NCBI GenBank assembly: GCA_902571865.1
Contig: CACGDO010000005.1
Span: forward strand, 65,486 to 129,485
Reading direction: 5' to 3'
Length of the DNA: 64,000 nucleotides
Source of the DNA: an uncultured Alphaproteobacteria bacterium
GTDB lineage: Bacteria > Pseudomonadota > Alphaproteobacteria > HIMB59 > GCA-002718135
A program made the position numbers and the translations under genes. The number at the start of each line of letters is the position of its first letter. The stretch's first letter is position 1. The notes under the pieces are model-generated. The model was not told the origin of the DNA. It did no database searches and was given only the letters and a program-made list of their open reading frames with translations. Below are positions 1-64,000 of the stretch, in pieces.

Positions 1-2
1 GG

Positions 3-794
3 TACTCATTTAATCAAATGGTCAGTGAAAGATCTTCAATTTACTATTGGAACGCTATTGATAGAACATTTGATAAAGATGGTGATGTTGTTTTGCAAGA
101 TGAGAAAAGAAGAATGTATATGAATACTTGGATTAGAACATTTAAGGTGAGTATATATGTTACAATTTTTTGTTTAATTCTAGGTTTTCCCGTTGCTCAT
201 TTATTAGCTAACTTACCACTTAGATACAGTAATCTTTTGATGATTTTCGTATTACTTCCTTTTTGGACTTCTTTACTAGTGAGAACAACTGCATGGATAG
301 TAATGCTTCAACAAAACGGGGTGATTAATGGAATTTTAGTTTGGTTAGGCGTCATATCTGATGATGGGAGAATACAAATGGTTTACAATGAAGCAGGTAC
401 TTTAATTGCAATGACGCAAATTTTACTCCCATTTATGATTTTACCTTTGTACAGTGTAATGAGAGTAATTCCCAAAAGTCATATGAGAGCTGCTCAAAAC
501 TTAGGCGCTAAACCAGCAATGGCGTTTTGGCGAGTTTATCTACCCCAAACTATACCTGGTATAAGTGCAGGCGGTTTATTAGTATTTGTTCTTGCTATTG
601 GATATTTTATAACACCTGAACTAGTTGGTGGAAAAGATGGTAAATTAATTGGTAGTTGGATAGCTTACCATTTAAGAACAACGCTCAATTGGGGATTATG
701 TGCTGCTCTAGGTGGTATTTTACTTGGTATAATGCTAATATTCTACTGGCTCTACAATAAAATTGTTGGAATAGATAACATTAAGCTAGGATAA
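3..794 (+). CDS. ABC permease, PotB/PotH type (5' end outside window)
   Basis: Inner-membrane subunit of an ABC importer of the spermidine/putrescine (Pot) family. The track starts at ATG 18, but the frame stays open back to base 3 without a stop, so the gene probably begins upstream of the window. Hydrophobic segments are visible from about residue 45 onward. The cytoplasmic EAA-type loop that docks on the ATPase reads RAAQNLGAKPAMAFWRVYLP near residue 157. It lies 3 nt before a second, PotC-like permease. The ATPase and binding protein are presumably upstream, out of view. The neighbouring glutamine-synthetase-like and FAD enzymes suggest an amine substrate, which is inference. Confidence 0.85.
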   Translation, partial: YSFNQMVSERSSIYYWNAIDRTFDKDGDVVLQDEKRRMYMNTWIRTFKVSIYVTIFCLILGFPVAHLLANLPLRYSNLLMIFVLLPFWTSLLVRTTAWIVMLQQNGVINGILVWLGVISDDGRIQMVYNEAGTLIAMTQILLPFMILPLYSVMRVIPKSHMRAAQNLGAKPAMAFWRVYLPQTIPGISAGGLLVFVLAIGYFITPELVGGKDGKLIGSWIAYHLRTTLNWGLCAALGGILLGIMLIFYWLYNKIVGIDNIKLG

Positions 795-797
795 AAC

Positions 798-1694
798 ATG
801 GCTCTTCCAAGTTACGCAACACCAGTACAAAGAACATACTATTATTTATATTTATTTTTTTGTGCTGTAGTTTTCTTCTTTTTAATAGCACCACTGTTTG
901 CAATTATTCCAATTTCTTTCAGTGTTTCTCCGTTTATGGTTTTTACAGAAGGAATGTTGGCATGGCCTCCTGATCCAGAAGCTTGGTCGATAAGATGGTA
1001 TAAAAATATGATTGGTGATTGTAGTGCTGATGTTGTTTCTTCTACCGTTCCATGTTCAACAAAGTGGATGGTTGGTACAGTAAATAGTTTTTATATTGGT
1101 ATTATAGCAACTGTTATTGCTACAGCTTTAGGAACACTGGCAGCTCTTGGTTTAAGTAGACCACATATGCCATATAAAGGTTTGATAATGGCAATATTAA
1201 TTTCACCAATGATTGTTCCACTAATTATAACAGCTGCAGGAATGTTTTTCTTCTATGCAAGAATAAATCTTGTTTATACTTTCACAGGTGTAATTCTTGC
1301 ACACGTTGCTCTTGCTACACCTTTTGTAGTAATCACTGTAACGGCAACATTAGTTGGTTTCGATATGAATATGGTAAAAGCTGCACAAAGTTTAGGCGCT
1401 AAACCAATGAGAACATTTTTTAAAGTCATTATGCCTTTGATTTTACCAGGTATTATATCAGGAGCTTTATTTGCTTTTATTACATCTTTTGATGAAGTTG
1501 TTATTGTTATGTTTATGGCAAGTATTGATCAGTTAACTATTCCTAAACAAATGTGGGCCGGCATACGACAAGAAATTAGCCCTGTTATTTTATGTATGGC
1601 TACGTGTTTAGTGCTTCTTTCTATATTTTTATTAACTACGGTTGAGCTACTTAGAAGAAGGTCTGAAAAACTCAGAGGTATTAAAGCTCGATAG
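798..1694 (+). CDS. ABC permease, PotC/PotI type
   Basis: Second membrane subunit of the same importer, 298 aa, a usual length for PotC-like proteins. About six hydrophobic segments are seen. The EAA loop is KAAQSLGAKPMRTFFKVIMP near residue 195, followed by LPGIISGALFAFITSFDEV, typical of this family. ATG 798 is 3 nt after the stop of the first permease, so translation is probably coupled. The loop between segments 1 and 2 is long and carries a Cys pair (DCSADVVSSTVPCST). The substrate cannot be read from the permease alone. A polyamine or similar cation is favoured by family and by the catabolic genes downstream. Confidence 0.88.
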   Translation: MALPSYATPVQRTYYYLYLFFCAVVFFFLIAPLFAIIPISFSVSPFMVFTEGMLAWPPDPEAWSIRWYKNMIGDCSADVVSSTVPCSTKWMVGTVNSFYIGIIATVIATALGTLAALGLSRPHMPYKGLIMAILISPMIVPLIITAAGMFFFYARINLVYTFTGVILAHVALATPFVVITVTATLVGFDMNMVKAAQSLGAKPMRTFFKVIMPLILPGIISGALFAFITSFDEVVIVMFMASIDQLTIPKQMWAGIRQEISPVILCMATCLVLLSIFLLTTVELLRRRSEKLRGIKAR

Positions 1695-1698
1695 AACA

Positions 1699-2928
1699 GT
1701 GAAGAACATTGCTGTTATTGGTGCTGGTATAGTTGGTATATGCAGCGCATATTTTTTAAAAAAATCTGGATTTAATGTAACTTTAATTGATAGGGAGCAG
1801 CCTGGCTCAATGACAAGTTTTGGGCATGCTTGTACTTTTGCAGACTATGCAAATGTTCCTGTTAATTATCCTGGATTGATTTGGGATATACCTTCAATGC
1901 TTTTAAGAAAAGATGGACCTTTGGCAGTTGATTTTTTTTATATTCTAAAAAACTTGCCTTGGGCAATAAGTTTTTTAAAAAACTGTAAAAAAGAAAAAGT
2001 TAATGAAATAGCAAACTCTCTCACCAACCTATTAAAACACTCACAAATATCTTACGATGAAATTTTTCAAGATGTAAATGTAAAAGAATATATTAGCTAT
2101 GAAGAAAATCTCTATCTTTTTAATACAAAAAAATCTTATGAAAATTATGAATACGCAAACATTATTAGAAAAAATAATAACGTTAAGGTAAGAAATTTAA
2201 ATAAAGATGAAGTTAAAGAATTAGAACCAAATTTAGCTGATGTTTATTATTCTGGGCAAGTCTTTACTGGATCAAGACACACAACAAATCCATTAGCAAT
2301 AAGTACTAAGATTTTTAAAAAGTTTTTAGAACTAGGCGGTGTTTATATAAATCAAAATATAAAAAATTTAACACAGAAAGAAACAAATATAGAATTATTT
2401 TTAGAAAATAAAAAACTTAATTTTGATAAAATAATTGTAAGTGCTGGTGCTTGGTCAAATCAAATTGCAAATAAGCTTGGAGATAAATTCCCTCTTGATA
2501 CCGAAAGAGGGTATCACCTTTTATTTAAAACTGAAGAGAAATTAATAAATCGTCCCGTTGCTTGGTCTGAATCTGGATTTTACTTAATACAAATTCATGA
2601 TGGTATAAGAGCTGCTGGGACAGTTGAAATAGCAGGTTTAAATAAACCACCTAATAAAAAACGTCTTGAAATGATAGAGAGACAATCAAGAAAGGTTTTA
2701 CCCCAATTGAAAGAGGTAAGATCAACATGGATGGGTAGAAGGCCTACATTACCAGACTCATTACCTGTTATTGGAAAGTCTCGCAAAAATAATAATGTCA
2801 TTTATGCATTTGGACATCAACATATTGGCTGGACTTTAGGAGCTGTTACAGGAAAAATTATTGATAGTTTATCAAAAGATCAACTGCCGAATATAGATAT
2901 TAGCGCTTATTCTCCTGGCCGATTTTAA
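1699..2928 (+). CDS. DadA-like FAD-dependent amine/D-amino acid oxidoreductase
   Basis: FAD oxidoreductase of the DAO superfamily that would oxidise an amine or D-amino acid to an imine. The Rossmann motif VIGAGIVGICSAYFL lies at the N terminus, followed by TLIDREQPGSMTSFG, as in D-amino acid dehydrogenases. The C terminus has the usual GHQHIGWTLGAVTGK FAD-contact segment. The ORF track uses TTG 1642, which would overlap the permease by 53 nt. GTG 1699 lies 4 nt after the permease stop and puts the Rossmann fold right at the N terminus, giving 409 aa, so I prefer it. The enzyme could act like PuuB on a gamma-glutamylated amine, given the glutamine-synthetase-like gene nearby. Its stop overlaps the convergent ALDH gene by 4 nt. 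Confidence 0.82.
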   Translation: MKNIAVIGAGIVGICSAYFLKKSGFNVTLIDREQPGSMTSFGHACTFADYANVPVNYPGLIWDIPSMLLRKDGPLAVDFFYILKNLPWAISFLKNCKKEKVNEIANSLTNLLKHSQISYDEIFQDVNVKEYISYEENLYLFNTKKSYENYEYANIIRKNNNVKVRNLNKDEVKELEPNLADVYYSGQVFTGSRHTTNPLAISTKIFKKFLELGGVYINQNIKNLTQKETNIELFLENKKLNFDKIIVSAGAWSNQIANKLGDKFPLDTERGYHLLFKTEEKLINRPVAWSESGFYLIQIHDGIRAAGTVEIAGLNKPPNKKRLEMIERQSRKVLPQLKEVRSTWMGRRPTLPDSLPVIGKSRKNNNVIYAFGHQHIGWTLGAVTGKIIDSLSKDQLPNIDISAYSPGRF

Positions 2929-4358
2929 CCTAAACTAATTCCAACATTTTTGACTTGAAGATAAGATTTAAGTCCATCCACTCCTTTTTCACGGCTATAT
3001 CCTGATTGTTTATAACCTCCAAAAGGTGTTGCATGATTTCCAGTGAACCATTTATTTACATATACTTGACCAGCTTCTAATTTACTTGCGGTCCAAGATG
3101 CTTTTTTTAGATCTTTTGTAAAAACACCAGCACCTAAACCATACTCAGTATCATTCGCAATATCAATTGCTTCCTCTTGATCTTCATATTCAAGAACTGA
3201 GAGTACTGGACCAAAAATTTCTTCTCTAGCTACAGTCATACTTTGTTTAACATTGTTTAGAACTGTTGGTTCCATAAAATATCCTTCACGTTCTAATCTT
3301 TTTCCACCATATGCTGCTTCTGCTCCTTCTTGGATTCCTGATCTTGCATAACCTTCAACTTTTTGAAGCTGATTTTCTGATATAACTGGAGTTAGATCTG
3401 TATCTTTTTCTATACCAGGTCCAATTTTTAAAGATTTACTCATATCAACTAGCTTATCTACTAATTCATCCTTGATTGATTTATGAACTACCAATCTAGA
3501 CATCGCTGTACAAATTTGTCCAGCAACACTAAATATTCCTGAACGTGCACTTTCCAAAACTTCATTTAGATCTGCGTCAGGGTACACTATACCAGCTGAC
3601 TTACCACCTAATTCAACTACAGCAGGTATAGCTTTGTCAGCACAAGCATGAAGTATCTTTTTTCCAGTTGCGACTGAACCCGTAAATACTACGTGATTTA
3701 CATCTTCATGAGATACAAGATAAGATCCTGCTTCATTTCCATAACCACAAATTATGTTGATTAATCCTTCTGGCACATCAGCATTTAGTATTGCTTTAGC
3801 TAAAATTGTTGCAGACAAAGGAGTTAATTCTGCAGTTTTAATAATTGTTGAATTTCCTGTAGCAAAAGAGCAAGATAGTGATCTTCCAATCATAGATAAT
3901 GGAAAATTCCAAGGTACAACATGTGCCGATACACCAAATGGCTCTAAAACTGTGTAGTCAAAAACATTTTTTGCAACAGGTATTGTTTTACCTTCAAGTT
4001 TATCAGTTAAGCCTGCATAGTAATCAAACATATCTGCTACATCATTGAATTCTTTAATTGCAGAAGCGATATTTTTTCCATTTTCATAACAAAGAAGTTC
4101 ACCACCTTCTTTTGAAACCTTTCTCGTCTCTTCGGCAATTTTTCTCATTAGCTTTGCTCTTGAAAGTAAAGGCATATCAACAAGAACTCTGCTATGGTAT
4201 GAATTCTTAGCTGCTTCTACTGCAAGATCAACTTCATTTTTTTTTGCACATGAAATTTCACCAATGATTTTACCATTTGAAGGATCATCAACCTTTATTG
4301 TTTCTTTGGACTCACTTTCAATCCATTTATTATTTATAAAATTCTTATATTTTTCCAT
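2925..4358 (-). CDS. NAD(P)-dependent aldehyde dehydrogenase
   Basis: Aldehyde dehydrogenase, 477 aa, standard family length. Visible motifs are the substrate/cofactor segment VVPWNFPLSM, the nucleotide-binding FTGSVATGK, the catalytic-base region VVELGGKSAGIV and the nucleophile Cys in SVAGQICTAMSRLVV near residue 283, then EEIFGPVLSV. It is a paralogue of the ALDH at 43482-44918, sharing for example YENGK/QENGK, FDYYAGLTDK and the VLEPFG block. It is transcribed divergently from the glutamine-synthetase-like gene with an 84-nt AT-rich spacer. It would oxidise an aldehyde formed from amine or alcohol oxidation to the acid. The specific substrate is unknown. Confidence 0.88.
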   Translation of the reverse strand: MEKYKNFINNKWIESESKETIKVDDPSNGKIIGEISCAKKNEVDLAVEAAKNSYHSRVLVDMPLLSRAKLMRKIAEETRKVSKEGGELLCYENGKNIASAIKEFNDVADMFDYYAGLTDKLEGKTIPVAKNVFDYTVLEPFGVSAHVVPWNFPLSMIGRSLSCSFATGNSTIIKTAELTPLSATILAKAILNADVPEGLINIICGYGNEAGSYLVSHEDVNHVVFTGSVATGKKILHACADKAIPAVVELGGKSAGIVYPDADLNEVLESARSGIFSVAGQICTAMSRLVVHKSIKDELVDKLVDMSKSLKIGPGIEKDTDLTPVISENQLQKVEGYARSGIQEGAEAAYGGKRLEREGYFMEPTVLNNVKQSMTVAREEIFGPVLSVLEYEDQEEAIDIANDTEYGLGAGVFTKDLKKASWTASKLEAGQVYVNKWFTGNHATPFGGYKQSGYSREKGVDGLKSYLQVKNVGISLG

Positions 4359-4442
4359 TTTCTGCGTTTTTTAATTAATTATTTTTGTTTCATTCTTTAT
4401 CATTTAGGATATGAAATTGATACAAATATAATTTTAAGAAAC

Positions 4443-5801
4443 ATGAGTATTACATTTAATCAGTTAAAAAAACTAATAACAAAAAAAGAAATAGATACAG
4501 TTTTAGTTTGTGTATCAGATATGCAAGGTCGACTAAATGGCAAAAGAGTTACTGGAAAAGCTTTTCTCGATTATGTGTATAAGGAAACGCATATGTGCGA
4601 CTATCTCTATACTGTTGATATGGATATGTTTACTGTACCCGGATATAAATCCTCTTCTTGGGAAACTGGCTATGGAGATATGACTGTAATTCCAGATCTC
4701 AAAACGATAAAGATAGCAAATTGGTTAAATAAAACAGCTATAGTAATATGTGATTGTTTAGACCATTCAGGAAAAAAACCACTTATTCATTCAACAAGAC
4801 AGATATTAAAAGATGTTTTAGCTAAGGCAGACAAAATGGGATTTCAATCAATGGTTGGTTCAGAATTAGAATTTTTTCTTTTTAATCAAACTTATGAAGA
4901 AATTCATAATAATAATTATACAAAACTTAAAGAGTCTTCTTGGTATATTGAAGATTATATGATTTTCCAAACTACGAAAGAAGAGGATGTGATGCAGGAA
5001 TTAAGGAATTCTCTTCTAGATAGTGGAATTTATGTAGAATGTTCAAAGGGTGAAGCAGCTCCAGGACAAGAAGAAATCAATGTTGTTTTTTCCGATGCAT
5101 TAAACATGGCTGACAATCATATTTTAATTAAAAATGCGACAAAAGAAATTGCTTATAAACATAACAAAGCCGTAACCTTTATGGCTAAATATAACAAAGA
5201 AGTTTGTGGAAGTTCATGTCATATTCATAACTCTTTATTCGATAAGAAAACAAAGAAAAATATTTTTTATAACCCTAAGGATAAATATGGAATGTCTGAT
5301 ATTTTTAAAAGTTATCTTGCGGGACAAATTAAATTATTACCAGATATTTCAATTTTTTTAGCACCAAATATTAATTCTTATAAAAGATTTCAAGATGGAT
5401 CATTTGCCCCTACAAAATCTGTTTGGGGCATTGATAATCGTACTGCTGGGTTTAGACTAGCTGGTCATGGATCATCCATAAGAATTGAATGTCGAGTCCC
5501 AGGAGCGGATGTTAATCCTTATCTTTCTTTTGCTGCTTTAGTTGGTGCTGGGTTATACGGTATTAAAAATAAACTTAAATTAGATAAACCTTATTCAGGG
5601 AATATTTATGAGAAAAAAGTAAATGAAGTTCCTAAAACACTTAACGAAGCAATCCAACTTGCTAAAAAATCTAAATTTTTAAAAGAGATATTTCCACAAG
5701 ATGTACTTGATCATTATATCCATGCTGCTGAATGGGAGCAAAAAGATTATGATGGTTCAGTTAATGATTGGCAATTACGAAGATATTTCGAACGAGGCTA
5801 A
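4443..5801 (+). CDS. Glutamine-synthetase-like gamma-glutamyl-amine ligase (PuuA/GlnA-like)
   Basis: Member of the glutamine synthetase fold, 452 aa, ATP-dependent. Catalytic-fold motifs are visible: SELEFFLF for the metal-binding glutamates, GEAAPGQEEI, CGSSCHIHNSL in place of the GS HxH segment, NRTAGFRLAG, and IECRVPGADVNPYLSFAA. The N terminus (VLVCVSDMQGRLNGKRV) resembles the PuuA/GlnA3-4 type rather than housekeeping GlnA. There is no tyrosine-adenylation motif of the GlnA type. Family members glutamylate putrescine, ethanolamine or isopropylamine. It is followed at 9 nt by an aldehyde dehydrogenase and then an alcohol dehydrogenase, a gene set matching gamma-glutamyl protection of an amino alcohol or polyamine. 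The exact amine is inference. Confidence 0.85.
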   Translation: MSITFNQLKKLITKKEIDTVLVCVSDMQGRLNGKRVTGKAFLDYVYKETHMCDYLYTVDMDMFTVPGYKSSSWETGYGDMTVIPDLKTIKIANWLNKTAIVICDCLDHSGKKPLIHSTRQILKDVLAKADKMGFQSMVGSELEFFLFNQTYEEIHNNNYTKLKESSWYIEDYMIFQTTKEEDVMQELRNSLLDSGIYVECSKGEAAPGQEEINVVFSDALNMADNHILIKNATKEIAYKHNKAVTFMAKYNKEVCGSSCHIHNSLFDKKTKKNIFYNPKDKYGMSDIFKSYLAGQIKLLPDISIFLAPNINSYKRFQDGSFAPTKSVWGIDNRTAGFRLAGHGSSIRIECRVPGADVNPYLSFAALVGAGLYGIKNKLKLDKPYSGNIYEKKVNEVPKTLNEAIQLAKKSKFLKEIFPQDVLDHYIHAAEWEQKDYDGSVNDWQLRRYFERG

Positions 5802-5810
5802 TTTTACTAA

Positions 5811-7187
5811 ATGTTTGAGACTATTACTCCAATAGACAACTCCGTCTTAGTTAAAAGAGAATATGCAACAGAAGAAGATATTGAAAAAAGTCTCAGCAAT
5901 TCCTATGCTGTAAGAGAGCATTGGAAAAAAATATCTCTAGAAGAAAGAAAAAAGTCAGTTTTAAATTTTGTAGAAATATTTTTAAAAAATAAGGATGTTT
6001 CTAGTAATTTATGTAAGCAAATAGGCAGACCTATAGCACAGTGCCCAGGAGAGATGCGAGGTTTTGAAGAAAGAGCTCGTTATATGATTGAAAATGCTGA
6101 TAGAGCACTATCAAGAGTTGTATCAATTAAAAATGATGAATTTGATAATTATATAAACAAAGAACCACTAGGAACTATATTTGTAATTGCACCATGGAAT
6201 TACCCTTTCAACACTTCTGTTAATTCAATTGTACCAAGTTTACTTGCAGGTAATGCAGTTATATTAAAACATTCTTCTCAAACTCCACTCTGTGCTGAAG
6301 AATTATATGAGGCAGCTAAACAATCTTCATTACCAAAAAATATTTTTCAGTATTTACATTTAGATCATGATCAAACATCAAGAATAATTTCAGATTCAAG
6401 AATTAATCATGTTTTATTTACAGGTTCTGTAAGTGGTGGAAAACAAATAAAAAAATCTATAGGCACTAGATTTATTGGAGCCGGTCTAGAGTTAGGTGGA
6501 AAAGATCCTGCTTATGTTAGAGCTGATTGTGACTTAGATCATGCTGTTGAAAATTTAGTTGATGGATCATACTTCAATTCTGGTCAATCTTGTTGTGGTA
6601 TCGAAAGAATTTATGTTGATAAAAAAATATACAATACATTTGTTGAAAAATTTAAAGATGTAACTGAGAAATATATTTTAGGAAATCCACTAGAGATGGA
6701 GACAAATTTAGGTCCAGTAGTGAAGCAATCTGCTGCAAATTATATTAGATCTGAAGTTAACAACGCAATTAGTCAAGGTGGAAAGAATATTATAGATAAC
6801 AAAAAATTTAATTTAGATGATGGTAATAATTGTTATGTAAGCCCAAGTGCACTCATTAATGTCGATCATTCGATGAAATATATGATGGAAGAAATATTTG
6901 GTCCTTCAGTTGGAATAATGAAAGTAGAAAATGAAAATGAAGCTTTATCTCTAATGAATGATAGTTCTTATGGGTTAACAGCAAGTATTTGGACAAATGA
7001 TAAGTCTTTTGCGGAAAATTTTGGAAAAAATGTTGAGACAGGAACTTTTTTTATGAATAGATGTGATTACTTAGATCCTGGCTTAGCATGGACCGGTGTA
7101 AAAGATACTGGAATTGGCGTTACTTTATCTGTTCTAGGATTTGATCATTTAACAAGAGCAAAAAGCTATCATATAAGAAATATTTAA
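5811..7187 (+). CDS. Aldehyde dehydrogenase family protein
   Basis: Aldehyde dehydrogenase, 458 aa, slightly shorter than the 480-500 aa norm at the N terminus. Motifs in order: VIAPWNYPFN, VLFTGSVSGGKQIKKSI, the GLELGGKDPAYV glutamate segment, the nucleophile in FNSGQSCCGIERIYV (two adjacent cysteines) and MEEIFGPSVGIM. It starts 9 nt after the glutamine-synthetase-like gene and is followed at 4 nt by an iron-type alcohol dehydrogenase, so the three form one transcript. In a gamma-glutamyl route it would turn the gamma-glutamyl-aminoaldehyde into the acid. This is inference from neighbours; the family assignment is secure. Confidence 0.87.
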   Translation: MFETITPIDNSVLVKREYATEEDIEKSLSNSYAVREHWKKISLEERKKSVLNFVEIFLKNKDVSSNLCKQIGRPIAQCPGEMRGFEERARYMIENADRALSRVVSIKNDEFDNYINKEPLGTIFVIAPWNYPFNTSVNSIVPSLLAGNAVILKHSSQTPLCAEELYEAAKQSSLPKNIFQYLHLDHDQTSRIISDSRINHVLFTGSVSGGKQIKKSIGTRFIGAGLELGGKDPAYVRADCDLDHAVENLVDGSYFNSGQSCCGIERIYVDKKIYNTFVEKFKDVTEKYILGNPLEMETNLGPVVKQSAANYIRSEVNNAISQGGKNIIDNKKFNLDDGNNCYVSPSALINVDHSMKYMMEEIFGPSVGIMKVENENEALSLMNDSSYGLTASIWTNDKSFAENFGKNVETGTFFMNRCDYLDPGLAWTGVKDTGIGVTLSVLGFDHLTRAKSYHIRNI

Positions 7188-7191
7188 GATT

Positions 7192-8340
7192 ATGGAAAAT
7201 ATTAATTGGAATTATCCTACTACAATCTGGTTTGGTGTTGATAGAATAAAAGAAATACAAAAAGCCTGTAAAGAATTAAATATTCAAAAACCATTAATTG
7301 TTACTGATAATGGAATTTTAAAAACAAACATTATTAATAAGTTAAATGATTGTTTAGATAAACAGGCAATTGTTTATAGTGATGTTAAATCAAATCCTAC
7401 AGGTAAGAATGTTGAAGATGGTGTTAAAGCATTTAATGAAAATAAACATGATGGAGTAATAGCTGTTGGTGGAGGCTCGGGTATGGATACAGGAAAGGCA
7501 ATTGCATTCATGGCCAAGCAAGAAAGACCAATCTGGGATTTTGAAGATATTGGTGACTGGTGGACTAGAGCTAATGCAGATTCAATTTTTCCTATAATTG
7601 CTCTACCAACTACAGCTGGAACAGGTTCTGAAACTGGAAGAGCGTCAGTCTTTACTAACGAACAAACACAAGAAAAAAAAATAATTTTCCATCCAAAAAT
7701 GCTTCCATCAATTGTGATCCTTGATCCAAATTTGACAATTCCACTTCCTGCAAATCTAACAGCCTTTACAGGAATGGATGCGCTAGCTCATTGTTTAGAA
7801 GCATATTTGTCAAATATTTTTCATCCTTATTCTCAAGGTATTGCATTAGAGGGCATTAGATTAGTAAAAAATAATCTTGTTCTTGCTTTTAATGATGGAT
7901 CAAATCTAGAAGCTAGATCGCATATGCTAGCATCTTCATCTATGGGCTCAATAGCTTTTCAAAAGGGTTTAGGTGCTATCCATTCTTTAAGTCATCCTGT
8001 TGGTGCAATTTATAATACACATCATGGATTAACCAATGCAGTATTTATGCCATATGTTTTACAATATAATAAAAAAGGAATTGAAGAAAAAATTATTGAT
8101 ATTTCAAGATATATAAATTTAAAATCAGCAACATTTAATAATTTTATGGATTGGATTTTAGAGCTTAGATCTAATCTAAATATTCCTCATACTTTAAGTG
8201 AAATAATTGATGATGAAAAAAATTTAGAAAAAATGAGTTTAATGGCTTTTAATGATCCATCAACAAGTACAAATCCTATACCAGTTAACGCAGAAGATTT
8301 TTTAAAAATGTATATTAACGCCTTTAAAGGTGATTTATAA
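7192..8340 (+). CDS. Iron-containing alcohol dehydrogenase
   Basis: Group III (Fe-type) alcohol dehydrogenase, 382 aa, the usual length. The NAD-binding GGGSGMDTGKAIAF motif is near residue 95. The GTGSETGRASVFT segment is present, and the metal ligands fit MDALAHCLEAYLS and HSLSHPVGAIYNTHHGLTNA, the two PROSITE-type signatures of the family. It is the last gene of the GS-ALDH-ADH run, with a 4-nt gap from the ALDH. Placed after a gamma-glutamyl ligase, its most natural job is oxidation of a gamma-glutamyl amino alcohol to the aldehyde used by the ALDH, but a simple alcohol substrate is also possible. Confidence 0.9.
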   Translation: MENINWNYPTTIWFGVDRIKEIQKACKELNIQKPLIVTDNGILKTNIINKLNDCLDKQAIVYSDVKSNPTGKNVEDGVKAFNENKHDGVIAVGGGSGMDTGKAIAFMAKQERPIWDFEDIGDWWTRANADSIFPIIALPTTAGTGSETGRASVFTNEQTQEKKIIFHPKMLPSIVILDPNLTIPLPANLTAFTGMDALAHCLEAYLSNIFHPYSQGIALEGIRLVKNNLVLAFNDGSNLEARSHMLASSSMGSIAFQKGLGAIHSLSHPVGAIYNTHHGLTNAVFMPYVLQYNKKGIEEKIIDISRYINLKSATFNNFMDWILELRSNLNIPHTLSEIIDDEKNLEKMSLMAFNDPSTSTNPIPVNAEDFLKMYINAFKGDL

Positions 8341-8342
8341 AT

Positions 8343-9845
8343 TTATAGCGTTGCTCCAATTATCCAAGGATTAAATTCATCGTCACCATAATCATTTATT
8401 TCACTCTTTGATTTTTCACCCGATGCAACTGAAATTATTTTATCAAATATTTCTTTGCCAACTTCATTAACGCTTGCAACATTATCCATAATAGTACCAG
8501 CATTGATGTCCATATCTTCACTAAGTTTATTATACATATTTGTATTTGTTGCTATTTTAATACTTGGAGTGGGTTTAAATCCAAAGCACGAACCTCGACC
8601 AGTAGTAAAACAAATAACATTAGCGCCAGAAGCAACTTGACCAGTTACAGATACAGGATCATAACCTGGAGAATTCATAAAGTTAAAACCTTTGGTTTTT
8701 ACCTGTTCAGCATAATCGAGAACATCAACCATATTTCTATTTCCAGCTTTGGATACTGCACCTAATGACTTTTCCAGAATTGTAGTTAAACCTCCTTTTT
8801 TATTACCAGGACTTGGATTATTATCTAATGTGCTATCGTTGCTAGCAACATATTTTTTCCACCATTCAATTTGTTTATTTAGTTTTTCTATATTTTTTTC
8901 ATTTAATGATTTTTCAAATAATAAATGTTCGGCTCCATATATTTCTGGAGTCTCTGATAGTAATGTTGTTCCACCATGATCAATAATCATATCTGAAGCA
9001 AAGCCTAGTGCAGGATTTGCAGTTATCCCAGAATACGAATCTGAACCACCACATTGCAAAGCAACTGTTAGTTCTGAAATGGGTATATTTGTTCTAGAAA
9101 TACTATTAATTTCATTTAGTTGAATAAAAATTTTTGAAGTTACTTTCGTTATTATTTCATTTGTTCCACCTTCATCTTGAATATTCAAATATTCAATATT
9201 TCTTTTTTCCTGATCATTGTTGTACAAACTTATTTGGGCACATTCGCATCCAAGTCCAATAACAAAAACTTTTCCAAAATTAGGATGAATTTTAAAACCT
9301 TCAATAGTTCTGTTAAATACATTCATGGCATATCCAGAAGTATTCATCCCACAACCTGATGAATGTTTTAAACAAACTGCCCCATCAATGTTATCAAAAT
9401 TATTATCTTTTAAATAATTATTTATTTTATCAGATATTTTTTTAACAACTGTTGCCGAACAATTAACTGTACTAATTAAACCTATATAATTCCTAGTACC
9501 TGATGATCCATTATTCCTTTTAAAGCCTTTAAAGTATTCTGTTTTTTCACTTTTATTAATATCATTTCTAATATCTTTACGGATATATTCTCTTTTGAAT
9601 TCACTATATCCCATATTATGGGAATGTACATGTTCACCAGGTTCTATATTTTTATTTGATATTCCTATTATCTGACCATACTTAAAAATAAAATCACCAC
9701 TTTTAATTTTTTTTAAAGAAATTTTATGGCCATAAGGAATATTATTTATAGATTTAATTCCATAATTTATATTAATATTCTGAGGAATATCCATTGGAGC
9801 AATTCCAATATTATCTTTTTCATTTAATTTGATTATGTTAAACAT
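8343..9845 (-). CDS. Altronate/galactarate dehydratase family protein (UxaA-like, with SAF domain)
   Basis: Sugar-acid dehydratase of the UxaA/GarD family, 500 aa, matching the full-length two-part architecture. An N-terminal SAF-like region (about residues 1-95, ending GEHVHSHNM) is followed by the catalytic part. Conserved blocks include SGTRNYIGLISTVNCSATV, CLKHSSGCGMNTSG, GLGCECAQ, LQCGGSDSYSGITANPALG and GRGSCFGFKPTPSIK. These enzymes use iron and dehydrate an aldonate or aldarate to a 2-keto-3-deoxy acid. It is convergent with the alcohol dehydrogenase (2-nt gap) and divergent from an SDR only 28 nt away. Exact sugar acid unknown. Confidence 0.85.
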   Translation of the reverse strand: MFNIIKLNEKDNIGIAPMDIPQNININYGIKSINNIPYGHKISLKKIKSGDFIFKYGQIIGISNKNIEPGEHVHSHNMGYSEFKREYIRKDIRNDINKSEKTEYFKGFKRNNGSSGTRNYIGLISTVNCSATVVKKISDKINNYLKDNNFDNIDGAVCLKHSSGCGMNTSGYAMNVFNRTIEGFKIHPNFGKVFVIGLGCECAQISLYNNDQEKRNIEYLNIQDEGGTNEIITKVTSKIFIQLNEINSISRTNIPISELTVALQCGGSDSYSGITANPALGFASDMIIDHGGTTLLSETPEIYGAEHLLFEKSLNEKNIEKLNKQIEWWKKYVASNDSTLDNNPSPGNKKGGLTTILEKSLGAVSKAGNRNMVDVLDYAEQVKTKGFNFMNSPGYDPVSVTGQVASGANVICFTTGRGSCFGFKPTPSIKIATNTNMYNKLSEDMDINAGTIMDNVASVNEVGKEIFDKIISVASGEKSKSEINDYGDDEFNPWIIGATL

Positions 9846-9873
9846 AACTTAGATTAATATATCATAAATAATC

Positions 9874-10644
9874 ATGAACGAAATCGCAACTTATCCATCA
9901 CTAAAAGATAGAGTAGTGCTTATTACAGGAGGTGCCTCAGGAATTGGGGAAAGTATTGTCGAACAATTTGCTTCTCAAAAATCAAAAGTTGCATTTTTAG
10001 ATGTAAATGATGAGTTAGGTAACGAATTATCAAAAAAAATTAAAAACAAATATGATATTGATAGTCTATTTGTAAAATGTGATTTAAAAAATATAGAACA
10101 ACTTAAAAGTTCATTAGAGAAAGTAAAAAAAGAAATTGGGCCAATTTCAATTCTGGTAAATAATGCAGCAAATGATGAGAGACATGATCTAGATAGTGTC
10201 ACCCCTGAATATTGGGATGATAGAATGAATATTAATTTAAGACATTATTTTTTTGCAACCCAAGCTGTCTATAAAGACATGAAAGATTTAGGAAAAGGTT
10301 CTGTTGTAAATATAGGTAGTTTTTCATGGATGATTTCTCAAGGCGGTATGCCTGGATATACCACTGCAAAATCTGCTATTATGGGATTAACAAGAACTTT
10401 AGCAAGAGATTTAGGTGTCTATAACATTAGAGTAAATTGTATTGTTCCTGGTTGGATCATTACGGAGAGGCAAAAAAAATTATGGCTTACTCCAGAAATT
10501 AAAAAAACTCAACTTGAGAGACAATGTATTAAGAGAATGCTTATGCCTGAAGATATATCAAAGCCAGTTTTGTTTTTTGCATCCGATCAAAGTTCTGGTT
10601 GTACCGCACAAAATTATGTAATTGATGGTGGCATAGTTAATTAA
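9874..10644 (+). CDS. SDR family oxidoreductase, probable sugar dehydrogenase
   Basis: Classical short-chain dehydrogenase/reductase, 256 aa. The cofactor motif TGGASGIG is at residues 18-25, NNAAND near 93, the catalytic Ser in NIGSFSW, and the YTTAK Tyr-Lys pair near 162. The acidic residue after beta-2 (FLDVND) indicates NAD preference. The PGWIITERQKKLWL segment resembles SDRs that oxidise aldoses such as galactose or arabinose. It begins a four-gene + strand run with two Gfo/Idh enzymes and another SDR. The next gene starts within its stop codon (TAATG). The sugar specificity is inferred only. Confidence 0.83.
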   Translation: MNEIATYPSLKDRVVLITGGASGIGESIVEQFASQKSKVAFLDVNDELGNELSKKIKNKYDIDSLFVKCDLKNIEQLKSSLEKVKKEIGPISILVNNAANDERHDLDSVTPEYWDDRMNINLRHYFFATQAVYKDMKDLGKGSVVNIGSFSWMISQGGMPGYTTAKSAIMGLTRTLARDLGVYNIRVNCIVPGWIITERQKKLWLTPEIKKTQLERQCIKRMLMPEDISKPVLFFASDQSSGCTAQNYVIDGGIVN

Positions 10645-11831
10645 TGAAAAAAAAATCCAAAATTGCTTTTGGTAGATTAGACTTACTTAGAAATGATACT
10701 TTAAATAATAAAAATAAAATTAGAATTGGTTTTATTGGTGGAGGTCCTAATTCATTTATTGGATACACTCATAGGTTATCAGCAAGATTTGATAATAAAT
10801 TTGAATTTGTTGCTGGAATATTTTCAAAAGATAAAAAAAAATCTAAATCTTTTGGTTCTTCATTAGGATTAGCTGATGATCGTTGTTACAGTGATTATAA
10901 GTCTATGGCATCCGCTGAGTCAAAAAGAAATGATGGTATTCAAGCGCTTGGAATAATGACTCCATCGGGTGATCATTATAAGATAGCAAAAGTATTTATT
11001 GAAAAAGGAATACATATTATTTGTGACAAACCTTTAACCGCAACGGTTGAGGATGCTGTTAAATTAAAAAAAGTAATTTTAAAAAATAAAATTGTATTTG
11101 CATTAACACACAATTACTCAAGCTATCCAATGCTACGAGAGGCAAAAAATATTATTTCAAATCATAAATTAGGAAAAATCAATTTAATAAATGTTGAGTA
11201 CCCCCAAGGTTATACAGTCGGAGTAAAAAAGAAAGATGAAAAAAGAACGTTAAAATGGAGACTAGATAAAAAACAATCTGGGCCCTCAATGATATTATCT
11301 GAAATTGGAACTCACGCGTATCATTTGTTGAGATATGTGACTGGATTAGAAGCAAATGAAATATCAGCAGAAGTAAATTCATTATCCTCAGAAATTTCAG
11401 TTGATGATAATGCTTTTGTATTATTAAGAATGCGAAATAAGGCAAGAGGTATAATCTGGGTATCGTCTGCTGCTACTGGTGGAGAAAATGGTCTAAAAAT
11501 TAGAGTGTATGGAACAAAAGGTTCAATAGAATGGTTACAGGATGATCCAAATAATCTAAAGTTTACAGAACTAGATAAACCAATGAAAGTTATAACAAGA
11601 GCAAGTAAATTAGTATCTAAATTTTCACTATCATCTTCAAGAATTGCTGCTGGTCACCCAGAAGGTTTCTTTGAAGCTTTTGCAAATATTTATTCAGAAT
11701 TTGCTGATCAGATTCATAATAAAAATAAAAAATATTCATTTCCAACAATTGATGATGGTGTCGCTGGTATTAAATTTATTTATGCAGCAAAAAAATCTTC
11801 TAATTTAAATTCAAAGTGGATAAAAATCTAA
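10644..11831 (+). CDS. Gfo/Idh/MocA family oxidoreductase
   Basis: NAD(P)-dependent sugar or cyclitol oxidoreductase, 395 aa. An N-terminal Rossmann motif IGFIGGGPNSFIGYTHR lies near residue 30. The CDKPLTATVEDAVKL segment carries the characteristic EKP-like Lys-Pro (here DKP). The C-terminal alpha/beta sheet domain includes SGPSMILSEIGTHAYHLLRYVTG, holding the family His. ATG 10644 overlaps the upstream SDR stop by one base. Such proteins usually oxidise a ring hydroxyl of a sugar or inositol derivative. No specific function can be given. Confidence 0.85.
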   Translation: MKKKSKIAFGRLDLLRNDTLNNKNKIRIGFIGGGPNSFIGYTHRLSARFDNKFEFVAGIFSKDKKKSKSFGSSLGLADDRCYSDYKSMASAESKRNDGIQALGIMTPSGDHYKIAKVFIEKGIHIICDKPLTATVEDAVKLKKVILKNKIVFALTHNYSSYPMLREAKNIISNHKLGKINLINVEYPQGYTVGVKKKDEKRTLKWRLDKKQSGPSMILSEIGTHAYHLLRYVTGLEANEISAEVNSLSSEISVDDNAFVLLRMRNKARGIIWVSSAATGGENGLKIRVYGTKGSIEWLQDDPNNLKFTELDKPMKVITRASKLVSKFSLSSSRIAAGHPEGFFEAFANIYSEFADQIHNKNKKYSFPTIDDGVAGIKFIYAAKKSSNLNSKWIKI

Positions 11832-11832
11832 A

Positions 11833-12834
11833 ATGATTAATTTTACCTTATTAGGAACAGGAAGAATTGGGAAATTACATGCGTCAATCATAAATGATCA
11901 TCCAGAAGCGAGCCTCAAATATGTTTATGACATTGATACAAGCTCTGCTAAAAAAATTGCAAAAAAATATAGTTGTGAAATTGCAAAGACTGCAAAGGAA
12001 GCAATTTCTTCAGATCAAATAAATGCTATTTTAATTGCTTCTGCCACACCTACTCATACAGATTATATTTCTCTAGGAGCAGAATGTAATAAAGCTATAT
12101 TATGTGAAAAGCCAATTGATTTAGATATAAATAAAGTAAATAAATGTTGGCAAAAAATTAAAAAATATAAACCAACTATACAAATTGGTTTTAATCGTAG
12201 ATTTGATCCTAATCATAATAAAGTACAAAGTGAGGTTCTATCAGGAAAGATTGGTAAAATTGAAATGATTGTAATCACAAGTAGAGATCCTTCTCCACCT
12301 GGTATTGATTATTTAAAACAATCGGGTGGAATTTTTAGAGATTGTTCAATTCATGATTTTGATTTGGCACGATTTATTCTTAATAATGATCCAATTGTAG
12401 AAGTTTTTGCACAAGGTTCTGTAAATGTCTCAAATGATTTTAAGGTTACCAATGATTATGACACAACTATGTGTTTTATGAAATCAAAAAAAGGTGTTTT
12501 AGTTCATATAAATAATTCAAGAAGAGCCGTCTATGGTTATGATCAAAGACTCGAAGTATTTGGAAGTAATGGAATGTTAATTTCTGATAATGTTCCAAAT
12601 AATGATATCAATTACTATAATCAAAATTTATCATTTGCAAAAAAACCTATTAAAAATTTTTTTATTGAAAGATACAAAGATGCTTATCAAATACAATTAG
12701 ATCAATTTATTAAATCAATAAAAAATAAAAAAAATATATCAGTCACTTTTGAGGATGGAAAGAATGCTTTAATTCTTGCTAATTCAGCTACTAAATCAGC
12801 AAAATTAAATAAAGTTGTAAAACCAAAATTTTAG
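11833..12834 (+). CDS. iolG: Inositol 2-dehydrogenase-like Gfo/Idh/MocA enzyme
   Basis: Gfo/Idh/MocA enzyme, 333 aa, of the IolG type. The N-terminal motif is LLGTGRIGKLHASII, followed by CEKPIDLDINKV, GFNRRFDPNH and SGGIFRDCSIHDFDLARFIL, a block characteristic of myo-inositol 2-dehydrogenases, with the Asp and His catalytic pair. It would oxidise myo-inositol (or scyllo-inositol or an aldose) to the ketone. It starts 1 nt after the previous gene. No other iol genes (iolB, C, D, E) are seen in the window, so an inositol pathway is not proven. Other IolG-like enzymes act on sugars. Confidence 0.75.
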   Translation: MINFTLLGTGRIGKLHASIINDHPEASLKYVYDIDTSSAKKIAKKYSCEIAKTAKEAISSDQINAILIASATPTHTDYISLGAECNKAILCEKPIDLDINKVNKCWQKIKKYKPTIQIGFNRRFDPNHNKVQSEVLSGKIGKIEMIVITSRDPSPPGIDYLKQSGGIFRDCSIHDFDLARFILNNDPIVEVFAQGSVNVSNDFKVTNDYDTTMCFMKSKKGVLVHINNSRRAVYGYDQRLEVFGSNGMLISDNVPNNDINYYNQNLSFAKKPIKNFFIERYKDAYQIQLDQFIKSIKNKKNISVTFEDGKNALILANSATKSAKLNKVVKPKF

Positions 12835-12849
12835 TTATAGATAAATTCT

Positions 12850-13680
12850 ATGAATGAACAATTTAAAGATAAGGTCATTATAGTTACAGGTAGTACACAA
12901 GGTAGTGGTGCTGAAACAGCGAGATTATTAGCTAGCAGAGGTGCTAAAGCTATTACAATTTGTGGGAGACAAGAAAATAAAGGTCTTGAAGTTAAAAATC
13001 AGATTGAAAAATTAGGTACTGAGTGTTTGTATATAAAAGCAGACCTTAAAAATGTTGATGATTGCAAAAAAATTGTTTTAGAGACTGATAAAAAATTTGG
13101 AACAATAAATTCTTTAATTAATGTTGCAGGATACACAGAAAGAGGAACAATACTAAGTGCTACTCTAGAAAATTATGAAAATAATTATAATATTAATACC
13201 CGTGCACCTTTCATATTAATGCAAGAGACAATTAAAATAATGATTAGAGATAAGAACAAAGGAACAATTGCAAATGTATTATCTATGGCGATGTATAGTG
13301 GTATGCCATTTATTGTTGCTTATAGTGGTTCAAAAGCTGCTTTAGCTACAATGACAAAAAATATTGCAAATTCTGTCGCTAGTTATCAAATAAGAGTAAA
13401 TGCCTTAAATATTGGATGGACAGATACTCCTGCTGAACATGATATTCAAACAAGAGTTCATAAAAAAAATCCTAATTGGTTGCAAGATGAAGAAAAAAAA
13501 GTTCCTTTTAACAGATTGATTAAGCCTATCGATGTAGCAAAGGGATTAGCTTTTATGTGCTCAGAAGAATCTGGATTAATGACAGGTAGTGTAATTGATT
13601 TTGATCAAACAGTACATGGCTGGCACTCTTACTCAGCATATGAAACTAGAGTTTTGGATGATTCTCTACTAGGAGAATAA
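12850..13680 (+). CDS. SDR family oxidoreductase
   Basis: Short-chain dehydrogenase, 276 aa. The cofactor motif is TGSTQGSGAETARLL (TGxxxGxG form), with ICGRQENKG suggesting possible NADP use because of the Arg. The catalytic set is visible as NVLSMAMYSG and YSGSKAALATM (YxxxK). It lacks the usual NNAG: the equivalent is LINVAGYTERG. It ends the four-gene run that starts at 9874, 15 nt after the IolG-like gene. A sugar or sugar-acid substrate is likely from context, but this is not shown by the sequence. Confidence 0.82.
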   Translation: MNEQFKDKVIIVTGSTQGSGAETARLLASRGAKAITICGRQENKGLEVKNQIEKLGTECLYIKADLKNVDDCKKIVLETDKKFGTINSLINVAGYTERGTILSATLENYENNYNINTRAPFILMQETIKIMIRDKNKGTIANVLSMAMYSGMPFIVAYSGSKAALATMTKNIANSVASYQIRVNALNIGWTDTPAEHDIQTRVHKKNPNWLQDEEKKVPFNRLIKPIDVAKGLAFMCSEESGLMTGSVIDFDQTVHGWHSYSAYETRVLDDSLLGE

Positions 13681-13766
13681 TTTATCACTTATTTCTCAAC
13701 CATTTTTTAATTTTTAACTATAATTTATAATTTACACAAATTTAAATATTAATTAATAAACTAAAA

Positions 13767-14843
13767 ATGGGAAAAAAAATAATTTCTATTAATGAAGGAA
13801 AATTATCAGAGTTTAAACTTCATAGTATTTGGCTTCGTGAAAGATTAAATGGGAGTGAATTTGTAGACCAAAATAATTTACAACGTTTATATGAACCAAG
13901 CCTTTTAGATGATAATCTATTTATAAATTCTCATAATGTTAACGAAAATATATTAAATGTTGAATTTAGTGATGGAGCAAAAGGATCTTTTAATATTGAT
14001 GATCTTTATAATGAAATCAATAATATTGATGTCATACCTGAAAAAAAAATATGGAATGTCAGTGAACAAAATTTGGAAATTTTTGATAATAATAAAATCT
14101 TTGAGAATAAAAAGGAACTTATCAATATGCTTAAAGTATTTTATCAATATGGTTATGTAATAATTGAAAATACAAAAGCAGAAGAAGATGAAGTTATAAA
14201 TTTTGCTGAAAAATTAGGCCCAGTTCGAGCAACAAATTTTGGAAAATTATTTAACGTTGTCTCAAAACCACATCCAAATGATCTTGCCTATACTGCATTA
14301 GAGTTAACTTCGCATTCTGATAACCCATATAGAAAGCCTGTTCCTGGAATTCAATTACTTCATTGTATTGCTAATGAATCTACAGGAGGAGACTCAAGTT
14401 TAGTTGATGGTTTTAGTGTTGCAAATTTTTTAAAACATAACCAACCTGAATTTTATAAAGTATTAACTGAAACTAATGTTACTTTTAAATTTACAGATAT
14501 TGATACTATTTTAGTTGATGAAGCAAAATTAATTGAACTAGACCATAATAATAACTTTAGACAAATACGATTTAGTGGAAGACTTGATTATGTTCCATTA
14601 TTAGAGGAAAACAATCTTGATCTCTTTTATAATGCTAGAAAATATATGTTCAAACTTTGTAACTCTGATGATTTCAAAATTAAATTTAGATTATCTAGAG
14701 GAATGATTGCAATGTTTGATAACCTGAGATTATTACATGGAAGAACTAAATTTGATCCAAATACTGGTTTTAGACATCTACAAGGATGTTATATTGATCA
14801 TGATGTCACTGAGGGTAAGCTTAGAAGGTTACTAAAACCCTAA
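13767..14843 (+). CDS. TauD/gamma-butyrobetaine hydroxylase-like Fe(II)/2-oxoglutarate dioxygenase
   Basis: Two-part protein, 358 aa. The N-terminal GBBH-like domain (about residues 1-90, SIWLRERLNGSEF) is followed by a TauD/TfdA dioxygenase domain. Iron ligands fit the H-x-D in LTSHSDNPYRK near residue 183 and the distal His in RLLHGRTKF near 328. The 2-oxoglutarate Arg fits GFRHLQGCYID. The Cys residues that bind zinc in the N-terminal domain of gamma-butyrobetaine hydroxylase are absent here. It could hydroxylate a quaternary amine or related compound. It stands alone, with an 86-nt AT-rich leader, and shares a 4-nt stop overlap with galK. Confidence 0.8.
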   Translation: MGKKIISINEGKLSEFKLHSIWLRERLNGSEFVDQNNLQRLYEPSLLDDNLFINSHNVNENILNVEFSDGAKGSFNIDDLYNEINNIDVIPEKKIWNVSEQNLEIFDNNKIFENKKELINMLKVFYQYGYVIIENTKAEEDEVINFAEKLGPVRATNFGKLFNVVSKPHPNDLAYTALELTSHSDNPYRKPVPGIQLLHCIANESTGGDSSLVDGFSVANFLKHNQPEFYKVLTETNVTFKFTDIDTILVDEAKLIELDHNNNFRQIRFSGRLDYVPLLEENNLDLFYNARKYMFKLCNSDDFKIKFRLSRGMIAMFDNLRLLHGRTKFDPNTGFRHLQGCYIDHDVTEGKLRRLLKP

Positions 14844-15907
14844 TTGACTTCGAAGATCTTTTCAGCAGGATAAAAATTTAATATTTTACTATACCAATTA
14901 CTATAATTATTTCTTTCAATTAATGAAACTGTAAAACCACCAAATCCACCACCAGTCAATCTGGCGCCTAAAGCACCACATTCAACCGATCTCTGAACAA
15001 TTAAATCAACATCTAAAGTAGATGCTTCAAAATCTTTAGAATATGATACGTGACTTTCATTCATTAATTTTCCAAACTCCTGAATATTATTTTCTATTAA
15101 ATTTTTTTTCGCATTAATCACTCTATCATTTTCAAAAACTACATGCTTTGCTCTTTTTGCTATAGTATTATTGTCAAATTTATTTGTTTGAAAATTTTCT
15201 TTTTTAACTTCACCTAAATATTCTACACCAAGTTTTTTTTCAGCCTCTTGGAGTTCAGCAAATCTTTCATTATAAGAGCTATCTCTTAAATTTCGTTGTA
15301 CTTCAGAGTCAATCAAACAAAATTTCCAATTTTCTGGAAAATTAATAAGTTCGTATCCTAAATTCTTACAATTCATAAAAAATGCTTTGCCATGAATACC
15401 AATAGAAGAGACCATTTGATCCATTATTCCACCAGAAACATCTATATAGTTGAATTCTACTTTCTTTGCTAATTTTGCAATTTCTGGATCTTTGATTTTT
15501 GTTTCAAAAAAAGTATTAAGTGCTTTTAGTGTAGCAACACACAATGCTGAAGATGACGAAATACCTCTTTCTAAAGGTATATCAGATGAAATAAAAATGT
15601 TTAAAAATCTAGATGAAATCTTATTTTCATCAAAAAAAATATGCAAACAACCTTTTATATAATCAACCCACTCATTGTTTATTGATTTTTTGAAATCATT
15701 GAATGTTTTTTTTTCTTTAAAATGTTGAGAATAAACTGTGAATTCATTAGAATTATTTTGAGATATCTCAATGGTATTTTTAAAAGATAAAAGTGTAGGC
15801 ATGACATATCCACCAGTATAATCGGTATGTTCACCAATTAAATTTACTCTTGCATGAGCACTTTCCTTTACTTCTGCGTCTATATTAAATATATCTTTAA
15901 AACTCAT
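14840..15907 (-). CDS. galK: Galactokinase
   Basis: GHMP-family sugar kinase, 355 aa, phosphorylating galactose at C1. The galactokinase signature RVNLIGEHTDYTGGYVMP lies at about residues 21-38. The GHMP ATP loop is LERGISSSSALCVATLKAL (PxxxGLSSSA-type), and the C-terminal motif GALGARLTGGGFGGFTVSLI is intact. The Asp in IDVSGGIMDQMVSS fits the catalytic base. It is divergent from the hexosaminidase gene with only 13 nt between start codons. No galT, galE or galM is seen nearby. It could also act on N-acetylgalactosamine or a related sugar released by the adjacent GH20 enzyme, which is speculative. Confidence 0.9.
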   Translation of the reverse strand: MSFKDIFNIDAEVKESAHARVNLIGEHTDYTGGYVMPTLLSFKNTIEISQNNSNEFTVYSQHFKEKKTFNDFKKSINNEWVDYIKGCLHIFFDENKISSRFLNIFISSDIPLERGISSSSALCVATLKALNTFFETKIKDPEIAKLAKKVEFNYIDVSGGIMDQMVSSIGIHGKAFFMNCKNLGYELINFPENWKFCLIDSEVQRNLRDSSYNERFAELQEAEKKLGVEYLGEVKKENFQTNKFDNNTIAKRAKHVVFENDRVINAKKNLIENNIQEFGKLMNESHVSYSKDFEASTLDVDLIVQRSVECGALGARLTGGGFGGFTVSLIERNNYSNWYSKILNFYPAEKIFEVN

Positions 15908-15920
15908 ATAATTACTAGTT

Positions 15921-17783
15921 ATGACTAATCAAATTAATATATCTTTTACAAATGAAAATAAATTAAAAATTATTCTTGATGATAAATTAGTAGTTTCAAA
16001 TTTGAAACTGTGTTTCTCATTAGTTTATTCAATAAAATCTATATCAGGAGGTGAAATAACAAAGCAAATTGGGCGTTATTACGAGTTATCTATAAAAAAA
16101 AATACAATTTTATTAGATTTACAAATTCCTAAAATTGGTAACTTCAACCTTTCGTGTGGTCCGGAAGGTATTTTCATTATTGATACATTAAACAATAGTA
16201 AATTAAATATAAATGTTTCAGATTTGATATTTGAAAAACCAATTAAAAAGAAAACTTATGAAGATTTAAAAACAAAAAATTTTATACCTATTATACCTGA
16301 GCCAGAAAAAATTTATTTACAAAATGAATTTGTAAATATTGAAAATAAAACATTTAATCTAAATACGGAAATTGAAATTATTTCTAATTTGCAAAATATT
16401 ATTTACAAATTGGATATTAATTTTACTTCTGAAAAAGGATTTCCAATTTTTTTTAAAAAAGATGATCAGTTATTAAACGATCAATATTTTATGCAGATAA
16501 CAAAAGATAATATTGAGATTAAATACAATACTTATGGTGGAAAGCTATATGGTCTTATATCTTTAGTTCATTTAATTGATTTCTATCAAACAAAGCTTCC
16601 AATTTGTACAATTCACGATAATCCAAAATATCAATGGAGAGGAATGCATCTCGATTGTGCAAGACAATTCTATACTATTGATGAAATCAAACGTTTATTT
16701 AATTACATGGCATTATTTAAGCTTAATAGATTTCATTGGCATTTAACAGATAACGAAGCGTGGAGAATTGAAATTAAAAAATATCCAGATCTAGCATTAA
16801 ATGGGGGATACAGAGGATATAATTTTAAAATACCACCATTGTACGGAAGTGGTTATGAAAAATACGGCGGATATTACTCACAGGAAGATATCAAAGATTT
16901 AATTATATATGCAAAAAAATTAAATATCGAGATTATGCCTGAAATTGATTTACCAGCACATTCTTGGGCATTACTAGAAATCATGCCAGAACTTAGAGAA
17001 CAGTCTTCAAATATAGTTAGTGAAGATGTTGGTTCGTATAAGAATAATACTATAAATCCTTCCTTAGAAAAAACTGTAACTTTTTTAAAAGATATGTTGA
17101 ATGAAGTAAGTGATATTTTCTCATATGATGTAATTCATGTTGGCGTTGATGAAAGACCAAGTAATGCGTGGGAAGGTTCTCCGGCAATTATCGAGTTTAT
17201 GAAAAAAAATAATATTAAATCTCAAGAGGAATATCAAGATTACTATATGAATTTTTTAATAGATTTTCTAAAATCAAAAAATAAAAGAACAGCTGCATGG
17301 AATGAGGCAGCAGTGTCTCCTCATATCGATCATGGTGTGGGTGGAAGTGCTGGAAAAATTGATAAATCATGTTTGATCTTTTCATGGGAGCATTCAGATG
17401 TTGCAAAAGAAACTACAAATAAGGGATTTGAAACAATACTTTGTCCTGGTCAAAAAACATATTTTGATATGGCTTATAATAACTCAACTGAAGAGAGAGG
17501 TATTTGTTGGGCTGCAACTATAGAAGTAAAAGATATTTATGAGTGGGACCCAATAAAAGATTTAAATAAATCAGAATTGATAAAAGGGTTACAAGGTCAA
17601 CTGTGGTCAGAGACAATTACAGATAAAAAATTTTTTGATCAAATGATCAATCCAAGATTAGCAACTTTATCAGAAGTTGCATGGAGAGGAAAAATTTCAA
17701 GAAAATGGATAGAATTTCGTTCAGCACTTCTACATTCTATGGATTTTTTAAGAAAATTAGGCTGGCGATATCACAATTTTTAA
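15921..17783 (+). CDS. Beta-N-acetylhexosaminidase, GH20, no signal peptide
   Basis: Glycoside hydrolase family 20, 620 aa. An N-terminal beta-rich region (about 1-235) precedes the catalytic barrel, which opens at YQWRGMHLDCARQFY near residue 237 and continues with FHWHLTDNEAWRIEI and MPEIDLPAHS. The catalytic Asp-Glu pair is in HVGVDER at about residues 410-411. The C-terminal ETITDKKFFDQMINPRLATLSEVAW block is typical. The N terminus (MTNQINISFTNENK) shows no signal peptide, so it probably cleaves imported oligosaccharides inside the cell, releasing GlcNAc or GalNAc. It heads the run to an ABC importer, kinase, deacetylase and deaminase. Confidence 0.92.
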   Translation: MTNQINISFTNENKLKIILDDKLVVSNLKLCFSLVYSIKSISGGEITKQIGRYYELSIKKNTILLDLQIPKIGNFNLSCGPEGIFIIDTLNNSKLNINVSDLIFEKPIKKKTYEDLKTKNFIPIIPEPEKIYLQNEFVNIENKTFNLNTEIEIISNLQNIIYKLDINFTSEKGFPIFFKKDDQLLNDQYFMQITKDNIEIKYNTYGGKLYGLISLVHLIDFYQTKLPICTIHDNPKYQWRGMHLDCARQFYTIDEIKRLFNYMALFKLNRFHWHLTDNEAWRIEIKKYPDLALNGGYRGYNFKIPPLYGSGYEKYGGYYSQEDIKDLIIYAKKLNIEIMPEIDLPAHSWALLEIMPELREQSSNIVSEDVGSYKNNTINPSLEKTVTFLKDMLNEVSDIFSYDVIHVGVDERPSNAWEGSPAIIEFMKKNNIKSQEEYQDYYMNFLIDFLKSKNKRTAAWNEAAVSPHIDHGVGGSAGKIDKSCLIFSWEHSDVAKETTNKGFETILCPGQKTYFDMAYNNSTEERGICWAATIEVKDIYEWDPIKDLNKSELIKGLQGQLWSETITDKKFFDQMINPRLATLSEVAWRGKISRKWIEFRSALLHSMDFLRKLGWRYHNF

Positions 17784-17801
17784 TGTTAAAGTAAAACAAA
17801 T

Positions 17802-18947
17802 ATGAAAATAGGCGCAGTCGGTTTTGGGAGTAGGACAGCAGGTGTTTATAATGAATTTTCAAAAGTTAATCCAAATTTTGAAATGGTTGCTTATGTAGAT
17901 CCTCAGCCAATAGGTAAAGATTTTGCTGAGAAAAATAATTTTTTTCCAAATAAATCATATTCAAGTTTAAACGAAATGTTGGATCGAGAGAAACTAGATA
18001 TGTTAATGATTGGGTCCCCCAATCATTTACATTTAGATCATATTAAGCTTGGATTAAGAGCAGGATTACAAATATTTGCTGAGAAACCTATAGTAATAAG
18101 CGAACAAGAAACTTTTGAGTTAGCAAAATTAATAAAAGAATATGGCAAAGAAAGAATTATTGTTGGCTTAGTTTTAAGATATTCACAGCAAGCAAGATCT
18201 GTGAGAAAATTATTAGATCAAAATGCTATTGGAAATATAATATCGATTGAAGCTTCAGAACATATCGTACCTTCGCACGGTGCTTTTTTTATGAGAAACT
18301 GGAGAAGAAAACAAAAATATTCTGGAGGCTTTATGCTGGAAAAATGTTGTCATGACATTGACTTTTATTCAATGATTACGAAGAGCAGACCTATTAAAGT
18401 TGCTAGTTTTGGTTCAAGAAGATCTTTTATACCCGAAAATCTTCCAGAGGGTTCTCATGAACAATATACAAAAGACAGACTGAAAGGTTGGGAGTCAAAA
18501 TCAAATGTTTTTGATAGTGATGCTGATATTGTCGATCATCAAGTAGCAATAATAGAATATGCAAATAAAGCAGTACTATCTTTTCATACTAATATGAAAG
18601 TTCCAGACGAATTTCGAAGATTTGCAGTCATAGGATCTGCGGGAATGATTGAGGGAGATTTTGTTAAAGGATTTATGAAAGCTCATGATGAAAATAATAA
18701 TGTACTTATTGATGAAGATTATGGAGCAGCTTTTGGAAAAGAAATTAAAGGTCATTATGGCGCAGATAGCATGATGGCTCAAGACATTAACAATTATTTA
18801 TTAAAAAATAATAAAGAATTACCAGTTGGTGTAGTAGAATGTATGGAGGCAGGAATTGTTGCTATGAAAATTGATGAAGCTAGAAATACTGGTAAAGTAA
18901 TTGACTTAACAAGCACTTGGGATAAATTCGACTCCCTATTAAATTAG
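17802..18947 (+). CDS. Gfo/Idh/MocA family oxidoreductase
   Basis: NAD(P)-dependent oxidoreductase, 381 aa. The Rossmann start is IGAVGFGSRTAGVYNEF, with AEKPIVISEQETFEL as the EKP motif and GGFMLEKCCHDIDFYSMIT carrying the catalytic His-Asp. It sits between the GH20 hexosaminidase (18-nt gap) and an ABC sugar permease (5-nt gap), so its substrate is probably a sugar or glycoside brought in by that importer. It could be an NAD-dependent glycosidase-type or keto-forming enzyme, but nothing in the sequence settles this. Confidence 0.83.
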   Translation: MKIGAVGFGSRTAGVYNEFSKVNPNFEMVAYVDPQPIGKDFAEKNNFFPNKSYSSLNEMLDREKLDMLMIGSPNHLHLDHIKLGLRAGLQIFAEKPIVISEQETFELAKLIKEYGKERIIVGLVLRYSQQARSVRKLLDQNAIGNIISIEASEHIVPSHGAFFMRNWRRKQKYSGGFMLEKCCHDIDFYSMITKSRPIKVASFGSRRSFIPENLPEGSHEQYTKDRLKGWESKSNVFDSDADIVDHQVAIIEYANKAVLSFHTNMKVPDEFRRFAVIGSAGMIEGDFVKGFMKAHDENNNVLIDEDYGAAFGKEIKGHYGADSMMAQDINNYLLKNNKELPVGVVECMEAGIVAMKIDEARNTGKVIDLTSTWDKFDSLLN

Positions 18948-18952
18948 TAATT

Positions 18953-19852
18953 ATGAATCAAAAATTAAAATCATATACCGCCCAAACATATATAGCATAT
19001 GCACTAATTGCTCCTGCTGCTATTTATATAATTCTTATTGTTGCTTGGCCATTATTAGAAACAATTAGATTATCTTTTACAAATTCTAGTTTAGCAGGAG
19101 AAGATTATGTTGGGTTAGAAAATTATCAAAAAATGTTTTCTAGTAAAAAATTTAATGGAATAGTGACCAGAACATTTGTTTGGATGTTTTTTTCAGTCTC
19201 TTTAAAACTTATCATTGGTTTAATTGGAGCTGTTTTACTTAATGCTAATTTAAAAGGAAGATCAATTTTCAGGGTACTTGTAATGCCTCCATGGGTAGTT
19301 CCAATTGCAATTGGTATGCTTGGCTGGTTATGGTTATATAACGGGTATTTTGGAATTATCGCAGGTGTAGGTATGCGAACTGGTATTTTGGACGGTCCTT
19401 TTGGATTTCTTGCTTACAAACAAAGTGCCTTTATTTCTACAATCATTGCCGATGTTTGGGTTGGAACACCAATGGTAACCGTTTTCTTTCTAGCTGCAAT
19501 GCAGGGTGTGCCAAGAGATTTATATGAAGCTGCTTATTGTGATGGCGCTTCAAGATGGGATAGATTTTTTAAAATTACATTACCTCAAATCACTCCAGTA
19601 ATTATTACAATGTCATTATTATCTGCTATTTGGACATTCAACTCATTTGAAATAATTTGGATATTGACTGAAGGTGGGCCAAGAGGTTCTACAACTACAT
19701 TAATTATCGACACCTATAAACAAGCATTAGGAAATTATAAATTTGGAAGAGGTGCTGCTAGAGCCGTAGTCGTAATGATTTTACTAATGTTATTTGCAGG
19801 ATTTTACTTAGCTTTACTTGCTAGAATTAATAAGAAAATTTCTCATGAATAA
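18953..19852 (+). CDS. ABC sugar permease, MalF/UgpA type
   Basis: Membrane subunit of a CUT1-family carbohydrate importer, 299 aa, with six predicted membrane segments (first at about residues 15-37). The EAA loop is YEAAYCDGASRWDRFFKITLPQITP near residue 198, the canonical ATPase-docking motif. It starts 5 nt after the Gfo/Idh gene, and its 3' end overlaps the next permease by 8 nt. Its partners would be one or both of the duplicated MalG-like permeases, the binding protein at 21601 and an ATPase encoded elsewhere. Substrate inferred to be an amino-sugar oligosaccharide from neighbours. Confidence 0.9.
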   Translation: MNQKLKSYTAQTYIAYALIAPAAIYIILIVAWPLLETIRLSFTNSSLAGEDYVGLENYQKMFSSKKFNGIVTRTFVWMFFSVSLKLIIGLIGAVLLNANLKGRSIFRVLVMPPWVVPIAIGMLGWLWLYNGYFGIIAGVGMRTGILDGPFGFLAYKQSAFISTIIADVWVGTPMVTVFFLAAMQGVPRDLYEAAYCDGASRWDRFFKITLPQITPVIITMSLLSAIWTFNSFEIIWILTEGGPRGSTTTLIIDTYKQALGNYKFGRGAARAVVVMILLMLFAGFYLALLARINKKISHE

Positions 19853-20684
19853 ATATAATCCTTTTGAAAAAATATTGATCTATTTTGGCATCTTTGTCTT
19901 CATGACTTTTATTCTTTTGCCTTTTATTGAAATGTTTTATGCATCGCTTCGTCCCTTAGATCATTTATTTAGATCTCCATACCAATTTTATTCAGATGAT
20001 TTATCTTTTTGGGCTTATCAAGAAATGTGGAATACGGTACCAATGCTAGGAAGATATATCTTTAATAGTTTTTTTCTGGCTTCCTGCGTTGCTATACTAA
20101 CTCTTATATTTGTTATTCCTGCAGCTTACGCATACGCACGTTTTAAATTTCCAGCTAAGAATACGAGCTTATACATACTCTTAGCAATTAATATGTTTTC
20201 AGGAGCAGTAATTTTAATACCTTTATACAAATTGTTAAGGACTTTAGGTTTATTAAATAGTTATCAATCTATGATAATTCCTGGTGTTGCTTTTTTAATA
20301 CCAACTGCAATTTGGTTGCTAAAATCTTACTTTGAGAAAATACCAATAGATTTAGAAGAGGCAGCTTTTGTTGACGGGGCTTCAAGAGTACAAATACTCA
20401 GACATATCATAGCTCCTTTAAGTACACCTGGCTTAGTTGTAGTTGGTATTTATGCATTCATAGGCGCATATGCTCAACAATTCTTATTTGCGATTACATT
20501 TAATCAGAAAAAAGAATACATGCCAATTCCAACAGGGTTATATGAATTTATAGGATATCAAAGCGTTAAATGGAATGAAATGATGGCAGCAGCCTTAGTA
20601 GGGATGTTGCCTGTTTTATTATTATTTGTATTTTTACAAAAGTATATTGTAGAGGGGCTTACTGCTGGTGCGGTAAAAAACTAA
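19845..20684 (+). CDS. ABC sugar permease, MalG type, copy 1 of tandem pair
   Basis: MalG/UgpE-type membrane subunit, 279 aa. The track starts at TTG 19818, but ATG 19845 gives an 8-nt overlap with the previous gene and exactly the same length and N terminus (MNKYN) as the next gene, so I use it. The EAA loop is LEEAAFVDGASRVQILRHIIAPLSTPG, and the C-terminal GLTAGAVKN is typical of CUT1 permeases. It is about 87% identical by hand count to the following gene. Having two MalG-type genes beside one MalF-type gene is unusual; each may pair with the same MalF subunit. Confidence 0.9.
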   Translation: MNKYNPFEKILIYFGIFVFMTFILLPFIEMFYASLRPLDHLFRSPYQFYSDDLSFWAYQEMWNTVPMLGRYIFNSFFLASCVAILTLIFVIPAAYAYARFKFPAKNTSLYILLAINMFSGAVILIPLYKLLRTLGLLNSYQSMIIPGVAFLIPTAIWLLKSYFEKIPIDLEEAAFVDGASRVQILRHIIAPLSTPGLVVVGIYAFIGAYAQQFLFAITFNQKKEYMPIPTGLYEFIGYQSVKWNEMMAAALVGMLPVLLLFVFLQKYIVEGLTAGAVKN

Positions 20685-20685
20685 A

Positions 20686-21525
20686 TTGGATAAATATAAT
20701 ATATACGAAAAGATATTATTATATTCAGGAATACTAGTCTTTATGATTTTTATTCTTTTGCCTTTTGTCGAAATGTTTTATGCATCGCTTCGACCTTTAG
20801 ATCATTTATTTAGATCTCCTTATCAATTTTATTCAGATGATTTATCTTTTTGGGCTTATCGAGAAATGTGGAATACAGTACCAATGCTTCCACGATATAT
20901 TTTTAACAGTTTTTTTCTTGCCTCAGTAACTTCTATAATTACTTTGCTTTTTGTAATTCCAGCAGCTTACTCTTACGCACGTTTTAAATTTCCTTTTAAA
21001 AATTCTTCACTCTATATTTTATTAGCAATTAATATGTTTTCAGGCGCAGTTTTATTAATACCTCTTTATAAAGTATTAAGAACATTTGGTTTGCTAAATA
21101 CGTATCAAGCTATGATAGTTCCTGGTGTTGCTTTTTTAATACCAACTGCAATTTGGCTGCTAAAGTCTTACTTTGAAAAAATACCAATAGATTTAGAGGA
21201 GGCGGCTTTTGTTGACGGGGCTTCAAGAGTACAAATACTCAGACATATCATAGCTCCTCTTAGTACGCCCGGTCTGGTAGTTGTTGGGATATATGCTTTT
21301 ATAGGATCTTACGCTCAACAATTCTTATTTGCGATCACATTTAACCAGAAAAAAGAATATATGCCTATCCCTTCGGGACTTTATGAATTTATAGGATACA
21401 CAACAGTCAAATGGAATGAAATGATGGCAGCTTCTCTTGTTGGGATAGCACCTGTCTTAATTATTTTTCTTTTTTTACAGAAATATATCGTTGCTGGATT
21501 GACTTCCGGGGCAGTAAAAAACTAG
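20686..21525 (+). CDS. ABC sugar permease, MalG type, copy 2 of tandem pair
   Basis: Near-duplicate of the preceding permease, 279 aa, starting at TTG 20686 one base after its stop. No ATG is available, and MDKYN aligns with the MNKYN start of copy 1, supporting the TTG. The middle of the protein, from IPGVAFLIPTAIW through the EAA loop, is almost unchanged. Differences gather in membrane segment 1, segment 2 and the last segment. A 54-nt stretch is identical to copy 1 at the same offset, while flanking codons differ at synonymous sites, which hints at gene conversion. It is followed after 75 nt by the binding-protein gene. Confidence 0.88.
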   Translation: MDKYNIYEKILLYSGILVFMIFILLPFVEMFYASLRPLDHLFRSPYQFYSDDLSFWAYREMWNTVPMLPRYIFNSFFLASVTSIITLLFVIPAAYSYARFKFPFKNSSLYILLAINMFSGAVLLIPLYKVLRTFGLLNTYQAMIVPGVAFLIPTAIWLLKSYFEKIPIDLEEAAFVDGASRVQILRHIIAPLSTPGLVVVGIYAFIGSYAQQFLFAITFNQKKEYMPIPSGLYEFIGYTTVKWNEMMAASLVGIAPVLIIFLFLQKYIVAGLTSGAVKN

Positions 21526-21600
21526 AGAAATATCCAAAAACTAACTTGCTTCATAGAGCCTGTTAATGTTATCTCTTTTCTATATTTAAATGGAGGAAAT

Positions 21601-22812
21601 ATGACTTTCAAAAAACTATCTTCATTTCTTACAATAGCTATACTTTCACTAGTTGGTTTTAAAACTTATGCTGCTGAAGTACACGGAGTATTCTGTGGCG
21701 GTGAGCTTCGACCAAACTATGTTGAAATAGCTGATAAGTACATGGAAGACAATCCTGGAGTTACTGTAACTCTAGAAGCTGTTCCCTGGGGAACATGTCA
21801 GGATAAAGTAATCAATCTTGCAATTGCAGGTGATCCCGTTGCATTTTCATATGTTGGATCAAGAACTCTAAAAGGTCTTGCAGAAAACGGACATATTTTA
21901 GAAACAAATATTCCTGCTTCACAAAAAGCAATGTATCAACCAGGTATCCTAAACACAGTTACACACATGGGTAAAACTTGGGGCTTCCCTCATGCATTTT
22001 CAACTAAAGCTCTTTTCATGAATTGTGGTCTTTTAGAAAAAGCAGGCGTTGCATGTGAAGGTCCTCAAAGTTGGGATGAATTATACTCAATGGCTGAAGC
22101 TGTAACAAAAAATGTTGATGGAGCGGCAGGAATTGGACTAGCTGGTAAAGATTTTGATAATACTATGCACCAATTCTTAAACTACCTATACAGTAATGGG
22201 GGACAAGTTATTGATCCAATGACAAACGAAATAACTTTAAATTCATCTAATACTGTTGAAACATTAGAGTTTTATGGAAAGTTAGCAAACGTTGCTCAGG
22301 AAGGTCCTTTAGCTTGGGAGAGATCTCAGTTAACAGAACTATTTAATGACGAAAAAATTGCTATGTATATTAATGGACCTTGGGGTAGAGGTCAGCATAA
22401 GGAAGGTCTAGATGTTAAAACAGTTAGAATTCCAGCTGGACCACAAGGAAGCCAAGGTACACTTTTAATTACTGATAGTGTTGCAGTTTTCTCAAACACA
22501 GGTGTTGAAAAAGAAGCAATGGAATTAGCTAGCATAATCACATCAGGTGATTCTCAATACAGTCTTGATACTGATTGGGGTTTAACACCAATTATGCAAT
22601 ATCCTCAAATTGGAAATGAAGCTCCATACAATGAAGATTATTGGATGATGTTTATTGATTCTATTGGCGATGGTGGACCAGAGCCACTATTTGTAGACTA
22701 CAAAGCTTTTCAAACTGTTATGAACTCTATGATCCAAGGCGCAATTCTTGGTGAAGGAGATGCTGCAGATTTAGTAGCTGAAGCTGCTGAAGAGCTAGAA
22801 GAATACAAATAA
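21601..22812 (+). CDS. ABC sugar-binding protein, extracellular solute-binding family 1
   Basis: Periplasmic binding protein of a CUT1 importer, 403 aa. The signal peptide spans about residues 1-24 (MTFKKLSSFLTIAILSLVGF, then TYAAEV with an A-x-A-like site). The mature part starts with EVHGVFCGGELRPNYVEIADKYM, and hinge motifs such as MYINGPWGRGQHK and DSVAVFSNTGVEKEAMEL are typical of family 1. A strong Shine-Dalgarno (GGAGG) lies 5-6 nt before ATG. The 75-nt gap upstream, unlike the tight gaps before it, suggests its own promoter or mRNA processing. A perfect hairpin follows the stop codon. It probably binds the glycan handled by the GH20 enzyme. Confidence 0.9.
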   Translation: MTFKKLSSFLTIAILSLVGFKTYAAEVHGVFCGGELRPNYVEIADKYMEDNPGVTVTLEAVPWGTCQDKVINLAIAGDPVAFSYVGSRTLKGLAENGHILETNIPASQKAMYQPGILNTVTHMGKTWGFPHAFSTKALFMNCGLLEKAGVACEGPQSWDELYSMAEAVTKNVDGAAGIGLAGKDFDNTMHQFLNYLYSNGGQVIDPMTNEITLNSSNTVETLEFYGKLANVAQEGPLAWERSQLTELFNDEKIAMYINGPWGRGQHKEGLDVKTVRIPAGPQGSQGTLLITDSVAVFSNTGVEKEAMELASIITSGDSQYSLDTDWGLTPIMQYPQIGNEAPYNEDYWMMFIDSIGDGGPEPLFVDYKAFQTVMNSMIQGAILGEGDAADLVAEAAEELEEYK

Positions 22813-22823
22813 TCATAATTTAT

Positions 22824-22848
22824 TACTGGGGCAAACATTGCCCCAGTA
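22824..22848 (+). promoter_or_regulatory. Intercistronic hairpin after binding-protein gene
   Basis: Perfect 11-bp inverted repeat TACTGGGGCAA / TTGCCCCAGTA with a 3-nt loop, 11 nt after the binding-protein stop. It is not followed by a T run, so it is more likely an mRNA 3'-end protector or partial attenuator than a full terminator. Similar hairpins follow all other binding-protein genes here. Confidence 0.75.
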
Positions 22849-22864
22849 CTCAGTAAAAATTCAA

Positions 22865-23593
22865 ATGAGTAAATTAACAAGATCTTATTCCTCAAAAATT
22901 AATTCTATTTTAAAGAAGATTTTAAAAGAAGAAGAAAAAAAATTCTTACAGTGTGCTAAGTTAATTAGTAAATCATATAAAAAGGGTGGGCAGTTATATA
23001 TTTTTGGAACTGGACACTCTAGATTACTTGGAGAAGAGTCATTTCACAGAGCAGGAGGTTTTGCTGCAGCATGCCCAATAAGAGATGATGATCTTAGTTT
23101 TAAAAAAGGAGCACGAAAAGCTACGGCTTTAGAAAGAACTCCAAATATTGCAAAAAAAGCTCTAGCTAAATATAAAATTACTAGCAAAGATATTTTGATG
23201 ATTGTATCTAATTCAGGTGTGAATCACGCACCAGTTGAAGCAGCTTTGATTGCTAAGAAAAAGAAAATAAAAACTATTTCACTAACATCTGTAAAGTATT
23301 CTAAACAGGCTCCTTTATCTAAATTGAATAAACGATTATTTGAAATAACAGATATATTCATTGATAATAAAATTCCACCTGGTGATGCGATTATTAATAT
23401 TAAAGATAATATGGTTGGTCCAGCTTCAACAATCACAGGATCTTTTATTTTAAATTCAATTTTAATTGAAGTTGCCAATATATTAAAAAATGAAAAAGTA
23501 TTTCCATTCTACATCAGTGTAAATATGCCAAATGCTAAAAAAAATAACGATAAATTAGAAAAAAAATTTAGTAAGATTAATCCTCATTTATAA
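22865..23593 (+). CDS. SIS-domain sugar-phosphate isomerase-like protein
   Basis: SIS-fold protein, 242 aa from ATG 22865. The track start (TTG 22838) lies inside the hairpin loop and arm and is unlikely. Sugar-phosphate binding motifs are IFGTGHSRLLGEE near residue 50 and the serine-rich IVSNSGVNHAPVEAA near 122, as in the UPF0309/YckX-like group of SIS proteins. It follows the binding-protein gene and precedes a ROK kinase, so it should act on a phosphorylated amino sugar or on a sugar etherase or epimerase step. It differs from the second SIS protein at 25648, which is the more likely deaminase. Confidence 0.75.
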   Translation: MSKLTRSYSSKINSILKKILKEEEKKFLQCAKLISKSYKKGGQLYIFGTGHSRLLGEESFHRAGGFAAACPIRDDDLSFKKGARKATALERTPNIAKKALAKYKITSKDILMIVSNSGVNHAPVEAALIAKKKKIKTISLTSVKYSKQAPLSKLNKRLFEITDIFIDNKIPPGDAIINIKDNMVGPASTITGSFILNSILIEVANILKNEKVFPFYISVNMPNAKKNNDKLEKKFSKINPHL

Positions 23594-23662
23594 AATAACG
23601 AAATATATTTAAGAAAAAAAATTGATATATAAAAAGTTTAACAACTAACTAAATATTTTTAG

Positions 23663-24556
23663 ATGAAAATTATTAAAAAATATATTGTAACTATAGATTT
23701 AGGTGGAACTAAAACAAATATTGGCTTTTTTAGAAATGGAAAATTAGTTCAAAATACTAAACTCCTGACACAAAAATATGGCCCTGATAATATTGATATA
23801 ATTTCTGAAATTTTGATTAATTCAAAAAAAAATATTTCTTCAATTTGTCTGTCACTTACTGGTTTAGTTACCAGTAAAGGCTTATGGAATCCTATTAATA
23901 AGAAAGTACTTGGGAATTTTAAAAATTACCCAGTAGTTAAAGTTTTAAAAAAAAGATTTAGTATTCCAGTTTATGCACTAGGCGATACCCAAGCAGCTGC
24001 TTTGGGAGAAATGCATTATGGTAATGGTAAAAATTTGCAAAATTTCTTTTACTTAACAGTATCCACTGGAATAGGAGGTAGTATCATTTATAATCAAAAT
24101 CTATTTGATAACAAAATATCAGATATTGGGTCTATTGGTCATAATGTGATAAAATATAATGGAAAACTTTGTGGTTGTGGTAAAAAGGGGTGTTTAGAAG
24201 CGTATTCATCAGGGACTGCTCTAATCAAGCAGAACAAAATTAAAAAATGTTATAATACGAGAGATCTTTTAACAAAATATAAAAACAATTTGCAAACAAA
24301 AAGAATAGTAAATGAGGCTACATCAATGATTGCTCAAAGTATTTTGAATATTAATTTATTGCTTAGAATTAATTTTTTTATTATTGGGGGGAGTGTTGGT
24401 CTTAATCCATTTTTTTATAATTCGATAAAAAATAATTTAACAAAATCTATACCTCCAGTAAAAATTCAAAAAGCTAAATTAAAATCTAAAGCTGAATTAT
24501 ATGGATGTTTTATATACATACATAAAAAACTTTTTTTAAAGAAATCTAATATTTAA
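23663..24556 (+). CDS. ROK-family sugar kinase, probable N-acetylglucosamine kinase
   Basis: ROK kinase, 297 aa. The ATP phosphate-1 motif VTIDLGGTKTNIGFF lies at the N terminus, the SLTGLVTSKGLWNP and ALGDTQAAALGEMHYG regions follow, and VSTGIGGSIIYN is the phosphate-2 motif. The zinc-binding segment CGCGKKGCLEAYSSG is intact, preceded by SIGHNVIKY holding the substrate His. It lies directly before nagA (7 nt). It would phosphorylate imported GlcNAc (or ManNAc) at C6, feeding NagA. A 69-nt gap upstream shows no clear promoter. Confidence 0.85.
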   Translation: MKIIKKYIVTIDLGGTKTNIGFFRNGKLVQNTKLLTQKYGPDNIDIISEILINSKKNISSICLSLTGLVTSKGLWNPINKKVLGNFKNYPVVKVLKKRFSIPVYALGDTQAAALGEMHYGNGKNLQNFFYLTVSTGIGGSIIYNQNLFDNKISDIGSIGHNVIKYNGKLCGCGKKGCLEAYSSGTALIKQNKIKKCYNTRDLLTKYKNNLQTKRIVNEATSMIAQSILNINLLLRINFFIIGGSVGLNPFFYNSIKNNLTKSIPPVKIQKAKLKSKAELYGCFIYIHKKLFLKKSNI

Positions 24557-24563
24557 TTCATTA

Positions 24564-25655
24564 ATGAATAATAAAAATAAAATTACTGGTAAGATAATAA
24601 ATCATAACTCATCTTTTATAGGTGAAATTTATTTTGATGAAAATATTATTGATATAAAAAAAAATAAATCTGATGATTTTGAAAACATCATAGTGCCTGG
24701 CTTCATTGATCTGCATTGCCATGGTGGGAATGGTTTTGATATTATGGAAGGATCAAGCTCAATAGTAGAAATGTCAAAATACCATTTAAAACATGGAACT
24801 ACATCAATTATGCCAACCACTTGGACCAATACACTAGAAAATACTATTTCTGCTTTAGAAAATTTTAATAATATAAAAAGTGATAATCCACATATTCTGG
24901 GTGTTCATTTAGAGGGTCCTTTTATTAATCCAAAAAAACTTGGTGCACAGCCCAACTTAACACAAATGCCATCTTTAGAATTTATCAATAAAATTATTGA
25001 GGTTGCTGATGTTAAAATTATGACATTAGCTCCAGAAGTTGATGGGATGCAAAAATTTATAAATGACTTAGTAAGTCTAAATATTAAGGTTCAATTTGGT
25101 CACACTTTAGCAGATTTTACTTGCTGTGAAAAAATTATGAAAGATTATGAAATAGGTTTTACACACCTTTATAATGCTATGTCTGGAAATGATCACAGAT
25201 CCCCAGGAGTATTATCAGCTGCTCTTTCAAAGGGAAATTTTGCTGAAATAATTTGTGATAATATCCATGTAAGTAAACAGGCAATAAAAATAGCGCATAA
25301 ATGCATTTCTGGTTTATATGCAATTACTGATTCAATTAGTGCTAGCGGCCTAAATGATGGAGAATATAATTTTGCCAACAATAAAATTAAAAAAGAAAAA
25401 AATTCAGTTAAAATTATATCTGATGGAACTTTAGCAGGTAGTATTGTAACTATGGATCAAACTTTTAAAAATTTAATATCAATGGACTTTTCATTAGAAG
25501 AAGCAGTAAGTTTAACAAGTTACAATGCATCAAGATATCTTGAATTGAATAATGTTGGTGTAATCGATAAAAATTATATTAGCAATTTCGTGGTCTTAGA
25601 TAAAAAATTCAACCTTAAAGAAGTATATTTAAATGGGAAAAAAATTGATGCCTAA
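24564..25655 (+). CDS. nagA: N-acetylglucosamine-6-phosphate deacetylase
   Basis: Amidohydrolase-superfamily NagA, 363 aa. The HxH-type motif reads IVPGFIDLHCHGGNGFDIMEG near residue 45. The metal-ligand Glu is in LGVHLEGPFINPKKLGAQP, His residues in VQFGHTLADF and FTHLYNAMSG, and the catalytic Asp in YAITDSISASG. It removes acetate from GlcNAc-6-P to give glucosamine-6-P in the cytoplasm. It overlaps the downstream SIS-deaminase gene, so the ROK-NagA-SIS genes are translationally linked. Clear family match. Confidence 0.93.
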   Translation: MNNKNKITGKIINHNSSFIGEIYFDENIIDIKKNKSDDFENIIVPGFIDLHCHGGNGFDIMEGSSSIVEMSKYHLKHGTTSIMPTTWTNTLENTISALENFNNIKSDNPHILGVHLEGPFINPKKLGAQPNLTQMPSLEFINKIIEVADVKIMTLAPEVDGMQKFINDLVSLNIKVQFGHTLADFTCCEKIMKDYEIGFTHLYNAMSGNDHRSPGVLSAALSKGNFAEIICDNIHVSKQAIKIAHKCISGLYAITDSISASGLNDGEYNFANNKIKKEKNSVKIISDGTLAGSIVTMDQTFKNLISMDFSLEEAVSLTSYNASRYLELNNVGVIDKNYISNFVVLDKKFNLKEVYLNGKKIDA

Positions 25656-26670
25656 TTCACTTGTTTTATCTGAAGCATTATCAATACCAGAAAAAATAAA
25701 TAAATTTATTTTAAATGATAACAATAAATATCAAGAAATATCAAATTTAATATCATTAAAAAAAATTGATTATGTAGTAACTGTGGCAAGAGGTACTTCA
25801 GATTGTGCTGCTCTTTATTTATCTTATATGTTTGCAAAATATTTAGGCTTACCAACATACAGCATGCCTCCATCTATTATAACTTTAGAAGAATCAAAAT
25901 TTGATTTTTCTAGAGCATTAGTTTTCATTATTTCTCAATCTGGAAAAAGTGAAGATTTAGTTGAATGTCATAAAATGGTACAAAAAATGGGAGCAAAGAC
26001 GATATTAATAAGTAATAATTTAAATAGCCCTATTATAAAAACATCCAATTATTTTTTTGATATAAATGCTGGGGAAGAAAAAAGTGTTGCAGCAACAAAA
26101 ACTTTTGTCTTGTCTTTATTGATAATTTTAAAACTTGTTTTTAACACTCTTAATAAAAAAGATATTAATAAACATATTGAAAAACTAAGTGATCATTTAA
26201 TTTTGGATAATCAAAATCAATGGAATCCAAATATATTAGATAAAACTATAAGTAATGGATATATAATTAGTAGGGGTGTTGGATATGCAATTTCTAATGA
26301 AATATCTCTAAAGTTTAAAGAATTATGTCAAGAAATGATAGAACCTTTTAGTAGTGCTGAGGTAATGCATGGACCGAAAAGCCTTATAGAAAACTCATTT
26401 AAGTTATTTACTTTATCGCTTAGAGATAAAAGTGGGATGATAGTGGCAAAAGATTCTACTCAAATTATCTCACTAACTAATCTTCACTATGAAATTACCT
26501 ATGATGAAAAATCGAATACAAAATTTAAATATAACACTAGTGAAATGATAGAGTTAGATCCAATAATAGTACTATCAAAATTTTATCCATGGATAATTAA
26601 TTACTCATTTGAAAAAGGATTAAACCCAGATAATCCTAGATATTTAACTAAAGTAACACAAACATTCTAA
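25648..26670 (+). CDS. SIS-domain glucosamine-6-phosphate deaminase/isomerase-like (NagB-II type)
   Basis: Double SIS-domain protein, 340 aa, resembling the isomerase half of GlmS without the glutaminase domain. The N terminus is SLVLSEALSIPEKI, the first sugar-phosphate site TVARGTSDCAALYL then ISQSGKSEDLVECHKM, the SVAATKTFVLSL block follows, and the second domain has GVGYAISNEISLKFKELCQEMIEPFSSAEVMHGP. The track starts at ATG 25633, but ATG 25648 (8-nt overlap with nagA) better matches the family N terminus. It would convert glucosamine-6-P to fructose-6-P and ammonia, replacing the unrelated NagB. It completes the amino-sugar route. Confidence 0.86.
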   Translation: MPNSLVLSEALSIPEKINKFILNDNNKYQEISNLISLKKIDYVVTVARGTSDCAALYLSYMFAKYLGLPTYSMPPSIITLEESKFDFSRALVFIISQSGKSEDLVECHKMVQKMGAKTILISNNLNSPIIKTSNYFFDINAGEEKSVAATKTFVLSLLIILKLVFNTLNKKDINKHIEKLSDHLILDNQNQWNPNILDKTISNGYIISRGVGYAISNEISLKFKELCQEMIEPFSSAEVMHGPKSLIENSFKLFTLSLRDKSGMIVAKDSTQIISLTNLHYEITYDEKSNTKFKYNTSEMIELDPIIVLSKFYPWIINYSFEKGLNPDNPRYLTKVTQTF

Positions 26671-26671
26671 T

Positions 26672-28285
26672 TTGAATAATATTGATATAGCAATTATTGG
26701 AGCAGGTTCTGCAGGAAGTATAATAGCAAATAAACTTCTGAGTAAAACTAATTTTAATATAATTCTTATTGAGGCTGGGCCTAAAGATAACAATCCTATC
26801 ATTGACGTTCCTCTTGGTTATGGAATGACATTTTATAATAAAAAAATTAATTGGAACTTCTACTCGGAAAAACAAGATAATTTATTCAATAGGCAAATAT
26901 ATTATCCGAGAGGTAAAGTTTTAGGTGGCTCTGGCTCAATAAATGCAATGGTCTATGCAAGAGGATTAGAAACAGATTATGAAAATTGGGGTAGCAATAA
27001 GGAATGGAGTTTTGAAAATATAAAAAAAGTATACAGTTCTATGGAGCAACAAATAAATCATGATAAAGAATTTCTTACAAAAGAAAAGATTCCAGTAAAT
27101 AATGTAAGTAAGCATCATCATTCAATTTTAGAATATTTTTTTAATGCTAGTAATGAAATTGGTATTAAAAAAAATACAAATTTAACTACATCAATCGAAA
27201 ATCAAGTAGGTCATTATAATATTAATACTTACAACGGTACTAGACATTCATCATCAAAAGTATTTTTAAAGCCTGTAATAAAAAATCCAAGACTTACAAT
27301 ATTAGACAATACTCAAGTTAAAAATTTAATAATTAAAGATAAAAAAATTACTGGTATTAAAATTCAAAATAAATCAATAGAACAAATCATACACTTATCT
27401 CATGGAGCAATTTTATGTTCTGGTTCTATAATGACACCTTATTTGTTAATGCATTCTGGTATTGGTGATAAAGAACATTTAAAAAAATTTGATAAAGAAA
27501 TAATAATTGATAATTCTAATGTTGGAAGCAATCTTCAGGATCATCTTGGGTTAGATTATTTATTTAAAACTCATCATCATTCACTAAATAAATCGTTAGG
27601 AACTTGGCCAGGCAGAATTACTTCCGTATTAAAATATATTTATAATAGGAAAGGACCATTATCACTAAGTATTAATCAGTCTGGGGGATATGTAAATTGG
27701 AATTCAAAACATCATTATCCCAACTTGCAGATATATTTCAATCCGTTGACTTATTCTATCACTCATAAAAATAAAAGACCTCTTCTAAAAACTGACAAAT
27801 TTAATGGTTTTATTATTGGTTATAATTCTTGTCGACCAAAAAGTTTGGGTAGGGTTGCATTGAACTCTCCAAATTTTGAAGATGCTCCATTAATTGATCC
27901 AAATTTTCTATCACATGAAGAAGATATATATGATGTTAAATGCGCAATTAATTTTTCTCAAGTTTTGGCGAATACAAATAGTATAAAAAAAATAAGAAAT
28001 GAAAGTGTTAAGCATGATCTTTTAAATGCTACTGAAGAAGAAATGATTGATCACTTTAAATCTAATGCAGTTTCTATATATCACCCTTGTGGTACTTGTA
28101 AAATGGATGAAGATCCTAAAAAGGGAGTTGTTTCTGAAAGATTAAAAGTTCATGGAATGGAGAATCTTTGGATTGCTGATGCATCTGTTTTTCCAAATAT
28201 TACTTCTGGCAATATAAATGCCCCTGTAATGATGCTTGCTAATCTTGGAAGTAAATTTATTATTGAGGATTTAAATAAGATTTAA
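26672..28285 (+). CDS. GMC-family FAD oxidoreductase (choline dehydrogenase-like)
   Basis: Glucose-methanol-choline oxidoreductase, 537 aa, from TTG 26672, one base after the previous stop; no ATG fits. The FAD-binding IAIIGAGSAGSIIANKLL is at the N terminus. GMC signature 1 appears as PRGKVLGGSGSINAMVYARG and signature 2 as GAILCSGSIMTPYLLMHSGIG. The C-terminal region has YHPCGTCKM and SGNINAPVMMLAN, containing the active-site His and Asn. It would oxidise an alcohol or sugar. Position between the amino-sugar genes and a sugar-acid dehydratase-like enzyme suggests a carbohydrate-derived substrate, but choline-like compounds are possible. Confidence 0.87.
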   Translation: MNNIDIAIIGAGSAGSIIANKLLSKTNFNIILIEAGPKDNNPIIDVPLGYGMTFYNKKINWNFYSEKQDNLFNRQIYYPRGKVLGGSGSINAMVYARGLETDYENWGSNKEWSFENIKKVYSSMEQQINHDKEFLTKEKIPVNNVSKHHHSILEYFFNASNEIGIKKNTNLTTSIENQVGHYNINTYNGTRHSSSKVFLKPVIKNPRLTILDNTQVKNLIIKDKKITGIKIQNKSIEQIIHLSHGAILCSGSIMTPYLLMHSGIGDKEHLKKFDKEIIIDNSNVGSNLQDHLGLDYLFKTHHHSLNKSLGTWPGRITSVLKYIYNRKGPLSLSINQSGGYVNWNSKHHYPNLQIYFNPLTYSITHKNKRPLLKTDKFNGFIIGYNSCRPKSLGRVALNSPNFEDAPLIDPNFLSHEEDIYDVKCAINFSQVLANTNSIKKIRNESVKHDLLNATEEEMIDHFKSNAVSIYHPCGTCKMDEDPKKGVVSERLKVHGMENLWIADASVFPNITSGNINAPVMMLANLGSKFIIEDLNKI

Positions 28286-28288
28286 TTT

Positions 28289-29389
28289 ATGAAAATAGTT
28301 AAACTTGAAACGTTCACAAAACCATATGTAAGTTTTGTAAAAATAACAGTTGAGGATGGTTCAATCGGTTATGGTCAAATGTCAACTTATCATGCAGATA
28401 TCACAGCTCAAATTTTTCATAAACAAGTAGCGCCTTGGGTTGTAGGAAAAGAATATTTTGATTTCGATGATTTAGAAGATTTTATCTTTGAGAGAGAGCA
28501 TAAATTTCCAGGATCTTATCTTTTACGTGCAATTGCTGGTTTAGATACAGCCTTGTGGGATTTGAAAGGTAAAATCGAAAGTAAACCTGTAGTCTCATTG
28601 ATAGGAGGATCTCCAGGAAATTTAAGAATATATGGTTCATCAATGAAAAGAGATATTACACCAAATGATGAAGCAAATAGATTTAAAAAACTTTTTGATG
28701 AAAATGGTGTTGACGCATTTAAATTTAGAATTGGTTCTGAATGTGGAAGAGGGATCGATGAATGGGAAGGAAGAACCTCTAGTATAGTAAAAACAATAAA
28801 TTCGACTCTAGATAAAAGTGTAATTAAGATGGTCGACGCAAACAGTTGTTATAGTTCTATGCAAGCAATAGAAATTGGGAAACTTTTAGAAGATAATAAT
28901 GTTACTCATTTTGAAGAACCTTGTCCTTACTGGAAACCAGAAGAAACTAAAAAAGTTACTGATAGTTTGAAGATAGATGTTACTGGGGGAGAACAAGATT
29001 GTGATCTCAGAATTTGGAGAGATATGGTTAAAAGAAAAATTGTAAATATTTTTCAGCCAGATGTTATGTACGTGGGAGGATTAACAAAAGCTTTGAAGGT
29101 TGCGAAAATTATTGAAAAGGGTGGTTTTATATGTACTCCACATACAGCTAACTTATCTTTAGTAACAATTTGTACAATGCATTTTTTAAAAGCAATAAAT
29201 AATTCAGGTCCCTATCTTGAATTTTCAATTGAAGGTAAAGATTATTATCCATGGCAACAGAATTTATTTTTAGGCGATCCTTTTAAAATATCTGATGGAA
29301 TGGTTAAAATTGAAGATACTCCTGGTTGGGGTATAGAGATTAATCCTGATTGGTTAGAGAAATCAGAATATAAAAAGACAGAAATATAA
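28289..29389 (+). CDS. Mandelate racemase/muconate lactonizing enzyme superfamily protein
   Basis: Enolase-superfamily enzyme, 366 aa. Putative catalytic residues: the KFR motif in DAFKFRIGSE near residue 148, metal ligands in MVDANSCYS, HFEEPCPYW and TGGEQDCDLR, the Asp of QPDVMYVGGLT, the His of CTPHTANLS (Asp-His dyad) and EFSIEG. This is the mandelate-racemase-type layout used by acid-sugar dehydratases. It starts 3 nt after the GMC gene and ends 4 nt before a HAD phosphatase, indicating one operon. Most likely a sugar-acid dehydratase; the exact acid cannot be named. Confidence 0.85.
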   Translation: MKIVKLETFTKPYVSFVKITVEDGSIGYGQMSTYHADITAQIFHKQVAPWVVGKEYFDFDDLEDFIFEREHKFPGSYLLRAIAGLDTALWDLKGKIESKPVVSLIGGSPGNLRIYGSSMKRDITPNDEANRFKKLFDENGVDAFKFRIGSECGRGIDEWEGRTSSIVKTINSTLDKSVIKMVDANSCYSSMQAIEIGKLLEDNNVTHFEEPCPYWKPEETKKVTDSLKIDVTGGEQDCDLRIWRDMVKRKIVNIFQPDVMYVGGLTKALKVAKIIEKGGFICTPHTANLSLVTICTMHFLKAINNSGPYLEFSIEGKDYYPWQQNLFLGDPFKISDGMVKIEDTPGWGIEINPDWLEKSEYKKTEI

Positions 29390-29393
29390 AATA

Positions 29394-30053
29394 ATGATTA
29401 AAAATATAATTTTTGATTTTGATGGAGTAATAGTTGATAGTGAGGTCTTAGCTTCTAAGGCATTTTCCAAATATTTTAGTAAATTTGATCAATCAATTAA
29501 AGAGGAGCAATTTTATAAATATGCTGGAAAAAAAACAGTCGAAGTAATAGATTTATTATCTGATAAATATAAGATTGAAAACAAAGAAAAATTTACAAAT
29601 GAAATATTTGATATTGTGTCAGAAGTTTATTCCAAGGATTTAAAACTAGTTGATGGAGCAAAAGATTATATTAGTAAATCAGATAGAAATCACTTTATTG
29701 GATCTAACAGTAATAAGGATAGAATTCTCGATGGATTGAAGCTTGTTGGGTTAGATAAATTTTTTTTAAGTGATCAGGTTTATTCATTCGATATGGTAAA
29801 AAGACCAAAACCTGATCCAGATATATACTTAAAGGTTTTAAATGATAATTCACTTATTAGAGAAGAGTCAGTCATTATTGAAGATAGTAGCGTAGGTGTT
29901 AAAGCAGCAACTGCAGCAGGAGTAAGGGTATTTGGTCTTACTGCAGGAAAACATTGGCATTCAGATAGAGATACAAATGAATTATTTGACAATGGTGCTT
30001 TGAATGTATTTAGTGATTATGAAAGTTTAGGTAAGGCAATAGAGGAGCTTTAA
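29394..30053 (+). CDS. HAD-superfamily phosphatase (beta-phosphoglucomutase-like)
   Basis: HAD subfamily IA hydrolase, 219 aa. Motif I is IIFDFDGVIVDSEVLASKAF (nucleophile Asp at about residue 8), motif II is HFIGSNSNKDRI, motif III the Lys in RPKPDPDIYLK, and motif IV IEDSSVGVKAATAAGVRVFG. The cap lies at about residues 18-80. It would dephosphorylate a sugar phosphate or act as a phosphoglucomutase-like enzyme. It is co-directional with the MR/MLE enzyme (4-nt gap) and abuts the next gene with no gap. Confidence 0.88.
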   Translation: MIKNIIFDFDGVIVDSEVLASKAFSKYFSKFDQSIKEEQFYKYAGKKTVEVIDLLSDKYKIENKEKFTNEIFDIVSEVYSKDLKLVDGAKDYISKSDRNHFIGSNSNKDRILDGLKLVGLDKFFLSDQVYSFDMVKRPKPDPDIYLKVLNDNSLIREESVIIEDSSVGVKAATAAGVRVFGLTAGKHWHSDRDTNELFDNGALNVFSDYESLGKAIEEL

Positions 30054-30512
30054 ATGGGGCCAGATGTAAAAGGAAATCCACTTTATATTTCAGTCTATCT
30101 TTTGATAGTCTCCTATATTTTAGGTGAATTTATTTTTCCTAAATATCCACTGCTATATATTCTTAATCTTTTTGGATTTTTAATTATAATTTTAATGCCA
30201 ATTGTATTTTTTTCTTCAAGAAATGCATTTAATGCACATGAAGAAAAATTACCTCCTCAAACTGAAACAAATAGAATTATAAAAACTGGAATTTACTCTT
30301 ACTCTAGAAATCCAATTTATCTATGTTTTGTTTTATTTCATTTTGGTATGTTTCTTACTTTTGAAAATATTATGTATTTTATTTGTTCTATAGGATTATT
30401 TTTTTGGTTAAATAATTTTGTAATATATGAAGAGGAAAAATATTTAAAAGATAAATTTGGGGATGAATTTGAAAGATATTGTAATTCGGTTAAAAGATGG
30501 ATTTTTTTCTAG
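30054..30512 (+). CDS. Isoprenylcysteine carboxyl methyltransferase/PEMT-like membrane protein
   Basis: Small membrane protein, 152 aa, with about four hydrophobic segments. The motif TGIYSYSRNPIYLCFVL near residue 79 and the C-terminal EEEKYLKDKFGDEFERYCNSVKRWIFF are the typical SAM-dependent membrane methyltransferase pattern (PEMT/ICMT group). It starts directly after the HAD stop. Bacterial members have mostly unknown substrates, possibly lipids. Its stop overlaps the convergent glycerate kinase gene by 4 nt (CTAG). Confidence 0.8.
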   Translation: MGPDVKGNPLYISVYLLIVSYILGEFIFPKYPLLYILNLFGFLIIILMPIVFFSSRNAFNAHEEKLPPQTETNRIIKTGIYSYSRNPIYLCFVLFHFGMFLTFENIMYFICSIGLFFWLNNFVIYEEEKYLKDKFGDEFERYCNSVKRWIFF

Positions 30513-31369
30513 TTAAAATTTATTGAAGAAATTTTATGATTTTTTTCAAATTTAATAACGATCTGAGCTTTTTTATTTAGATCCTTCATCATCCATTTAG
30601 TTATTTTCTCATAATGTTGAACAAAATATTCAATTTCATTTGGAGTCATTCTTTTTGATTTTTTGTTTTTTGATTGATTAGTTTTTTCCTGCTTTAACCT
30701 CCATTTGAAAACATTATCAAAAGAGGATGTTTTCAAAAAAATAAGTTCATCAAATAATTTAAATAATTTTTTATATTCTAATTTTAATTTATTATTATAG
30801 AAATTTCTCCATTGATATTTTGGATCTTTAATTTTTTCTAAATTATTTATATTTTTATGAAGAATTTTTTTTGGAATTTCTGAACTTCCACAACACCAAC
30901 CTTCTAAGAAAAGAATATCACATTTAGTTTTAGTTATTTTTGTTGATTTAGTCGTATCATCAATCAACTTATCAAATAGAGGGGATGTGATAGGGTATTT
31001 ACTTTTATTGAATTGTTTTATATTTTTAATTAATTTTTCAATATCATGTGTTCCAGGAACACCTCGAGTTATTAACAATTGATGTATTTTATTTGATAAT
31101 TGAGATCGTTGTTTTCTTGATAAATAATAATTATCTAAACTAAGCAAAAGTATTTTCTTATTATAAAACTTTTCAATAGTTTTAGAGATAATATTAATAA
31201 ATGATGATTTTCCAATACCCTGAGAGCCTCCAAATAGGAATTTTTTTGATTTACTAGAGCAAATATAATTAATGATTGGAATTAATTTATCTTCTATATA
31301 CTTTTTGGAATATTCTTTATTATATGTTTTATGTATTTCTATTTGAATATAGTCTATTAATGCACTCAT
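30509..31369 (-). CDS. D-glycerate 3-kinase-like P-loop kinase
   Basis: P-loop kinase, 286 aa. Walker A is FGGSQGIGKSSFIN near residue 47. The LLSLDNYYLSRKQRSQL and LLITRGVPGTHDIEKL segments are the hallmark of plant-type glycerate kinase (GLYK) and YggC-like proteins, with FLEGWCCGSSEIP as a further conserved block. It would phosphorylate D-glycerate to 3-phosphoglycerate in the cytoplasm, fitting a block of sugar-acid breakdown genes. Divergent, with 32 nt to the frameshifted HAD gene. Confidence 0.83.
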   Translation of the reverse strand: MSALIDYIQIEIHKTYNKEYSKKYIEDKLIPIINYICSSKSKKFLFGGSQGIGKSSFINIISKTIEKFYNKKILLLSLDNYYLSRKQRSQLSNKIHQLLITRGVPGTHDIEKLIKNIKQFNKSKYPITSPLFDKLIDDTTKSTKITKTKCDILFLEGWCCGSSEIPKKILHKNINNLEKIKDPKYQWRNFYNNKLKLEYKKLFKLFDELIFLKTSSFDNVFKWRLKQEKTNQSKNKKSKRMTPNEIEYFVQHYEKITKWMMKDLNKKAQIVIKFEKNHKISSINFN

Positions 31370-31401
31370 TTAATATTTATTTATAAACAAAATACTTATA
31401 C

Positions 31402-32006
31402 ATGAAATTTCTTTTTGATTTAGGTGGTGTTTTTTTGATTGGGACCCTCATTATTTTTATAAAGATGTAATTAAAGACAAAAAAGAAAGAGACAATTTTC
31501 TCAATAATATTTGCAATGATGAATGGAATGTCCAACAAGATGCTGGAAGACTTATAAAAGATGCTGAAACTGATCTAATCAAAACTTATCCTGATTATGA
31601 AGATAAAATTAAATTATATTATAAAAATCATCATAAAATGTTCAGAAAAATTTTTCAATATTCAGTGGATGTTTTAGATCATTTAAAAAATAAAAAATAT
31701 GAGTGTTATGTTTTGTCAAATTGGTCTTGGGAAACATTTAAAGGTATGGATTTAAAATATCCATTCTTAAATAAATTTGATGGCCTAATAATATCTGGAA
31801 AAGAAAAATTGGTTAAACCTAATGCTGAAATATATAAATTAGCTACAAGTCGTTTTAATCTAATTCCAGAGGAAACTGTATTTATTGATGATAAAAAAGA
31901 GAATATTGAGGCTGCAAAGAAACTTGGTTTTTTAACTATACATTTAACTGACCCTGAAATAATAATTCACGAAATTAATAGATTTATTAAATTTAAGCAT
32001 GAATGA
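31402..32006 (+). pseudogene. HAD-superfamily hydrolase, frameshifted in a T7 tract
   Basis: A HAD subfamily IA gene (YihX-like). The start ATG 31402 reads MKFLFDLGGVF, the nucleophile motif, then runs to a stop. Adding one T to the run of seven Ts at 31430-31436 restores FDWDPHYFYKDVIKD and joins the open frame to 32006. That frame holds NDEWNVQQDAGR, CYVLSNWSWE, KLVKPNAEIYKLA and VFIDDKKENIEAAKKLG, all expected in this family. The ORF track lists only the last 122 aa (from 31638). It overlaps glpD by 8 nt. Either a real loss, a slippage-corrected gene or a sequence error. Confidence 0.85.
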
Positions 32007-33150
32007 AACTTTTGATATTTTAGTTATTGGTGGAGGTATTAATGGTGCTGGAATTGTTAGAGATGCATCAGGCAGAAATTTAAAAGTTTGTTTAGTTGAA
32101 AAAAACACAGTTGGCTCAGCCACTTCATCTTGGTCTACAAAATTAATACACGGCGGATTAAGGTATCTTGAAAATTATGAATTTCGCCTTGTACGTGAAT
32201 CTCTCAAGGAAAGAGAGGTAATTAAAAAAATTGCCAGTAATATAACAACACCATTACCTTTTATTATACCTTATCAAAAATCTTTAAGACCTAAATGGTT
32301 AATTAAATTAGGATTATTTTTATATGATAATATTGGTGGCAAAATGACTATACCAAAATCTTCAACTATAAATATTAAAAAGGAAATTCCTAGCATTTTA
32401 AAAGATCAATTTAAAATTGGTTTCCAATATTATGATTTACAAGTTGATGATAAAAAACTTGTTCAGTTAAATGTTGAAGACGCAAAGAAAAAAGGTGCTA
32501 TTATTATTCAAAATAGAAAAGTTATAGATGCAAAACGAAATAAAAATATTTGGGATATAGCTTTAGATGATAATACTATACTTAAATCTAAAATTCTTAT
32601 TAATGCTGCTGGACCTTGGATAAATGAAGTTTTAAGTAATGTTATTAAATTAAATTCAAATAAATCAATTCGACTTGTAAAAGGTAGTCACATAATAACT
32701 AAAAGTCTTTACCGTCAGAAAAAAGCTTTCACTTTACAAAATGAAGATAACAGAATAATTTTTGTTATACCTTATAAAGATGAATATTCCCTTATTGGCA
32801 CCACCGAAACAGAAGTTTTTTCACCAGAAAATCCAAAAATTGATGAAAGTGAAATTGATTATTTATTAAATTCAGTAAATAAATATTTCATTAAACAAAT
32901 ATCGAGAGATGATGTGGTAAGTTCTTATTCTGGAATTAGACCACTTATTGAAGATTTCAAAGAAGCTTCAAAAGTTACTAGAGACTATATATTCGACTTA
33001 AATGAGGATGGTTCACAGGCACCATTATTAAACATCTATGGAGGAAAACTAACGACTTATAGAAAATTAGCTGAAAATGTTCTTTTAACTCTTAATAAAC
33101 ATATTCCAATAAATAAGGAAAGTTCTTGGACTGCTAAACAAAAACTATAA
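31999..33150 (+). CDS. glpD: FAD-dependent glycerol-3-phosphate dehydrogenase, C-terminally short
   Basis: GlpD-type flavoprotein, 383 aa. The FAD motif ILVIGGGINGAGIVRDASGRNL is at the N terminus, followed by TSSWSTKLIHGGLRYLENYEF, the glycerol-3-phosphate dehydrogenase signature, and by SYSGIRPLIED and IYGGKLTTYRKLAENVL. It would oxidise glycerol-3-phosphate to dihydroxyacetone phosphate, passing electrons to quinone. Typical GlpD proteins are about 500 aa with a C-terminal helical domain; here the chain stops soon after SSWTAKQKL, so that domain is missing. No remnant was seen in the other frames downstream. Confidence 0.85.
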   Translation: MNETFDILVIGGGINGAGIVRDASGRNLKVCLVEKNTVGSATSSWSTKLIHGGLRYLENYEFRLVRESLKEREVIKKIASNITTPLPFIIPYQKSLRPKWLIKLGLFLYDNIGGKMTIPKSSTINIKKEIPSILKDQFKIGFQYYDLQVDDKKLVQLNVEDAKKKGAIIIQNRKVIDAKRNKNIWDIALDDNTILKSKILINAAGPWINEVLSNVIKLNSNKSIRLVKGSHIITKSLYRQKKAFTLQNEDNRIIFVIPYKDEYSLIGTTETEVFSPENPKIDESEIDYLLNSVNKYFIKQISRDDVVSSYSGIRPLIEDFKEASKVTRDYIFDLNEDGSQAPLLNIYGGKLTTYRKLAENVLLTLNKHIPINKESSWTAKQKL

Positions 33151-33182
33151 TTGGTATCCCTCTTAAATAACTTTTCAAATTT

Positions 33183-33266
33183 GGTGGGCAGAAAAGTTTT
33201 ATAAGAGGAATACTTCTTATAGGAGGAAATAATATGAACTCTCTGCCCATCATTATTTTAGTTTAA
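33183..33266 (+). promoter_or_regulatory. Structured leader-like element with a tiny ORF
   Basis: In the 195-nt gap after glpD, GGTGGGCAGA (33183-33192) can pair with TCTGCCCATC (33242-33251), a 10-bp stem with one G-U pair. It encloses a second perfect hairpin, TATAAGA/TCTTATA (33200-33206 with 33215-33221). Between them is a strong Shine-Dalgarno AGGAGG and, from ATG 33234, a 10-codon ORF (MNSLPIIILV, stop at 33266). No gene on the + strand follows. It could be a decayed leader, a small RNA or a micro-ORF. Function unknown. Confidence 0.4.
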
Positions 33267-33304
33267 ATTTATGATATTTATTGAAAATTTTTAAAAAAGG
33301 GATG

Positions 33305-33330
33305 TATTGCCCCTTATATTAGGGGCAATA
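33305..33330 (-). terminator. Rho-independent terminator of the MalK-type gene
   Basis: Inverted repeat TATTGCCCCT / AGGGGCAATA (10 bp) with a 6-nt loop, 15 nt beyond the stop of the minus-strand ABC ATPase. Read on the minus strand it is followed by ACATCCCTTTTTT, a short T run, as expected of an intrinsic terminator. Confidence 0.75.
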
Positions 33331-33345
33331 TTCAATACGATTCTA

Positions 33346-34425
33346 TTATTTAAATGCTTGTCCTGAACTGTCAAATAACTGGCATCTTCCAGCAGGAAAA
33401 CCAACTTTTACAGTATCACCAACTTTAATTTCTGAATGTCCTTCAGTTTCAGCAACTAATGGCTCTCCATCTTTTTCAAGGTATAGGTAAGTAACGTCAC
33501 CAAGTTTTTCCACAACAAATACTTTACTCTCCCAAGATCCATCTGCATCACCATTTACTACTAAGTGTTCAGGTCTAATACCTAGAGTTACTGAATCACC
33601 CTCTGAGGAGGATGCTGACATTTTAGAGACTGATATTTTTGACATTCCCATAATATCAACTTCTGTAGCATCAGAACTTTTGCTTAATATCTTACTTGAA
33701 ATAAAGTTCATTTTTGGTGAACCAATAAATCCACCTACGAACATATTATTTGGTCTATCATAAAGTTCTAATGGGGATCCTTTTTGTGAAACGATACCTG
33801 TATCTAGAACAACAATATCGTCAGCTAAAGTCATAGCTTCTGTCTGATCATGTGTAACATAGATCATTGTTGCTTCTAGTTCATTATGAAGTTTTGCTAA
33901 TTCAACTCTCATTTGAACCCTTAATGCAGCATCAAGGTTTGAAAGCGGTTCATCAAATAAGAAAACTTTTGGTTTTCTTGTAATTGCTCTTCCAATAGCA
34001 ACACGTTGTCTTTGACCACCTGAAAGTTGTTTTGGTTTTCTTTGAAGATAATCTTCTATTTGAAGAATTCTTGCTGCCTCATTAACTCTTTCATTAATCT
34101 CATCTTTTGATCTTTTTTCTAATTTCAAACCAAAAGCCATGTTATCAAATACAGTCATGTGAGGGTATAATGCATAAGATTGAAATACCATTGCAATATT
34201 TCTTTGCTTTGGTGGTAAATCATTAACTACCTGACCATCAATTGAAATTGTACCTGAATTAATATCTTCAAGTCCTGCTATCATTCTTAACATAGTTGAT
34301 TTTCCACAACCACTAGGTCCAACTAGAACTGTGAACGATTGACTTTTGATATCTAGGGATACATCCTTAATTACATGGACGTCTCCAAAATATTTGTTAA
34401 CAGTATTTATATTTATATCTGCCAC
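33346..34425 (-). CDS. ABC transporter ATPase, MalK/UgpC type
   Basis: ATP-binding subunit of a CUT1 sugar importer, 359 aa from GTG 34425. The track start (TTG 34452) places the strong Shine-Dalgarno AAAGGAGG inside the gene; GTG 34425 lies 5 nt after it and matches the family N terminus MADININTVNKYFG. Walker A is GPSGCGKST, the Q-loop MVFQSYALYPH, the signature LSGGQRQRVAIGRAI, Walker B VFLFDEPLSNLDA and the H-loop YVTHDQ. A C-terminal TOBE-like domain (about 235-359) is present. It is the only MalK-type ATPase in the window, so it may energise more than one importer. Confidence 0.93.
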   Translation of the reverse strand: MADININTVNKYFGDVHVIKDVSLDIKSQSFTVLVGPSGCGKSTMLRMIAGLEDINSGTISIDGQVVNDLPPKQRNIAMVFQSYALYPHMTVFDNMAFGLKLEKRSKDEINERVNEAARILQIEDYLQRKPKQLSGGQRQRVAIGRAITRKPKVFLFDEPLSNLDAALRVQMRVELAKLHNELEATMIYVTHDQTEAMTLADDIVVLDTGIVSQKGSPLELYDRPNNMFVGGFIGSPKMNFISSKILSKSSDATEVDIMGMSKISVSKMSASSSEGDSVTLGIRPEHLVVNGDADGSWESKVFVVEKLGDVTYLYLEKDGEPLVAETEGHSEIKVGDTVKVGFPAGRCQLFDSSGQAFK

Positions 34426-34453
34426 TTCATCCTCCTTTGAGCGATCTTTCAAG

Positions 34454-34474
34454 TGTATGAAAACTCATCATACA
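34454..34474 (-). promoter_or_regulatory. Inverted repeat upstream of the MalK-type gene
   Basis: TGTATGA and TCATACA form perfect 7-bp arms around a 7-nt spacer, 29 nt upstream of GTG 34425, in the 104-nt gap between the permease and ATPase genes. It may be an operator or a weak intercistronic hairpin. Chance cannot be excluded. Confidence 0.35.
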
Positions 34475-34529
34475 AATATAAAAGCATTTAACGATAATTT
34501 AATATAAAAATCAATAGCTAAAAGGTTTT

Positions 34530-35354
34530 TTATCCTTTTACCGCACCAGCTGTAAGTCCTTTAACAATTCTATTTTGGAAAATTAATACCACAATTAAAA
34601 CAGGTATAGTAACAAGAACCGAAGCTGCCATAATATTTGGCCATGGAATTTCAAATTCACTTTCTCCTCGAAAACTAGCCATGAATACGGGAAGGGTTGT
34701 AACCTCTGGTGATATTGTTAATGTTAATGCAAATAAGAATTCATTCCATGCTCCTATAAAAGCTAATATTCCTGTTGTTACCATTGCTGGCCACATTAAA
34801 GGTAAAAAAACTTTAAATAAAATCACGTAAGAATTTGCGCCATCAACCATTGCTGCTTCTTCAATTTCAATAGGTAAATCTCTTATGAATGCAGTCAATA
34901 TCCATACAGTGAATGGTAAAGAAAAAACAACATAAGACATTATAAGACCTTGATATGTATTATAAACACCAAGACTTCTTACTAATTCAAACATTCCTGA
35001 TAATATTGCTACTTGAGGGAACATTGATGTGCCTAGAATTCCAAGGAGTAAAACTGTCCTCCCTTTAAATTGAATTCTTCCTAAAGCATAAGAAGCTGTC
35101 AATGCAATTAGAAGACAAAATAAAACAGTTAATGTTGAGACTAAAAATGAGTTAAAAAATGTGGAACCAAATGCTGGTCTATTAAGAACATAAATAAAAT
35201 TTTTAAGAACAGGTTCACTAGGCCAATATTCTACAATAAAAGTCCCCGTACCAGCTTTTTTTAATGCCGATACGATTGCCCAATAAAAAGGAAAGCATGT
35301 ATAAACTAAAATTATTAACAATAAGAATACCAGAGATATTTTTTTCCAACTCAT
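34530..35354 (-). CDS. ABC sugar permease, MalG type
   Basis: CUT1 importer membrane subunit, 274 aa, six hydrophobic segments, first at about residues 6-28. The EAA loop is IEEAAMVDGANSYVILFKVFLPLMWPA near residue 166, then GAWNEFLFALTL, and the C terminus ends GLTAGAVKG, as in typical MalG-like proteins. Its ATG overlaps the stop of the upstream MalF-type gene (TAATG), so translation is coupled. Its partners are the MalF-type subunit at 35354, binding protein at 36321 and the ATPase at 33346. Confidence 0.92.
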   Translation of the reverse strand: MSWKKISLVFLLLIILVYTCFPFYWAIVSALKKAGTGTFIVEYWPSEPVLKNFIYVLNRPAFGSTFFNSFLVSTLTVLFCLLIALTASYALGRIQFKGRTVLLLGILGTSMFPQVAILSGMFELVRSLGVYNTYQGLIMSYVVFSLPFTVWILTAFIRDLPIEIEEAAMVDGANSYVILFKVFLPLMWPAMVTTGILAFIGAWNEFLFALTLTISPEVTTLPVFMASFRGESEFEIPWPNIMAASVLVTIPVLIVVLIFQNRIVKGLTAGAVKG

Positions 35355-36265
35355 TAATAAACTCCCTGTCTATCAAAACTTGTTTTCGTGATAATTAAGT
35401 AAAGAATTGTGGCAATCGTCAAAAATGCAAACAATAGAGTTGATGCAGCAGATCCTTGTCCTACTTCCATGAAATCAACTAACCATTGTCTGGCGTATAC
35501 GGACATTGAAGCTGTTTCTCTAGAATTTGTAGTGAGTACATATAATAGATCAAAGACTCTCAAAGCATCTAATGTTCTAAATATAATTGCTATAACTAAA
35601 GTTGGTTTAATTAATGGTAAAGTGATATTCCAAAATACTTTCCATGAACTAACACCATCAATTCTTGTTGATTCGTAAATATCTGTTGGGATCATTTGCA
35701 AAGCTGCTAAGGTTAATAATGTTATAAAGGGAGTAGTTTTCCATACGTCTACAATAATAGCAGCTGCCATAGAGCTATCTGGATAAGCTAAAAAAGCTAT
35801 AGGTTCTGAGATTATGCTTAAGTCCATTAAAATTTCATTAAAAACACCAAATTGTTGATTAAACATCCATTGAAACATTTTTGCATTAACAATTGTTGGT
35901 ATTGCCCAAGGTATTAAAATTGCAGCCCTTACAATACCTCTTGCTGGCATATTGTTATTTAAAATTAGAGCAAAGGTGACACCAATTATGGTTTCAAAAA
36001 AAACAGAAAAAAAAGAAAAGATAAAAGTATTTTTAACTGAAACCCACCACCACTCATCATAAAAAAACAGAGTTTCGTAATGAAACCATCCAACATAATT
36101 ATAATTATATAAATCTCCTAATCTAGCATCTGTAAAACTATAATTTATTGTTGTTATAAGAGGGTATATGGCAACGACTGCAAGACAGATAAACATGGGT
36201 GTTAAAAATATCCATGCGGATCTAATTCTTTCTTTTGAAAGTTTTGTTCTTTGAATTTTTGCCAT
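35354..36265 (-). CDS. ABC sugar permease, MalF type
   Basis: CUT1 importer membrane subunit, 303 aa. A basic N terminus (AKIQRTKLSKERIRSAW) precedes membrane segment 1. The EAA loop is YESTRIDGVSSWKVFWNITLPLIKPT near residue 208, with Ser in place of the usual second Ala. It starts 56 nt after the binding-protein gene, behind a GC-rich hairpin and a 16-bp AT palindrome. No Shine-Dalgarno is visible before ATG 36265, so translation initiation may depend on the upstream structure. Confidence 0.92.
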   Translation of the reverse strand: MAKIQRTKLSKERIRSAWIFLTPMFICLAVVAIYPLITTINYSFTDARLGDLYNYNYVGWFHYETLFFYDEWWWVSVKNTFIFSFFSVFFETIIGVTFALILNNNMPARGIVRAAILIPWAIPTIVNAKMFQWMFNQQFGVFNEILMDLSIISEPIAFLAYPDSSMAAAIIVDVWKTTPFITLLTLAALQMIPTDIYESTRIDGVSSWKVFWNITLPLIKPTLVIAIIFRTLDALRVFDLLYVLTTNSRETASMSVYARQWLVDFMEVGQGSAASTLLFAFLTIATILYLIITKTSFDRQGVY

Positions 36266-36269
36266 ATGA

Positions 36270-36308
36270 TAATCTAATTAGATTACTGGCGCATTAAGCG
36301 CCAGTAAT
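36270..36308 (-). promoter_or_regulatory. Intercistronic hairpin plus adjoining 16-bp palindrome
   Basis: Between the binding-protein stop and the MalF-type start there is a perfect 11-bp stem ATTACTGGCGC/GCGCCAGTAAT with a 5-nt loop (36282-36308). Overlapping its arm by 4 nt is a perfect palindrome TAATCTAATTAGATTA (36270-36285). No T run follows on the minus strand. The first should protect the binding-protein mRNA 3' end; the second covers where the permease ribosome site should be. Confidence 0.65.
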
Positions 36309-36320
36309 AAAAATATATAA

Positions 36321-37589
36321 TTAGAACTTTCTAGACAGTGCTTTTAAGTCCTTTTCCATTGCAGCAGCTGCATCTTCAGCACTTTTTGAACCAGTTAATA
36401 CTGAATGTACTTCATTAAAGAATACGTTACTAACTTGTCCATAATACTTATGAGATACAGTTGATGGTCTCGCAACAGCGTTATTAAATGTATCAAATAG
36501 CATACCAAAGAAAGGGTTTGCTGCTTTTACATCTAGGTCATCATATAACACAGGTCTTGTTGGAAGATTTGAAGTATCAATTGCTTTAGTCTTCATAACT
36601 TCAACACTTGTCATGTGTTTAATTAAATCAGCTGCAATTTCTGGGTTCTTAGAATTTTTATTCACCATTAATTGCCAGCCTCCTAATGCACCAGTCATTT
36701 TTCCATCTGATCCACCACCAGGTAGTGCCATAGCTCCAACTTTATCTTTGATTGGACTATCATCAGCTTGTGAACGACTCCATGCATATGGCCAGTTTCT
36801 CATAAACACTGCATTACCAGTTTGCCATACACCTCTTGCATCTTCTTCTTTGTAAGTAACAACATCTTCAGGAGAAATTGTTCCTACCCAAGAAGCAGCA
36901 GTTTTAAGTGCAGCAATGGCATTTGGATTATTTATTGAAACCGTACCGTCTGCTTCAATGATATTTCCACCACCAAATGAGTTTACCCATTCAATACCAT
37001 CACAAGTTAAACCTTCGTAAGCAGCACCTTGCCATACAAAACCTTGCATTTTAGCATTTCCTGCAGCTCTTTCTTTGTCTTGAATGAACTGAGCAGTTTC
37101 TGCTAATTCACTCCATGTTGAAGGCGGGCTTTTGCCATATTTATCAAGTAAGTCTGTTCTGTAGTATAAAAGACCTGCATCCGTGAAATAAGGAACAGCA
37201 ACATATTTACCACCAACAGTGTTATTACCTACAATACCTTCAAAGAAATCTGCTTTGTGAGCATCATCAAAAATATTATTTAAATCATATGCACAATCAG
37301 CAAAAATTCCTGGCCAAATAACATCAATCATAAAAATATCGATATCACTTGATCCTGAACTACAAATTTGTTGATACAAATTTAGAGTATCAGTTGCACT
37401 AGCTGGTCTGTAAACATAACCAATTTCGTGACCATTTTCTTCAGCCCAATCAAGAGCAAATCTATAATGCTCTCTCATAGCTCTTTCGTCATCGCCACCC
37501 ATTGTAATGGTAATTTTTGCAGCAAAAACGTTGAATGACATCATTAATGCAACAAAAAAAGTAGCGATTAATTTTAGAGATAATTTCAT
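36321..37589 (-). CDS. ABC sugar-binding protein, extracellular solute-binding family 1
   Basis: Periplasmic binding protein, 422 aa. The signal peptide MKLSLKLIATFFVALMMSFNVFA is followed by AKITITMGGDDERAMREHY at the mature start. Family-1 hallmarks include DIFMIDVIWPGIFADCAYDL, VPYFTDAGLLYYRTDLLDKYG, VFMRNWPYAWS and GALGGWQLMVNKNSKNPEIAADLIKHM. This sequence style is found with trehalose/maltose/sugar-alcohol importers. A strong AGGAGGAAAT Shine-Dalgarno precedes the ATG, and an operator-like palindrome lies 23 nt upstream. It is the first gene of its operon, followed by MalF, MalG and MalK types. Confidence 0.92.
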   Translation of the reverse strand: MKLSLKLIATFFVALMMSFNVFAAKITITMGGDDERAMREHYRFALDWAEENGHEIGYVYRPASATDTLNLYQQICSSGSSDIDIFMIDVIWPGIFADCAYDLNNIFDDAHKADFFEGIVGNNTVGGKYVAVPYFTDAGLLYYRTDLLDKYGKSPPSTWSELAETAQFIQDKERAAGNAKMQGFVWQGAAYEGLTCDGIEWVNSFGGGNIIEADGTVSINNPNAIAALKTAASWVGTISPEDVVTYKEEDARGVWQTGNAVFMRNWPYAWSRSQADDSPIKDKVGAMALPGGGSDGKMTGALGGWQLMVNKNSKNPEIAADLIKHMTSVEVMKTKAIDTSNLPTRPVLYDDLDVKAANPFFGMLFDTFNNAVARPSTVSHKYYGQVSNVFFNEVHSVLTGSKSAEDAAAAMEKDLKALSRKF

Positions 37590-37611
37590 ATTTCCTCCTA
37601 CTTAAATGTAA

Positions 37612-37630
37612 TTGTACATTTACTGTACAA
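37612..37630 (-). promoter_or_regulatory. Operator-like palindrome TTGTACA-N5-TGTACAA
   Basis: Perfect 19-bp inverted repeat, TTGTACATTTACTGTACAA, 23 nt upstream of the binding-protein ATG in a 147-nt divergent-free gap. A TATATT-like sequence lies just upstream on the minus strand. The shape is typical of a LacI- or GntR-family operator controlling a sugar importer. No regulator gene is visible in the window. Confidence 0.6.
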
Positions 37631-37736
37631 ATATAAACCACCTATTCACCATCATTATATTAATGTCAATTGGCTAAATAATTCAAAGTGAACAAATTGG
37701 AGTGAAAGTTAAAAAACTATTAAAATCTAATAGTAT

Positions 37737-38738
37737 TTAACTTCTGGAAGGCACTTCTTTTAATATGTGATAACTATTATCTTTATGCTGTTTGACTATA
37801 GCTGGTAATATTTCTTTATAAGCGTCATACAAACTAGTGTTAGCTTTAGGTAATTGATCTTTAATTAAATTACTCAATTTAGGTAAGTTATAGGATGGTA
37901 CAGAAGGAAACATATGATGCTCAACATGATATTCCATATGCCAATATAAAAAACTAAAAATTGGATTAAATCGTACTGATCTAGTTGTATATCGGTGATC
38001 TTTGATATCTTCTGGCAGTCCAAGATGTTGAGTCATATTAAATATATTAATTATGTTACCCCAGTATCTTGGGAAGAATATTAAAAGTGCAGGAAGTGGA
38101 TTCATTAGATAAAATGATAAAGCAAAAGATGCAATCCATAATAAAACATGTATTCTAGATATAAGACGGCATTTTGATATTTCATTTTCAGGTATGCAGT
38201 CTCTCATAACAGGTGTCGTATATCCAAGTGCATGCTTAATTGTTTCAAATTTAAATGAGTTTTTAAAATATATGAGTTCATAAAATGGTACAAAACTAAA
38301 TAAAAAACTTTTTAAACTTGGGTACTCATGAAATAATGCAGCTTCAAAATCATGAGGATCATTAACTGATGATGTATTACTATGATGCCTAAAATGACTC
38401 CAAGTCCATCTTGTAGGTTCGAAGTCCGTCATAAAAGAACCTATCTGATAAAAGATTTCGTTTAAATATTTTGATTTAAATGCAGTTCTATGACCGCACT
38501 CATGCCAAATGGGATTGCTGGAATAAAAAAGAACTCCGTATAACCATAACCATAATATTGTCCACCATGTTCCCCATGTTGCAACTGACATATAACCTAA
38601 GAAAAATAATAATATGAAATACAAAGTTACGTGTCGCAATCCTTTAAGATCACTTTTTTTAGATAATTGTTTTAAGTCTTTTTTGCTTATTTCAGCTCTA
38701 AACCATTTTTCATCAACATTATCTAATTTTTCATTCAT
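37737..38738 (-). CDS. Fatty acid desaturase family protein
   Basis: Membrane desaturase or hydroxylase, 333 aa. Three His boxes are visible: HECGHRTAF near residue 89, SHFRHHSNTSS near 119, and MEYHVEHHMFPSVPSYNLPKL near 276, as in di-iron fatty-acid desaturases (PF00487 type). Two paired hydrophobic regions lie between them. It is a clear paralogue of the gene at 44965-45975, with the same length, box spacing and C-terminal LYDAYKEILPAIVKQ motif. It stands alone between a sugar importer and a Gfo/Idh gene. The acyl or non-acyl substrate is not known. Confidence 0.87.
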   Translation of the reverse strand: MNEKLDNVDEKWFRAEISKKDLKQLSKKSDLKGLRHVTLYFILLFFLGYMSVATWGTWWTILWLWLYGVLFYSSNPIWHECGHRTAFKSKYLNEIFYQIGSFMTDFEPTRWTWSHFRHHSNTSSVNDPHDFEAALFHEYPSLKSFLFSFVPFYELIYFKNSFKFETIKHALGYTTPVMRDCIPENEISKCRLISRIHVLLWIASFALSFYLMNPLPALLIFFPRYWGNIINIFNMTQHLGLPEDIKDHRYTTRSVRFNPIFSFLYWHMEYHVEHHMFPSVPSYNLPKLSNLIKDQLPKANTSLYDAYKEILPAIVKQHKDNSYHILKEVPSRS

Positions 38739-38800
38739 GAAGCTATTTATAAAAAAAAAGTAAATATATTTAAAGTTAAATATTCAACTATATTGTCTCA

Positions 38801-39868
38801 TTAAATATCAACCCACTTACCATTTTCACTACTTTCATAGCATTTATCAAGTATATTTTGAATTTCAGCTCCTCTATAAAAATCAGGTTCACTATTCTTA
38901 TTATTTTTTATAGCTTCTATAAATTTCTCAAAATTAGTTTGAGAAGGCTCACATTGGATCTCTTCCCATTTTAAATTATCTTCTTTACCAGATAATTGTC
39001 TTTGAGTGTCCTTAGTAAACATAAACTTATTACCTTCAGTTATTGCGTCATCAAATTCAATTTTTACCGCTCCCTTATCGCCAAATATTCTTAATTCTAA
39101 TCTATTTTTATAACCTGTAGCAAATCTAGTTGCATTAACAGTCCCAATAGCACCATTTTCAAACTCAACCATAGAAATAAAAGTGTCATTAGCATCTAAA
39201 ATATAATCTTTAATTTTATCACCTTTAGATTTAAATGTTTTTAAATGAGCATTTAATTTTTTTAATTTACCAATTGGAAATGAAGCAAAATCAAATATAT
39301 GAACGCCAATATCACCTAGAGTTCCCTTGCTTCCATGCTTAGTAGATAATCTCCACAGCCATTTGTCCTCTTCTTTCCAATTACCCCAGTAATTAGATGT
39401 TAACCATGATTGATAATAATTAGCATCCATATGAAACACATTTCCAATCTTTCCAGATTTTACTATTTTACATAATTCTTGGTAACCTGATGAATTGCGG
39501 TAACTAAAATTAACCATATTAATTAAATTTTTTCCTTCAAGTGCTTTGCACATTAATTTTGCATCTTCAAAATTTTCTGCAAGAGGTTTTTCGCAAAAAA
39601 TATGCTTATTTTTTTTTATTGCCTTTATTGATATTTCTTTATGAAATGCATCTGGTGTTGTATTTGTAACTGCATCTATTTCATTATTTTCAAGAAGTTC
39701 ATCAACACTATTGTATCTGTTTTCTATTTGAAATTTATTACAAAATTCATTTAGTCTATCATCATTAACATCGCATGCAGCTATAACTTCAGAGTCCTTG
39801 TGATTTTTAAAAGCAGATGCATGCCATTCGGCAATACCACCTGTTCCAACAATAGCAATTTTAATCAT
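38801..39868 (-). CDS. Gfo/Idh/MocA family oxidoreductase (ThuB-like position)
   Basis: NAD(P)-dependent oxidoreductase, 355 aa. The N-terminal Rossmann motif is IAIVGTGGIAEWHASAF, the EKP motif FCEKPLAENFEDAKLM, and the catalytic-domain segment KGTLGDIGVHIFDFASFPIG holds the family His and Asp. It overlaps the ThuA-like gene by 4 nt (ATGA). A Gfo/Idh enzyme with ThuA is the arrangement known from trehalose/disaccharide 3-keto catabolism (ThuAB). Here it lies with an RbsBAC importer rather than a ThuEFG type, so the substrate is open. Confidence 0.85.
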   Translation of the reverse strand: MIKIAIVGTGGIAEWHASAFKNHKDSEVIAACDVNDDRLNEFCNKFQIENRYNSVDELLENNEIDAVTNTTPDAFHKEISIKAIKKNKHIFCEKPLAENFEDAKLMCKALEGKNLINMVNFSYRNSSGYQELCKIVKSGKIGNVFHMDANYYQSWLTSNYWGNWKEEDKWLWRLSTKHGSKGTLGDIGVHIFDFASFPIGKLKKLNAHLKTFKSKGDKIKDYILDANDTFISMVEFENGAIGTVNATRFATGYKNRLELRIFGDKGAVKIEFDDAITEGNKFMFTKDTQRQLSGKEDNLKWEEIQCEPSQTNFEKFIEAIKNNKNSEPDFYRGAEIQNILDKCYESSENGKWVDI

Positions 39869-40650
39869 TTTTTATAAGTATGATCTGTCTGTGGCCCTTT
39901 AATTTCAATTGGTTCTACTGGCTCTTTTCTTTCCATATTATTTATACCTCTACCAAAGTAATCAATCCATTTACCAGAGGTTTTTTCTGGGCTTACCCAA
40001 TGAACCGCATTTTTAATTACTCTTTGTACATCTTTATTATGATAAACAGGATATGCTTCATGACCAGGTCGGAAATAAAAAATTTTGCCATTCCCTCTTT
40101 TGTAGCATAAACCAGATCGAAAGACTTCACCACCTTCAAACCAACTTACAAATACCGTTTCATCAGGCGCTGGAACCTGAAAGGGTTCCCCATACATTTC
40201 AGTCATTTCTATTTCAAAGTATTCATCTAAACCATCTGCAATTGGATGACCTGGATTGCAGACCCAAATTCTTTCTTTTTCTCCTCTTTCTGCCCAGCGA
40301 AGATTAGCTGTTGTTCCCATCATTCTTTTAAATATTTTAGAATGATGACCTGAATGCAATACTAAAAGTCCCATACCTTCTAATACTCGTTGTTGAATTC
40401 TATCTACTATTTTATCTTCAACCAATTTGTGTGCTTTATGACCCCACCAAATTAATACATCTGTTTTTTCTAATAACTCTTCTGACAAGCCATGATCTTT
40501 TTCTTCAAGCGTTGCAGTGGATATACTAAGTTCTTTATCTTTTGATAAAAATTCCTTTATGCATTCATGTATACCTTTTGGGTAAATAGATTTAACTTGA
40601 TCGTTTTCTTTTTCATGAAGAAATTCATTCCAGATTACTAAATTTATCAT
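39865..40650 (-). CDS. ThuA-like protein (trehalose-utilization family)
   Basis: ThuA-domain protein, 261 aa, of a class I glutamine-amidotransferase-like fold. Visible family blocks: VLIWWGHKAHKLVEDKIV near residue 67, GMGLLVLHSGHHSKIFKRMMG, WVCNPGHPIADGLDEYFEIEMTEMYGEPF, VFVSWFEGGEVFRSGLCYKRGNGKIFYFRPGHE and a C-terminal NAVHWVSPE. Family members take part in 3-keto-disaccharide metabolism with Gfo/Idh partners, which is the neighbour here. Its ATG overlaps the permease stop (TAATG), so it is translated with the RbsC-type subunit. Confidence 0.85.
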   Translation of the reverse strand: MINLVIWNEFLHEKENDQVKSIYPKGIHECIKEFLSKDKELSISTATLEEKDHGLSEELLEKTDVLIWWGHKAHKLVEDKIVDRIQQRVLEGMGLLVLHSGHHSKIFKRMMGTTANLRWAERGEKERIWVCNPGHPIADGLDEYFEIEMTEMYGEPFQVPAPDETVFVSWFEGGEVFRSGLCYKRGNGKIFYFRPGHEAYPVYHNKDVQRVIKNAVHWVSPEKTSGKWIDYFGRGINNMERKEPVEPIEIKGPQTDHTYKK

Positions 40651-41624
40651 TATCTAACTCTTTCTCCATGAAGACGATGTCCTAATAATGCTAACAATAT
40701 AATTAAGCCGTTAAAAAATTGTCTCCACTCTCCACTCCAACCAATGGCAATGATTCCTATTTCCATATAGGCAATTATACCAACTCCAAATACTGCTCCA
40801 ATAATAGTTCCTAACCCTCCCCAGTAAGGAGTGCCTCCAACAAAAACAGCTGCTAGTGCAAGCAATAAATAACCAAATCCTTGAGTTGGAAAAAATGTAT
40901 AAGTAATCATCGTTGTAAAAATTCCACCAATAGCAGAGCCAATACCTACAAACATGAATGCTTTAATCTTTACGGCATTTACATTAATACCCATCTGTTC
41001 TGCACTAACAGAATTATCTCCTACATGCTGAATATGAATACCAAAAACATGTTTATTAAAAAAATAGTAACAAAAAATTACAAATATTGCTGCCCAAAAA
41101 ATTTGCATTGGGAAGCCATAAAAATTTCCAACTAAAAGAGGGTAGATCCAGTGGTTATCTATTTCCATAATCGTAATGGATCTGCTGTTAGATAATAAGA
41201 GAATTACACCTCTCAATAAAAATAATACTCCAAGTGACGCAACAAGAGAGGAAAGTCTAAATACAACAATTAATGTTCCAACGAGAGCACCAATAGCTGC
41301 TCCAGTAAAAATACCAAGAACTAAACAAATAGCCGGATCAACGCCGTTCTTAACTAATAATGCAAAAACATAAGCTGCTACTGCGTAAGTAGAGGCAAAA
41401 GAAAGATCTATTTCACCAGATGCAACTAGAAAAACTAATGGTATAGTTAAAAATATCAAAGTTGGCATCATTACAAATACTGATTGATGAAGGTTGGGTC
41501 TTATCCAAGCTTCTGGCGCACCTATTAAAAAAATTACCATTAATAGGACAAAGTATCCAATGCTTCCTAAAGCTCTTCCATTTCTGTGAAAGTAATTACT
41601 TAAATATGAATTTTTATTGCTCAT
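40650..41624 (-). CDS. ABC sugar permease, RbsC type
   Basis: CUT2-family permease, 324 aa, with about eight or more hydrophobic segments. Family motifs include LIFLTIPLVFLVASGEIDLSFASTYAVAAYV, IFTGAAIGALVGTLIVVFRLSSLVASLGVLFLLRGV and ALAAVFVGGTPYWGGLGTIIGAVFGVG. A single permease usually forms a homodimer in this class. It is flanked by the single-domain ATPase upstream (TAATG overlap) and ThuA downstream (TAATG overlap). Substrate likely a monosaccharide or small glycoside. Confidence 0.9.
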   Translation of the reverse strand: MSNKNSYLSNYFHRNGRALGSIGYFVLLMVIFLIGAPEAWIRPNLHQSVFVMMPTLIFLTIPLVFLVASGEIDLSFASTYAVAAYVFALLVKNGVDPAICLVLGIFTGAAIGALVGTLIVVFRLSSLVASLGVLFLLRGVILLLSNSRSITIMEIDNHWIYPLLVGNFYGFPMQIFWAAIFVIFCYYFFNKHVFGIHIQHVGDNSVSAEQMGINVNAVKIKAFMFVGIGSAIGGIFTTMITYTFFPTQGFGYLLLALAAVFVGGTPYWGGLGTIIGAVFGVGIIAYMEIGIIAIGWSGEWRQFFNGLIILLALLGHRLHGERVR

Positions 41625-42370
41625 TAGTGCGCCCCTATAGTGTCTCTCATTATTTTCATGAGTTCTTCAGGAGTAGATATGTCATTCTTATTGAGTTGAT
41701 GAACGACTTCTCCTCTATCTAAAATTACAAATCTATCTGAAATGTCGTATACATGATAAATATTATGACCAATAAATAGAACAGATCTATTTGATTTTTT
41801 CACATTTAAGACAAAATCAAAAACTTTCTGTGTTTCATTAAGAGATAAGTTATTTGTTGGCTCATCAAGAACAATTAATTCTGCTTTATTGTAAATTGCT
41901 CTTGCAATTGCTACGCCTTGTCTTTCACCTCCAGATAAATTTCCAACTGGAGATTCAGCATTAATTAATTTTGATGTAAAACCTATTTCTCTTATTAATC
42001 TATTAGCTTCAAAAATTTGTTCTTTTTCTTTTATAAAACCAAATGGATATCGAAGTTCCTTACCCATAAAAATATTTTTAACTATCGATTGTTGTGGTGT
42101 TAAAGCTCTATCTTGAAAAACAGTTTCTATACCAGACTCTCTAGCCTTGAGTGCATTCCAAGTGTTTACTTTTTTCCCCCTTATAAGTATGTCACCTTCG
42201 TCAGGACTATAAACGCCTACTAGTGTCTTAATTAAAGTTGATTTACCTGCACCGTTATCACCAATTAAACCTACCACTTCACCCCTGGTTACTTTTAATG
42301 ATGCTTTGTTTAGAGCGGTAATACCGCCAAATCTTTTTGTAACATTATCTAATTCAATGATATTTTCCAT
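41624..42370 (-). CDS. ABC ATPase, single-domain RbsA/FrcA type
   Basis: ATP-binding subunit of the CUT2 importer, 248 aa, carrying one nucleotide-binding domain, unlike the two-domain RbsA of about 500 aa. Walker A is GDNGAGKSTLIKTL near residue 37, the signature LSGGERQGVAIARAI and Walker B LIVLDEPTNNL. The Asn after the first T in DEPTNNLS and the VLFIGHN switch-His region are typical of the FrcA-like subtype. It lies between the binding protein (with hairpin) and the RbsC-type permease. Confidence 0.92.
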   Translation of the reverse strand: MENIIELDNVTKRFGGITALNKASLKVTRGEVVGLIGDNGAGKSTLIKTLVGVYSPDEGDILIRGKKVNTWNALKARESGIETVFQDRALTPQQSIVKNIFMGKELRYPFGFIKEKEQIFEANRLIREIGFTSKLINAESPVGNLSGGERQGVAIARAIYNKAELIVLDEPTNNLSLNETQKVFDFVLNVKKSNRSVLFIGHNIYHVYDISDRFVILDRGEVVHQLNKNDISTPEELMKIMRDTIGAH

Positions 42371-42381
42371 AAATTTTGAAA

Positions 42382-42407
42382 TGCTAACCCATTAAAATGG
42401 GTTAGCA
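42382..42407 (-). promoter_or_regulatory. Intercistronic hairpin after binding-protein gene
   Basis: Perfect 11-bp inverted repeat TGCTAACCCAT/ATGGGTTAGCA with a 4-nt loop, 10 nt beyond the RbsB-type stop and 11 nt before the ATPase ATG. No T run on the minus strand. Same position as hairpins behind the other binding proteins. Confidence 0.75.
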
Positions 42408-42417
42408 GTATATTTAC

Positions 42418-43413
42418 TTATCTTAAGCCTGCATCAGCAAGAGCTTTAACAGCTTGATAATTATTTGTATCAACAAACCCTGCACCAGTATCTTGGTTTA
42501 TTGCACCAGTACCAAGTACAGCTGTTTGACAAAGTGATAACACTGGAAGATACCCTTGAAGGAAAGGTTGTTGATCAGATGTTAGATGAACATATCCTTT
42601 TTCAAACGCCGACATAATTTGTGGACTTGTATCAAATCCAATTTGAAGTAACTCTCCTGGTCCATAACCAGCAGCTTTGGCAATACCTTCTGCAACATTC
42701 ATTACATCACTTCCAGAGTGAACAATTACTTTTGTTTCAGGATTTGCATTTAACGCTGCTGAGAAAACTGGGATAGTCATATTTGGATCTGAAGCATAAG
42801 CTGGTTGCCCATCAAGAACAGTAACTGTCATTCCGTGTTCTTCAAATATGATTCTTGCACCATCTTCTCTTTGAGCTCTAGCGTAATCTCCAATAGGAAC
42901 CATTACTATAGCGTGATCTCCAGCTTTGAAACCAAATTGCCTAATTGCTTCTCTCGCAAGAGCTTTACCTTGAGTTGCTAAATTTGCTCCTACGTATCCG
43001 CCACCAAATTTTGCTCTTACACCTGATGGATCAACGTTTTGATATGTCATTAGAATACCTTTTTCTGCAGCTTGTTTTGCTAAAGGCATTAGAGCTTCAT
43101 CTCCCGGATGCCCCATCATTGCAATTGCATCTACTCCAAGTCCAACTGATTCTCTAAGTTGACGGACCATTTTTTCAAAATCCCATTCTGAGTAAATAAT
43201 TTCAGCATCTGCGCCCGTATCTCTTATTGCATTCATTGCTCCTGCTGCAACTATTCCAGCAAAGCCACCAGCCTCAGGACCGCCAGCATAGAAATGCATT
43301 TTTACATCTGAGCACCATTTATCACCAAGATCTTGTCCAGTTGGAGCAGCATATGCATGCATAGAAACTGGAAGAAGAAATACTGTGATTAAAAATAATT
43401 TAATAAATTTCAT
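42418..43413 (-). CDS. ABC sugar-binding protein, RbsB/periplasmic-binding family
   Basis: Periplasmic binding protein of the CUT2 class, 331 aa. The signal peptide MKFIKLFLITVFLLPVSMHAYA ends in an A-Y-A site. The fold has MHFYAGGPEAGGFAGIVAAGAM, GVDAIAMMGHPGDEALMPLAKQAAEKGI, and HSGSDVMNVAEGIAKAAG, as in RbsB-like proteins. The track starts at ATG 43425, whose GGAGGA is part of the Shine-Dalgarno; ATG 43413 lies right after it and starts the signal peptide. It is the first gene of the five-gene RbsBAC-ThuA-Gfo/Idh operon. Confidence 0.9.
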   Translation of the reverse strand: MKFIKLFLITVFLLPVSMHAYAAPTGQDLGDKWCSDVKMHFYAGGPEAGGFAGIVAAGAMNAIRDTGADAEIIYSEWDFEKMVRQLRESVGLGVDAIAMMGHPGDEALMPLAKQAAEKGILMTYQNVDPSGVRAKFGGGYVGANLATQGKALAREAIRQFGFKAGDHAIVMVPIGDYARAQREDGARIIFEEHGMTVTVLDGQPAYASDPNMTIPVFSAALNANPETKVIVHSGSDVMNVAEGIAKAAGYGPGELLQIGFDTSPQIMSAFEKGYVHLTSDQQPFLQGYLPVLSLCQTAVLGTGAINQDTGAGFVDTNNYQAVKALADAGLR

Positions 43414-43481
43414 AATTCCTCCCATGAATTAATTTAAAAGTATTATTAGAATATTGTTAAGATAATATTTGTGAATGTCAA

Positions 43482-44918
43482 CTAGTACAGTCTTTTACTT
43501 ATTCGCTTTGTTTGACCATGGCTATAAACACCGTCAACTCCGCCATCTCTTCCATAACCAGATCTTTTGTAACCGCCTCCAGGAAGATTATTTCCATCAA
43601 CAAACCAATCATTTTGCCAAATAATTCCAGCTTGAATTCGATCCGCTGTCCATTTAGCTTTTTGATCATCCGCAGTAAATACACCCGAAGCTAGACCATA
43701 CTTCGTTGAGTTGGCTATACTTATTGCTTCTTCTTCATCTTCAAAATCAAATACTGATGTTACAGGACCAAAAATTTCTTCTTGAGCAATTGTAGCATCA
43801 ACTTTAACATTATCAAAAATAGTTGGTTGATAGAAATTTCCATCATCTCTTTCAGCTTTATCTCCACCTATTGTTAAAGTAGCTCCAGATTGTATTCCTG
43901 ATTTCACATAATTTGATACTCTTTGCATTTGATCAGTTGATATTAAAGGTGTCACTTCAGTTCCATCTTCGTCCCCAGCACCAATTTTTAGTTTTTGCGT
44001 TTTGGCAACTAACTTTGTCATATATTCATCTTTTATTTTTGGATGAACAATTACCCTGGACATTGCAACACATATTTGACCAGCATTAGGTTTAAAAATT
44101 CCTTTAACTGTACTATCAACAGCTTTGTCAATATCGGCATCAGGATAGATTATAGCTGCAGACTTTCCACCTAATTCAAAATGAGTAGGAATAATTCTAT
44201 CTGCTGTTTCTTTTAGAATTTCTGAGGCAACTTCAGGCGATCCTGTAAAAACAATATAATCACTTCCAGGATGTTGAACTAGTTTTCGACCAGTTGTTTC
44301 ACCATAACCATGAACAATATTTATAATTCCATCTGGCACGCCTACATCTTTAAAAATTTGACCATAAAAATTAGATGATATGGGACACAATTCAGGAGGT
44401 TTTATAACTATTGTATTTCCAACAATCCAGTTTTGTGCAACCATTCCTGAAAAAATAGAAACAGGATAGTTCCACGGAACAATTTGAAGAGCCACACCAA
44501 AAGGCTCAAGCACAACAAAATTTAAAGTATCATGTCCTGAGGGTATAAGTTTATTTTCTATTTTATCTGTTAGTCCAGCATAAAAATCAAAAGTATCGGC
44601 AGCACCTTTAAATTCATCAATACATTGTTTAATCGTTTTGCCATTTTCTTGGCTAAGGAGTTTTCCTCCTTCTTCTTTGCGCTCTCTTAATTTTTGAGCA
44701 ATAGCTCTCATCATATTCGATTTATCTTTTGCATCCATGTCTACTAAAATTCTTTTATCGAATGCTCTTTTTGCAGCGTTGAAAGCTAAATCTATTTCTT
44801 CATCTAACGCTTCATCAATATTACCAACAATTTTTTGATTAGCCGGATTTAAAACAGGAATATTTTTCTTTGAGAGTGAATCAATGAATGAACCATCAAT
44901 AAAATTTCTTAACTCCAT
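43482..44918 (-). CDS. NAD(P)-dependent aldehyde dehydrogenase
   Basis: Aldehyde dehydrogenase, 478 aa, full family length. Motifs: IVPWNYPVSIF, VFTGSPEVASEI, THFELGGKSAAIIYPDADI, the nucleophile Cys in NAGQICVAMSRVIV near residue 283, and EEIFGPVTSV. It is a paralogue of the ALDH at 2925-4358. It stands between a desaturase gene and the RbsB-type importer operon on the same strand. Its substrate may be an aldehyde from the sugar or lipid chemistry around it. Confidence 0.88.
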   Translation of the reverse strand: MELRNFIDGSFIDSLSKKNIPVLNPANQKIVGNIDEALDEEIDLAFNAAKRAFDKRILVDMDAKDKSNMMRAIAQKLRERKEEGGKLLSQENGKTIKQCIDEFKGAADTFDFYAGLTDKIENKLIPSGHDTLNFVVLEPFGVALQIVPWNYPVSIFSGMVAQNWIVGNTIVIKPPELCPISSNFYGQIFKDVGVPDGIINIVHGYGETTGRKLVQHPGSDYIVFTGSPEVASEILKETADRIIPTHFELGGKSAAIIYPDADIDKAVDSTVKGIFKPNAGQICVAMSRVIVHPKIKDEYMTKLVAKTQKLKIGAGDEDGTEVTPLISTDQMQRVSNYVKSGIQSGATLTIGGDKAERDDGNFYQPTIFDNVKVDATIAQEEIFGPVTSVFDFEDEEEAISIANSTKYGLASGVFTADDQKAKWTADRIQAGIIWQNDWFVDGNNLPGGGYKRSGYGRDGGVDGVYSHGQTKRISKRLY

Positions 44919-44964
44919 ATAAAGATATAGATAAAACTAAAGCTGAAGATGTGTCAAGTATAGT

Positions 44965-45975
44965 TTAATTATTTGGAACTTGAACAGGAATAAAATAGTC
45001 AGGGTTTTTAGATTTTTTTATAACTGCAGGAAAAATTTCTTTATAAGCTTGGTATAGGGTTTGAGGTTCTGGCATTTGATCTTTTATTACTTCGTACAAT
45101 TTAGGAAGGTTATATGAAGGCACCATAGGAAACATATGATGCTCAATATGGTATTCCATTTTCCAATATATAAAACTAAAAATCGGATTAAGTCTAACTG
45201 ATCTTGTTGATAGTCGGTGATCTTTGGCGCTTTCTTTTAGACCCATATGTTGAGTTAAACCCCAAATACCATTAATGCCAAAGAACTTTGGTATTAAAAA
45301 TAAAAATATTGGTAAAAAAGTAGAAAAGTAAATTGAGAAAGCTATTATTGTAATCCATAGAAGAACAAAAATTCTAGAGCTATTTATACAATCCTTAATT
45401 TTATCTTCAGGAATGCAATCTTTCATTACATCAGTTTTAATGCCTAAAGCATGTTTAATAATTTCTACATAAAGAGATTTATGAATTGTAAAAAAACCAA
45501 TTCCAGGAATGAAATTTAAGATAAAACTTAAAAATGTATGTTTGGCAAAAATACTCCCATCAACTTCGTAGTCATGAGGATCAACTGAAGCAGTATAGCT
45601 ATGATGAAGAGAGTGACTCCACTTCCATCTAACAGGTTCAAAATTATTCATAAAACTAGCAATGTTATAGAAGAATTTATTTAATCTTCTATTTTTGAAA
45701 GCAGTTCCATGACCACACTCATGCCAAATAGCATCAGCTCCACTCCAAACGGTACAATAAGCAAGGTAGACAGGCACAAACCATAAAGTTTGCCATGTAT
45801 AAACCGATAATACGCATAGAGCAGTTAAAGATATTGTATAAATAATTATATGTTTCCAGCCCTCAAAATCTGATCTTTTAGAAAGTTTTTTTAGAGTTTT
45901 TCTATCTATATTAGCCCTAAACCATTCGTCTGATATATTGTTTATACCTGTTTGATTTTTTTTAGTTTCTGACAT
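44965..45975 (-). CDS. Fatty acid desaturase family protein (paralogue of 37737)
   Basis: Di-iron membrane desaturase, 336 aa. His boxes: HECGHGTAF near residue 87, SHSLHHSYTAS, and MEYHIEHHMFPMVPSYNLPKL near 277. Several segments line up one to one with the 37737 gene, including the N-terminal WFRANIDRKTLKKLSKRSDFEGWKHI and the SIYFSTFLPIFLFL membrane region. Located 117 nt from the divergent ugd gene and 46 nt upstream of the ALDH. Substrate unknown; not necessarily a fatty acid. Confidence 0.87.
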   Translation of the reverse strand: MSETKKNQTGINNISDEWFRANIDRKTLKKLSKRSDFEGWKHIIIYTISLTALCVLSVYTWQTLWFVPVYLAYCTVWSGADAIWHECGHGTAFKNRRLNKFFYNIASFMNNFEPVRWKWSHSLHHSYTASVDPHDYEVDGSIFAKHTFLSFILNFIPGIGFFTIHKSLYVEIIKHALGIKTDVMKDCIPEDKIKDCINSSRIFVLLWITIIAFSIYFSTFLPIFLFLIPKFFGINGIWGLTQHMGLKESAKDHRLSTRSVRLNPIFSFIYWKMEYHIEHHMFPMVPSYNLPKLYEVIKDQMPEPQTLYQAYKEIFPAVIKKSKNPDYFIPVQVPNN

Positions 45976-46092
45976 AATTAAGATATAAATAATAAAAATT
46001 TGAGTTTTTTCCAGTAAAAATCTCTAATTTATTTTATAACAAATGATAAATATTTAGGTTATTGAGACAGAAATTTTAATAAATCCTGAAAT

Positions 46093-47391
46093 ATGATGAA
46101 TCTTACAATCGTTGGTACTGGTTACGTTGGTTTGGTAACAGGAGCATGTTTTGCTGAATTTGGTTACTCTGTAACATGTATCGATAAAGATAATGATCGT
46201 CTCGAGAAGCTTAAATCTGGAAAGTGCCCATTTTTTGAACCTGGAATGGATGAACTTTTAGACAAGCACATTAATAAAACAAAATTATTATCCTTTGCTT
46301 CTAGTGTAAAAAATAAATTAGATAATACAGATATTATATTTATTACTGTTGGAACACCTACAAGAAGATTGGAGGATGAAGCTGATCTAAGTTTTGTATG
46401 GCAAGTTGCAGAAGAAATATCAGAAAACATAAAAAAATATTGTTTAGTTGTAACTAAATCCACAGTACCAGTTGGAACAACAAGAGAAGTAAAAAAAATT
46501 ATTTCAAATAAAGTTGATAAAAAATTTTTTGATGTAGTTTCTAATCCTGAATTTTTGCGTGAAGGATCTGCAATTGATGATTTCATTAGACCGGATAGAG
46601 TTGTGATAGGAACAGATAATCAAAAATCTGAAAATATAATGAAAGAACTTTATAGACCATTATTTCTCAAAGAAACTCCAATTGTGTCCACATCAATAGA
46701 AACTTCAGAAATAATTAAATATGCATCCAATAGTTTTTTAGCAACTAAAATAGCCTTTATCAATGAAGTTGCTGATTTATGTGAAGTAGTGGGAGCTGAC
46801 GTTCAGCAAGTAGCACATGCAATGGGGATAGATAAACGTATTGGTTCTAAATTTTTAAATGCTGGACCGGGATTTGGAGGATCATGTTTTCCAAAAGATG
46901 TAAAAGCATTTTATTCAACAGCTAAAAAGAAAAATATTGATTTATCAATAATTAATGCGGTGAATAAATCTAATCAAGATCGTATAATTAAAATTTCTAA
47001 TAAAATTACTTCAAAAATAAAAAATAATTCTACAATTACTTTTCTTGGTTTAAGTTTTAAACCTAATACAGATGATGTAAGAGATTCCACATCAATGAAA
47101 ATTGCATCAAATCTTTTTGACCAAGGATTTAAAATACAGTGTTATGACCCAGAAGCAATGGATAGTGCAAAAAGAGAAAATACTAATCTCATTTTTTTTA
47201 ATTCTGCCTACGAAGCTTGTGAAGGATCTTCTGCAATAATAATAGGAACAGAATGGAATGAATTCAGAGCTTTAAATTTTAAAAAAATATCAAACTTGTT
47301 ACAAGAAAAAATAATTTTTGATTTAAGAAATATTTATATTCCAGAAGATTTAAAAGAAATGGGATTTGAATATTATGGAACAGGTAAATAA
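46093..47391 (+). CDS. ugd: UDP-glucose 6-dehydrogenase
   Basis: UDP-glucose dehydrogenase, 432 aa, oxidising UDP-glucose to UDP-glucuronate with 2 NAD. NAD-binding MNLTIVGTGYVGLVTGACFAEFG is at the N terminus, then VVTKSTVPVGTTREV, the NPEFLREGSAIDDFIRPDRVVIG block and the catalytic Cys in FGGSCFPKDVKAF near residue 265, followed by GLSFKPNTDDVRDS. ATG-ATG at the start gives two options; ATG 46093 is used. The 3' end overlaps the phosphomannomutase gene by 17 nt. The pair supplies precursors for surface polysaccharide. Confidence 0.93.
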   Translation: MMNLTIVGTGYVGLVTGACFAEFGYSVTCIDKDNDRLEKLKSGKCPFFEPGMDELLDKHINKTKLLSFASSVKNKLDNTDIIFITVGTPTRRLEDEADLSFVWQVAEEISENIKKYCLVVTKSTVPVGTTREVKKIISNKVDKKFFDVVSNPEFLREGSAIDDFIRPDRVVIGTDNQKSENIMKELYRPLFLKETPIVSTSIETSEIIKYASNSFLATKIAFINEVADLCEVVGADVQQVAHAMGIDKRIGSKFLNAGPGFGGSCFPKDVKAFYSTAKKKNIDLSIINAVNKSNQDRIIKISNKITSKIKNNSTITFLGLSFKPNTDDVRDSTSMKIASNLFDQGFKIQCYDPEAMDSAKRENTNLIFFNSAYEACEGSSAIIIGTEWNEFRALNFKKISNLLQEKIIFDLRNIYIPEDLKEMGFEYYGTGK

Positions 47392-48781
47392 GTTGGAAAT
47401 TGAAAATTTTGATAAAGAGGTTTTGAGAGAGTATGATATCCGAGGAGTGGTCGGTAACAATATCAATCAAAATACCGCCTATACTATTGGAAGGACATTT
47501 GCTTACACAGTTATTAATCGATTAAAATCTAATATAATTGCTACTGGTTTTGATGGAAGATTAACATCACCAGATTTACATTCAGCACTTTGTGAAGGCT
47601 TAATAGACTCAGGTGCTAAAGTTATTAATATTGGTATGGGTCCTACGCCAATGACTTACTTTGCTCATTACCATCTTAATGCAGATGCAGCTATTATGGT
47701 AACAGGCTCTCATAATCCTTCAGAATACAATGGCTTTAAAATGGTTTTAAATAAGCATTCTTTTTATGCTGAAGACATTAAAAGCCTTCAAAAATTAATT
47801 GATCAAAATGATTTAAAATTAAAAGATGGTGAGATCATTAATAAAGATATTAAAAAAGATTATACCGAAAGATTATTGCAAAATATTAATCTCAATAAAA
47901 AAATAAAAATTGCTTGGGATATTGGTAATGGTGCTATGGGAGCTGTCATTAAGGAAGTTACAAATAATTTAAATAATTCTGAAAACATATTAATTAATGA
48001 AGAAGTTGATGGCAATTTCCCTAACCATCATCCAGATCCAACTGTTCCAAAAAATATGGAGCAATTGATAAAGTCAGTCAAAGATAACAGTTGTGACATA
48101 GGTCTGGCTTTTGATGGAGATGGAGATCGTTTAGGTGTTGTAGACAACTTAGGACATTTAGTTTGGGCGGATCAGTACATGTTATTACTATGCACTGAAA
48201 TTGCTCACTTATATGATAACCCAAAAATAATTATGGATGTTAAATGTAGTAAAGTTTTTTTTGATGAAGCAAAAAAACTTAATTGTGATCCTATTATGTC
48301 TAAAACTGGTCACTCTCCAATAAAAGAAAAAATGAAAGAATTAAAATCGCCTTTATCAGGAGAAATGAGTGGTCATGTATGTTATGCAGATGATTTTTAT
48401 GGTTACGATGATGCTATGTACGTTGCATTACGACTACTTAGAATACTATGTAATCAAGAAAAATCCTTGAATGAGTTAATTAATGTATATCCAAAAACTT
48501 ATTCAACTCCTGAAACAAGGTTTGATGTAGATGAAACAAAAAAATTTTTAATTGTTGACGAAATTAAAGACAGAATAAAAAATACAGAAGGTAAAATAAT
48601 AGATATTGACGGAATAAGAGTTGAAAATGATGATGGATGGTTTCTAATGAGAGCTAGTAATACCCAAAACCAACTAACTTGTAGAGCAGAGTCTACTTCC
48701 CAAGAAGGCCTTAAGTCTTTGATAGCAATTATCGAAAATCAGTTATCTCAAAGCGGTGTAAATTATAAGTTTACAGTCTAA
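47375..48781 (+). CDS. Phosphomannomutase/phosphoglucomutase
   Basis: Alpha-D-phosphohexomutase, 468 aa from ATG 47375; the track begins at TTG 47366, three codons earlier, without a clear reason. Domain motifs in order: REYDIRGVVG (N terminus), the phosphoserine loop TGSHNPSEYNGFK near residue 110, the metal loop FDGDGDRLGVVD near 247, GEMSGHVCYADDFYGYDDAMYV and the C-terminal phosphate-binding RASNTQNQLTCRAE. It interconverts hexose 1- and 6-phosphates (AlgC/ManB). Overlaps ugd by 17 nt and dacA by 11 nt. Confidence 0.9.
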   Translation: MEQVNKLEIENFDKEVLREYDIRGVVGNNINQNTAYTIGRTFAYTVINRLKSNIIATGFDGRLTSPDLHSALCEGLIDSGAKVINIGMGPTPMTYFAHYHLNADAAIMVTGSHNPSEYNGFKMVLNKHSFYAEDIKSLQKLIDQNDLKLKDGEIINKDIKKDYTERLLQNINLNKKIKIAWDIGNGAMGAVIKEVTNNLNNSENILINEEVDGNFPNHHPDPTVPKNMEQLIKSVKDNSCDIGLAFDGDGDRLGVVDNLGHLVWADQYMLLLCTEIAHLYDNPKIIMDVKCSKVFFDEAKKLNCDPIMSKTGHSPIKEKMKELKSPLSGEMSGHVCYADDFYGYDDAMYVALRLLRILCNQEKSLNELINVYPKTYSTPETRFDVDETKKFLIVDEIKDRIKNTEGKIIDIDGIRVENDDGWFLMRASNTQNQLTCRAESTSQEGLKSLIAIIENQLSQSGVNYKFTV

Positions 48782-49883
48782 CAAAACAATCACGATTATA
48801 TTTTTTCAATCTTTTACAAGCTGTATATGCTTCTTTTTTAGAAAAATTTTCAAATCTAGATTCATAAAGTTGTTTACCGCTAACTTTTATCAGCACTATA
48901 TTCGATATTTTATCTTTTGTAGAAACTGGATATTTACTTTTAATTAATTTAATTTGTTTTTCTGCATTATTTCTATACTTAAATGTTCCAACAACAATGG
49001 AATAAGCATTTTTTTTCTTTTCAATTTTTTTCTTTGCAGTCTCTTCTTTTTTAACTATTTTTTTATTACTACTTTTTGTCTTAATATTTAATTCAGCAAA
49101 TTCTTTATCCATTATTATTTTCAAAGATTGATTGCGTTGACTTCCCGTATCACCCCCAAAAATAATTCCTATTAATCTCTTATCATCTCTAACTGCTGAA
49201 AAGGCTAATTGAAAACCAGATGCTTTTATATATCCAGTTTTAATTCCATCAGCACCATCGTAGCTTAACATTAATTTATTATGCGTTTTGTAAGTCTTAC
49301 CCTTATAAGTAAATTTTGTTTTTCTAAACAACTTATACTCTTCTGGAAAATTTGAAATTAGTGCATGTGAAAGTTTTGCTATATCTCTTGCAGTTGTTAA
49401 TTGCGCTCTATTGGGAAGACCTGATGCATTTTTAAATGTTGTATTATTCATACCTAAATTTTTTGCATAGCTTGTCATAAGTTTAGCAAACTCTTTTTCA
49501 CTACCCGATATATTTTCAGAAACTACAGTTGCTACATCATTTGCTGATTTAATTATAAGGGCATTAATTGCATCTTTAACTTTTATATTTGATCCCGCTT
49601 CTAAATAAAGTTTGCTTGGTGATCTTGAAGCGGCAATATTTGATACACTTAATTGACTATCATAAGTAAGCTTTCCTTTATTAATATAATCAAACACTAT
49701 GTAGAGAGTCATTATTTTTGTTAAGGATGCTGGGTAATTTCTTGTATCAGCATTGACTTCAAATAAAACTTCTTCAGTATCAAAATCGATTACTATAGCT
49801 GCTTTTTTGGCAAATATATTTGATGAAAAACTTAATATGAAAAAACTATTTAAAATTATGATTAATAATAAATTTTTTTTCAT
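48771..49883 (-). CDS. D-alanyl-D-alanine carboxypeptidase (DacA/PBP5 type) with C-terminal SPOR domain
   Basis: Serine carboxypeptidase, 370 aa, exported to the periplasm. The signal peptide covers about residues 1-25 (KNLLLIIILNSFFILSFSSNIFA). The three penicillin-binding motifs are SLTK at residues 53-56, SAN in IIKSANDVATVV, and KTG in DGIKTGYIKASG. The last 80 residues (YSIVVGTFKYRNNAEKQIKLIKSKYP) form a SPOR domain after a Lys-rich linker, which binds denuded glycan strands at the division site. It trims pentapeptide stems. Divergent from clpS by 83 nt. Confidence 0.92.
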   Translation of the reverse strand: MKKNLLLIIILNSFFILSFSSNIFAKKAAIVIDFDTEEVLFEVNADTRNYPASLTKIMTLYIVFDYINKGKLTYDSQLSVSNIAASRSPSKLYLEAGSNIKVKDAINALIIKSANDVATVVSENISGSEKEFAKLMTSYAKNLGMNNTTFKNASGLPNRAQLTTARDIAKLSHALISNFPEEYKLFRKTKFTYKGKTYKTHNKLMLSYDGADGIKTGYIKASGFQLAFSAVRDDKRLIGIIFGGDTGSQRNQSLKIIMDKEFAELNIKTKSSNKKIVKKEETAKKKIEKKKNAYSIVVGTFKYRNNAEKQIKLIKSKYPVSTKDKISNIVLIKVSGKQLYESRFENFSKKEAYTACKRLKKYNRDCFVRL

Positions 49884-49966
49884 TTTTCTTTGCTTAACAT
49901 AAGATTTTCGATGCTTTCAAACATAAAAATACTTTAAAATATTTCAAAACATATTATTTAATAAAT

Positions 49967-50299
49967 ATGGCAAATGAGGGTCAAAATAACAATAATAATG
50001 AGGATTTTCAAAGAGGTCTATTATTAGATACTAAACCAAAAACAAAAAAACCGTCTATGTATAATGTATTATTATTAAATGATGATTATACTCCAATGGA
50101 ATTTGTTGTGATGGTTTTAGAAAAAATATTTAATAAAAAACAAGAAGAGGCAACGCAAATTATGTTACATGTTCATAAAAATGGTATTGGAGTGTGTGGA
50201 ACATTTACTTATGAGGTAGCGGAGTCTAAATGTAAATCGGTAATGGATATGGCAAAAAAAAATGAACATCCTTTACAATGTACAATGGAAAAAAGTTAA
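49967..50299 (+). CDS. clpS: ATP-dependent Clp protease adaptor ClpS
   Basis: Adaptor, 110 aa, delivering N-end-rule substrates to ClpAP. A disordered N-terminal stretch ([16 protein letters not shown]) is followed by the core [27 protein letters not shown] near residue 37 and the substrate/ClpA contact region [24 protein letters not shown]. Its stop overlaps the ClpA ATG by one base (TAATG), the standard clpS-clpA arrangement. Strong family match. Confidence 0.95.
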
Positions 50300-52572
50300 T
50301 GCTGTCACAAAATTTAGAAAAAACATTAAGAGAAGCATATCAATTAGCAACTAACTATAAGCATGAGTATGTCACTCTAGAGCATCTTTTATATTCTCTT
50401 TTGGAAGATCAAGATGCTATTAGTGTACTTAAAGCGTGTGCTGTTGATATTTCAAATTTAAAAGAAAATGTTGAAAAATTTATCATTAATGATTTAGAAA
50501 ATCTTAAAGAAAATTTTACAGGCGAGCCAAAATTAACAAATGGTTTTCAAAGAGTTTTACAAAGAGCTGCTATACACGTGCAATCGAGTGGAAGAGAAAG
50601 TGTTACAGGAGCTAACATGATTGTAGCTTTATTTTCTGAGAAAGAAAGTCATGCTGTATATTTTCTTCATCAACAAAATATGAGTAGATTAGATGCTGTT
50701 CAATATATTTCACATGGTATTTCAAAAGCTAACGAAAGTTTTGAAAATGAAGAATTTGTAGATAGTCAAACAAATGACAATAATTCACAACAAGAGCCTA
50801 AAAGTGCTTTAGGTCAATTTTGTATAAATCTTAATGAAAAATCAAAAGATGGTAAAATTGATAAGCTAATCGGAAGAAGCAAAGAATTAGATAGAACAAT
50901 TCAAATTTTATGTAGAAGACAAAAAAATAATCCTTTATTTGTTGGAGATCCTGGCGTTGGAAAAACAGCGATTGCTGAAGGTTTAGCAAAAAGAATTACA
51001 GAAAAAAAAGTTCCTAAAATTATGGAGGATGCAGTAATTTATTCTTTAGATATGGGTGCATTACTAGCAGGCACAAGATACAGAGGTGATTTTGAAGAAA
51101 GATTGAAAGCCGTTCTTAAAGAATTACAAAAAAAAGACAAAGCCGTTTTATTTATTGATGAAATCCACACAGTTATTGGGGCAGGGGCAACGAGTGGAGG
51201 CTCAATGGATGCAAGTAATTTATTAAAACCATCCTTAGGAAATGGCAGCCTCAAATGTATTGGATCAACAACATATAAGGAATTTAAAAATTATTTCGAA
51301 AAAGATAGAGCTTTAGTTAGAAGGTTCCAAAAAATTGATGTTAAGGAACCATCAAAAGATGAAACTGTTAAAATTCTTGAAGGTTTAAAAACGTACTATG
51401 AAGAACACCATAATATTAAATATTCACCAGAAGCAATTATTAGCGCGGTTGAGTTATCAAATAAATATATAGGTGATAGAAAGTTACCAGATAAAGCTAT
51501 TGATGTTATCGATGAAGCAGGAGCATCTCAATATTTATTACCAGAAGAAAAGAGAAAAAAAATTATTCTTTCTAAAGATATCGAAGCAGTAGTTGCTTTA
51601 ATGGCAAGAATTCCAACAAAATCCGTTAATCAAAGCGATAAGAACAGTTTAAAAAATTTAGAGAGAGATTTGAAAAATTTCGTCTTTGGTCAAGACAAAG
51701 CCATCGAAGAATTATCATCTTCCATTAAGTTGGCAAGAGCAGGATTAAGAGAAGATGGAAAACCAATTGGCTCATATCTATTTTCTGGGCCTACAGGGGT
51801 AGGGAAGACTGAGGTAGCTAAACAGTTAAGTAATACCCTTGGAATTAAACTGCTTAGATTTGATATGTCAGAATATATGGAGCGTCATACTGTGAGCAGA
51901 CTTATTGGAGCTCCTCCTGGTTATGTAGGTTTTGACCAAGGCGGTTTATTAACCGATGGCGTTGATCAAAATCCTCATTGTGTACTGTTATTGGATGAAA
52001 TTGAAAAAGCCCACTATGATTTATTCAATATTCTTTTACAAGTAATGGATTATGGAAAACTAACAGATCATAATGGTAAGACGATAGATTTCAGAAACGT
52101 TATATTAATTATGACAACTAATGCTGGTGCAATTGATGTATCTAAAAACAAAATTGGTTTTAATGCAAAAAGATCTAACGATGATAGTAGTGATGCAATA
52201 AATAGAATTTTTTCACCAGAATTTAGAAATCGTATCGACTCAATTATTCATTTTAATCATTTATCTAAAAATATTGTACTTTCGATAGTAGATAAATTTA
52301 TTATAGAAATTGAAGCACAACTCGAAGATAAAGGAGTTTCATTATCAATTAATAAAGAAGCAAAAGAATTTTTAGCTGAAGAGGGTTATGATGAAGTTTA
52401 CGGTGCGAGAGAATTAGGTAGAGTAATACAAGAAAAAGTTAAAAAACCGATGGCTGAAGAACTTATCTTTGGTAAACTAGCTAAAGGTGGACATGTTGAA
52501 ATTACATGTAAAGATAAAAAAATTAACTTTGAATTTTCTAATAAACAAGAAGTAAAAAAAGAATTAGCCTAA
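50299..52572 (+). CDS. clpA: ATP-dependent Clp protease ATPase subunit ClpA
   Basis: AAA+ unfoldase, 757 aa. The track starts at ATG 50278 inside clpS; ATG 50299 gives [17 protein letters not shown], matching the ClpA N terminus, and a TAATG junction. An N-terminal Clp_N domain (LATNYKHEYVTLEHLLYSLLEDQDA) is followed by two ATPase modules: GDPGVGKTAIAEGL near residue 217 with LFIDEIHTVIGAGATSGG, and GPTGVGKTEVAKQL near 497 with LLLDEIEKAHYD. The C-terminal small domain is intact. Stop overlaps the convergent COG3146 gene by 4 nt. Confidence 0.96.
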   Translation: MLSQNLEKTLREAYQLATNYKHEYVTLEHLLYSLLEDQDAISVLKACAVDISNLKENVEKFIINDLENLKENFTGEPKLTNGFQRVLQRAAIHVQSSGRESVTGANMIVALFSEKESHAVYFLHQQNMSRLDAVQYISHGISKANESFENEEFVDSQTNDNNSQQEPKSALGQFCINLNEKSKDGKIDKLIGRSKELDRTIQILCRRQKNNPLFVGDPGVGKTAIAEGLAKRITEKKVPKIMEDAVIYSLDMGALLAGTRYRGDFEERLKAVLKELQKKDKAVLFIDEIHTVIGAGATSGGSMDASNLLKPSLGNGSLKCIGSTTYKEFKNYFEKDRALVRRFQKIDVKEPSKDETVKILEGLKTYYEEHHNIKYSPEAIISAVELSNKYIGDRKLPDKAIDVIDEAGASQYLLPEEKRKKIILSKDIEAVVALMARIPTKSVNQSDKNSLKNLERDLKNFVFGQDKAIEELSSSIKLARAGLREDGKPIGSYLFSGPTGVGKTEVAKQLSNTLGIKLLRFDMSEYMERHTVSRLIGAPPGYVGFDQGGLLTDGVDQNPHCVLLLDEIEKAHYDLFNILLQVMDYGKLTDHNGKTIDFRNVILIMTTNAGAIDVSKNKIGFNAKRSNDDSSDAINRIFSPEFRNRIDSIIHFNHLSKNIVLSIVDKFIIEIEAQLEDKGVSLSINKEAKEFLAEEGYDEVYGARELGRVIQEKVKKPMAEELIFGKLAKGGHVEITCKDKKINFEFSNKQEVKKELA

Positions 52573-53702
52573 TTTTTGAAAGGAAGATAATCTTCTAATT
52601 TTTCTTTTTGGTTATCAATAAGCTGACTTTCTTTATCAAGAAAATTTTGAATAGCTTTACTAAATTCTTGATCTTTAATCCAGTGAGTACTCCATGTTTT
52701 TGTCGGTGCATAACCTCTTTGTAATTTATGCTCACCTTGAGCGCCTGCTTCTACAATTTGAATCTTATTTTGAATTGCGTATTCAATTGCTTGATAATAA
52801 CAGAGTTCAAAATGTAAAAATGGCACTTCATATTTTGATCCCCATAATCGTCCATACAAATGAGATTTACTTAGAAAATTAATTGCAGAAGCAACCATTT
52901 GATTTTCTTGATAAGCCATTATAAGCAATATTTTATTTTTAAAATTCTGTAATATCTCAAAGAAAAATTCTTTAGTTAAATAAGTAGAACCCCATTTTCT
53001 TCCTGTTGTATCTAAATAACAATCGTAAAAAAAATTTATATGCTCTTCTTTAATATCATCTCCATTAAGTAATTTTACAGTTAAATTATTATTTTCAATA
53101 CATTGTCTTTCTCGCCTAATAATTTTTCTTTTTCTTGAGGATAAGTCATTTAAGAATTCATTAAAATTTTTGTATTCATTATTTTTCCAATGAAATTGTA
53201 TTCCTGATCTAACCATAATATTATCAATACCATTCCAATTTGATACATCATTGATAAAATTAAAATGGAGAGAAGAAACATTTATTTTTTTTGCCTCTTG
53301 TATAATATTATTAATTACCTGAACTTGCTTTCCCTTTTTATCTTTTACTGATTTGTTTAAAACAATTCTGCCACCAGTTACTGGTGTAAACGGTATTGCA
53401 GATTGAAGTTTTGGATAATAGTTTATTCCATATCGATGAAAAGCATCAGCCCAAGAATGATCAAAAATATATTCTCCAAAAGAATGGTTCTTTATATAAA
53501 GAGGACATAATGAGATAATTTTATCATTTTTTTGTTCAATATAATGATATGGCTGCCAACCTGTTTTGGTATTTGCACTATTACTTTTTTCTAAAGCGTG
53601 AAGAAATTCATATTGTAAGAACGGATGATCATTTCCAACACATTCATTCCATTCAGAACTTTTGATGTTACTGAGCGAAGAGCAAAAAAAATGTTCACTC
53701 AT
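52569..53702 (-). CDS. FemAB-like GNAT family protein (COG3146 type)
   Basis: Protein of the FemAB-related group (PF04339-like), 377 aa. Visible conserved blocks: SEWNECVGNDHPFLQYEFLHALEKS at the N terminus, GWQPYHYI, FTPVTGGRIVLN, HFNFINDVSNW, KRKIIRRERQCIE and the C-terminal FELCYYQAIEYAIQNKIQIVEAGAQGEHKLQRGYAPTKTWSTHWI. The biochemical role of this family is not established; peptidoglycan or aminoacyl transfer has been suggested by fold. Lies 10 nt from the RidA gene on the same strand, so probably in one transcript. Confidence 0.82.
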   Translation of the reverse strand: MSEHFFCSSLSNIKSSEWNECVGNDHPFLQYEFLHALEKSNSANTKTGWQPYHYIEQKNDKIISLCPLYIKNHSFGEYIFDHSWADAFHRYGINYYPKLQSAIPFTPVTGGRIVLNKSVKDKKGKQVQVINNIIQEAKKINVSSLHFNFINDVSNWNGIDNIMVRSGIQFHWKNNEYKNFNEFLNDLSSRKRKIIRRERQCIENNNLTVKLLNGDDIKEEHINFFYDCYLDTTGRKWGSTYLTKEFFFEILQNFKNKILLIMAYQENQMVASAINFLSKSHLYGRLWGSKYEVPFLHFELCYYQAIEYAIQNKIQIVEAGAQGEHKLQRGYAPTKTWSTHWIKDQEFSKAIQNFLDKESQLIDNQKEKLEDYLPFKN

Positions 53703-53712
53703 TTTGAGTATG

Positions 53713-54177
53713 CTATTTAATTTTAATTATTGCGTCTATTTCAACAGAAATATTAAGTGGAAGAGCATTTGATCCAACTGCGAACCGTGCATGTCTTCCT
53801 TTATCACCAAAAATATTAACTAATAAATCTGATGCTCCATTTATAATTTTAGGTTGATCAGTAAAGTTGTCATTACAATTAACAAAACCCCCAAGTTTCA
53901 AAAAGGTGTCTAATTTATCCCAATCTCCTTTTATTGATGTTTTTAAAGCTGCGATAATGTTAATGCAGCAAATTTCAGCAGCCTTTATTCCTTCTTCTTC
54001 AGAAATATCCACACCAACTTTTCCACTATATAAAATTTTACCATCTATTACAGGTCCTTGACCTGATACATAAACGGTACTATCTGAAACTTTATAAGGA
54101 ACGTAATTTGCAAGTGGTGTTGGCATATCAGGAATATTTAAATCTAATTTCTTGATATTTTCTTCAAAGATGTGCAT
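53713..54177 (-). CDS. RidA/YjgF family enamine/imine deaminase
   Basis: RidA family protein, 154 aa. Features: a DSTVYVSGQGPVIDG strand-turn near residue 32, KAAEICCINIIAALK, LDTFLKLGGFVNC, and the C-terminal ARFAVGSNALPLNISVEIDAIIKIK, where family members usually have a catalytic Arg and Glu in this region. The Arg is visible in HARFAVG. It removes reactive enamine/imine intermediates from PLP enzymes. Its ATG overlaps the 5' region of the divergent cyclophilin ORF. Confidence 0.88.
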   Translation of the reverse strand: MHIFEENIKKLDLNIPDMPTPLANYVPYKVSDSTVYVSGQGPVIDGKILYSGKVGVDISEEEGIKAAEICCINIIAALKTSIKGDWDKLDTFLKLGGFVNCNDNFTDQPKIINGASDLLVNIFGDKGRHARFAVGSNALPLNISVEIDAIIKIK

Positions 54178-54225
54178 TACACATATATATATAAAACAAT
54201 TTGGGTGAAGGTAAAGAAAACAAAT

Positions 54226-54792
54226 ATGATTAAATTTAAAAAACTATTTATTTTCATCTTCATTTTCTCAATATTTTTAAAAGGAGAGATTTTAATGGCT
54301 GATGAAAAAAAAGATATTATCCATATGACACTTAAAGATGGTATTGTTGTAATAGAGACAAAACCAAATGTAGCACCAAAACATGTTAAACAAATCAAGC
54401 AACTTATAGAAGAAGGACAGTATGATGGGGTTGTTTTTCATAGAGTTATAGATGGGTTTATGGCTCAGACAGGAGATGTAGAATTTGGGAATTCAAGTAA
54501 TGATAGTTTTAACTTATCAAGGGCTGGTACAGGTGGATCAAAACTTCCTGATATAGAGGCTGAATTTTCGTCAGAAAACCACGGAAGAGGAGCCGTGTCA
54601 ATGGCAAGAGCACAAAACCCAAATAGTGCTAACAGTCAATTTTTTATTTGTTTTAATGACTGCTCTTTTCTAGATGGTCAATATACTGTTTGGGCTCAAG
54701 TTACCGAAGGTATGGAATATGTAGATAATATCACAAGAGGTGAACCACCTGCAGATCCAGATAAAATAATTAAAATGGAGATTATTAAATAA
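54226..54792 (+). CDS. Cyclophilin-type peptidyl-prolyl cis-trans isomerase
   Basis: Prolyl isomerase, 188 aa from ATG 54226. The N terminus MIKFKKLFIFIFIFSIFLKG is a good signal peptide with a possible cut after ILMA, giving a periplasmic enzyme. Catalytic-core motifs: VVFHRVIDGFMAQTGDV (Arg of FHR), SMARAQNPNSANSQFFICF and FLDGQYTVWAQVTEGMEYVD. The ORF track start at 54172 has no supporting features. A second in-frame ATG, 54295, sits 8 nt after AAGGAGAG and would give a 165-aa cytoplasmic protein of normal PpiB length. Which start is used, or whether both are, is unclear. Confidence 0.88.
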   Translation: MIKFKKLFIFIFIFSIFLKGEILMADEKKDIIHMTLKDGIVVIETKPNVAPKHVKQIKQLIEEGQYDGVVFHRVIDGFMAQTGDVEFGNSSNDSFNLSRAGTGGSKLPDIEAEFSSENHGRGAVSMARAQNPNSANSQFFICFNDCSFLDGQYTVWAQVTEGMEYVDNITRGEPPADPDKIIKMEIIK

Positions 54793-54796
54793 TTAA

Positions 54797-55879
54797 ATGT
54801 TTGTAGCTGACTTGCATAATGATCTTGTGCAAAGAGTTATCGAAGGTGAAGATGTTACAAAACTTACATCCCATGGGCATACGGACATACCAAGATTATT
54901 AAAATCTGAAATTGATTTAGAAATTTTAATTATTTGGGTTTCAAGTAATTCTAAAGAACCAAATTTTTTTAAAAGAGCTGATAAAATGTATGATGAGATT
55001 GAAAGAATTTCATCACACGAAGAAATTGTCATTCCAAAAAAACTTTCAGACATAAATGAGGCGATTAATAATAATAAGTTAATGCTTCCAATTTCAATGG
55101 AAGGTGGAGAAGGTTTAGAAAATGATATTAATAATTTATATCATTTTATAGAAAGAGGTCTTTTCTATTTCGGCCCAACTTGGAATCATTCTTTGGAATG
55201 GGTTTCATCAAATTATGATGAGACATACAATTCTTCAAAACTTAAAAGTCATGGTTTAAACGAATTTGGGAAAGAAGTTATTTCTATTTGCCAAGATAAT
55301 AATGTGCTAATTGATGTTTCGCACATTGGAGAGAAAAGTTTTTGGGATATTGCATCAATAAGTACCAAACCTTTTATTGCCTCACATTCTAGCGTGTATA
55401 ATTTGTGTCCACATTTTCGTAATTTAAAAGATGATCAAATTGAAGCTATCAAAAAATCAAAAGGATTAATTGGCCTAAATCCATATCCTTTTTTTATTGA
55501 TAAATCTTTTAAAGAAAGAGAATCAAAAGAAAGGAATAAATATCTCGATGAATTAAATTCTATTGAAAGAAAATATTCTAATAAAACTTCTCAATGGATA
55601 GCAAAACAACATTTTCTACAAAAAAAATTAGCAGACATATGCCCAAGTATAGAAGTATTTGTTGATCATATTGAATATATAATTAATCAAATAGGAATTG
55701 ATTATGTAGGTATAGGCAGTGACTACGATGGACTTGATTGCTTGCCTCATTCATGGAATGATTGTTTAGACCATATGATAATTCAAGAGTCTTTAGAAAA
55801 AAGAGGTTATAAATTTTTAGAAATTGAAAAAATTATGGGAAAAAATATTTTAAGAGTTTTAGAAGAAATCTACAATTAG
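54797..55879 (+). CDS. Membrane dipeptidase (peptidase M19 family)
   Basis: Renal-dipeptidase-like metallopeptidase, 360 aa. The first metal motif HND is in FVADLHNDLVQRVIEG, and the bridging Glu in LPISMEGGEGLEN near residue 105. His ligands are seen in LIDVSHIGEKSFWDIAS and FIASHSSVYNLCPHFRNL, and the C-terminal YVGIGSDYDGLDCLPHSW is typical. It would cleave dipeptides, perhaps D-amino acid-containing ones. No signal peptide. It starts 4 nt after the cyclophilin gene and overlaps the convergent LysE gene by 21 nt. Confidence 0.9.
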   Translation: MFVADLHNDLVQRVIEGEDVTKLTSHGHTDIPRLLKSEIDLEILIIWVSSNSKEPNFFKRADKMYDEIERISSHEEIVIPKKLSDINEAINNNKLMLPISMEGGEGLENDINNLYHFIERGLFYFGPTWNHSLEWVSSNYDETYNSSKLKSHGLNEFGKEVISICQDNNVLIDVSHIGEKSFWDIASISTKPFIASHSSVYNLCPHFRNLKDDQIEAIKKSKGLIGLNPYPFFIDKSFKERESKERNKYLDELNSIERKYSNKTSQWIAKQHFLQKKLADICPSIEVFVDHIEYIINQIGIDYVGIGSDYDGLDCLPHSWNDCLDHMIIQESLEKRGYKFLEIEKIMGKNILRVLEEIYN

Positions 55880-56467
55880 CAAAATACCAATTAAAACTAA
55901 AATAAATCCTGATATTTTTTGAATTATACCTTGCCTTTTTTGGAAAAAATCATTCATTCCATAACTTGTCACAACAAGGCAAACAATAATGTACCAAATC
56001 CCATCAATAACGGAAGCAGTTACAACAAGAATTGAATGAGAATAAAATGAGGCATCAATTTTTACAAATTGAGAAAAGACAGCTGAAAACCATATAAGAA
56101 TTTTGGGATTAAAAATCGCTATCAAAAATCCTTGTAGAAAAGAATTAATACTTTTTTGTTCGTTAATTTTATCTATTTCCTCATTTTTTTTAAATATAAA
56201 TTGAAAACCTAAATATAATAAAAAAAGAATTCCAATTATTTGAATTAATTGAAATAATAATTCGTTTGCTGTTAAAATTATTGATAATCCAGTAACCGCA
56301 AATACAGCATAAACACCCATTCCTAATCCATGACCAACTGCAGTCATAAAGCCAGCAAATCGATTAATTGTAATACTATTTCTTATAATTAACGCTAAAC
56401 TTGGACCTGGTGACATTGCTCCTGCAACACAAACAGTAGCAAACTGAAGCCAAAATATAAAAGTCAC
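55859..56467 (-). CDS. LysE/RhtB family amino-acid exporter
   Basis: LysE-type exporter, 202 aa, about six membrane segments. Starts at GTG 56467, directly after the PdxJ stop. The family motif VCVAGAMSPGPSLALIIRNSITINRFAGFMTAVGHGLGM is at residues 12-50, and FNPKILIWFSAVFSQFV near 115 is the second conserved block. It exports amino acids or related solutes. Overlap with the dipeptidase gene by 21 nt at its 3' end makes antisense pairing of the two mRNAs possible. Confidence 0.9.
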   Translation of the reverse strand: MTFIFWLQFATVCVAGAMSPGPSLALIIRNSITINRFAGFMTAVGHGLGMGVYAVFAVTGLSIILTANELLFQLIQIIGILFLLYLGFQFIFKKNEEIDKINEQKSINSFLQGFLIAIFNPKILIWFSAVFSQFVKIDASFYSHSILVVTASVIDGIWYIIVCLVVTSYGMNDFFQKRQGIIQKISGFILVLIGILLIVDFF

Positions 56468-57202
56468 TTAATTACTTGTTAGGGTTAAATATTTTTTTAT
56501 TGTTTCTTGTAAGCCAAATTCAAAAGTATCACAGATGAGAGCATGACCAATAGATACTTCTTTAACATTATTTATTTTATCTAAAAAAAACTTTAAATTT
56601 TCTAAATTTAAATCATGACCAGCATTTAATTCAATTTTTGGAAACTCTTTTTTTAGATAGTTTGTTACTTCGATATAATCTCTAATTGCTTTTTCCTTAT
56701 TTTCATTAAAGTTATGAGCATAATCAAAAGTATAAAGTTCTACTCTATCAGTTTTTATTACTTCTAAATTTTCCAGTGTTTTTATAGATGGGTTAATAAA
56801 TATTGAAACACGAATATTCTTACTCTTAAATTCACTAACTATATCTGATAATAAATTTTTGTTAGTTTCACAGTCCCAGCCAAAAGAAGAGGTAAGAGCA
56901 CCAGGTGGATCTGGAACTAAAGTTACTTGATCTGGTTTAACTTCAATTACTTTTTTGACAAAAAAATCTGATGGGTATCCCTCTACATTAAATTCTTTAT
57001 TTTCAAATTTTGATAATAAGTTTTTCAAAGGTTCTAGGTCAGAAAATTTTGCATGTCTTTCATCAGGACGCGGATGTACTGTAATTCCATCAGCACCATA
57101 GTTTAAGCATTTATCACTAATATCAATTAAGTTTGGTAAATCTGCTCCTCTAGCATTTCTTACTAAAGCAAACTTGTTTACATTAACACTTAAGGCTGTC
57201 AT
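56468..57202 (-). CDS. pdxJ: Pyridoxine 5'-phosphate synthase
   Basis: PdxJ, 244 aa, condensing 1-deoxyxylulose-5-phosphate and 3-amino-2-oxopropyl phosphate to pyridoxine 5'-phosphate. Family segments: LSVNVNKFALVRNARGADLPNLIDISDKCLNYGADGITVHPRPDERHAK, EFNVEGYPS, VTLVPDPPGALTSSFGWD, RVELYTFDYA, LNAGHDLNLENLKFFL and VSIGHALICDTFEFGLQETIKKYL. The usual DER and GHD residues are present. First gene of a pdxJ-lysE transcript, 9 nt after the GST gene, so GST-PdxJ-LysE may be one operon. Confidence 0.93.
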   Translation of the reverse strand: MTALSVNVNKFALVRNARGADLPNLIDISDKCLNYGADGITVHPRPDERHAKFSDLEPLKNLLSKFENKEFNVEGYPSDFFVKKVIEVKPDQVTLVPDPPGALTSSFGWDCETNKNLLSDIVSEFKSKNIRVSIFINPSIKTLENLEVIKTDRVELYTFDYAHNFNENKEKAIRDYIEVTNYLKKEFPKIELNAGHDLNLENLKFFLDKINNVKEVSIGHALICDTFEFGLQETIKKYLTLTSN

Positions 57203-57211
57203 GTTTATAAA

Positions 57212-57868
57212 TTATATAACTTTCCCATATGTTTTAATCATCCATTCATGAACTTTAGGATGATTATATACTTCTTCTCTCAATTTTTTTAACCTTTCAT
57301 AAGGTTCTAATATATCAGTTGGTACACCATCTAAAAGTCCGGAGGTTAGCCAGCCAAGTAGTCTCCATATTGCCAAATCAGCAATAGAAATCTTTTTACC
57401 AACAAAAAAATTAGATTCATTATTTTTCTCAAGTAAATTGTCAAGAAACTGAAACCATTTTGGCAGATGTTTTGTTGCTAAAATTTTTCTAGCCAATTCT
57501 AATCGTTCCTTCTCTTTATCTCTACTAGATAGAGTTACCAGATAGTTTATGTCTTGTGCCGTATCAATAATTTGATCAATTTGAGCTGCTTCAAAATCAT
57601 TATCTTTTGGATATAAACCTGCTAACTTTCCACAAAATCTGGCAATTGCTCCTGTCTGCGCAACTATTTTGCCATCAACATCCAATACAGGTAATTGTTT
57701 GAAAGGAGCTATTTTTTTGTTTGGTAATAATCCCGTTGCCTTCAGGTCATCTATTTCTTTTCCCTCAACACGATAATCATTGAATGGAATACCCCCTATA
57801 AATAAAGCTAATCTCGTAACTTCTGCTCTCCAAAAAGGGATTTTAAAATAGTATAATGTAATTTCCAT
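57212..57868 (-). CDS. Glutathione S-transferase family protein
   Basis: GST-like protein, 218 aa. The thioredoxin-fold N-terminal domain carries YYFKIPFWRAEVTRLALFIGGIPFNDYRV, then QLPVLDVDGKIVAQTGAIARFCGKLAGLYP with the cis-Pro and the SxAI-like glutathione contact (here TGAI). The helical C-terminal domain follows from about residue 90, with FVGKKISIADLAIWRLLGWLTSG. This resembles sigma-type or nematode-like GSTs. Substrate unknown. Divergent from a small membrane-protein gene with a 35-nt spacer. Confidence 0.87.
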   Translation of the reverse strand: MEITLYYFKIPFWRAEVTRLALFIGGIPFNDYRVEGKEIDDLKATGLLPNKKIAPFKQLPVLDVDGKIVAQTGAIARFCGKLAGLYPKDNDFEAAQIDQIIDTAQDINYLVTLSSRDKEKERLELARKILATKHLPKWFQFLDNLLEKNNESNFFVGKKISIADLAIWRLLGWLTSGLLDGVPTDILEPYERLKKLREEVYNHPKVHEWMIKTYGKVI

Positions 57869-57903
57869 ATTGATTATTTAATTTTTTTACATGATACACA
57901 GAT

Positions 57904-58305
57904 ATGTTCAAAAAAAATATAGATAATTTAATCATTATTCTAAATATTATTTTCTTTTCTTACTACGCTATTCAACTTTTAATATTTACTGATGAATTTG
58001 CTATGAACAATTTAGGTTTTTTTAATCATGCAGTAGCAGGTTTATCAGAGATTGTAGGAATAATATTTGTTACTTTTGTATTAGCTTACATAATAATTAT
58101 GTTTAGAGGGATAGAAAAACAACTACCATTTATTTTTTTAATATTTTTTTTTCAAGTTTTAGTATCATTAAATTTCTGGAGATATGTTTTTACGAATAGT
58201 CCTGGTGAAACAAGTCTAAACATTATTGCAACTAATGCAATTTTCTTTTCTATATTGAGTATTTTAAATTTATTTTTTATTTTTCGAAATTTCAAAAAAA
58301 TTTAA
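57904..58305 (+). CDS. Hypothetical membrane protein, four predicted segments
   Basis: Not recognised. 133 aa, very hydrophobic, with four likely membrane segments at about residues 8-30, 46-68, 75-95 and 108-128 and basic residues at both ends. ATG 57904 follows a short AT-rich region. The amino acid composition and the open frame in a 35-nt-to-stop-overlap context support a real gene. It overlaps the DUF4174 gene by 4 nt (TTAA). Confidence 0.7.
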   Translation: MFKKNIDNLIIILNIIFFSYYAIQLLIFTDEFAMNNLGFFNHAVAGLSEIVGIIFVTFVLAYIIIMFRGIEKQLPFIFLIFFFQVLVSLNFWRYVFTNSPGETSLNIIATNAIFFSILSILNLFFIFRNFKKI

Positions 58306-58685
58306 CATTGATCATTTATCATTTCATTTTTTCTCATAGGCATAGAATCAATTAATTTAAATAAGCGTATAAAAATTTTTTCATTTATACCATAATCTTT
58401 AATTAAGCCGTCGTATCCGATTACCCATATTCCATACTTATTTAGAAAAGTTGGTGCTTCAAATTCCTTATTTTTGAATTTTTCAAAGTATATAAATTTT
58501 AAATTTCTATCGTTTATTGAACATTTATTTTCAGAAACAAATTTTTGAGTAAGAAGAAATATTTGATCTTCTTTTTTTTCAAAGGAAACTATAACTATTC
58601 TTTTTTCCCAATTAAAATCCGATATTTTCTTGGCCATTATTTCAAAATTTATAAATAAAATTAGAATTATAATTGCATATTTCAT
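58302..58685 (-). CDS. DUF4174-like protein with signal peptide
   Basis: 127-aa protein of the DUF4174 type. A signal peptide (KYAIIILILFINFEIMA) is followed by ISDFNWEKRIVIVSFEKKEDQ, and the C-terminal GIWVIGYDGLIKDYG...LFKLIDSMPMRKNEM is characteristic of this family. Its function is not known. Its ATG lies only 5 nt after the CCA end of the tRNA-Thr gene on the same strand, so the two probably come from one transcript with the mRNA starting at the tRNA-processing site. Confidence 0.8.
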   Translation of the reverse strand: MKYAIIILILFINFEIMAKKISDFNWEKRIVIVSFEKKEDQIFLLTQKFVSENKCSINDRNLKFIYFEKFKNKEFEAPTFLNKYGIWVIGYDGLIKDYGINEKIFIRLFKLIDSMPMRKNEMINDQC

Positions 58686-58690
58686 TTCTA

Positions 58691-58765
58691 TGGTGCTGAT
58701 ACCGAGAATCGAACTTGAATCTGACCGTTACCAACGGCCTGTAATAACCATTATACTATATCAGC
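58691..58765 (-). tRNA. tRNA-Thr (anticodon GGT)
   Basis: A 75-nt cloverleaf on the minus strand. The acceptor stem GCTGATA/TATCAGC is perfect, with discriminator A and encoded CCA. The D arm is short, GTA-TAATGGTTAT-TAC. The anticodon stem GGCCG/CGGTC has one G-U pair around loop TTGGTAA, giving anticodon GGT for ACC/ACU. The T loop is TTCGATT. The T stem TCAAG/CTCGG has an A-C mismatch in the middle, which is somewhat unusual. It lies 5 nt upstream of the DUF4174 gene. Confidence 0.93.
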
Positions 58766-58823
58766 ATTTATGTAATATTAGCATAAGCAAAATATTTACT
58801 CAAATCATTCATAATTGACTTGA

Positions 58824-60030
58824 TTAGCCTTTAACGCTTCCTGCAGTTAAGCCTCCTACCAAATATCTTTCAAAAATAAAAAATAACAATAGTACAGGCA
58901 CAGTTATCATCACAGACCCAGCCATCAAATATTGTCTTGGCACTTCTTGATCATCAAGTTGAGTATAAAGACCTCTTGGTATAGTAAAATATTCTTGATT
59001 ATCTAAAAAACATAAAAGCAAATAAGAATTCATTCCACGCAATCATAAATACGTACAATGAAACAGATAAAATAGCTGGCACACTTAACGGTAATGTAAT
59101 TCTTAAGATGACCCCAATGCGAGAACATCCATCAATAAGAGCAGACTCTTCTAGTTCATATGGGATACCTTTGAAATATCCTTGCAACATGTAAAGTGCA
59201 ACAGGAATAGTTGTTGCCGGATAAACAATCATTAGACTAAACAAACTATTTCTAAACCCAAGCTGACTGAATATAACATAAAGTGGAATTACAAGTACTA
59301 TAGCTGGAACCATATATATAATTAAAATAGATGATGATATTTTCGATCTTCCTGTAAATCTTAAGCGTGCAACTGCATATGCACCTGGAATAGAAAAAAA
59401 CAAACTGACGAAAACAGTTACAAATGAGACAATAGTGCTGTTTAAAGCAAAATTTAAAAAGTTGTATTGAGTGATAACCGCAATATAACTAGAAAAAAAA
59501 TCTGATATTGAATAAAAAAATGGAATACTTAAATCAGTTGGGTTTTGTAACAAAACCATTTGACTTTTTAAGCTTGATACAAACATTAAATAAAAAGGAA
59601 AAATAATTATAAAAGAAAAAAATATTAAACTATTTGTTTTAAGAAATTTTAAAAAAGAAACTTCAAATAAAAAATTACTAAAATTTTTAGCTGTAAAATA
59701 TTTTTGTAACAGTAGATTAAAAGCTATAAACACTGATATAATAATTAATATTTGATAGGCATTAATTTCTTTATTAATAAGAAAAAAATACGATAAAGTT
59801 AAAGATATTATAAAAATAAAAATGTTAGAGACTTGAGTGGTAATTATAATTCGTATTGCAAAAAAACAAACAGCATAGAGGAAACAATATAGAAAAATAT
59901 TTTTATAAATAAATATATTTTTTGAGAGAAAAATTGATATTGAAACAAAATCTCCAATTACAGCTAATAAAAATAGCGTAATTATTGAATATAAATAAAT
60001 GAAAAAAAACTGATAAATATTATTTGTCAT
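58824..60030 (-). pseudogene. ABC permease, MalG type, with extra N-terminal membrane segments; frameshifted in a T6 tract
   Basis: The long ORF (58999-60030) ends AWNEFLFAFMFFR, and the ORF 58824-59042 carries on with LDNQEYFTIPRGLYTQLDDQEVPRQYLMAGS to GLTAGSVKG, exactly what MalG-like proteins have next. Dropping one T from the six-T run (A6 at 59005-59010 on the + strand) joins them into about 400 aa. The EAA loop is LEESALIDGCSRIGVILRITLPLSVP. The first 135 residues or so are extra, with about four hydrophobic segments not found in ordinary 280-aa MalG proteins. Partners are the adjacent MalF-like gene and binding protein. May be a sequence error rather than a dead gene. Confidence 0.85.
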
Positions 60031-61268
60031 TCTTCTATATCCTTAGGTGCTATTTTTTGATGAATGAAAACAAAAATTGCCAGAAGAATAAATATAAGTA
60101 CAGCTACTGAAGATGCAGTGCCCATATTTGAAAGTGCAAAAGCTTCATCGTACACCTGAACCGTTAATGTTCTAGTTCCAGCATTACCCCCCGTTAATAA
60201 AAATATATCCTCAAACTTATTAAAGTTCCAAATGAAACGTAAAATGAAAAGCAGGGAAATAACTCCAAGTAATTGCGGTAATGTAATGTAAAAAAACTGT
60301 TGTATTCTTGTTGCTCCATCAATATCCGATGCTTCGTAAAGATCTTTTGGAATAGCTTGTAATCTTGCTAGTATAAATAAAAAAGCTAATGGAAAATATC
60401 TCCAGCTCTCAAAAAGAATTACAATAAATAGAGTAAATGGAAAATCAAACCCAAGAAAATCAACTTTTTTTAGTCCTAAGAAAAAAATTGGCTCACTTAT
60501 AAATTCGTTGTTTAATAAATAATTATTAAGAAAGCCCTTAAAAGGATCTAAAATGTAAACCCAGGTAAATGCTACTGCTATTACAGGAGAAACAAATGGA
60601 AATAAAAATAAACCTCTAAAAAATCCTTTTCCTAAAAAATTTTTTTCAAGTAATAAAGCAGCACTTATACCTAATAATAATGCTCCGATAGTAGCAAAAA
60701 AAGAATATAAAAAAGTTACCTTTATATTTTCTATTGTTTCATTTTTTTGTAATATTTTTTGAAAATTTTTAAGAGAAAATTTTAAGTTTGTTAAAATATT
60801 ATCTGCATCAGCAACACCTCTTGGTTTGCTTTCTTTTGGATTGAAATTATCTATTTCAAAATTATCATTCGCTTTAAATTTAAAAATTATTTTTTCATTA
60901 TATTTTGGTTTCCACTCTTCAAAATAACAACTCAATAAATTATTATTTACTGAACATCCCTCCGCAATTTCTACAGGTGAAATAAATTTTGAAATTTTAT
61001 CAGTAATTTCTATATTAAATATTGGTTTTTTTTGTGAACTATTTTTGAATCTATATTCAATTAAAATATCATCTCCAGGTTCTATATCCTTAGTCTTAAG
61101 TTTTTCTTTTATAATAGGTTGTGGCGCTCTTAAATCTCCAAGCTTAACTTCTTTAAAGCTTAACCAAAAATTTCCAAAAATAGGAAATAATATAATTAAA
61201 AAAACGATACTAATTGTAGGAATTAGCATTGTGTATGCTAATTTTGCTTCTTTATTTAAGTTAAACAT
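60027..61268 (-). CDS. ABC permease, MalF type, with inserted extracytoplasmic domain
   Basis: CUT1 permease, 413 aa, about 110 aa longer than usual. Membrane segment 1 is at about residues 12-34. Then comes an extracytoplasmic insert (about 45-160) with GDDILIEYRFKNSSQKKPIFNIEITDKISKF, two cysteines in EGCSVNNNLLSCYFEEW and EKIIFKFKAND, reminiscent of DUF11/Ig-like repeats. The ordinary permease core follows, with the EAA loop YEASDIDGATRIQQFFYITLPQLLG near residue 313. It starts 50 nt after the binding-protein gene and overlaps the frameshifted permease by 4 nt. Confidence 0.87.
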   Translation of the reverse strand: MFNLNKEAKLAYTMLIPTISIVFLIILFPIFGNFWLSFKEVKLGDLRAPQPIIKEKLKTKDIEPGDDILIEYRFKNSSQKKPIFNIEITDKISKFISPVEIAEGCSVNNNLLSCYFEEWKPKYNEKIIFKFKANDNFEIDNFNPKESKPRGVADADNILTNLKFSLKNFQKILQKNETIENIKVTFLYSFFATIGALLLGISAALLLEKNFLGKGFFRGLFLFPFVSPVIAVAFTWVYILDPFKGFLNNYLLNNEFISEPIFFLGLKKVDFLGFDFPFTLFIVILFESWRYFPLAFLFILARLQAIPKDLYEASDIDGATRIQQFFYITLPQLLGVISLLFILRFIWNFNKFEDIFLLTGGNAGTRTLTVQVYDEAFALSNMGTASSVAVLIFILLAIFVFIHQKIAPKDIEE

Positions 61269-61274
61269 TAATGA

Positions 61275-61299
61275 AAAGGCGACAATATATGTCGCCTTT
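61275..61299 (-). promoter_or_regulatory. Intercistronic hairpin after binding-protein gene
   Basis: Perfect 10-bp inverted repeat AAAGGCGACA/TGTCGCCTTT with a 5-nt loop, 19 nt past the binding-protein stop and 6 nt before the MalF-type ATG. A short T stretch ends the stem on the minus strand, so partial termination is possible. Same arrangement as in the other three importer operons. Confidence 0.75.
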
Positions 61300-61318
61300 A
61301 ATACGATAAAAAAAAAAT

Positions 61319-62647
61319 TTAGTCTATATCGCTAATTTGGCTATTGATAGCAGCTACTGCATCACTAGCAGATTTGTTACCATCTATAACTTCTCTAACC
61401 TCACGATTTATAATTTGACTATTAATTACTTTTGAAGCTGCAGATAGCTGGCCTTCTTTGACTCCCCATCTTTCAGCAACGTCTAGTCCTGCAACAATGT
61501 CATTAATAACTGATGCATCATATAAATCTTTAAGTGGTGCTTTTCGATCTACACCTACAGGTAAGCTACTCCAAGCTTGGACAAATTTATCTGAATCTGA
61601 AGCATCTCCTCTACGAACAGGAAATTTACCTTCAGGAGCGATACTTAAAGTTTGAACATAACCATCGCCAACAGCATATTTAATCCATTCCTGTGCAACT
61701 TCAGTGTTCGCAGAATCTGTAATAATCATAAATCTAACGTCTGCCCATGCAGCACCACTTGGGTTACTTGGACCAGCAAAGTTAGTAATGAAACCAGTTT
61801 TACTTGCTAATTCTGGTGAAGTTGGATCATCATTTATTGTTGGAGGTGCTGAGTCTCTAAGACCAGCTAATTCATCCATAATAAAAGGTGACCAAATAAT
61901 CATAGCCGCTTTACCAGCAAAATATAATTCACGAGATTGTTGCCAGAATAAATCACCTGGAGGACTTGCTTTCGCTAATTCTTCATAAAAATCAATTGCT
62001 TCAACACAAGCACTACCCATTTCAGCAATTCCTGCAGAATCAACAGGTGAACATCCATTTGCTAAAAGCACGTGTTCCAATACCTGACTCATAAAATTTT
62101 CATCAGTTTTTGTTGCTGCCACAAATCCATACATATTTGGTGGATTGTGTAGTGCATCAATTGCTTTTAGAATGTTATCAAAAGTATTTGGTGCAGCTAA
62201 ACCTTTTTCTTCAAAAAGATCTTTTCTGTATACTACCATTTGAGTCCAACCATCAACTGGCACACCAGCAAATTTACTATCGTAACTTGCCATGCCTAGA
62301 GCTTTTTCCCCAAAAGTAGAAGCACCTAACATATTAACTACTTCGTTTGTAGCATCTACATCAATTATACCTTCTTCAGCCCATGGTAAAATATACTGCA
62401 AAGTAGTATAGATTACATCCGGCAAATCATCTGCAGCAAAACCAGCTACAGCTCTTTTACCCATTTCACTCTCTGAAATTGGTATAACAGTAACATTATG
62501 GCCAGACGCCTTATTAAAGTCCACAGCCATTTGAACTTGCTTCATCATTCTTGCAGGCTGTTCTTCAGTAGTCCAATACTTGATAGTGTCAGCATTTAAC
62601 GAAAATGATAAAAACAAGAAGCTAATAAAAATTGATATAATTTTCAT
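61319..62647 (-). CDS. ABC sugar-binding protein, extracellular solute-binding family 1
   Basis: Periplasmic binding protein, 442 aa from ATG 62647; the track ATG 62659 overlaps the GGGGGT ribosome site, and MKIISIFISFLFLSFSLNA is a proper signal peptide. The mature N terminus DTIKYWTTEEQPARMMKQVQMAVDF and the blocks VYRKDLFEEKGL, AAMIIWSPFIMDELAG and FMIITDSANTEVAQEWIKYAVGDGY are family-1 features. First gene of a binding protein-MalF-MalG operon lacking its own ATPase. A 189-nt upstream gap separates it from the MFS gene, which reads in the same direction. Confidence 0.9.
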   Translation of the reverse strand: MKIISIFISFLFLSFSLNADTIKYWTTEEQPARMMKQVQMAVDFNKASGHNVTVIPISESEMGKRAVAGFAADDLPDVIYTTLQYILPWAEEGIIDVDATNEVVNMLGASTFGEKALGMASYDSKFAGVPVDGWTQMVVYRKDLFEEKGLAAPNTFDNILKAIDALHNPPNMYGFVAATKTDENFMSQVLEHVLLANGCSPVDSAGIAEMGSACVEAIDFYEELAKASPPGDLFWQQSRELYFAGKAAMIIWSPFIMDELAGLRDSAPPTINDDPTSPELASKTGFITNFAGPSNPSGAAWADVRFMIITDSANTEVAQEWIKYAVGDGYVQTLSIAPEGKFPVRRGDASDSDKFVQAWSSLPVGVDRKAPLKDLYDASVINDIVAGLDVAERWGVKEGQLSAASKVINSQIINREVREVIDGNKSASDAVAAINSQISDID

Positions 62648-62836
62648 TTTTACCCCCATTTTTTTAAATAAATATTTAAAGAATATGACATAAAAGTTTC
62701 TAAAAATTATTATTAAATATTAATAACTTATGGGTTATGCCTATCTATTTTGATTGGGGATTTAGCAAAGAATTGCCTTTTTTTGCCAAAAAAAATTTTA
62801 ATTATTTGAGCATATTATCCACATTAAAAATAATTA

Positions 62837-63988
62837 TTATGAATTTTGATTTTTTTTAATTAAGTAAATTAAAGCCAAACCATTAAAACCCCAGATAACT
62901 GATAATAAATACATATTAAAAGTTAAACTTATATATTCGGCAAGATATCCCACTACTACTGGTCCAAAAATAAATCCACCAAAACCTAAGGTAATCAAAT
63001 TTGATACAGTCAAACTAATACCCTCATTTGATTCACTTATTGCTTGTCTGAGAACAATAGCAACAAAATTGGCTGTTCCAAATCCAAAAATTAATACACC
63101 AAATAATATTATATTTAAGTTCATACTTAATATTGTAATAAATAATAAAATGCATGAAATTATGCTGAAATATGAACCAATGGTTATTTCACCAAATCTA
63201 TTTATTAATTTACTTGCACTTATTCTTGCAACTATCTCACCTGCATTAAAAAACATAATTGCTAAACCCCCTAAGAAAAGAGGAGCTCCTAAATCTTTTG
63301 TTAACCAAACTGGTGACCAATCAATAATAATTCCTAACGTAGCAAAATTCATCATTAATAAAAATCCATAAATAAGAATATTTCTTTCTGGTATTTTAAA
63401 TTTTTCGACTTTTTCATCTTCTTCATAAATTTTTTTTAATCCAAAAAAATAAAAAATTATTGCATAGAGAAGAAACATTGTTCCAACTATAAGGAATGTA
63501 ATTCTTGGATCTGGAATTAATTTAATAAATAAAGCAGCTCCAAGAGCACCAAATAAAGAACCTGCAGAGAAAAATGCCTGAGTTACAGGAAGTAAAATTT
63601 TATTTGTCTTTTGTTCAATGATGGCAATTTGTGCATTAATTACTGGGAAGATAAAACCAGCACCAACACCAATTGGAATAAAAAAAAGAGTAAAATAAAA
63701 ATAGTTTGGCGCACTTGCAATCGCCAAAGGTAAGTACGAAAATATAAATGTTCCTAAAATAATTGTATATGTACTTCCTATTCTTGGAACTAGAACTCTT
63801 GCACCAAATTGATTAGCAAATAAATTCGCTATGCCAAAAGCAAAAATTGAAATACCAAGTTGGGACTCAGAAATATTTAGTCTACCTATATTCCAGGGAA
63901 TATATACAAAATATATTCCTATCATAAACATTATTAAAAATGCTCCACCAAAGCATGTTACTATTTCTCTTCGAAATGAAATTTCCAT
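62837..63988 (-). CDS. Major facilitator superfamily transporter
   Basis: MFS transporter, 383 aa, about twelve hydrophobic segments. The N terminus is EISFRREIVTCFGGAFLIMFMIGIYFVYIPWNIGRLNISESQLGISIFAFG, and the second conserved loop appears as NQFGARVLVPRIGSTY after segment 2. This looks like the Fsr/YbjJ-like group of MFS proteins. Complete: ATG 63988 is 12 nt from the window edge. Substrate unknown. The gap 62660-62836 downstream contains only AT-rich sequence and the start region of the binding-protein operon. Confidence 0.87.
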   Translation of the reverse strand: MEISFRREIVTCFGGAFLIMFMIGIYFVYIPWNIGRLNISESQLGISIFAFGIANLFANQFGARVLVPRIGSTYTIILGTFIFSYLPLAIASAPNYFYFTLFFIPIGVGAGFIFPVINAQIAIIEQKTNKILLPVTQAFFSAGSLFGALGAALFIKLIPDPRITFLIVGTMFLLYAIIFYFFGLKKIYEEDEKVEKFKIPERNILIYGFLLMMNFATLGIIIDWSPVWLTKDLGAPLFLGGLAIMFFNAGEIVARISASKLINRFGEITIGSYFSIISCILLFITILSMNLNIILFGVLIFGFGTANFVAIVLRQAISESNEGISLTVSNLITLGFGGFIFGPVVVGYLAEYISLTFNMYLLSVIWGFNGLALIYLIKKNQNS

Positions 63989-64000
63989 ATTAAATTCTAT

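Follow-up and report, generated by a model that had tools for sequence, protein, structure and literature searches.

Tandem MalG-type permease genes in a HIMB59/AEGEAN-169 bacterium appear to evolve in concert while staying different at a few sites

Gene duplications are described as few in streamlined oceanic bacteria, and a genome of this kind that carries two closely similar permease genes side by side raises the question of what keeps them both. The pair lies in a stretch of 64,000 nucleotides (contig CACGDO010000005.1, hereafter the window) from an uncultured alphaproteobacterium placed in the HIMB59/AEGEAN-169 order. Copy 1 (19845-20684, plus strand) opens with an ATG that overlaps the stop codon of a MalF-like permease gene, and copy 2 (20686-21525, plus strand) opens with a TTG. 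Each is an open frame of 840 nucleotides (279 amino acids), and the single spacer base between the stop of the first and the start of the second (20685, plus strand) forms a conserved joint of the duplication. In the window the copies are identical at 86.8% of amino acids and 81.5% of nucleotides, which bears out the earlier note's description of an equal-length tandem pair, about 87% identical in protein and one base apart.

Both copies belong to the BPD_transp_1 family (PF00528; 4.4e-13 and 49.8 bits for copy 1, 7.5e-13 and 49.1 bits for copy 2, against a Pfam gathering cut-off of 26.4) and share an identical EAA coupling motif, EEAAFVDGAS, which aligns with 'leeaa.dga' of 2r6g_G. By sequence, their nearest solved structures are SugB (7cad_B) and MalG (2r6g_G), and copy 1 is homologous to both; the alignment spans the full length with SugB and residues 68-278 with MalG. 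Scores of 122.3 and 114.9 bits against the MalG equivalog NF008231 fall short of the curated cut-off of 261, so that the safe designation is "MalG-type".

A scan of species genomes from the HIMB59/AEGEAN-169 order, many of them single-cell assemblies, yielded 77 related loci. The pair is present in 49, complete in 42 of them and cut by contig ends or otherwise incomplete in 7; the remaining loci comprise three with one chimeric copy, six with one diverged copy, 14 with a single-copy alternative cassette and five that cannot be judged. Together with the window, the relatives provide 43 complete pairs, and the one-nucleotide gap and the ATG and TTG starts occur in 43 of 43, a count that overstates independence because the pairs are related to each other. 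The earlier note had allowed for single-copy relatives and an assembly duplication in the window, and the opposite was found: presence of the pair in most relatives with the same junction indicates that the duplication is old and kept, and not an assembly error. The three chimeric genes (L077, L082, L085) are crossovers that join the start of copy 1 to the end of copy 2, with break points near nucleotides 696-710, at about 550 and at 27-204, respectively, and they leave everything else at the locus intact. As these and the other single-copy states exist, two copies are not essential for the function; they are favoured, yet dispensable.

Both copies are under strong purifying selection, with dN/dS values of 0.02-0.03 within copy 1 and within copy 2 in three lineages. 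Decay of one copy is rejected on these values, and a frameshift was seen only in copy 1 of a single locus (L070:6223-7059), where one extra nucleotide within a run of T after codon 255 throws the gene out of frame; this could be a sequencing error or an early pseudogene. The proposal that a streamlined genome had retained a duplicate thus agrees with two intact, constrained copies that recur across the order.

How the copies have stayed so similar is less evident from the window than from its relatives. The earlier note had pointed to a 54-nucleotide exact match at the same offset in both copies as a patch of gene conversion. The match is present (20364-20417 in copy 1 and 21205-21258 in copy 2, both plus strand, at a constant spacing of 841) and is the longest exact run between them. 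It exceeds the expectation from codon shuffling (mean 31, P=0.007), also when shuffling is restricted to codons with a conserved amino acid (P=0.02). A silent-site run test on the window pair alone is not significant (P=0.51), and the match was therefore dropped as stand-alone proof of conversion; in the window genome by itself, a conversion patch is only suggestive.

Among the relatives, gene conversion is clear. Clustered silent-site identity goes beyond chance: silent-run permutation gives P<0.05 in 28 of the 43 pairs, and 16 of the 43 pass Bonferroni correction. Exact tracts extend over 706 nucleotides in L081, 253 in L062 and 239 in L078, and the L081 copies are homogenised throughout from nucleotide 5 to 710. 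Within a genome the two copies differ by a dS of about 0.85, compared with 2.4 and 1.6 for the same copies between two groups of loci, X (L073-L081) and Y (which includes the window), and in part of the gene paralogues within a genome are closer than orthologues between lineages. The conversion claim thereby stands for the relatives and is weakened for the window's own match, and what the pairs show is diverged segments alternating with homogenised ones rather than a single patch. Ectopic homologous recombination between the copies would keep homogenising codons of about 21-60 and 141-220, and incoming DNA from other cells may also serve as a conversion donor.

The segments that have stayed different are few and recurrent. 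Only at positions 1 (the start codon), 239, 240 and 274 do the copies carry different residues in every one of the 43 pairs, and at positions 69, 81-83, 139, 260 and 262 they do so in 39 or more of the 43. Between-copy dN/dS is 0.12-0.13 in these islands and 0.02-0.03 in the core. Silent divergence, expressed relative to that of orthologues between X and Y, reaches about 1.0 at codons 76-90 and 226-240 and is 0.3-0.4 in homogenised parts. It tracks amino-acid difference (Spearman 0.77, P=1e-4), so that sliding-window synonymous divergence, a check that the earlier note had proposed, returns peaks where the amino acids differ. Peaks of this kind at functional sites are expected when selection blocks conversion, and they have been described for the human red and green opsins (Teshima and Innan model, reviewed in PMC3924837), in which homogenised stretches likewise alternate with silent-divergence peaks at few amino-acid differences. 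Unlike the opsins, the permeases are bacterial tandem genes in one operon that recurrently collapse to chimeric single genes, and their functional difference is a putative one. Codons 76-90 and 136-150 are internal peaks with homogenised DNA on both sides, and repeat ends can therefore not explain them, whereas for codons 1-20 and 241-279 low exchange near the repeat ends could account for the lasting difference with no selection involved. Selection is well supported as the probable cause of the islands.

The doublet at positions 239-240 is Gln-Ser in copy 1 (CAA AGC, 20559-20564, plus strand) and Thr-Thr in copy 2 (ACA ACA, 21400-21405, plus strand) in 43 of 43 pairs. Five of its six nucleotides differ in the window pair, and it is conserved across lineages whose silent sites are near saturation. 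Among the 43 pairs no exact tract of at least 60 nucleotides crosses these codons: the doublet begins at nucleotide 715, and the long tracts of L081 and L078 end at nucleotides 710 and 707, so that L081 keeps QS and TT despite homogenisation up to that point. The residues align with positions 256-257 of E. coli MalG, in the loop before the last helix, which we take to be the P3/scoop loop region. The scoop loop of MalG participates in handing sugar over from the binding protein in the maltose importer (PMC8134467). An AlphaFold model of copy 1 is too weak to use (mean pLDDT 53), although its secondary structure sets residues 237-243 between two helices; it is by sequence alignment that the doublet is predicted to lie in a loop facing the binding protein. 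Together, the positions kept different (239-240, 274, 69, 81-83 and 139) are as indicative of the binding-protein interface and of helix packing as of a substrate site.

An alternative is that the copies share one function and persist for dosage or neutrally, with conversion slowing their divergence and the islands marking places where conversion starts or resolves poorly, such as repeat ends and local clusters of mismatches. Several loci work with one copy, including the otherwise intact chimeric collapses, and two of the islands do sit at repeat ends. What makes this account unlikely is that homogenised DNA surrounds the internal islands (codons 76-90 and 136-150), that a doublet differing at five of six nucleotides has been conserved over such silent distances, and that L081 has retained it next to an otherwise fully homogenised stretch. 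It is instead reasonably probable that two permease variants are kept distinct by selection, probably as alternative partners of MalF. Alternative MalF-MalG heterodimers, as the earlier note had envisaged, are a plausible form of this reading, and the retained differences suggest that the copies may do different jobs.

The age of the pair is obscured by conversion. A whole-gene tree mixes the copies, with copies 1 and 2 of group X clustering together and apart from group Y, and X and Y nevertheless have the copy-specific residues and the junction in common; splitting the gene into segments resolves this conflict. For codons 21-60 and 141-220, orthology of copies 1 and 2 across lineages is rejected (delta lnL 188, AU 5e-41). 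For codons 61-140, separate X and Y clades are rejected (delta lnL 48, AU 0.0125) and the split into copy 1 and copy 2 is accepted (AU 0.11). The N- and C-terminal segments prefer the same split without significance (AU 0.60, versus 0.24 for the concerted tree). The phylogeny with relatives that the earlier note had called for hence indicates one old duplication, which would predate the split of the lineages examined. Separate tandem duplications in X and Y would account for the whole-gene tree and for the segments that fit separate clades, but not for codons 61-140, for a one-nucleotide junction and TTG start that are identical in both groups, or for the shared 69P, 81-83, 139T, 239-240TT and 274S, and they are very improbable.

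If the copies differ in function, their partners are of interest. The gene partners of the pair are a MalF-type permease (18953-19852, plus strand; PF00528, 7.7e-19) and a solute-binding protein (21601-22812, plus strand; PF01547, 8.3e-29) with only generic SBP_bac matches. In the 92% complete assembly, no other MalF-like paralogue above 33% identity and no further close MalG paralogue beyond the pair was found, and the next solute-binding proteins are only 19-31% identical and match partially. The idea of a separate close MalF or binding-protein partner for each copy thus finds no candidate in this assembly. With one MalF-like gene and one close binding-protein gene, a change of substrate, such as the wider or switched range that the earlier note had envisaged, would need to come from MalG alone.

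The surrounding genes suggest what is imported. A GH20 beta-N-acetylhexosaminidase (15921-17783, plus strand; PF00728, 4.5e-98), NagA (24564-25655, plus strand; TIGR00221, 243 bits, above cut-off) and a NagB-II-like SIS deaminase, presumptively acting on glucosamine-6-phosphate (25633-26670, plus strand; NF046059, 231 bits, below cut-off), lie near the transporter; the cluster further includes a Gfo/Idh oxidoreductase, a SIS protein, a ROK kinase and a GMC oxidoreductase. This composition points to utilisation of GlcNAc or chitin oligosaccharides, and the neighbours favour GlcNAc oligosaccharides, not maltose, as the predicted substrate. The earlier "MalG" label accordingly holds for fold and subfamily, and it does not extend to the equivalog or to maltose. 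The ROK-family kinase gene (23663-24556), between the SIS gene and nagA, was not seen there in the related loci, and only 3 of 100 relatives have a close homologue. Compared with its nearest relatives, the window shows just 77-83% identity in NagA, despite flanks at 92-99%.

No ATPase gene was found in the cluster. The nearest MalK-type ATPase gene (33346-34452, minus strand) stands beside another transporter, in a second carbohydrate ABC transporter locus with its own MalK-type ATPase (33346-37589), and this ATPase is a candidate energy source for the GlcNAc-type importer. Relative to MalG and SugB (PF00528; 2r6g_G, 7cad_B), the copies thus agree in length, EAA motif, C-terminal region and place after a MalF-like gene, and differ in forming two adjacent copies with one MalF-like gene, in the sub-equivalog score and in the cluster without an ATPase gene. 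If no ATPase gene belongs to the cluster, parts must be shared with other systems, and elsewhere the genome holds about 18 MalG-like permeases as well as MalK-type ATPases; one could therefore imagine that an importer free of MalF, or one built from MalG1 and MalG2, is evolving, or that the channel is coming to be shared with another transporter of the genome. This is extremely improbable given a MalF-like gene that is intact, overlaps copy 1 translationally and is more conserved than the MalG copies (dS 0.19, dN/dS 0.016).

The comparison of loci further indicates that the transporter is swapped as a block by homologous recombination. L097-L107 and L114 have flanks nearly identical to those of the window (in L107, GalK 97%, GH20 95% and GMC 99% of amino acids), but their MalF is only 71%, their single MalG 77% and their binding protein 74-75% identical. 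Conversely, in L048, L056 and L062 the flanks are 57-66% identical for most genes, yet the window's cassette is found at 94-99%. The Gfo/Idh/MocA oxidoreductase gene upstream (17802-18947, plus strand; PF01408/PF02894) moves with the cassette in L048, L056, L060 and L062. In the window, the block of Gfo/Idh, MalF, MalG and binding protein corresponds to 17802-22812, and the amino-acid identity of the one-copy allele is 71-77%. A second segment, 20686-26670, resembles an imported block. Measured against L040, L047 and L053, the synonymous difference climbs from 0.01-0.11 upstream to 0.17-0.35 over the second MalG gene, SIS, NagA and NagB, with 0.08-0.10 in the binding protein, and falls again to 0.02-0.05 in the GMC gene. 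Five loci (L048, L076, L080, L081, L084) carry, in place of the SIS-domain gene that follows the binding protein, a diverged version (44-46% of amino acids) in the opposite orientation. In L095, the region of the pair runs into inverted sequence that carries NagB, NagA, SIS and the binding protein, probably as an amplification (MDA) chimera.

That the second copy or its patches arose from MDA chimeras or misassembly is scarcely credible, even though nearly all assemblies derive from amplified single cells and short reads, L095 resembles such a chimera and several contigs end inside the pair, because the pair occurs in dozens of separate single-cell assemblies and one MAG (L080) with lineage-specific sequence in both copies, and because contig breaks within it are an expected effect of long identical tracts; some individual tracts or collapses could be artefacts.

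Related behaviour has been described in the same clade. Flexible genomic islands for phosphate and phosphonate in HIMB59/AEGEAN-169 are exchanged by homologous recombination (PMC10734472), and there, too, alternative versions of a transport locus occupy one chromosomal position without following phylogeny. Here a sugar-importer cassette is exchanged, and it holds either one copy of MalG or two; the text of PMC10734472 does not mention chitobiose, N-acetylglucosamine or chitin. Duplicated proteorhodopsins of AEGEAN-169 (PMC10308909) provide a parallel for paralogues kept for different tuning in this streamlined clade; those copies can be quite divergent, and gene conversion is not described in the part of that report drawn on here. 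Among the literature covered, no paper on MalG tandem pairs with gene conversion was found. Judged by their sequences, the MalG-type genes are duplicates that evolve in concert and retain their difference at a few sites.

The data are best explained by a model in which selection against exchange would hold the copies apart at the N-terminal helix, at positions 69, 81-83, 139 and 239-240, and along the last helix to 274. MalF would pair with either copy to yield two importer versions with a shared binding protein and ATPase, and these may differ in docking or release of the binding protein or in helix packing, with effects on affinity, rate or sugar chain length. Copy 2, whose TTG directly follows the stop of copy 1, would probably depend on translational coupling for its synthesis and may be made in smaller amounts. 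In its fullest form the model is a tentative one: MalG paralogues may alternate on a single MalF and a single binding protein, so that there would be two importers distinguished by the scoop loop, with that difference protected by selection amid homogenisation and with one- and two-copy alleles exchanged between species as ecological variants.

Taken together, the pair constitutes a natural experiment that picks out the few permease residues that the copies cannot share, including a doublet predicted to face the binding protein. If the copies do form two importers, this would be a simple way of broadening the uptake of sugars derived from chitin with a single binding protein. Since one- and two-copy cassettes are exchanged between species, the ecology of the pair furthermore becomes testable with metagenomes.
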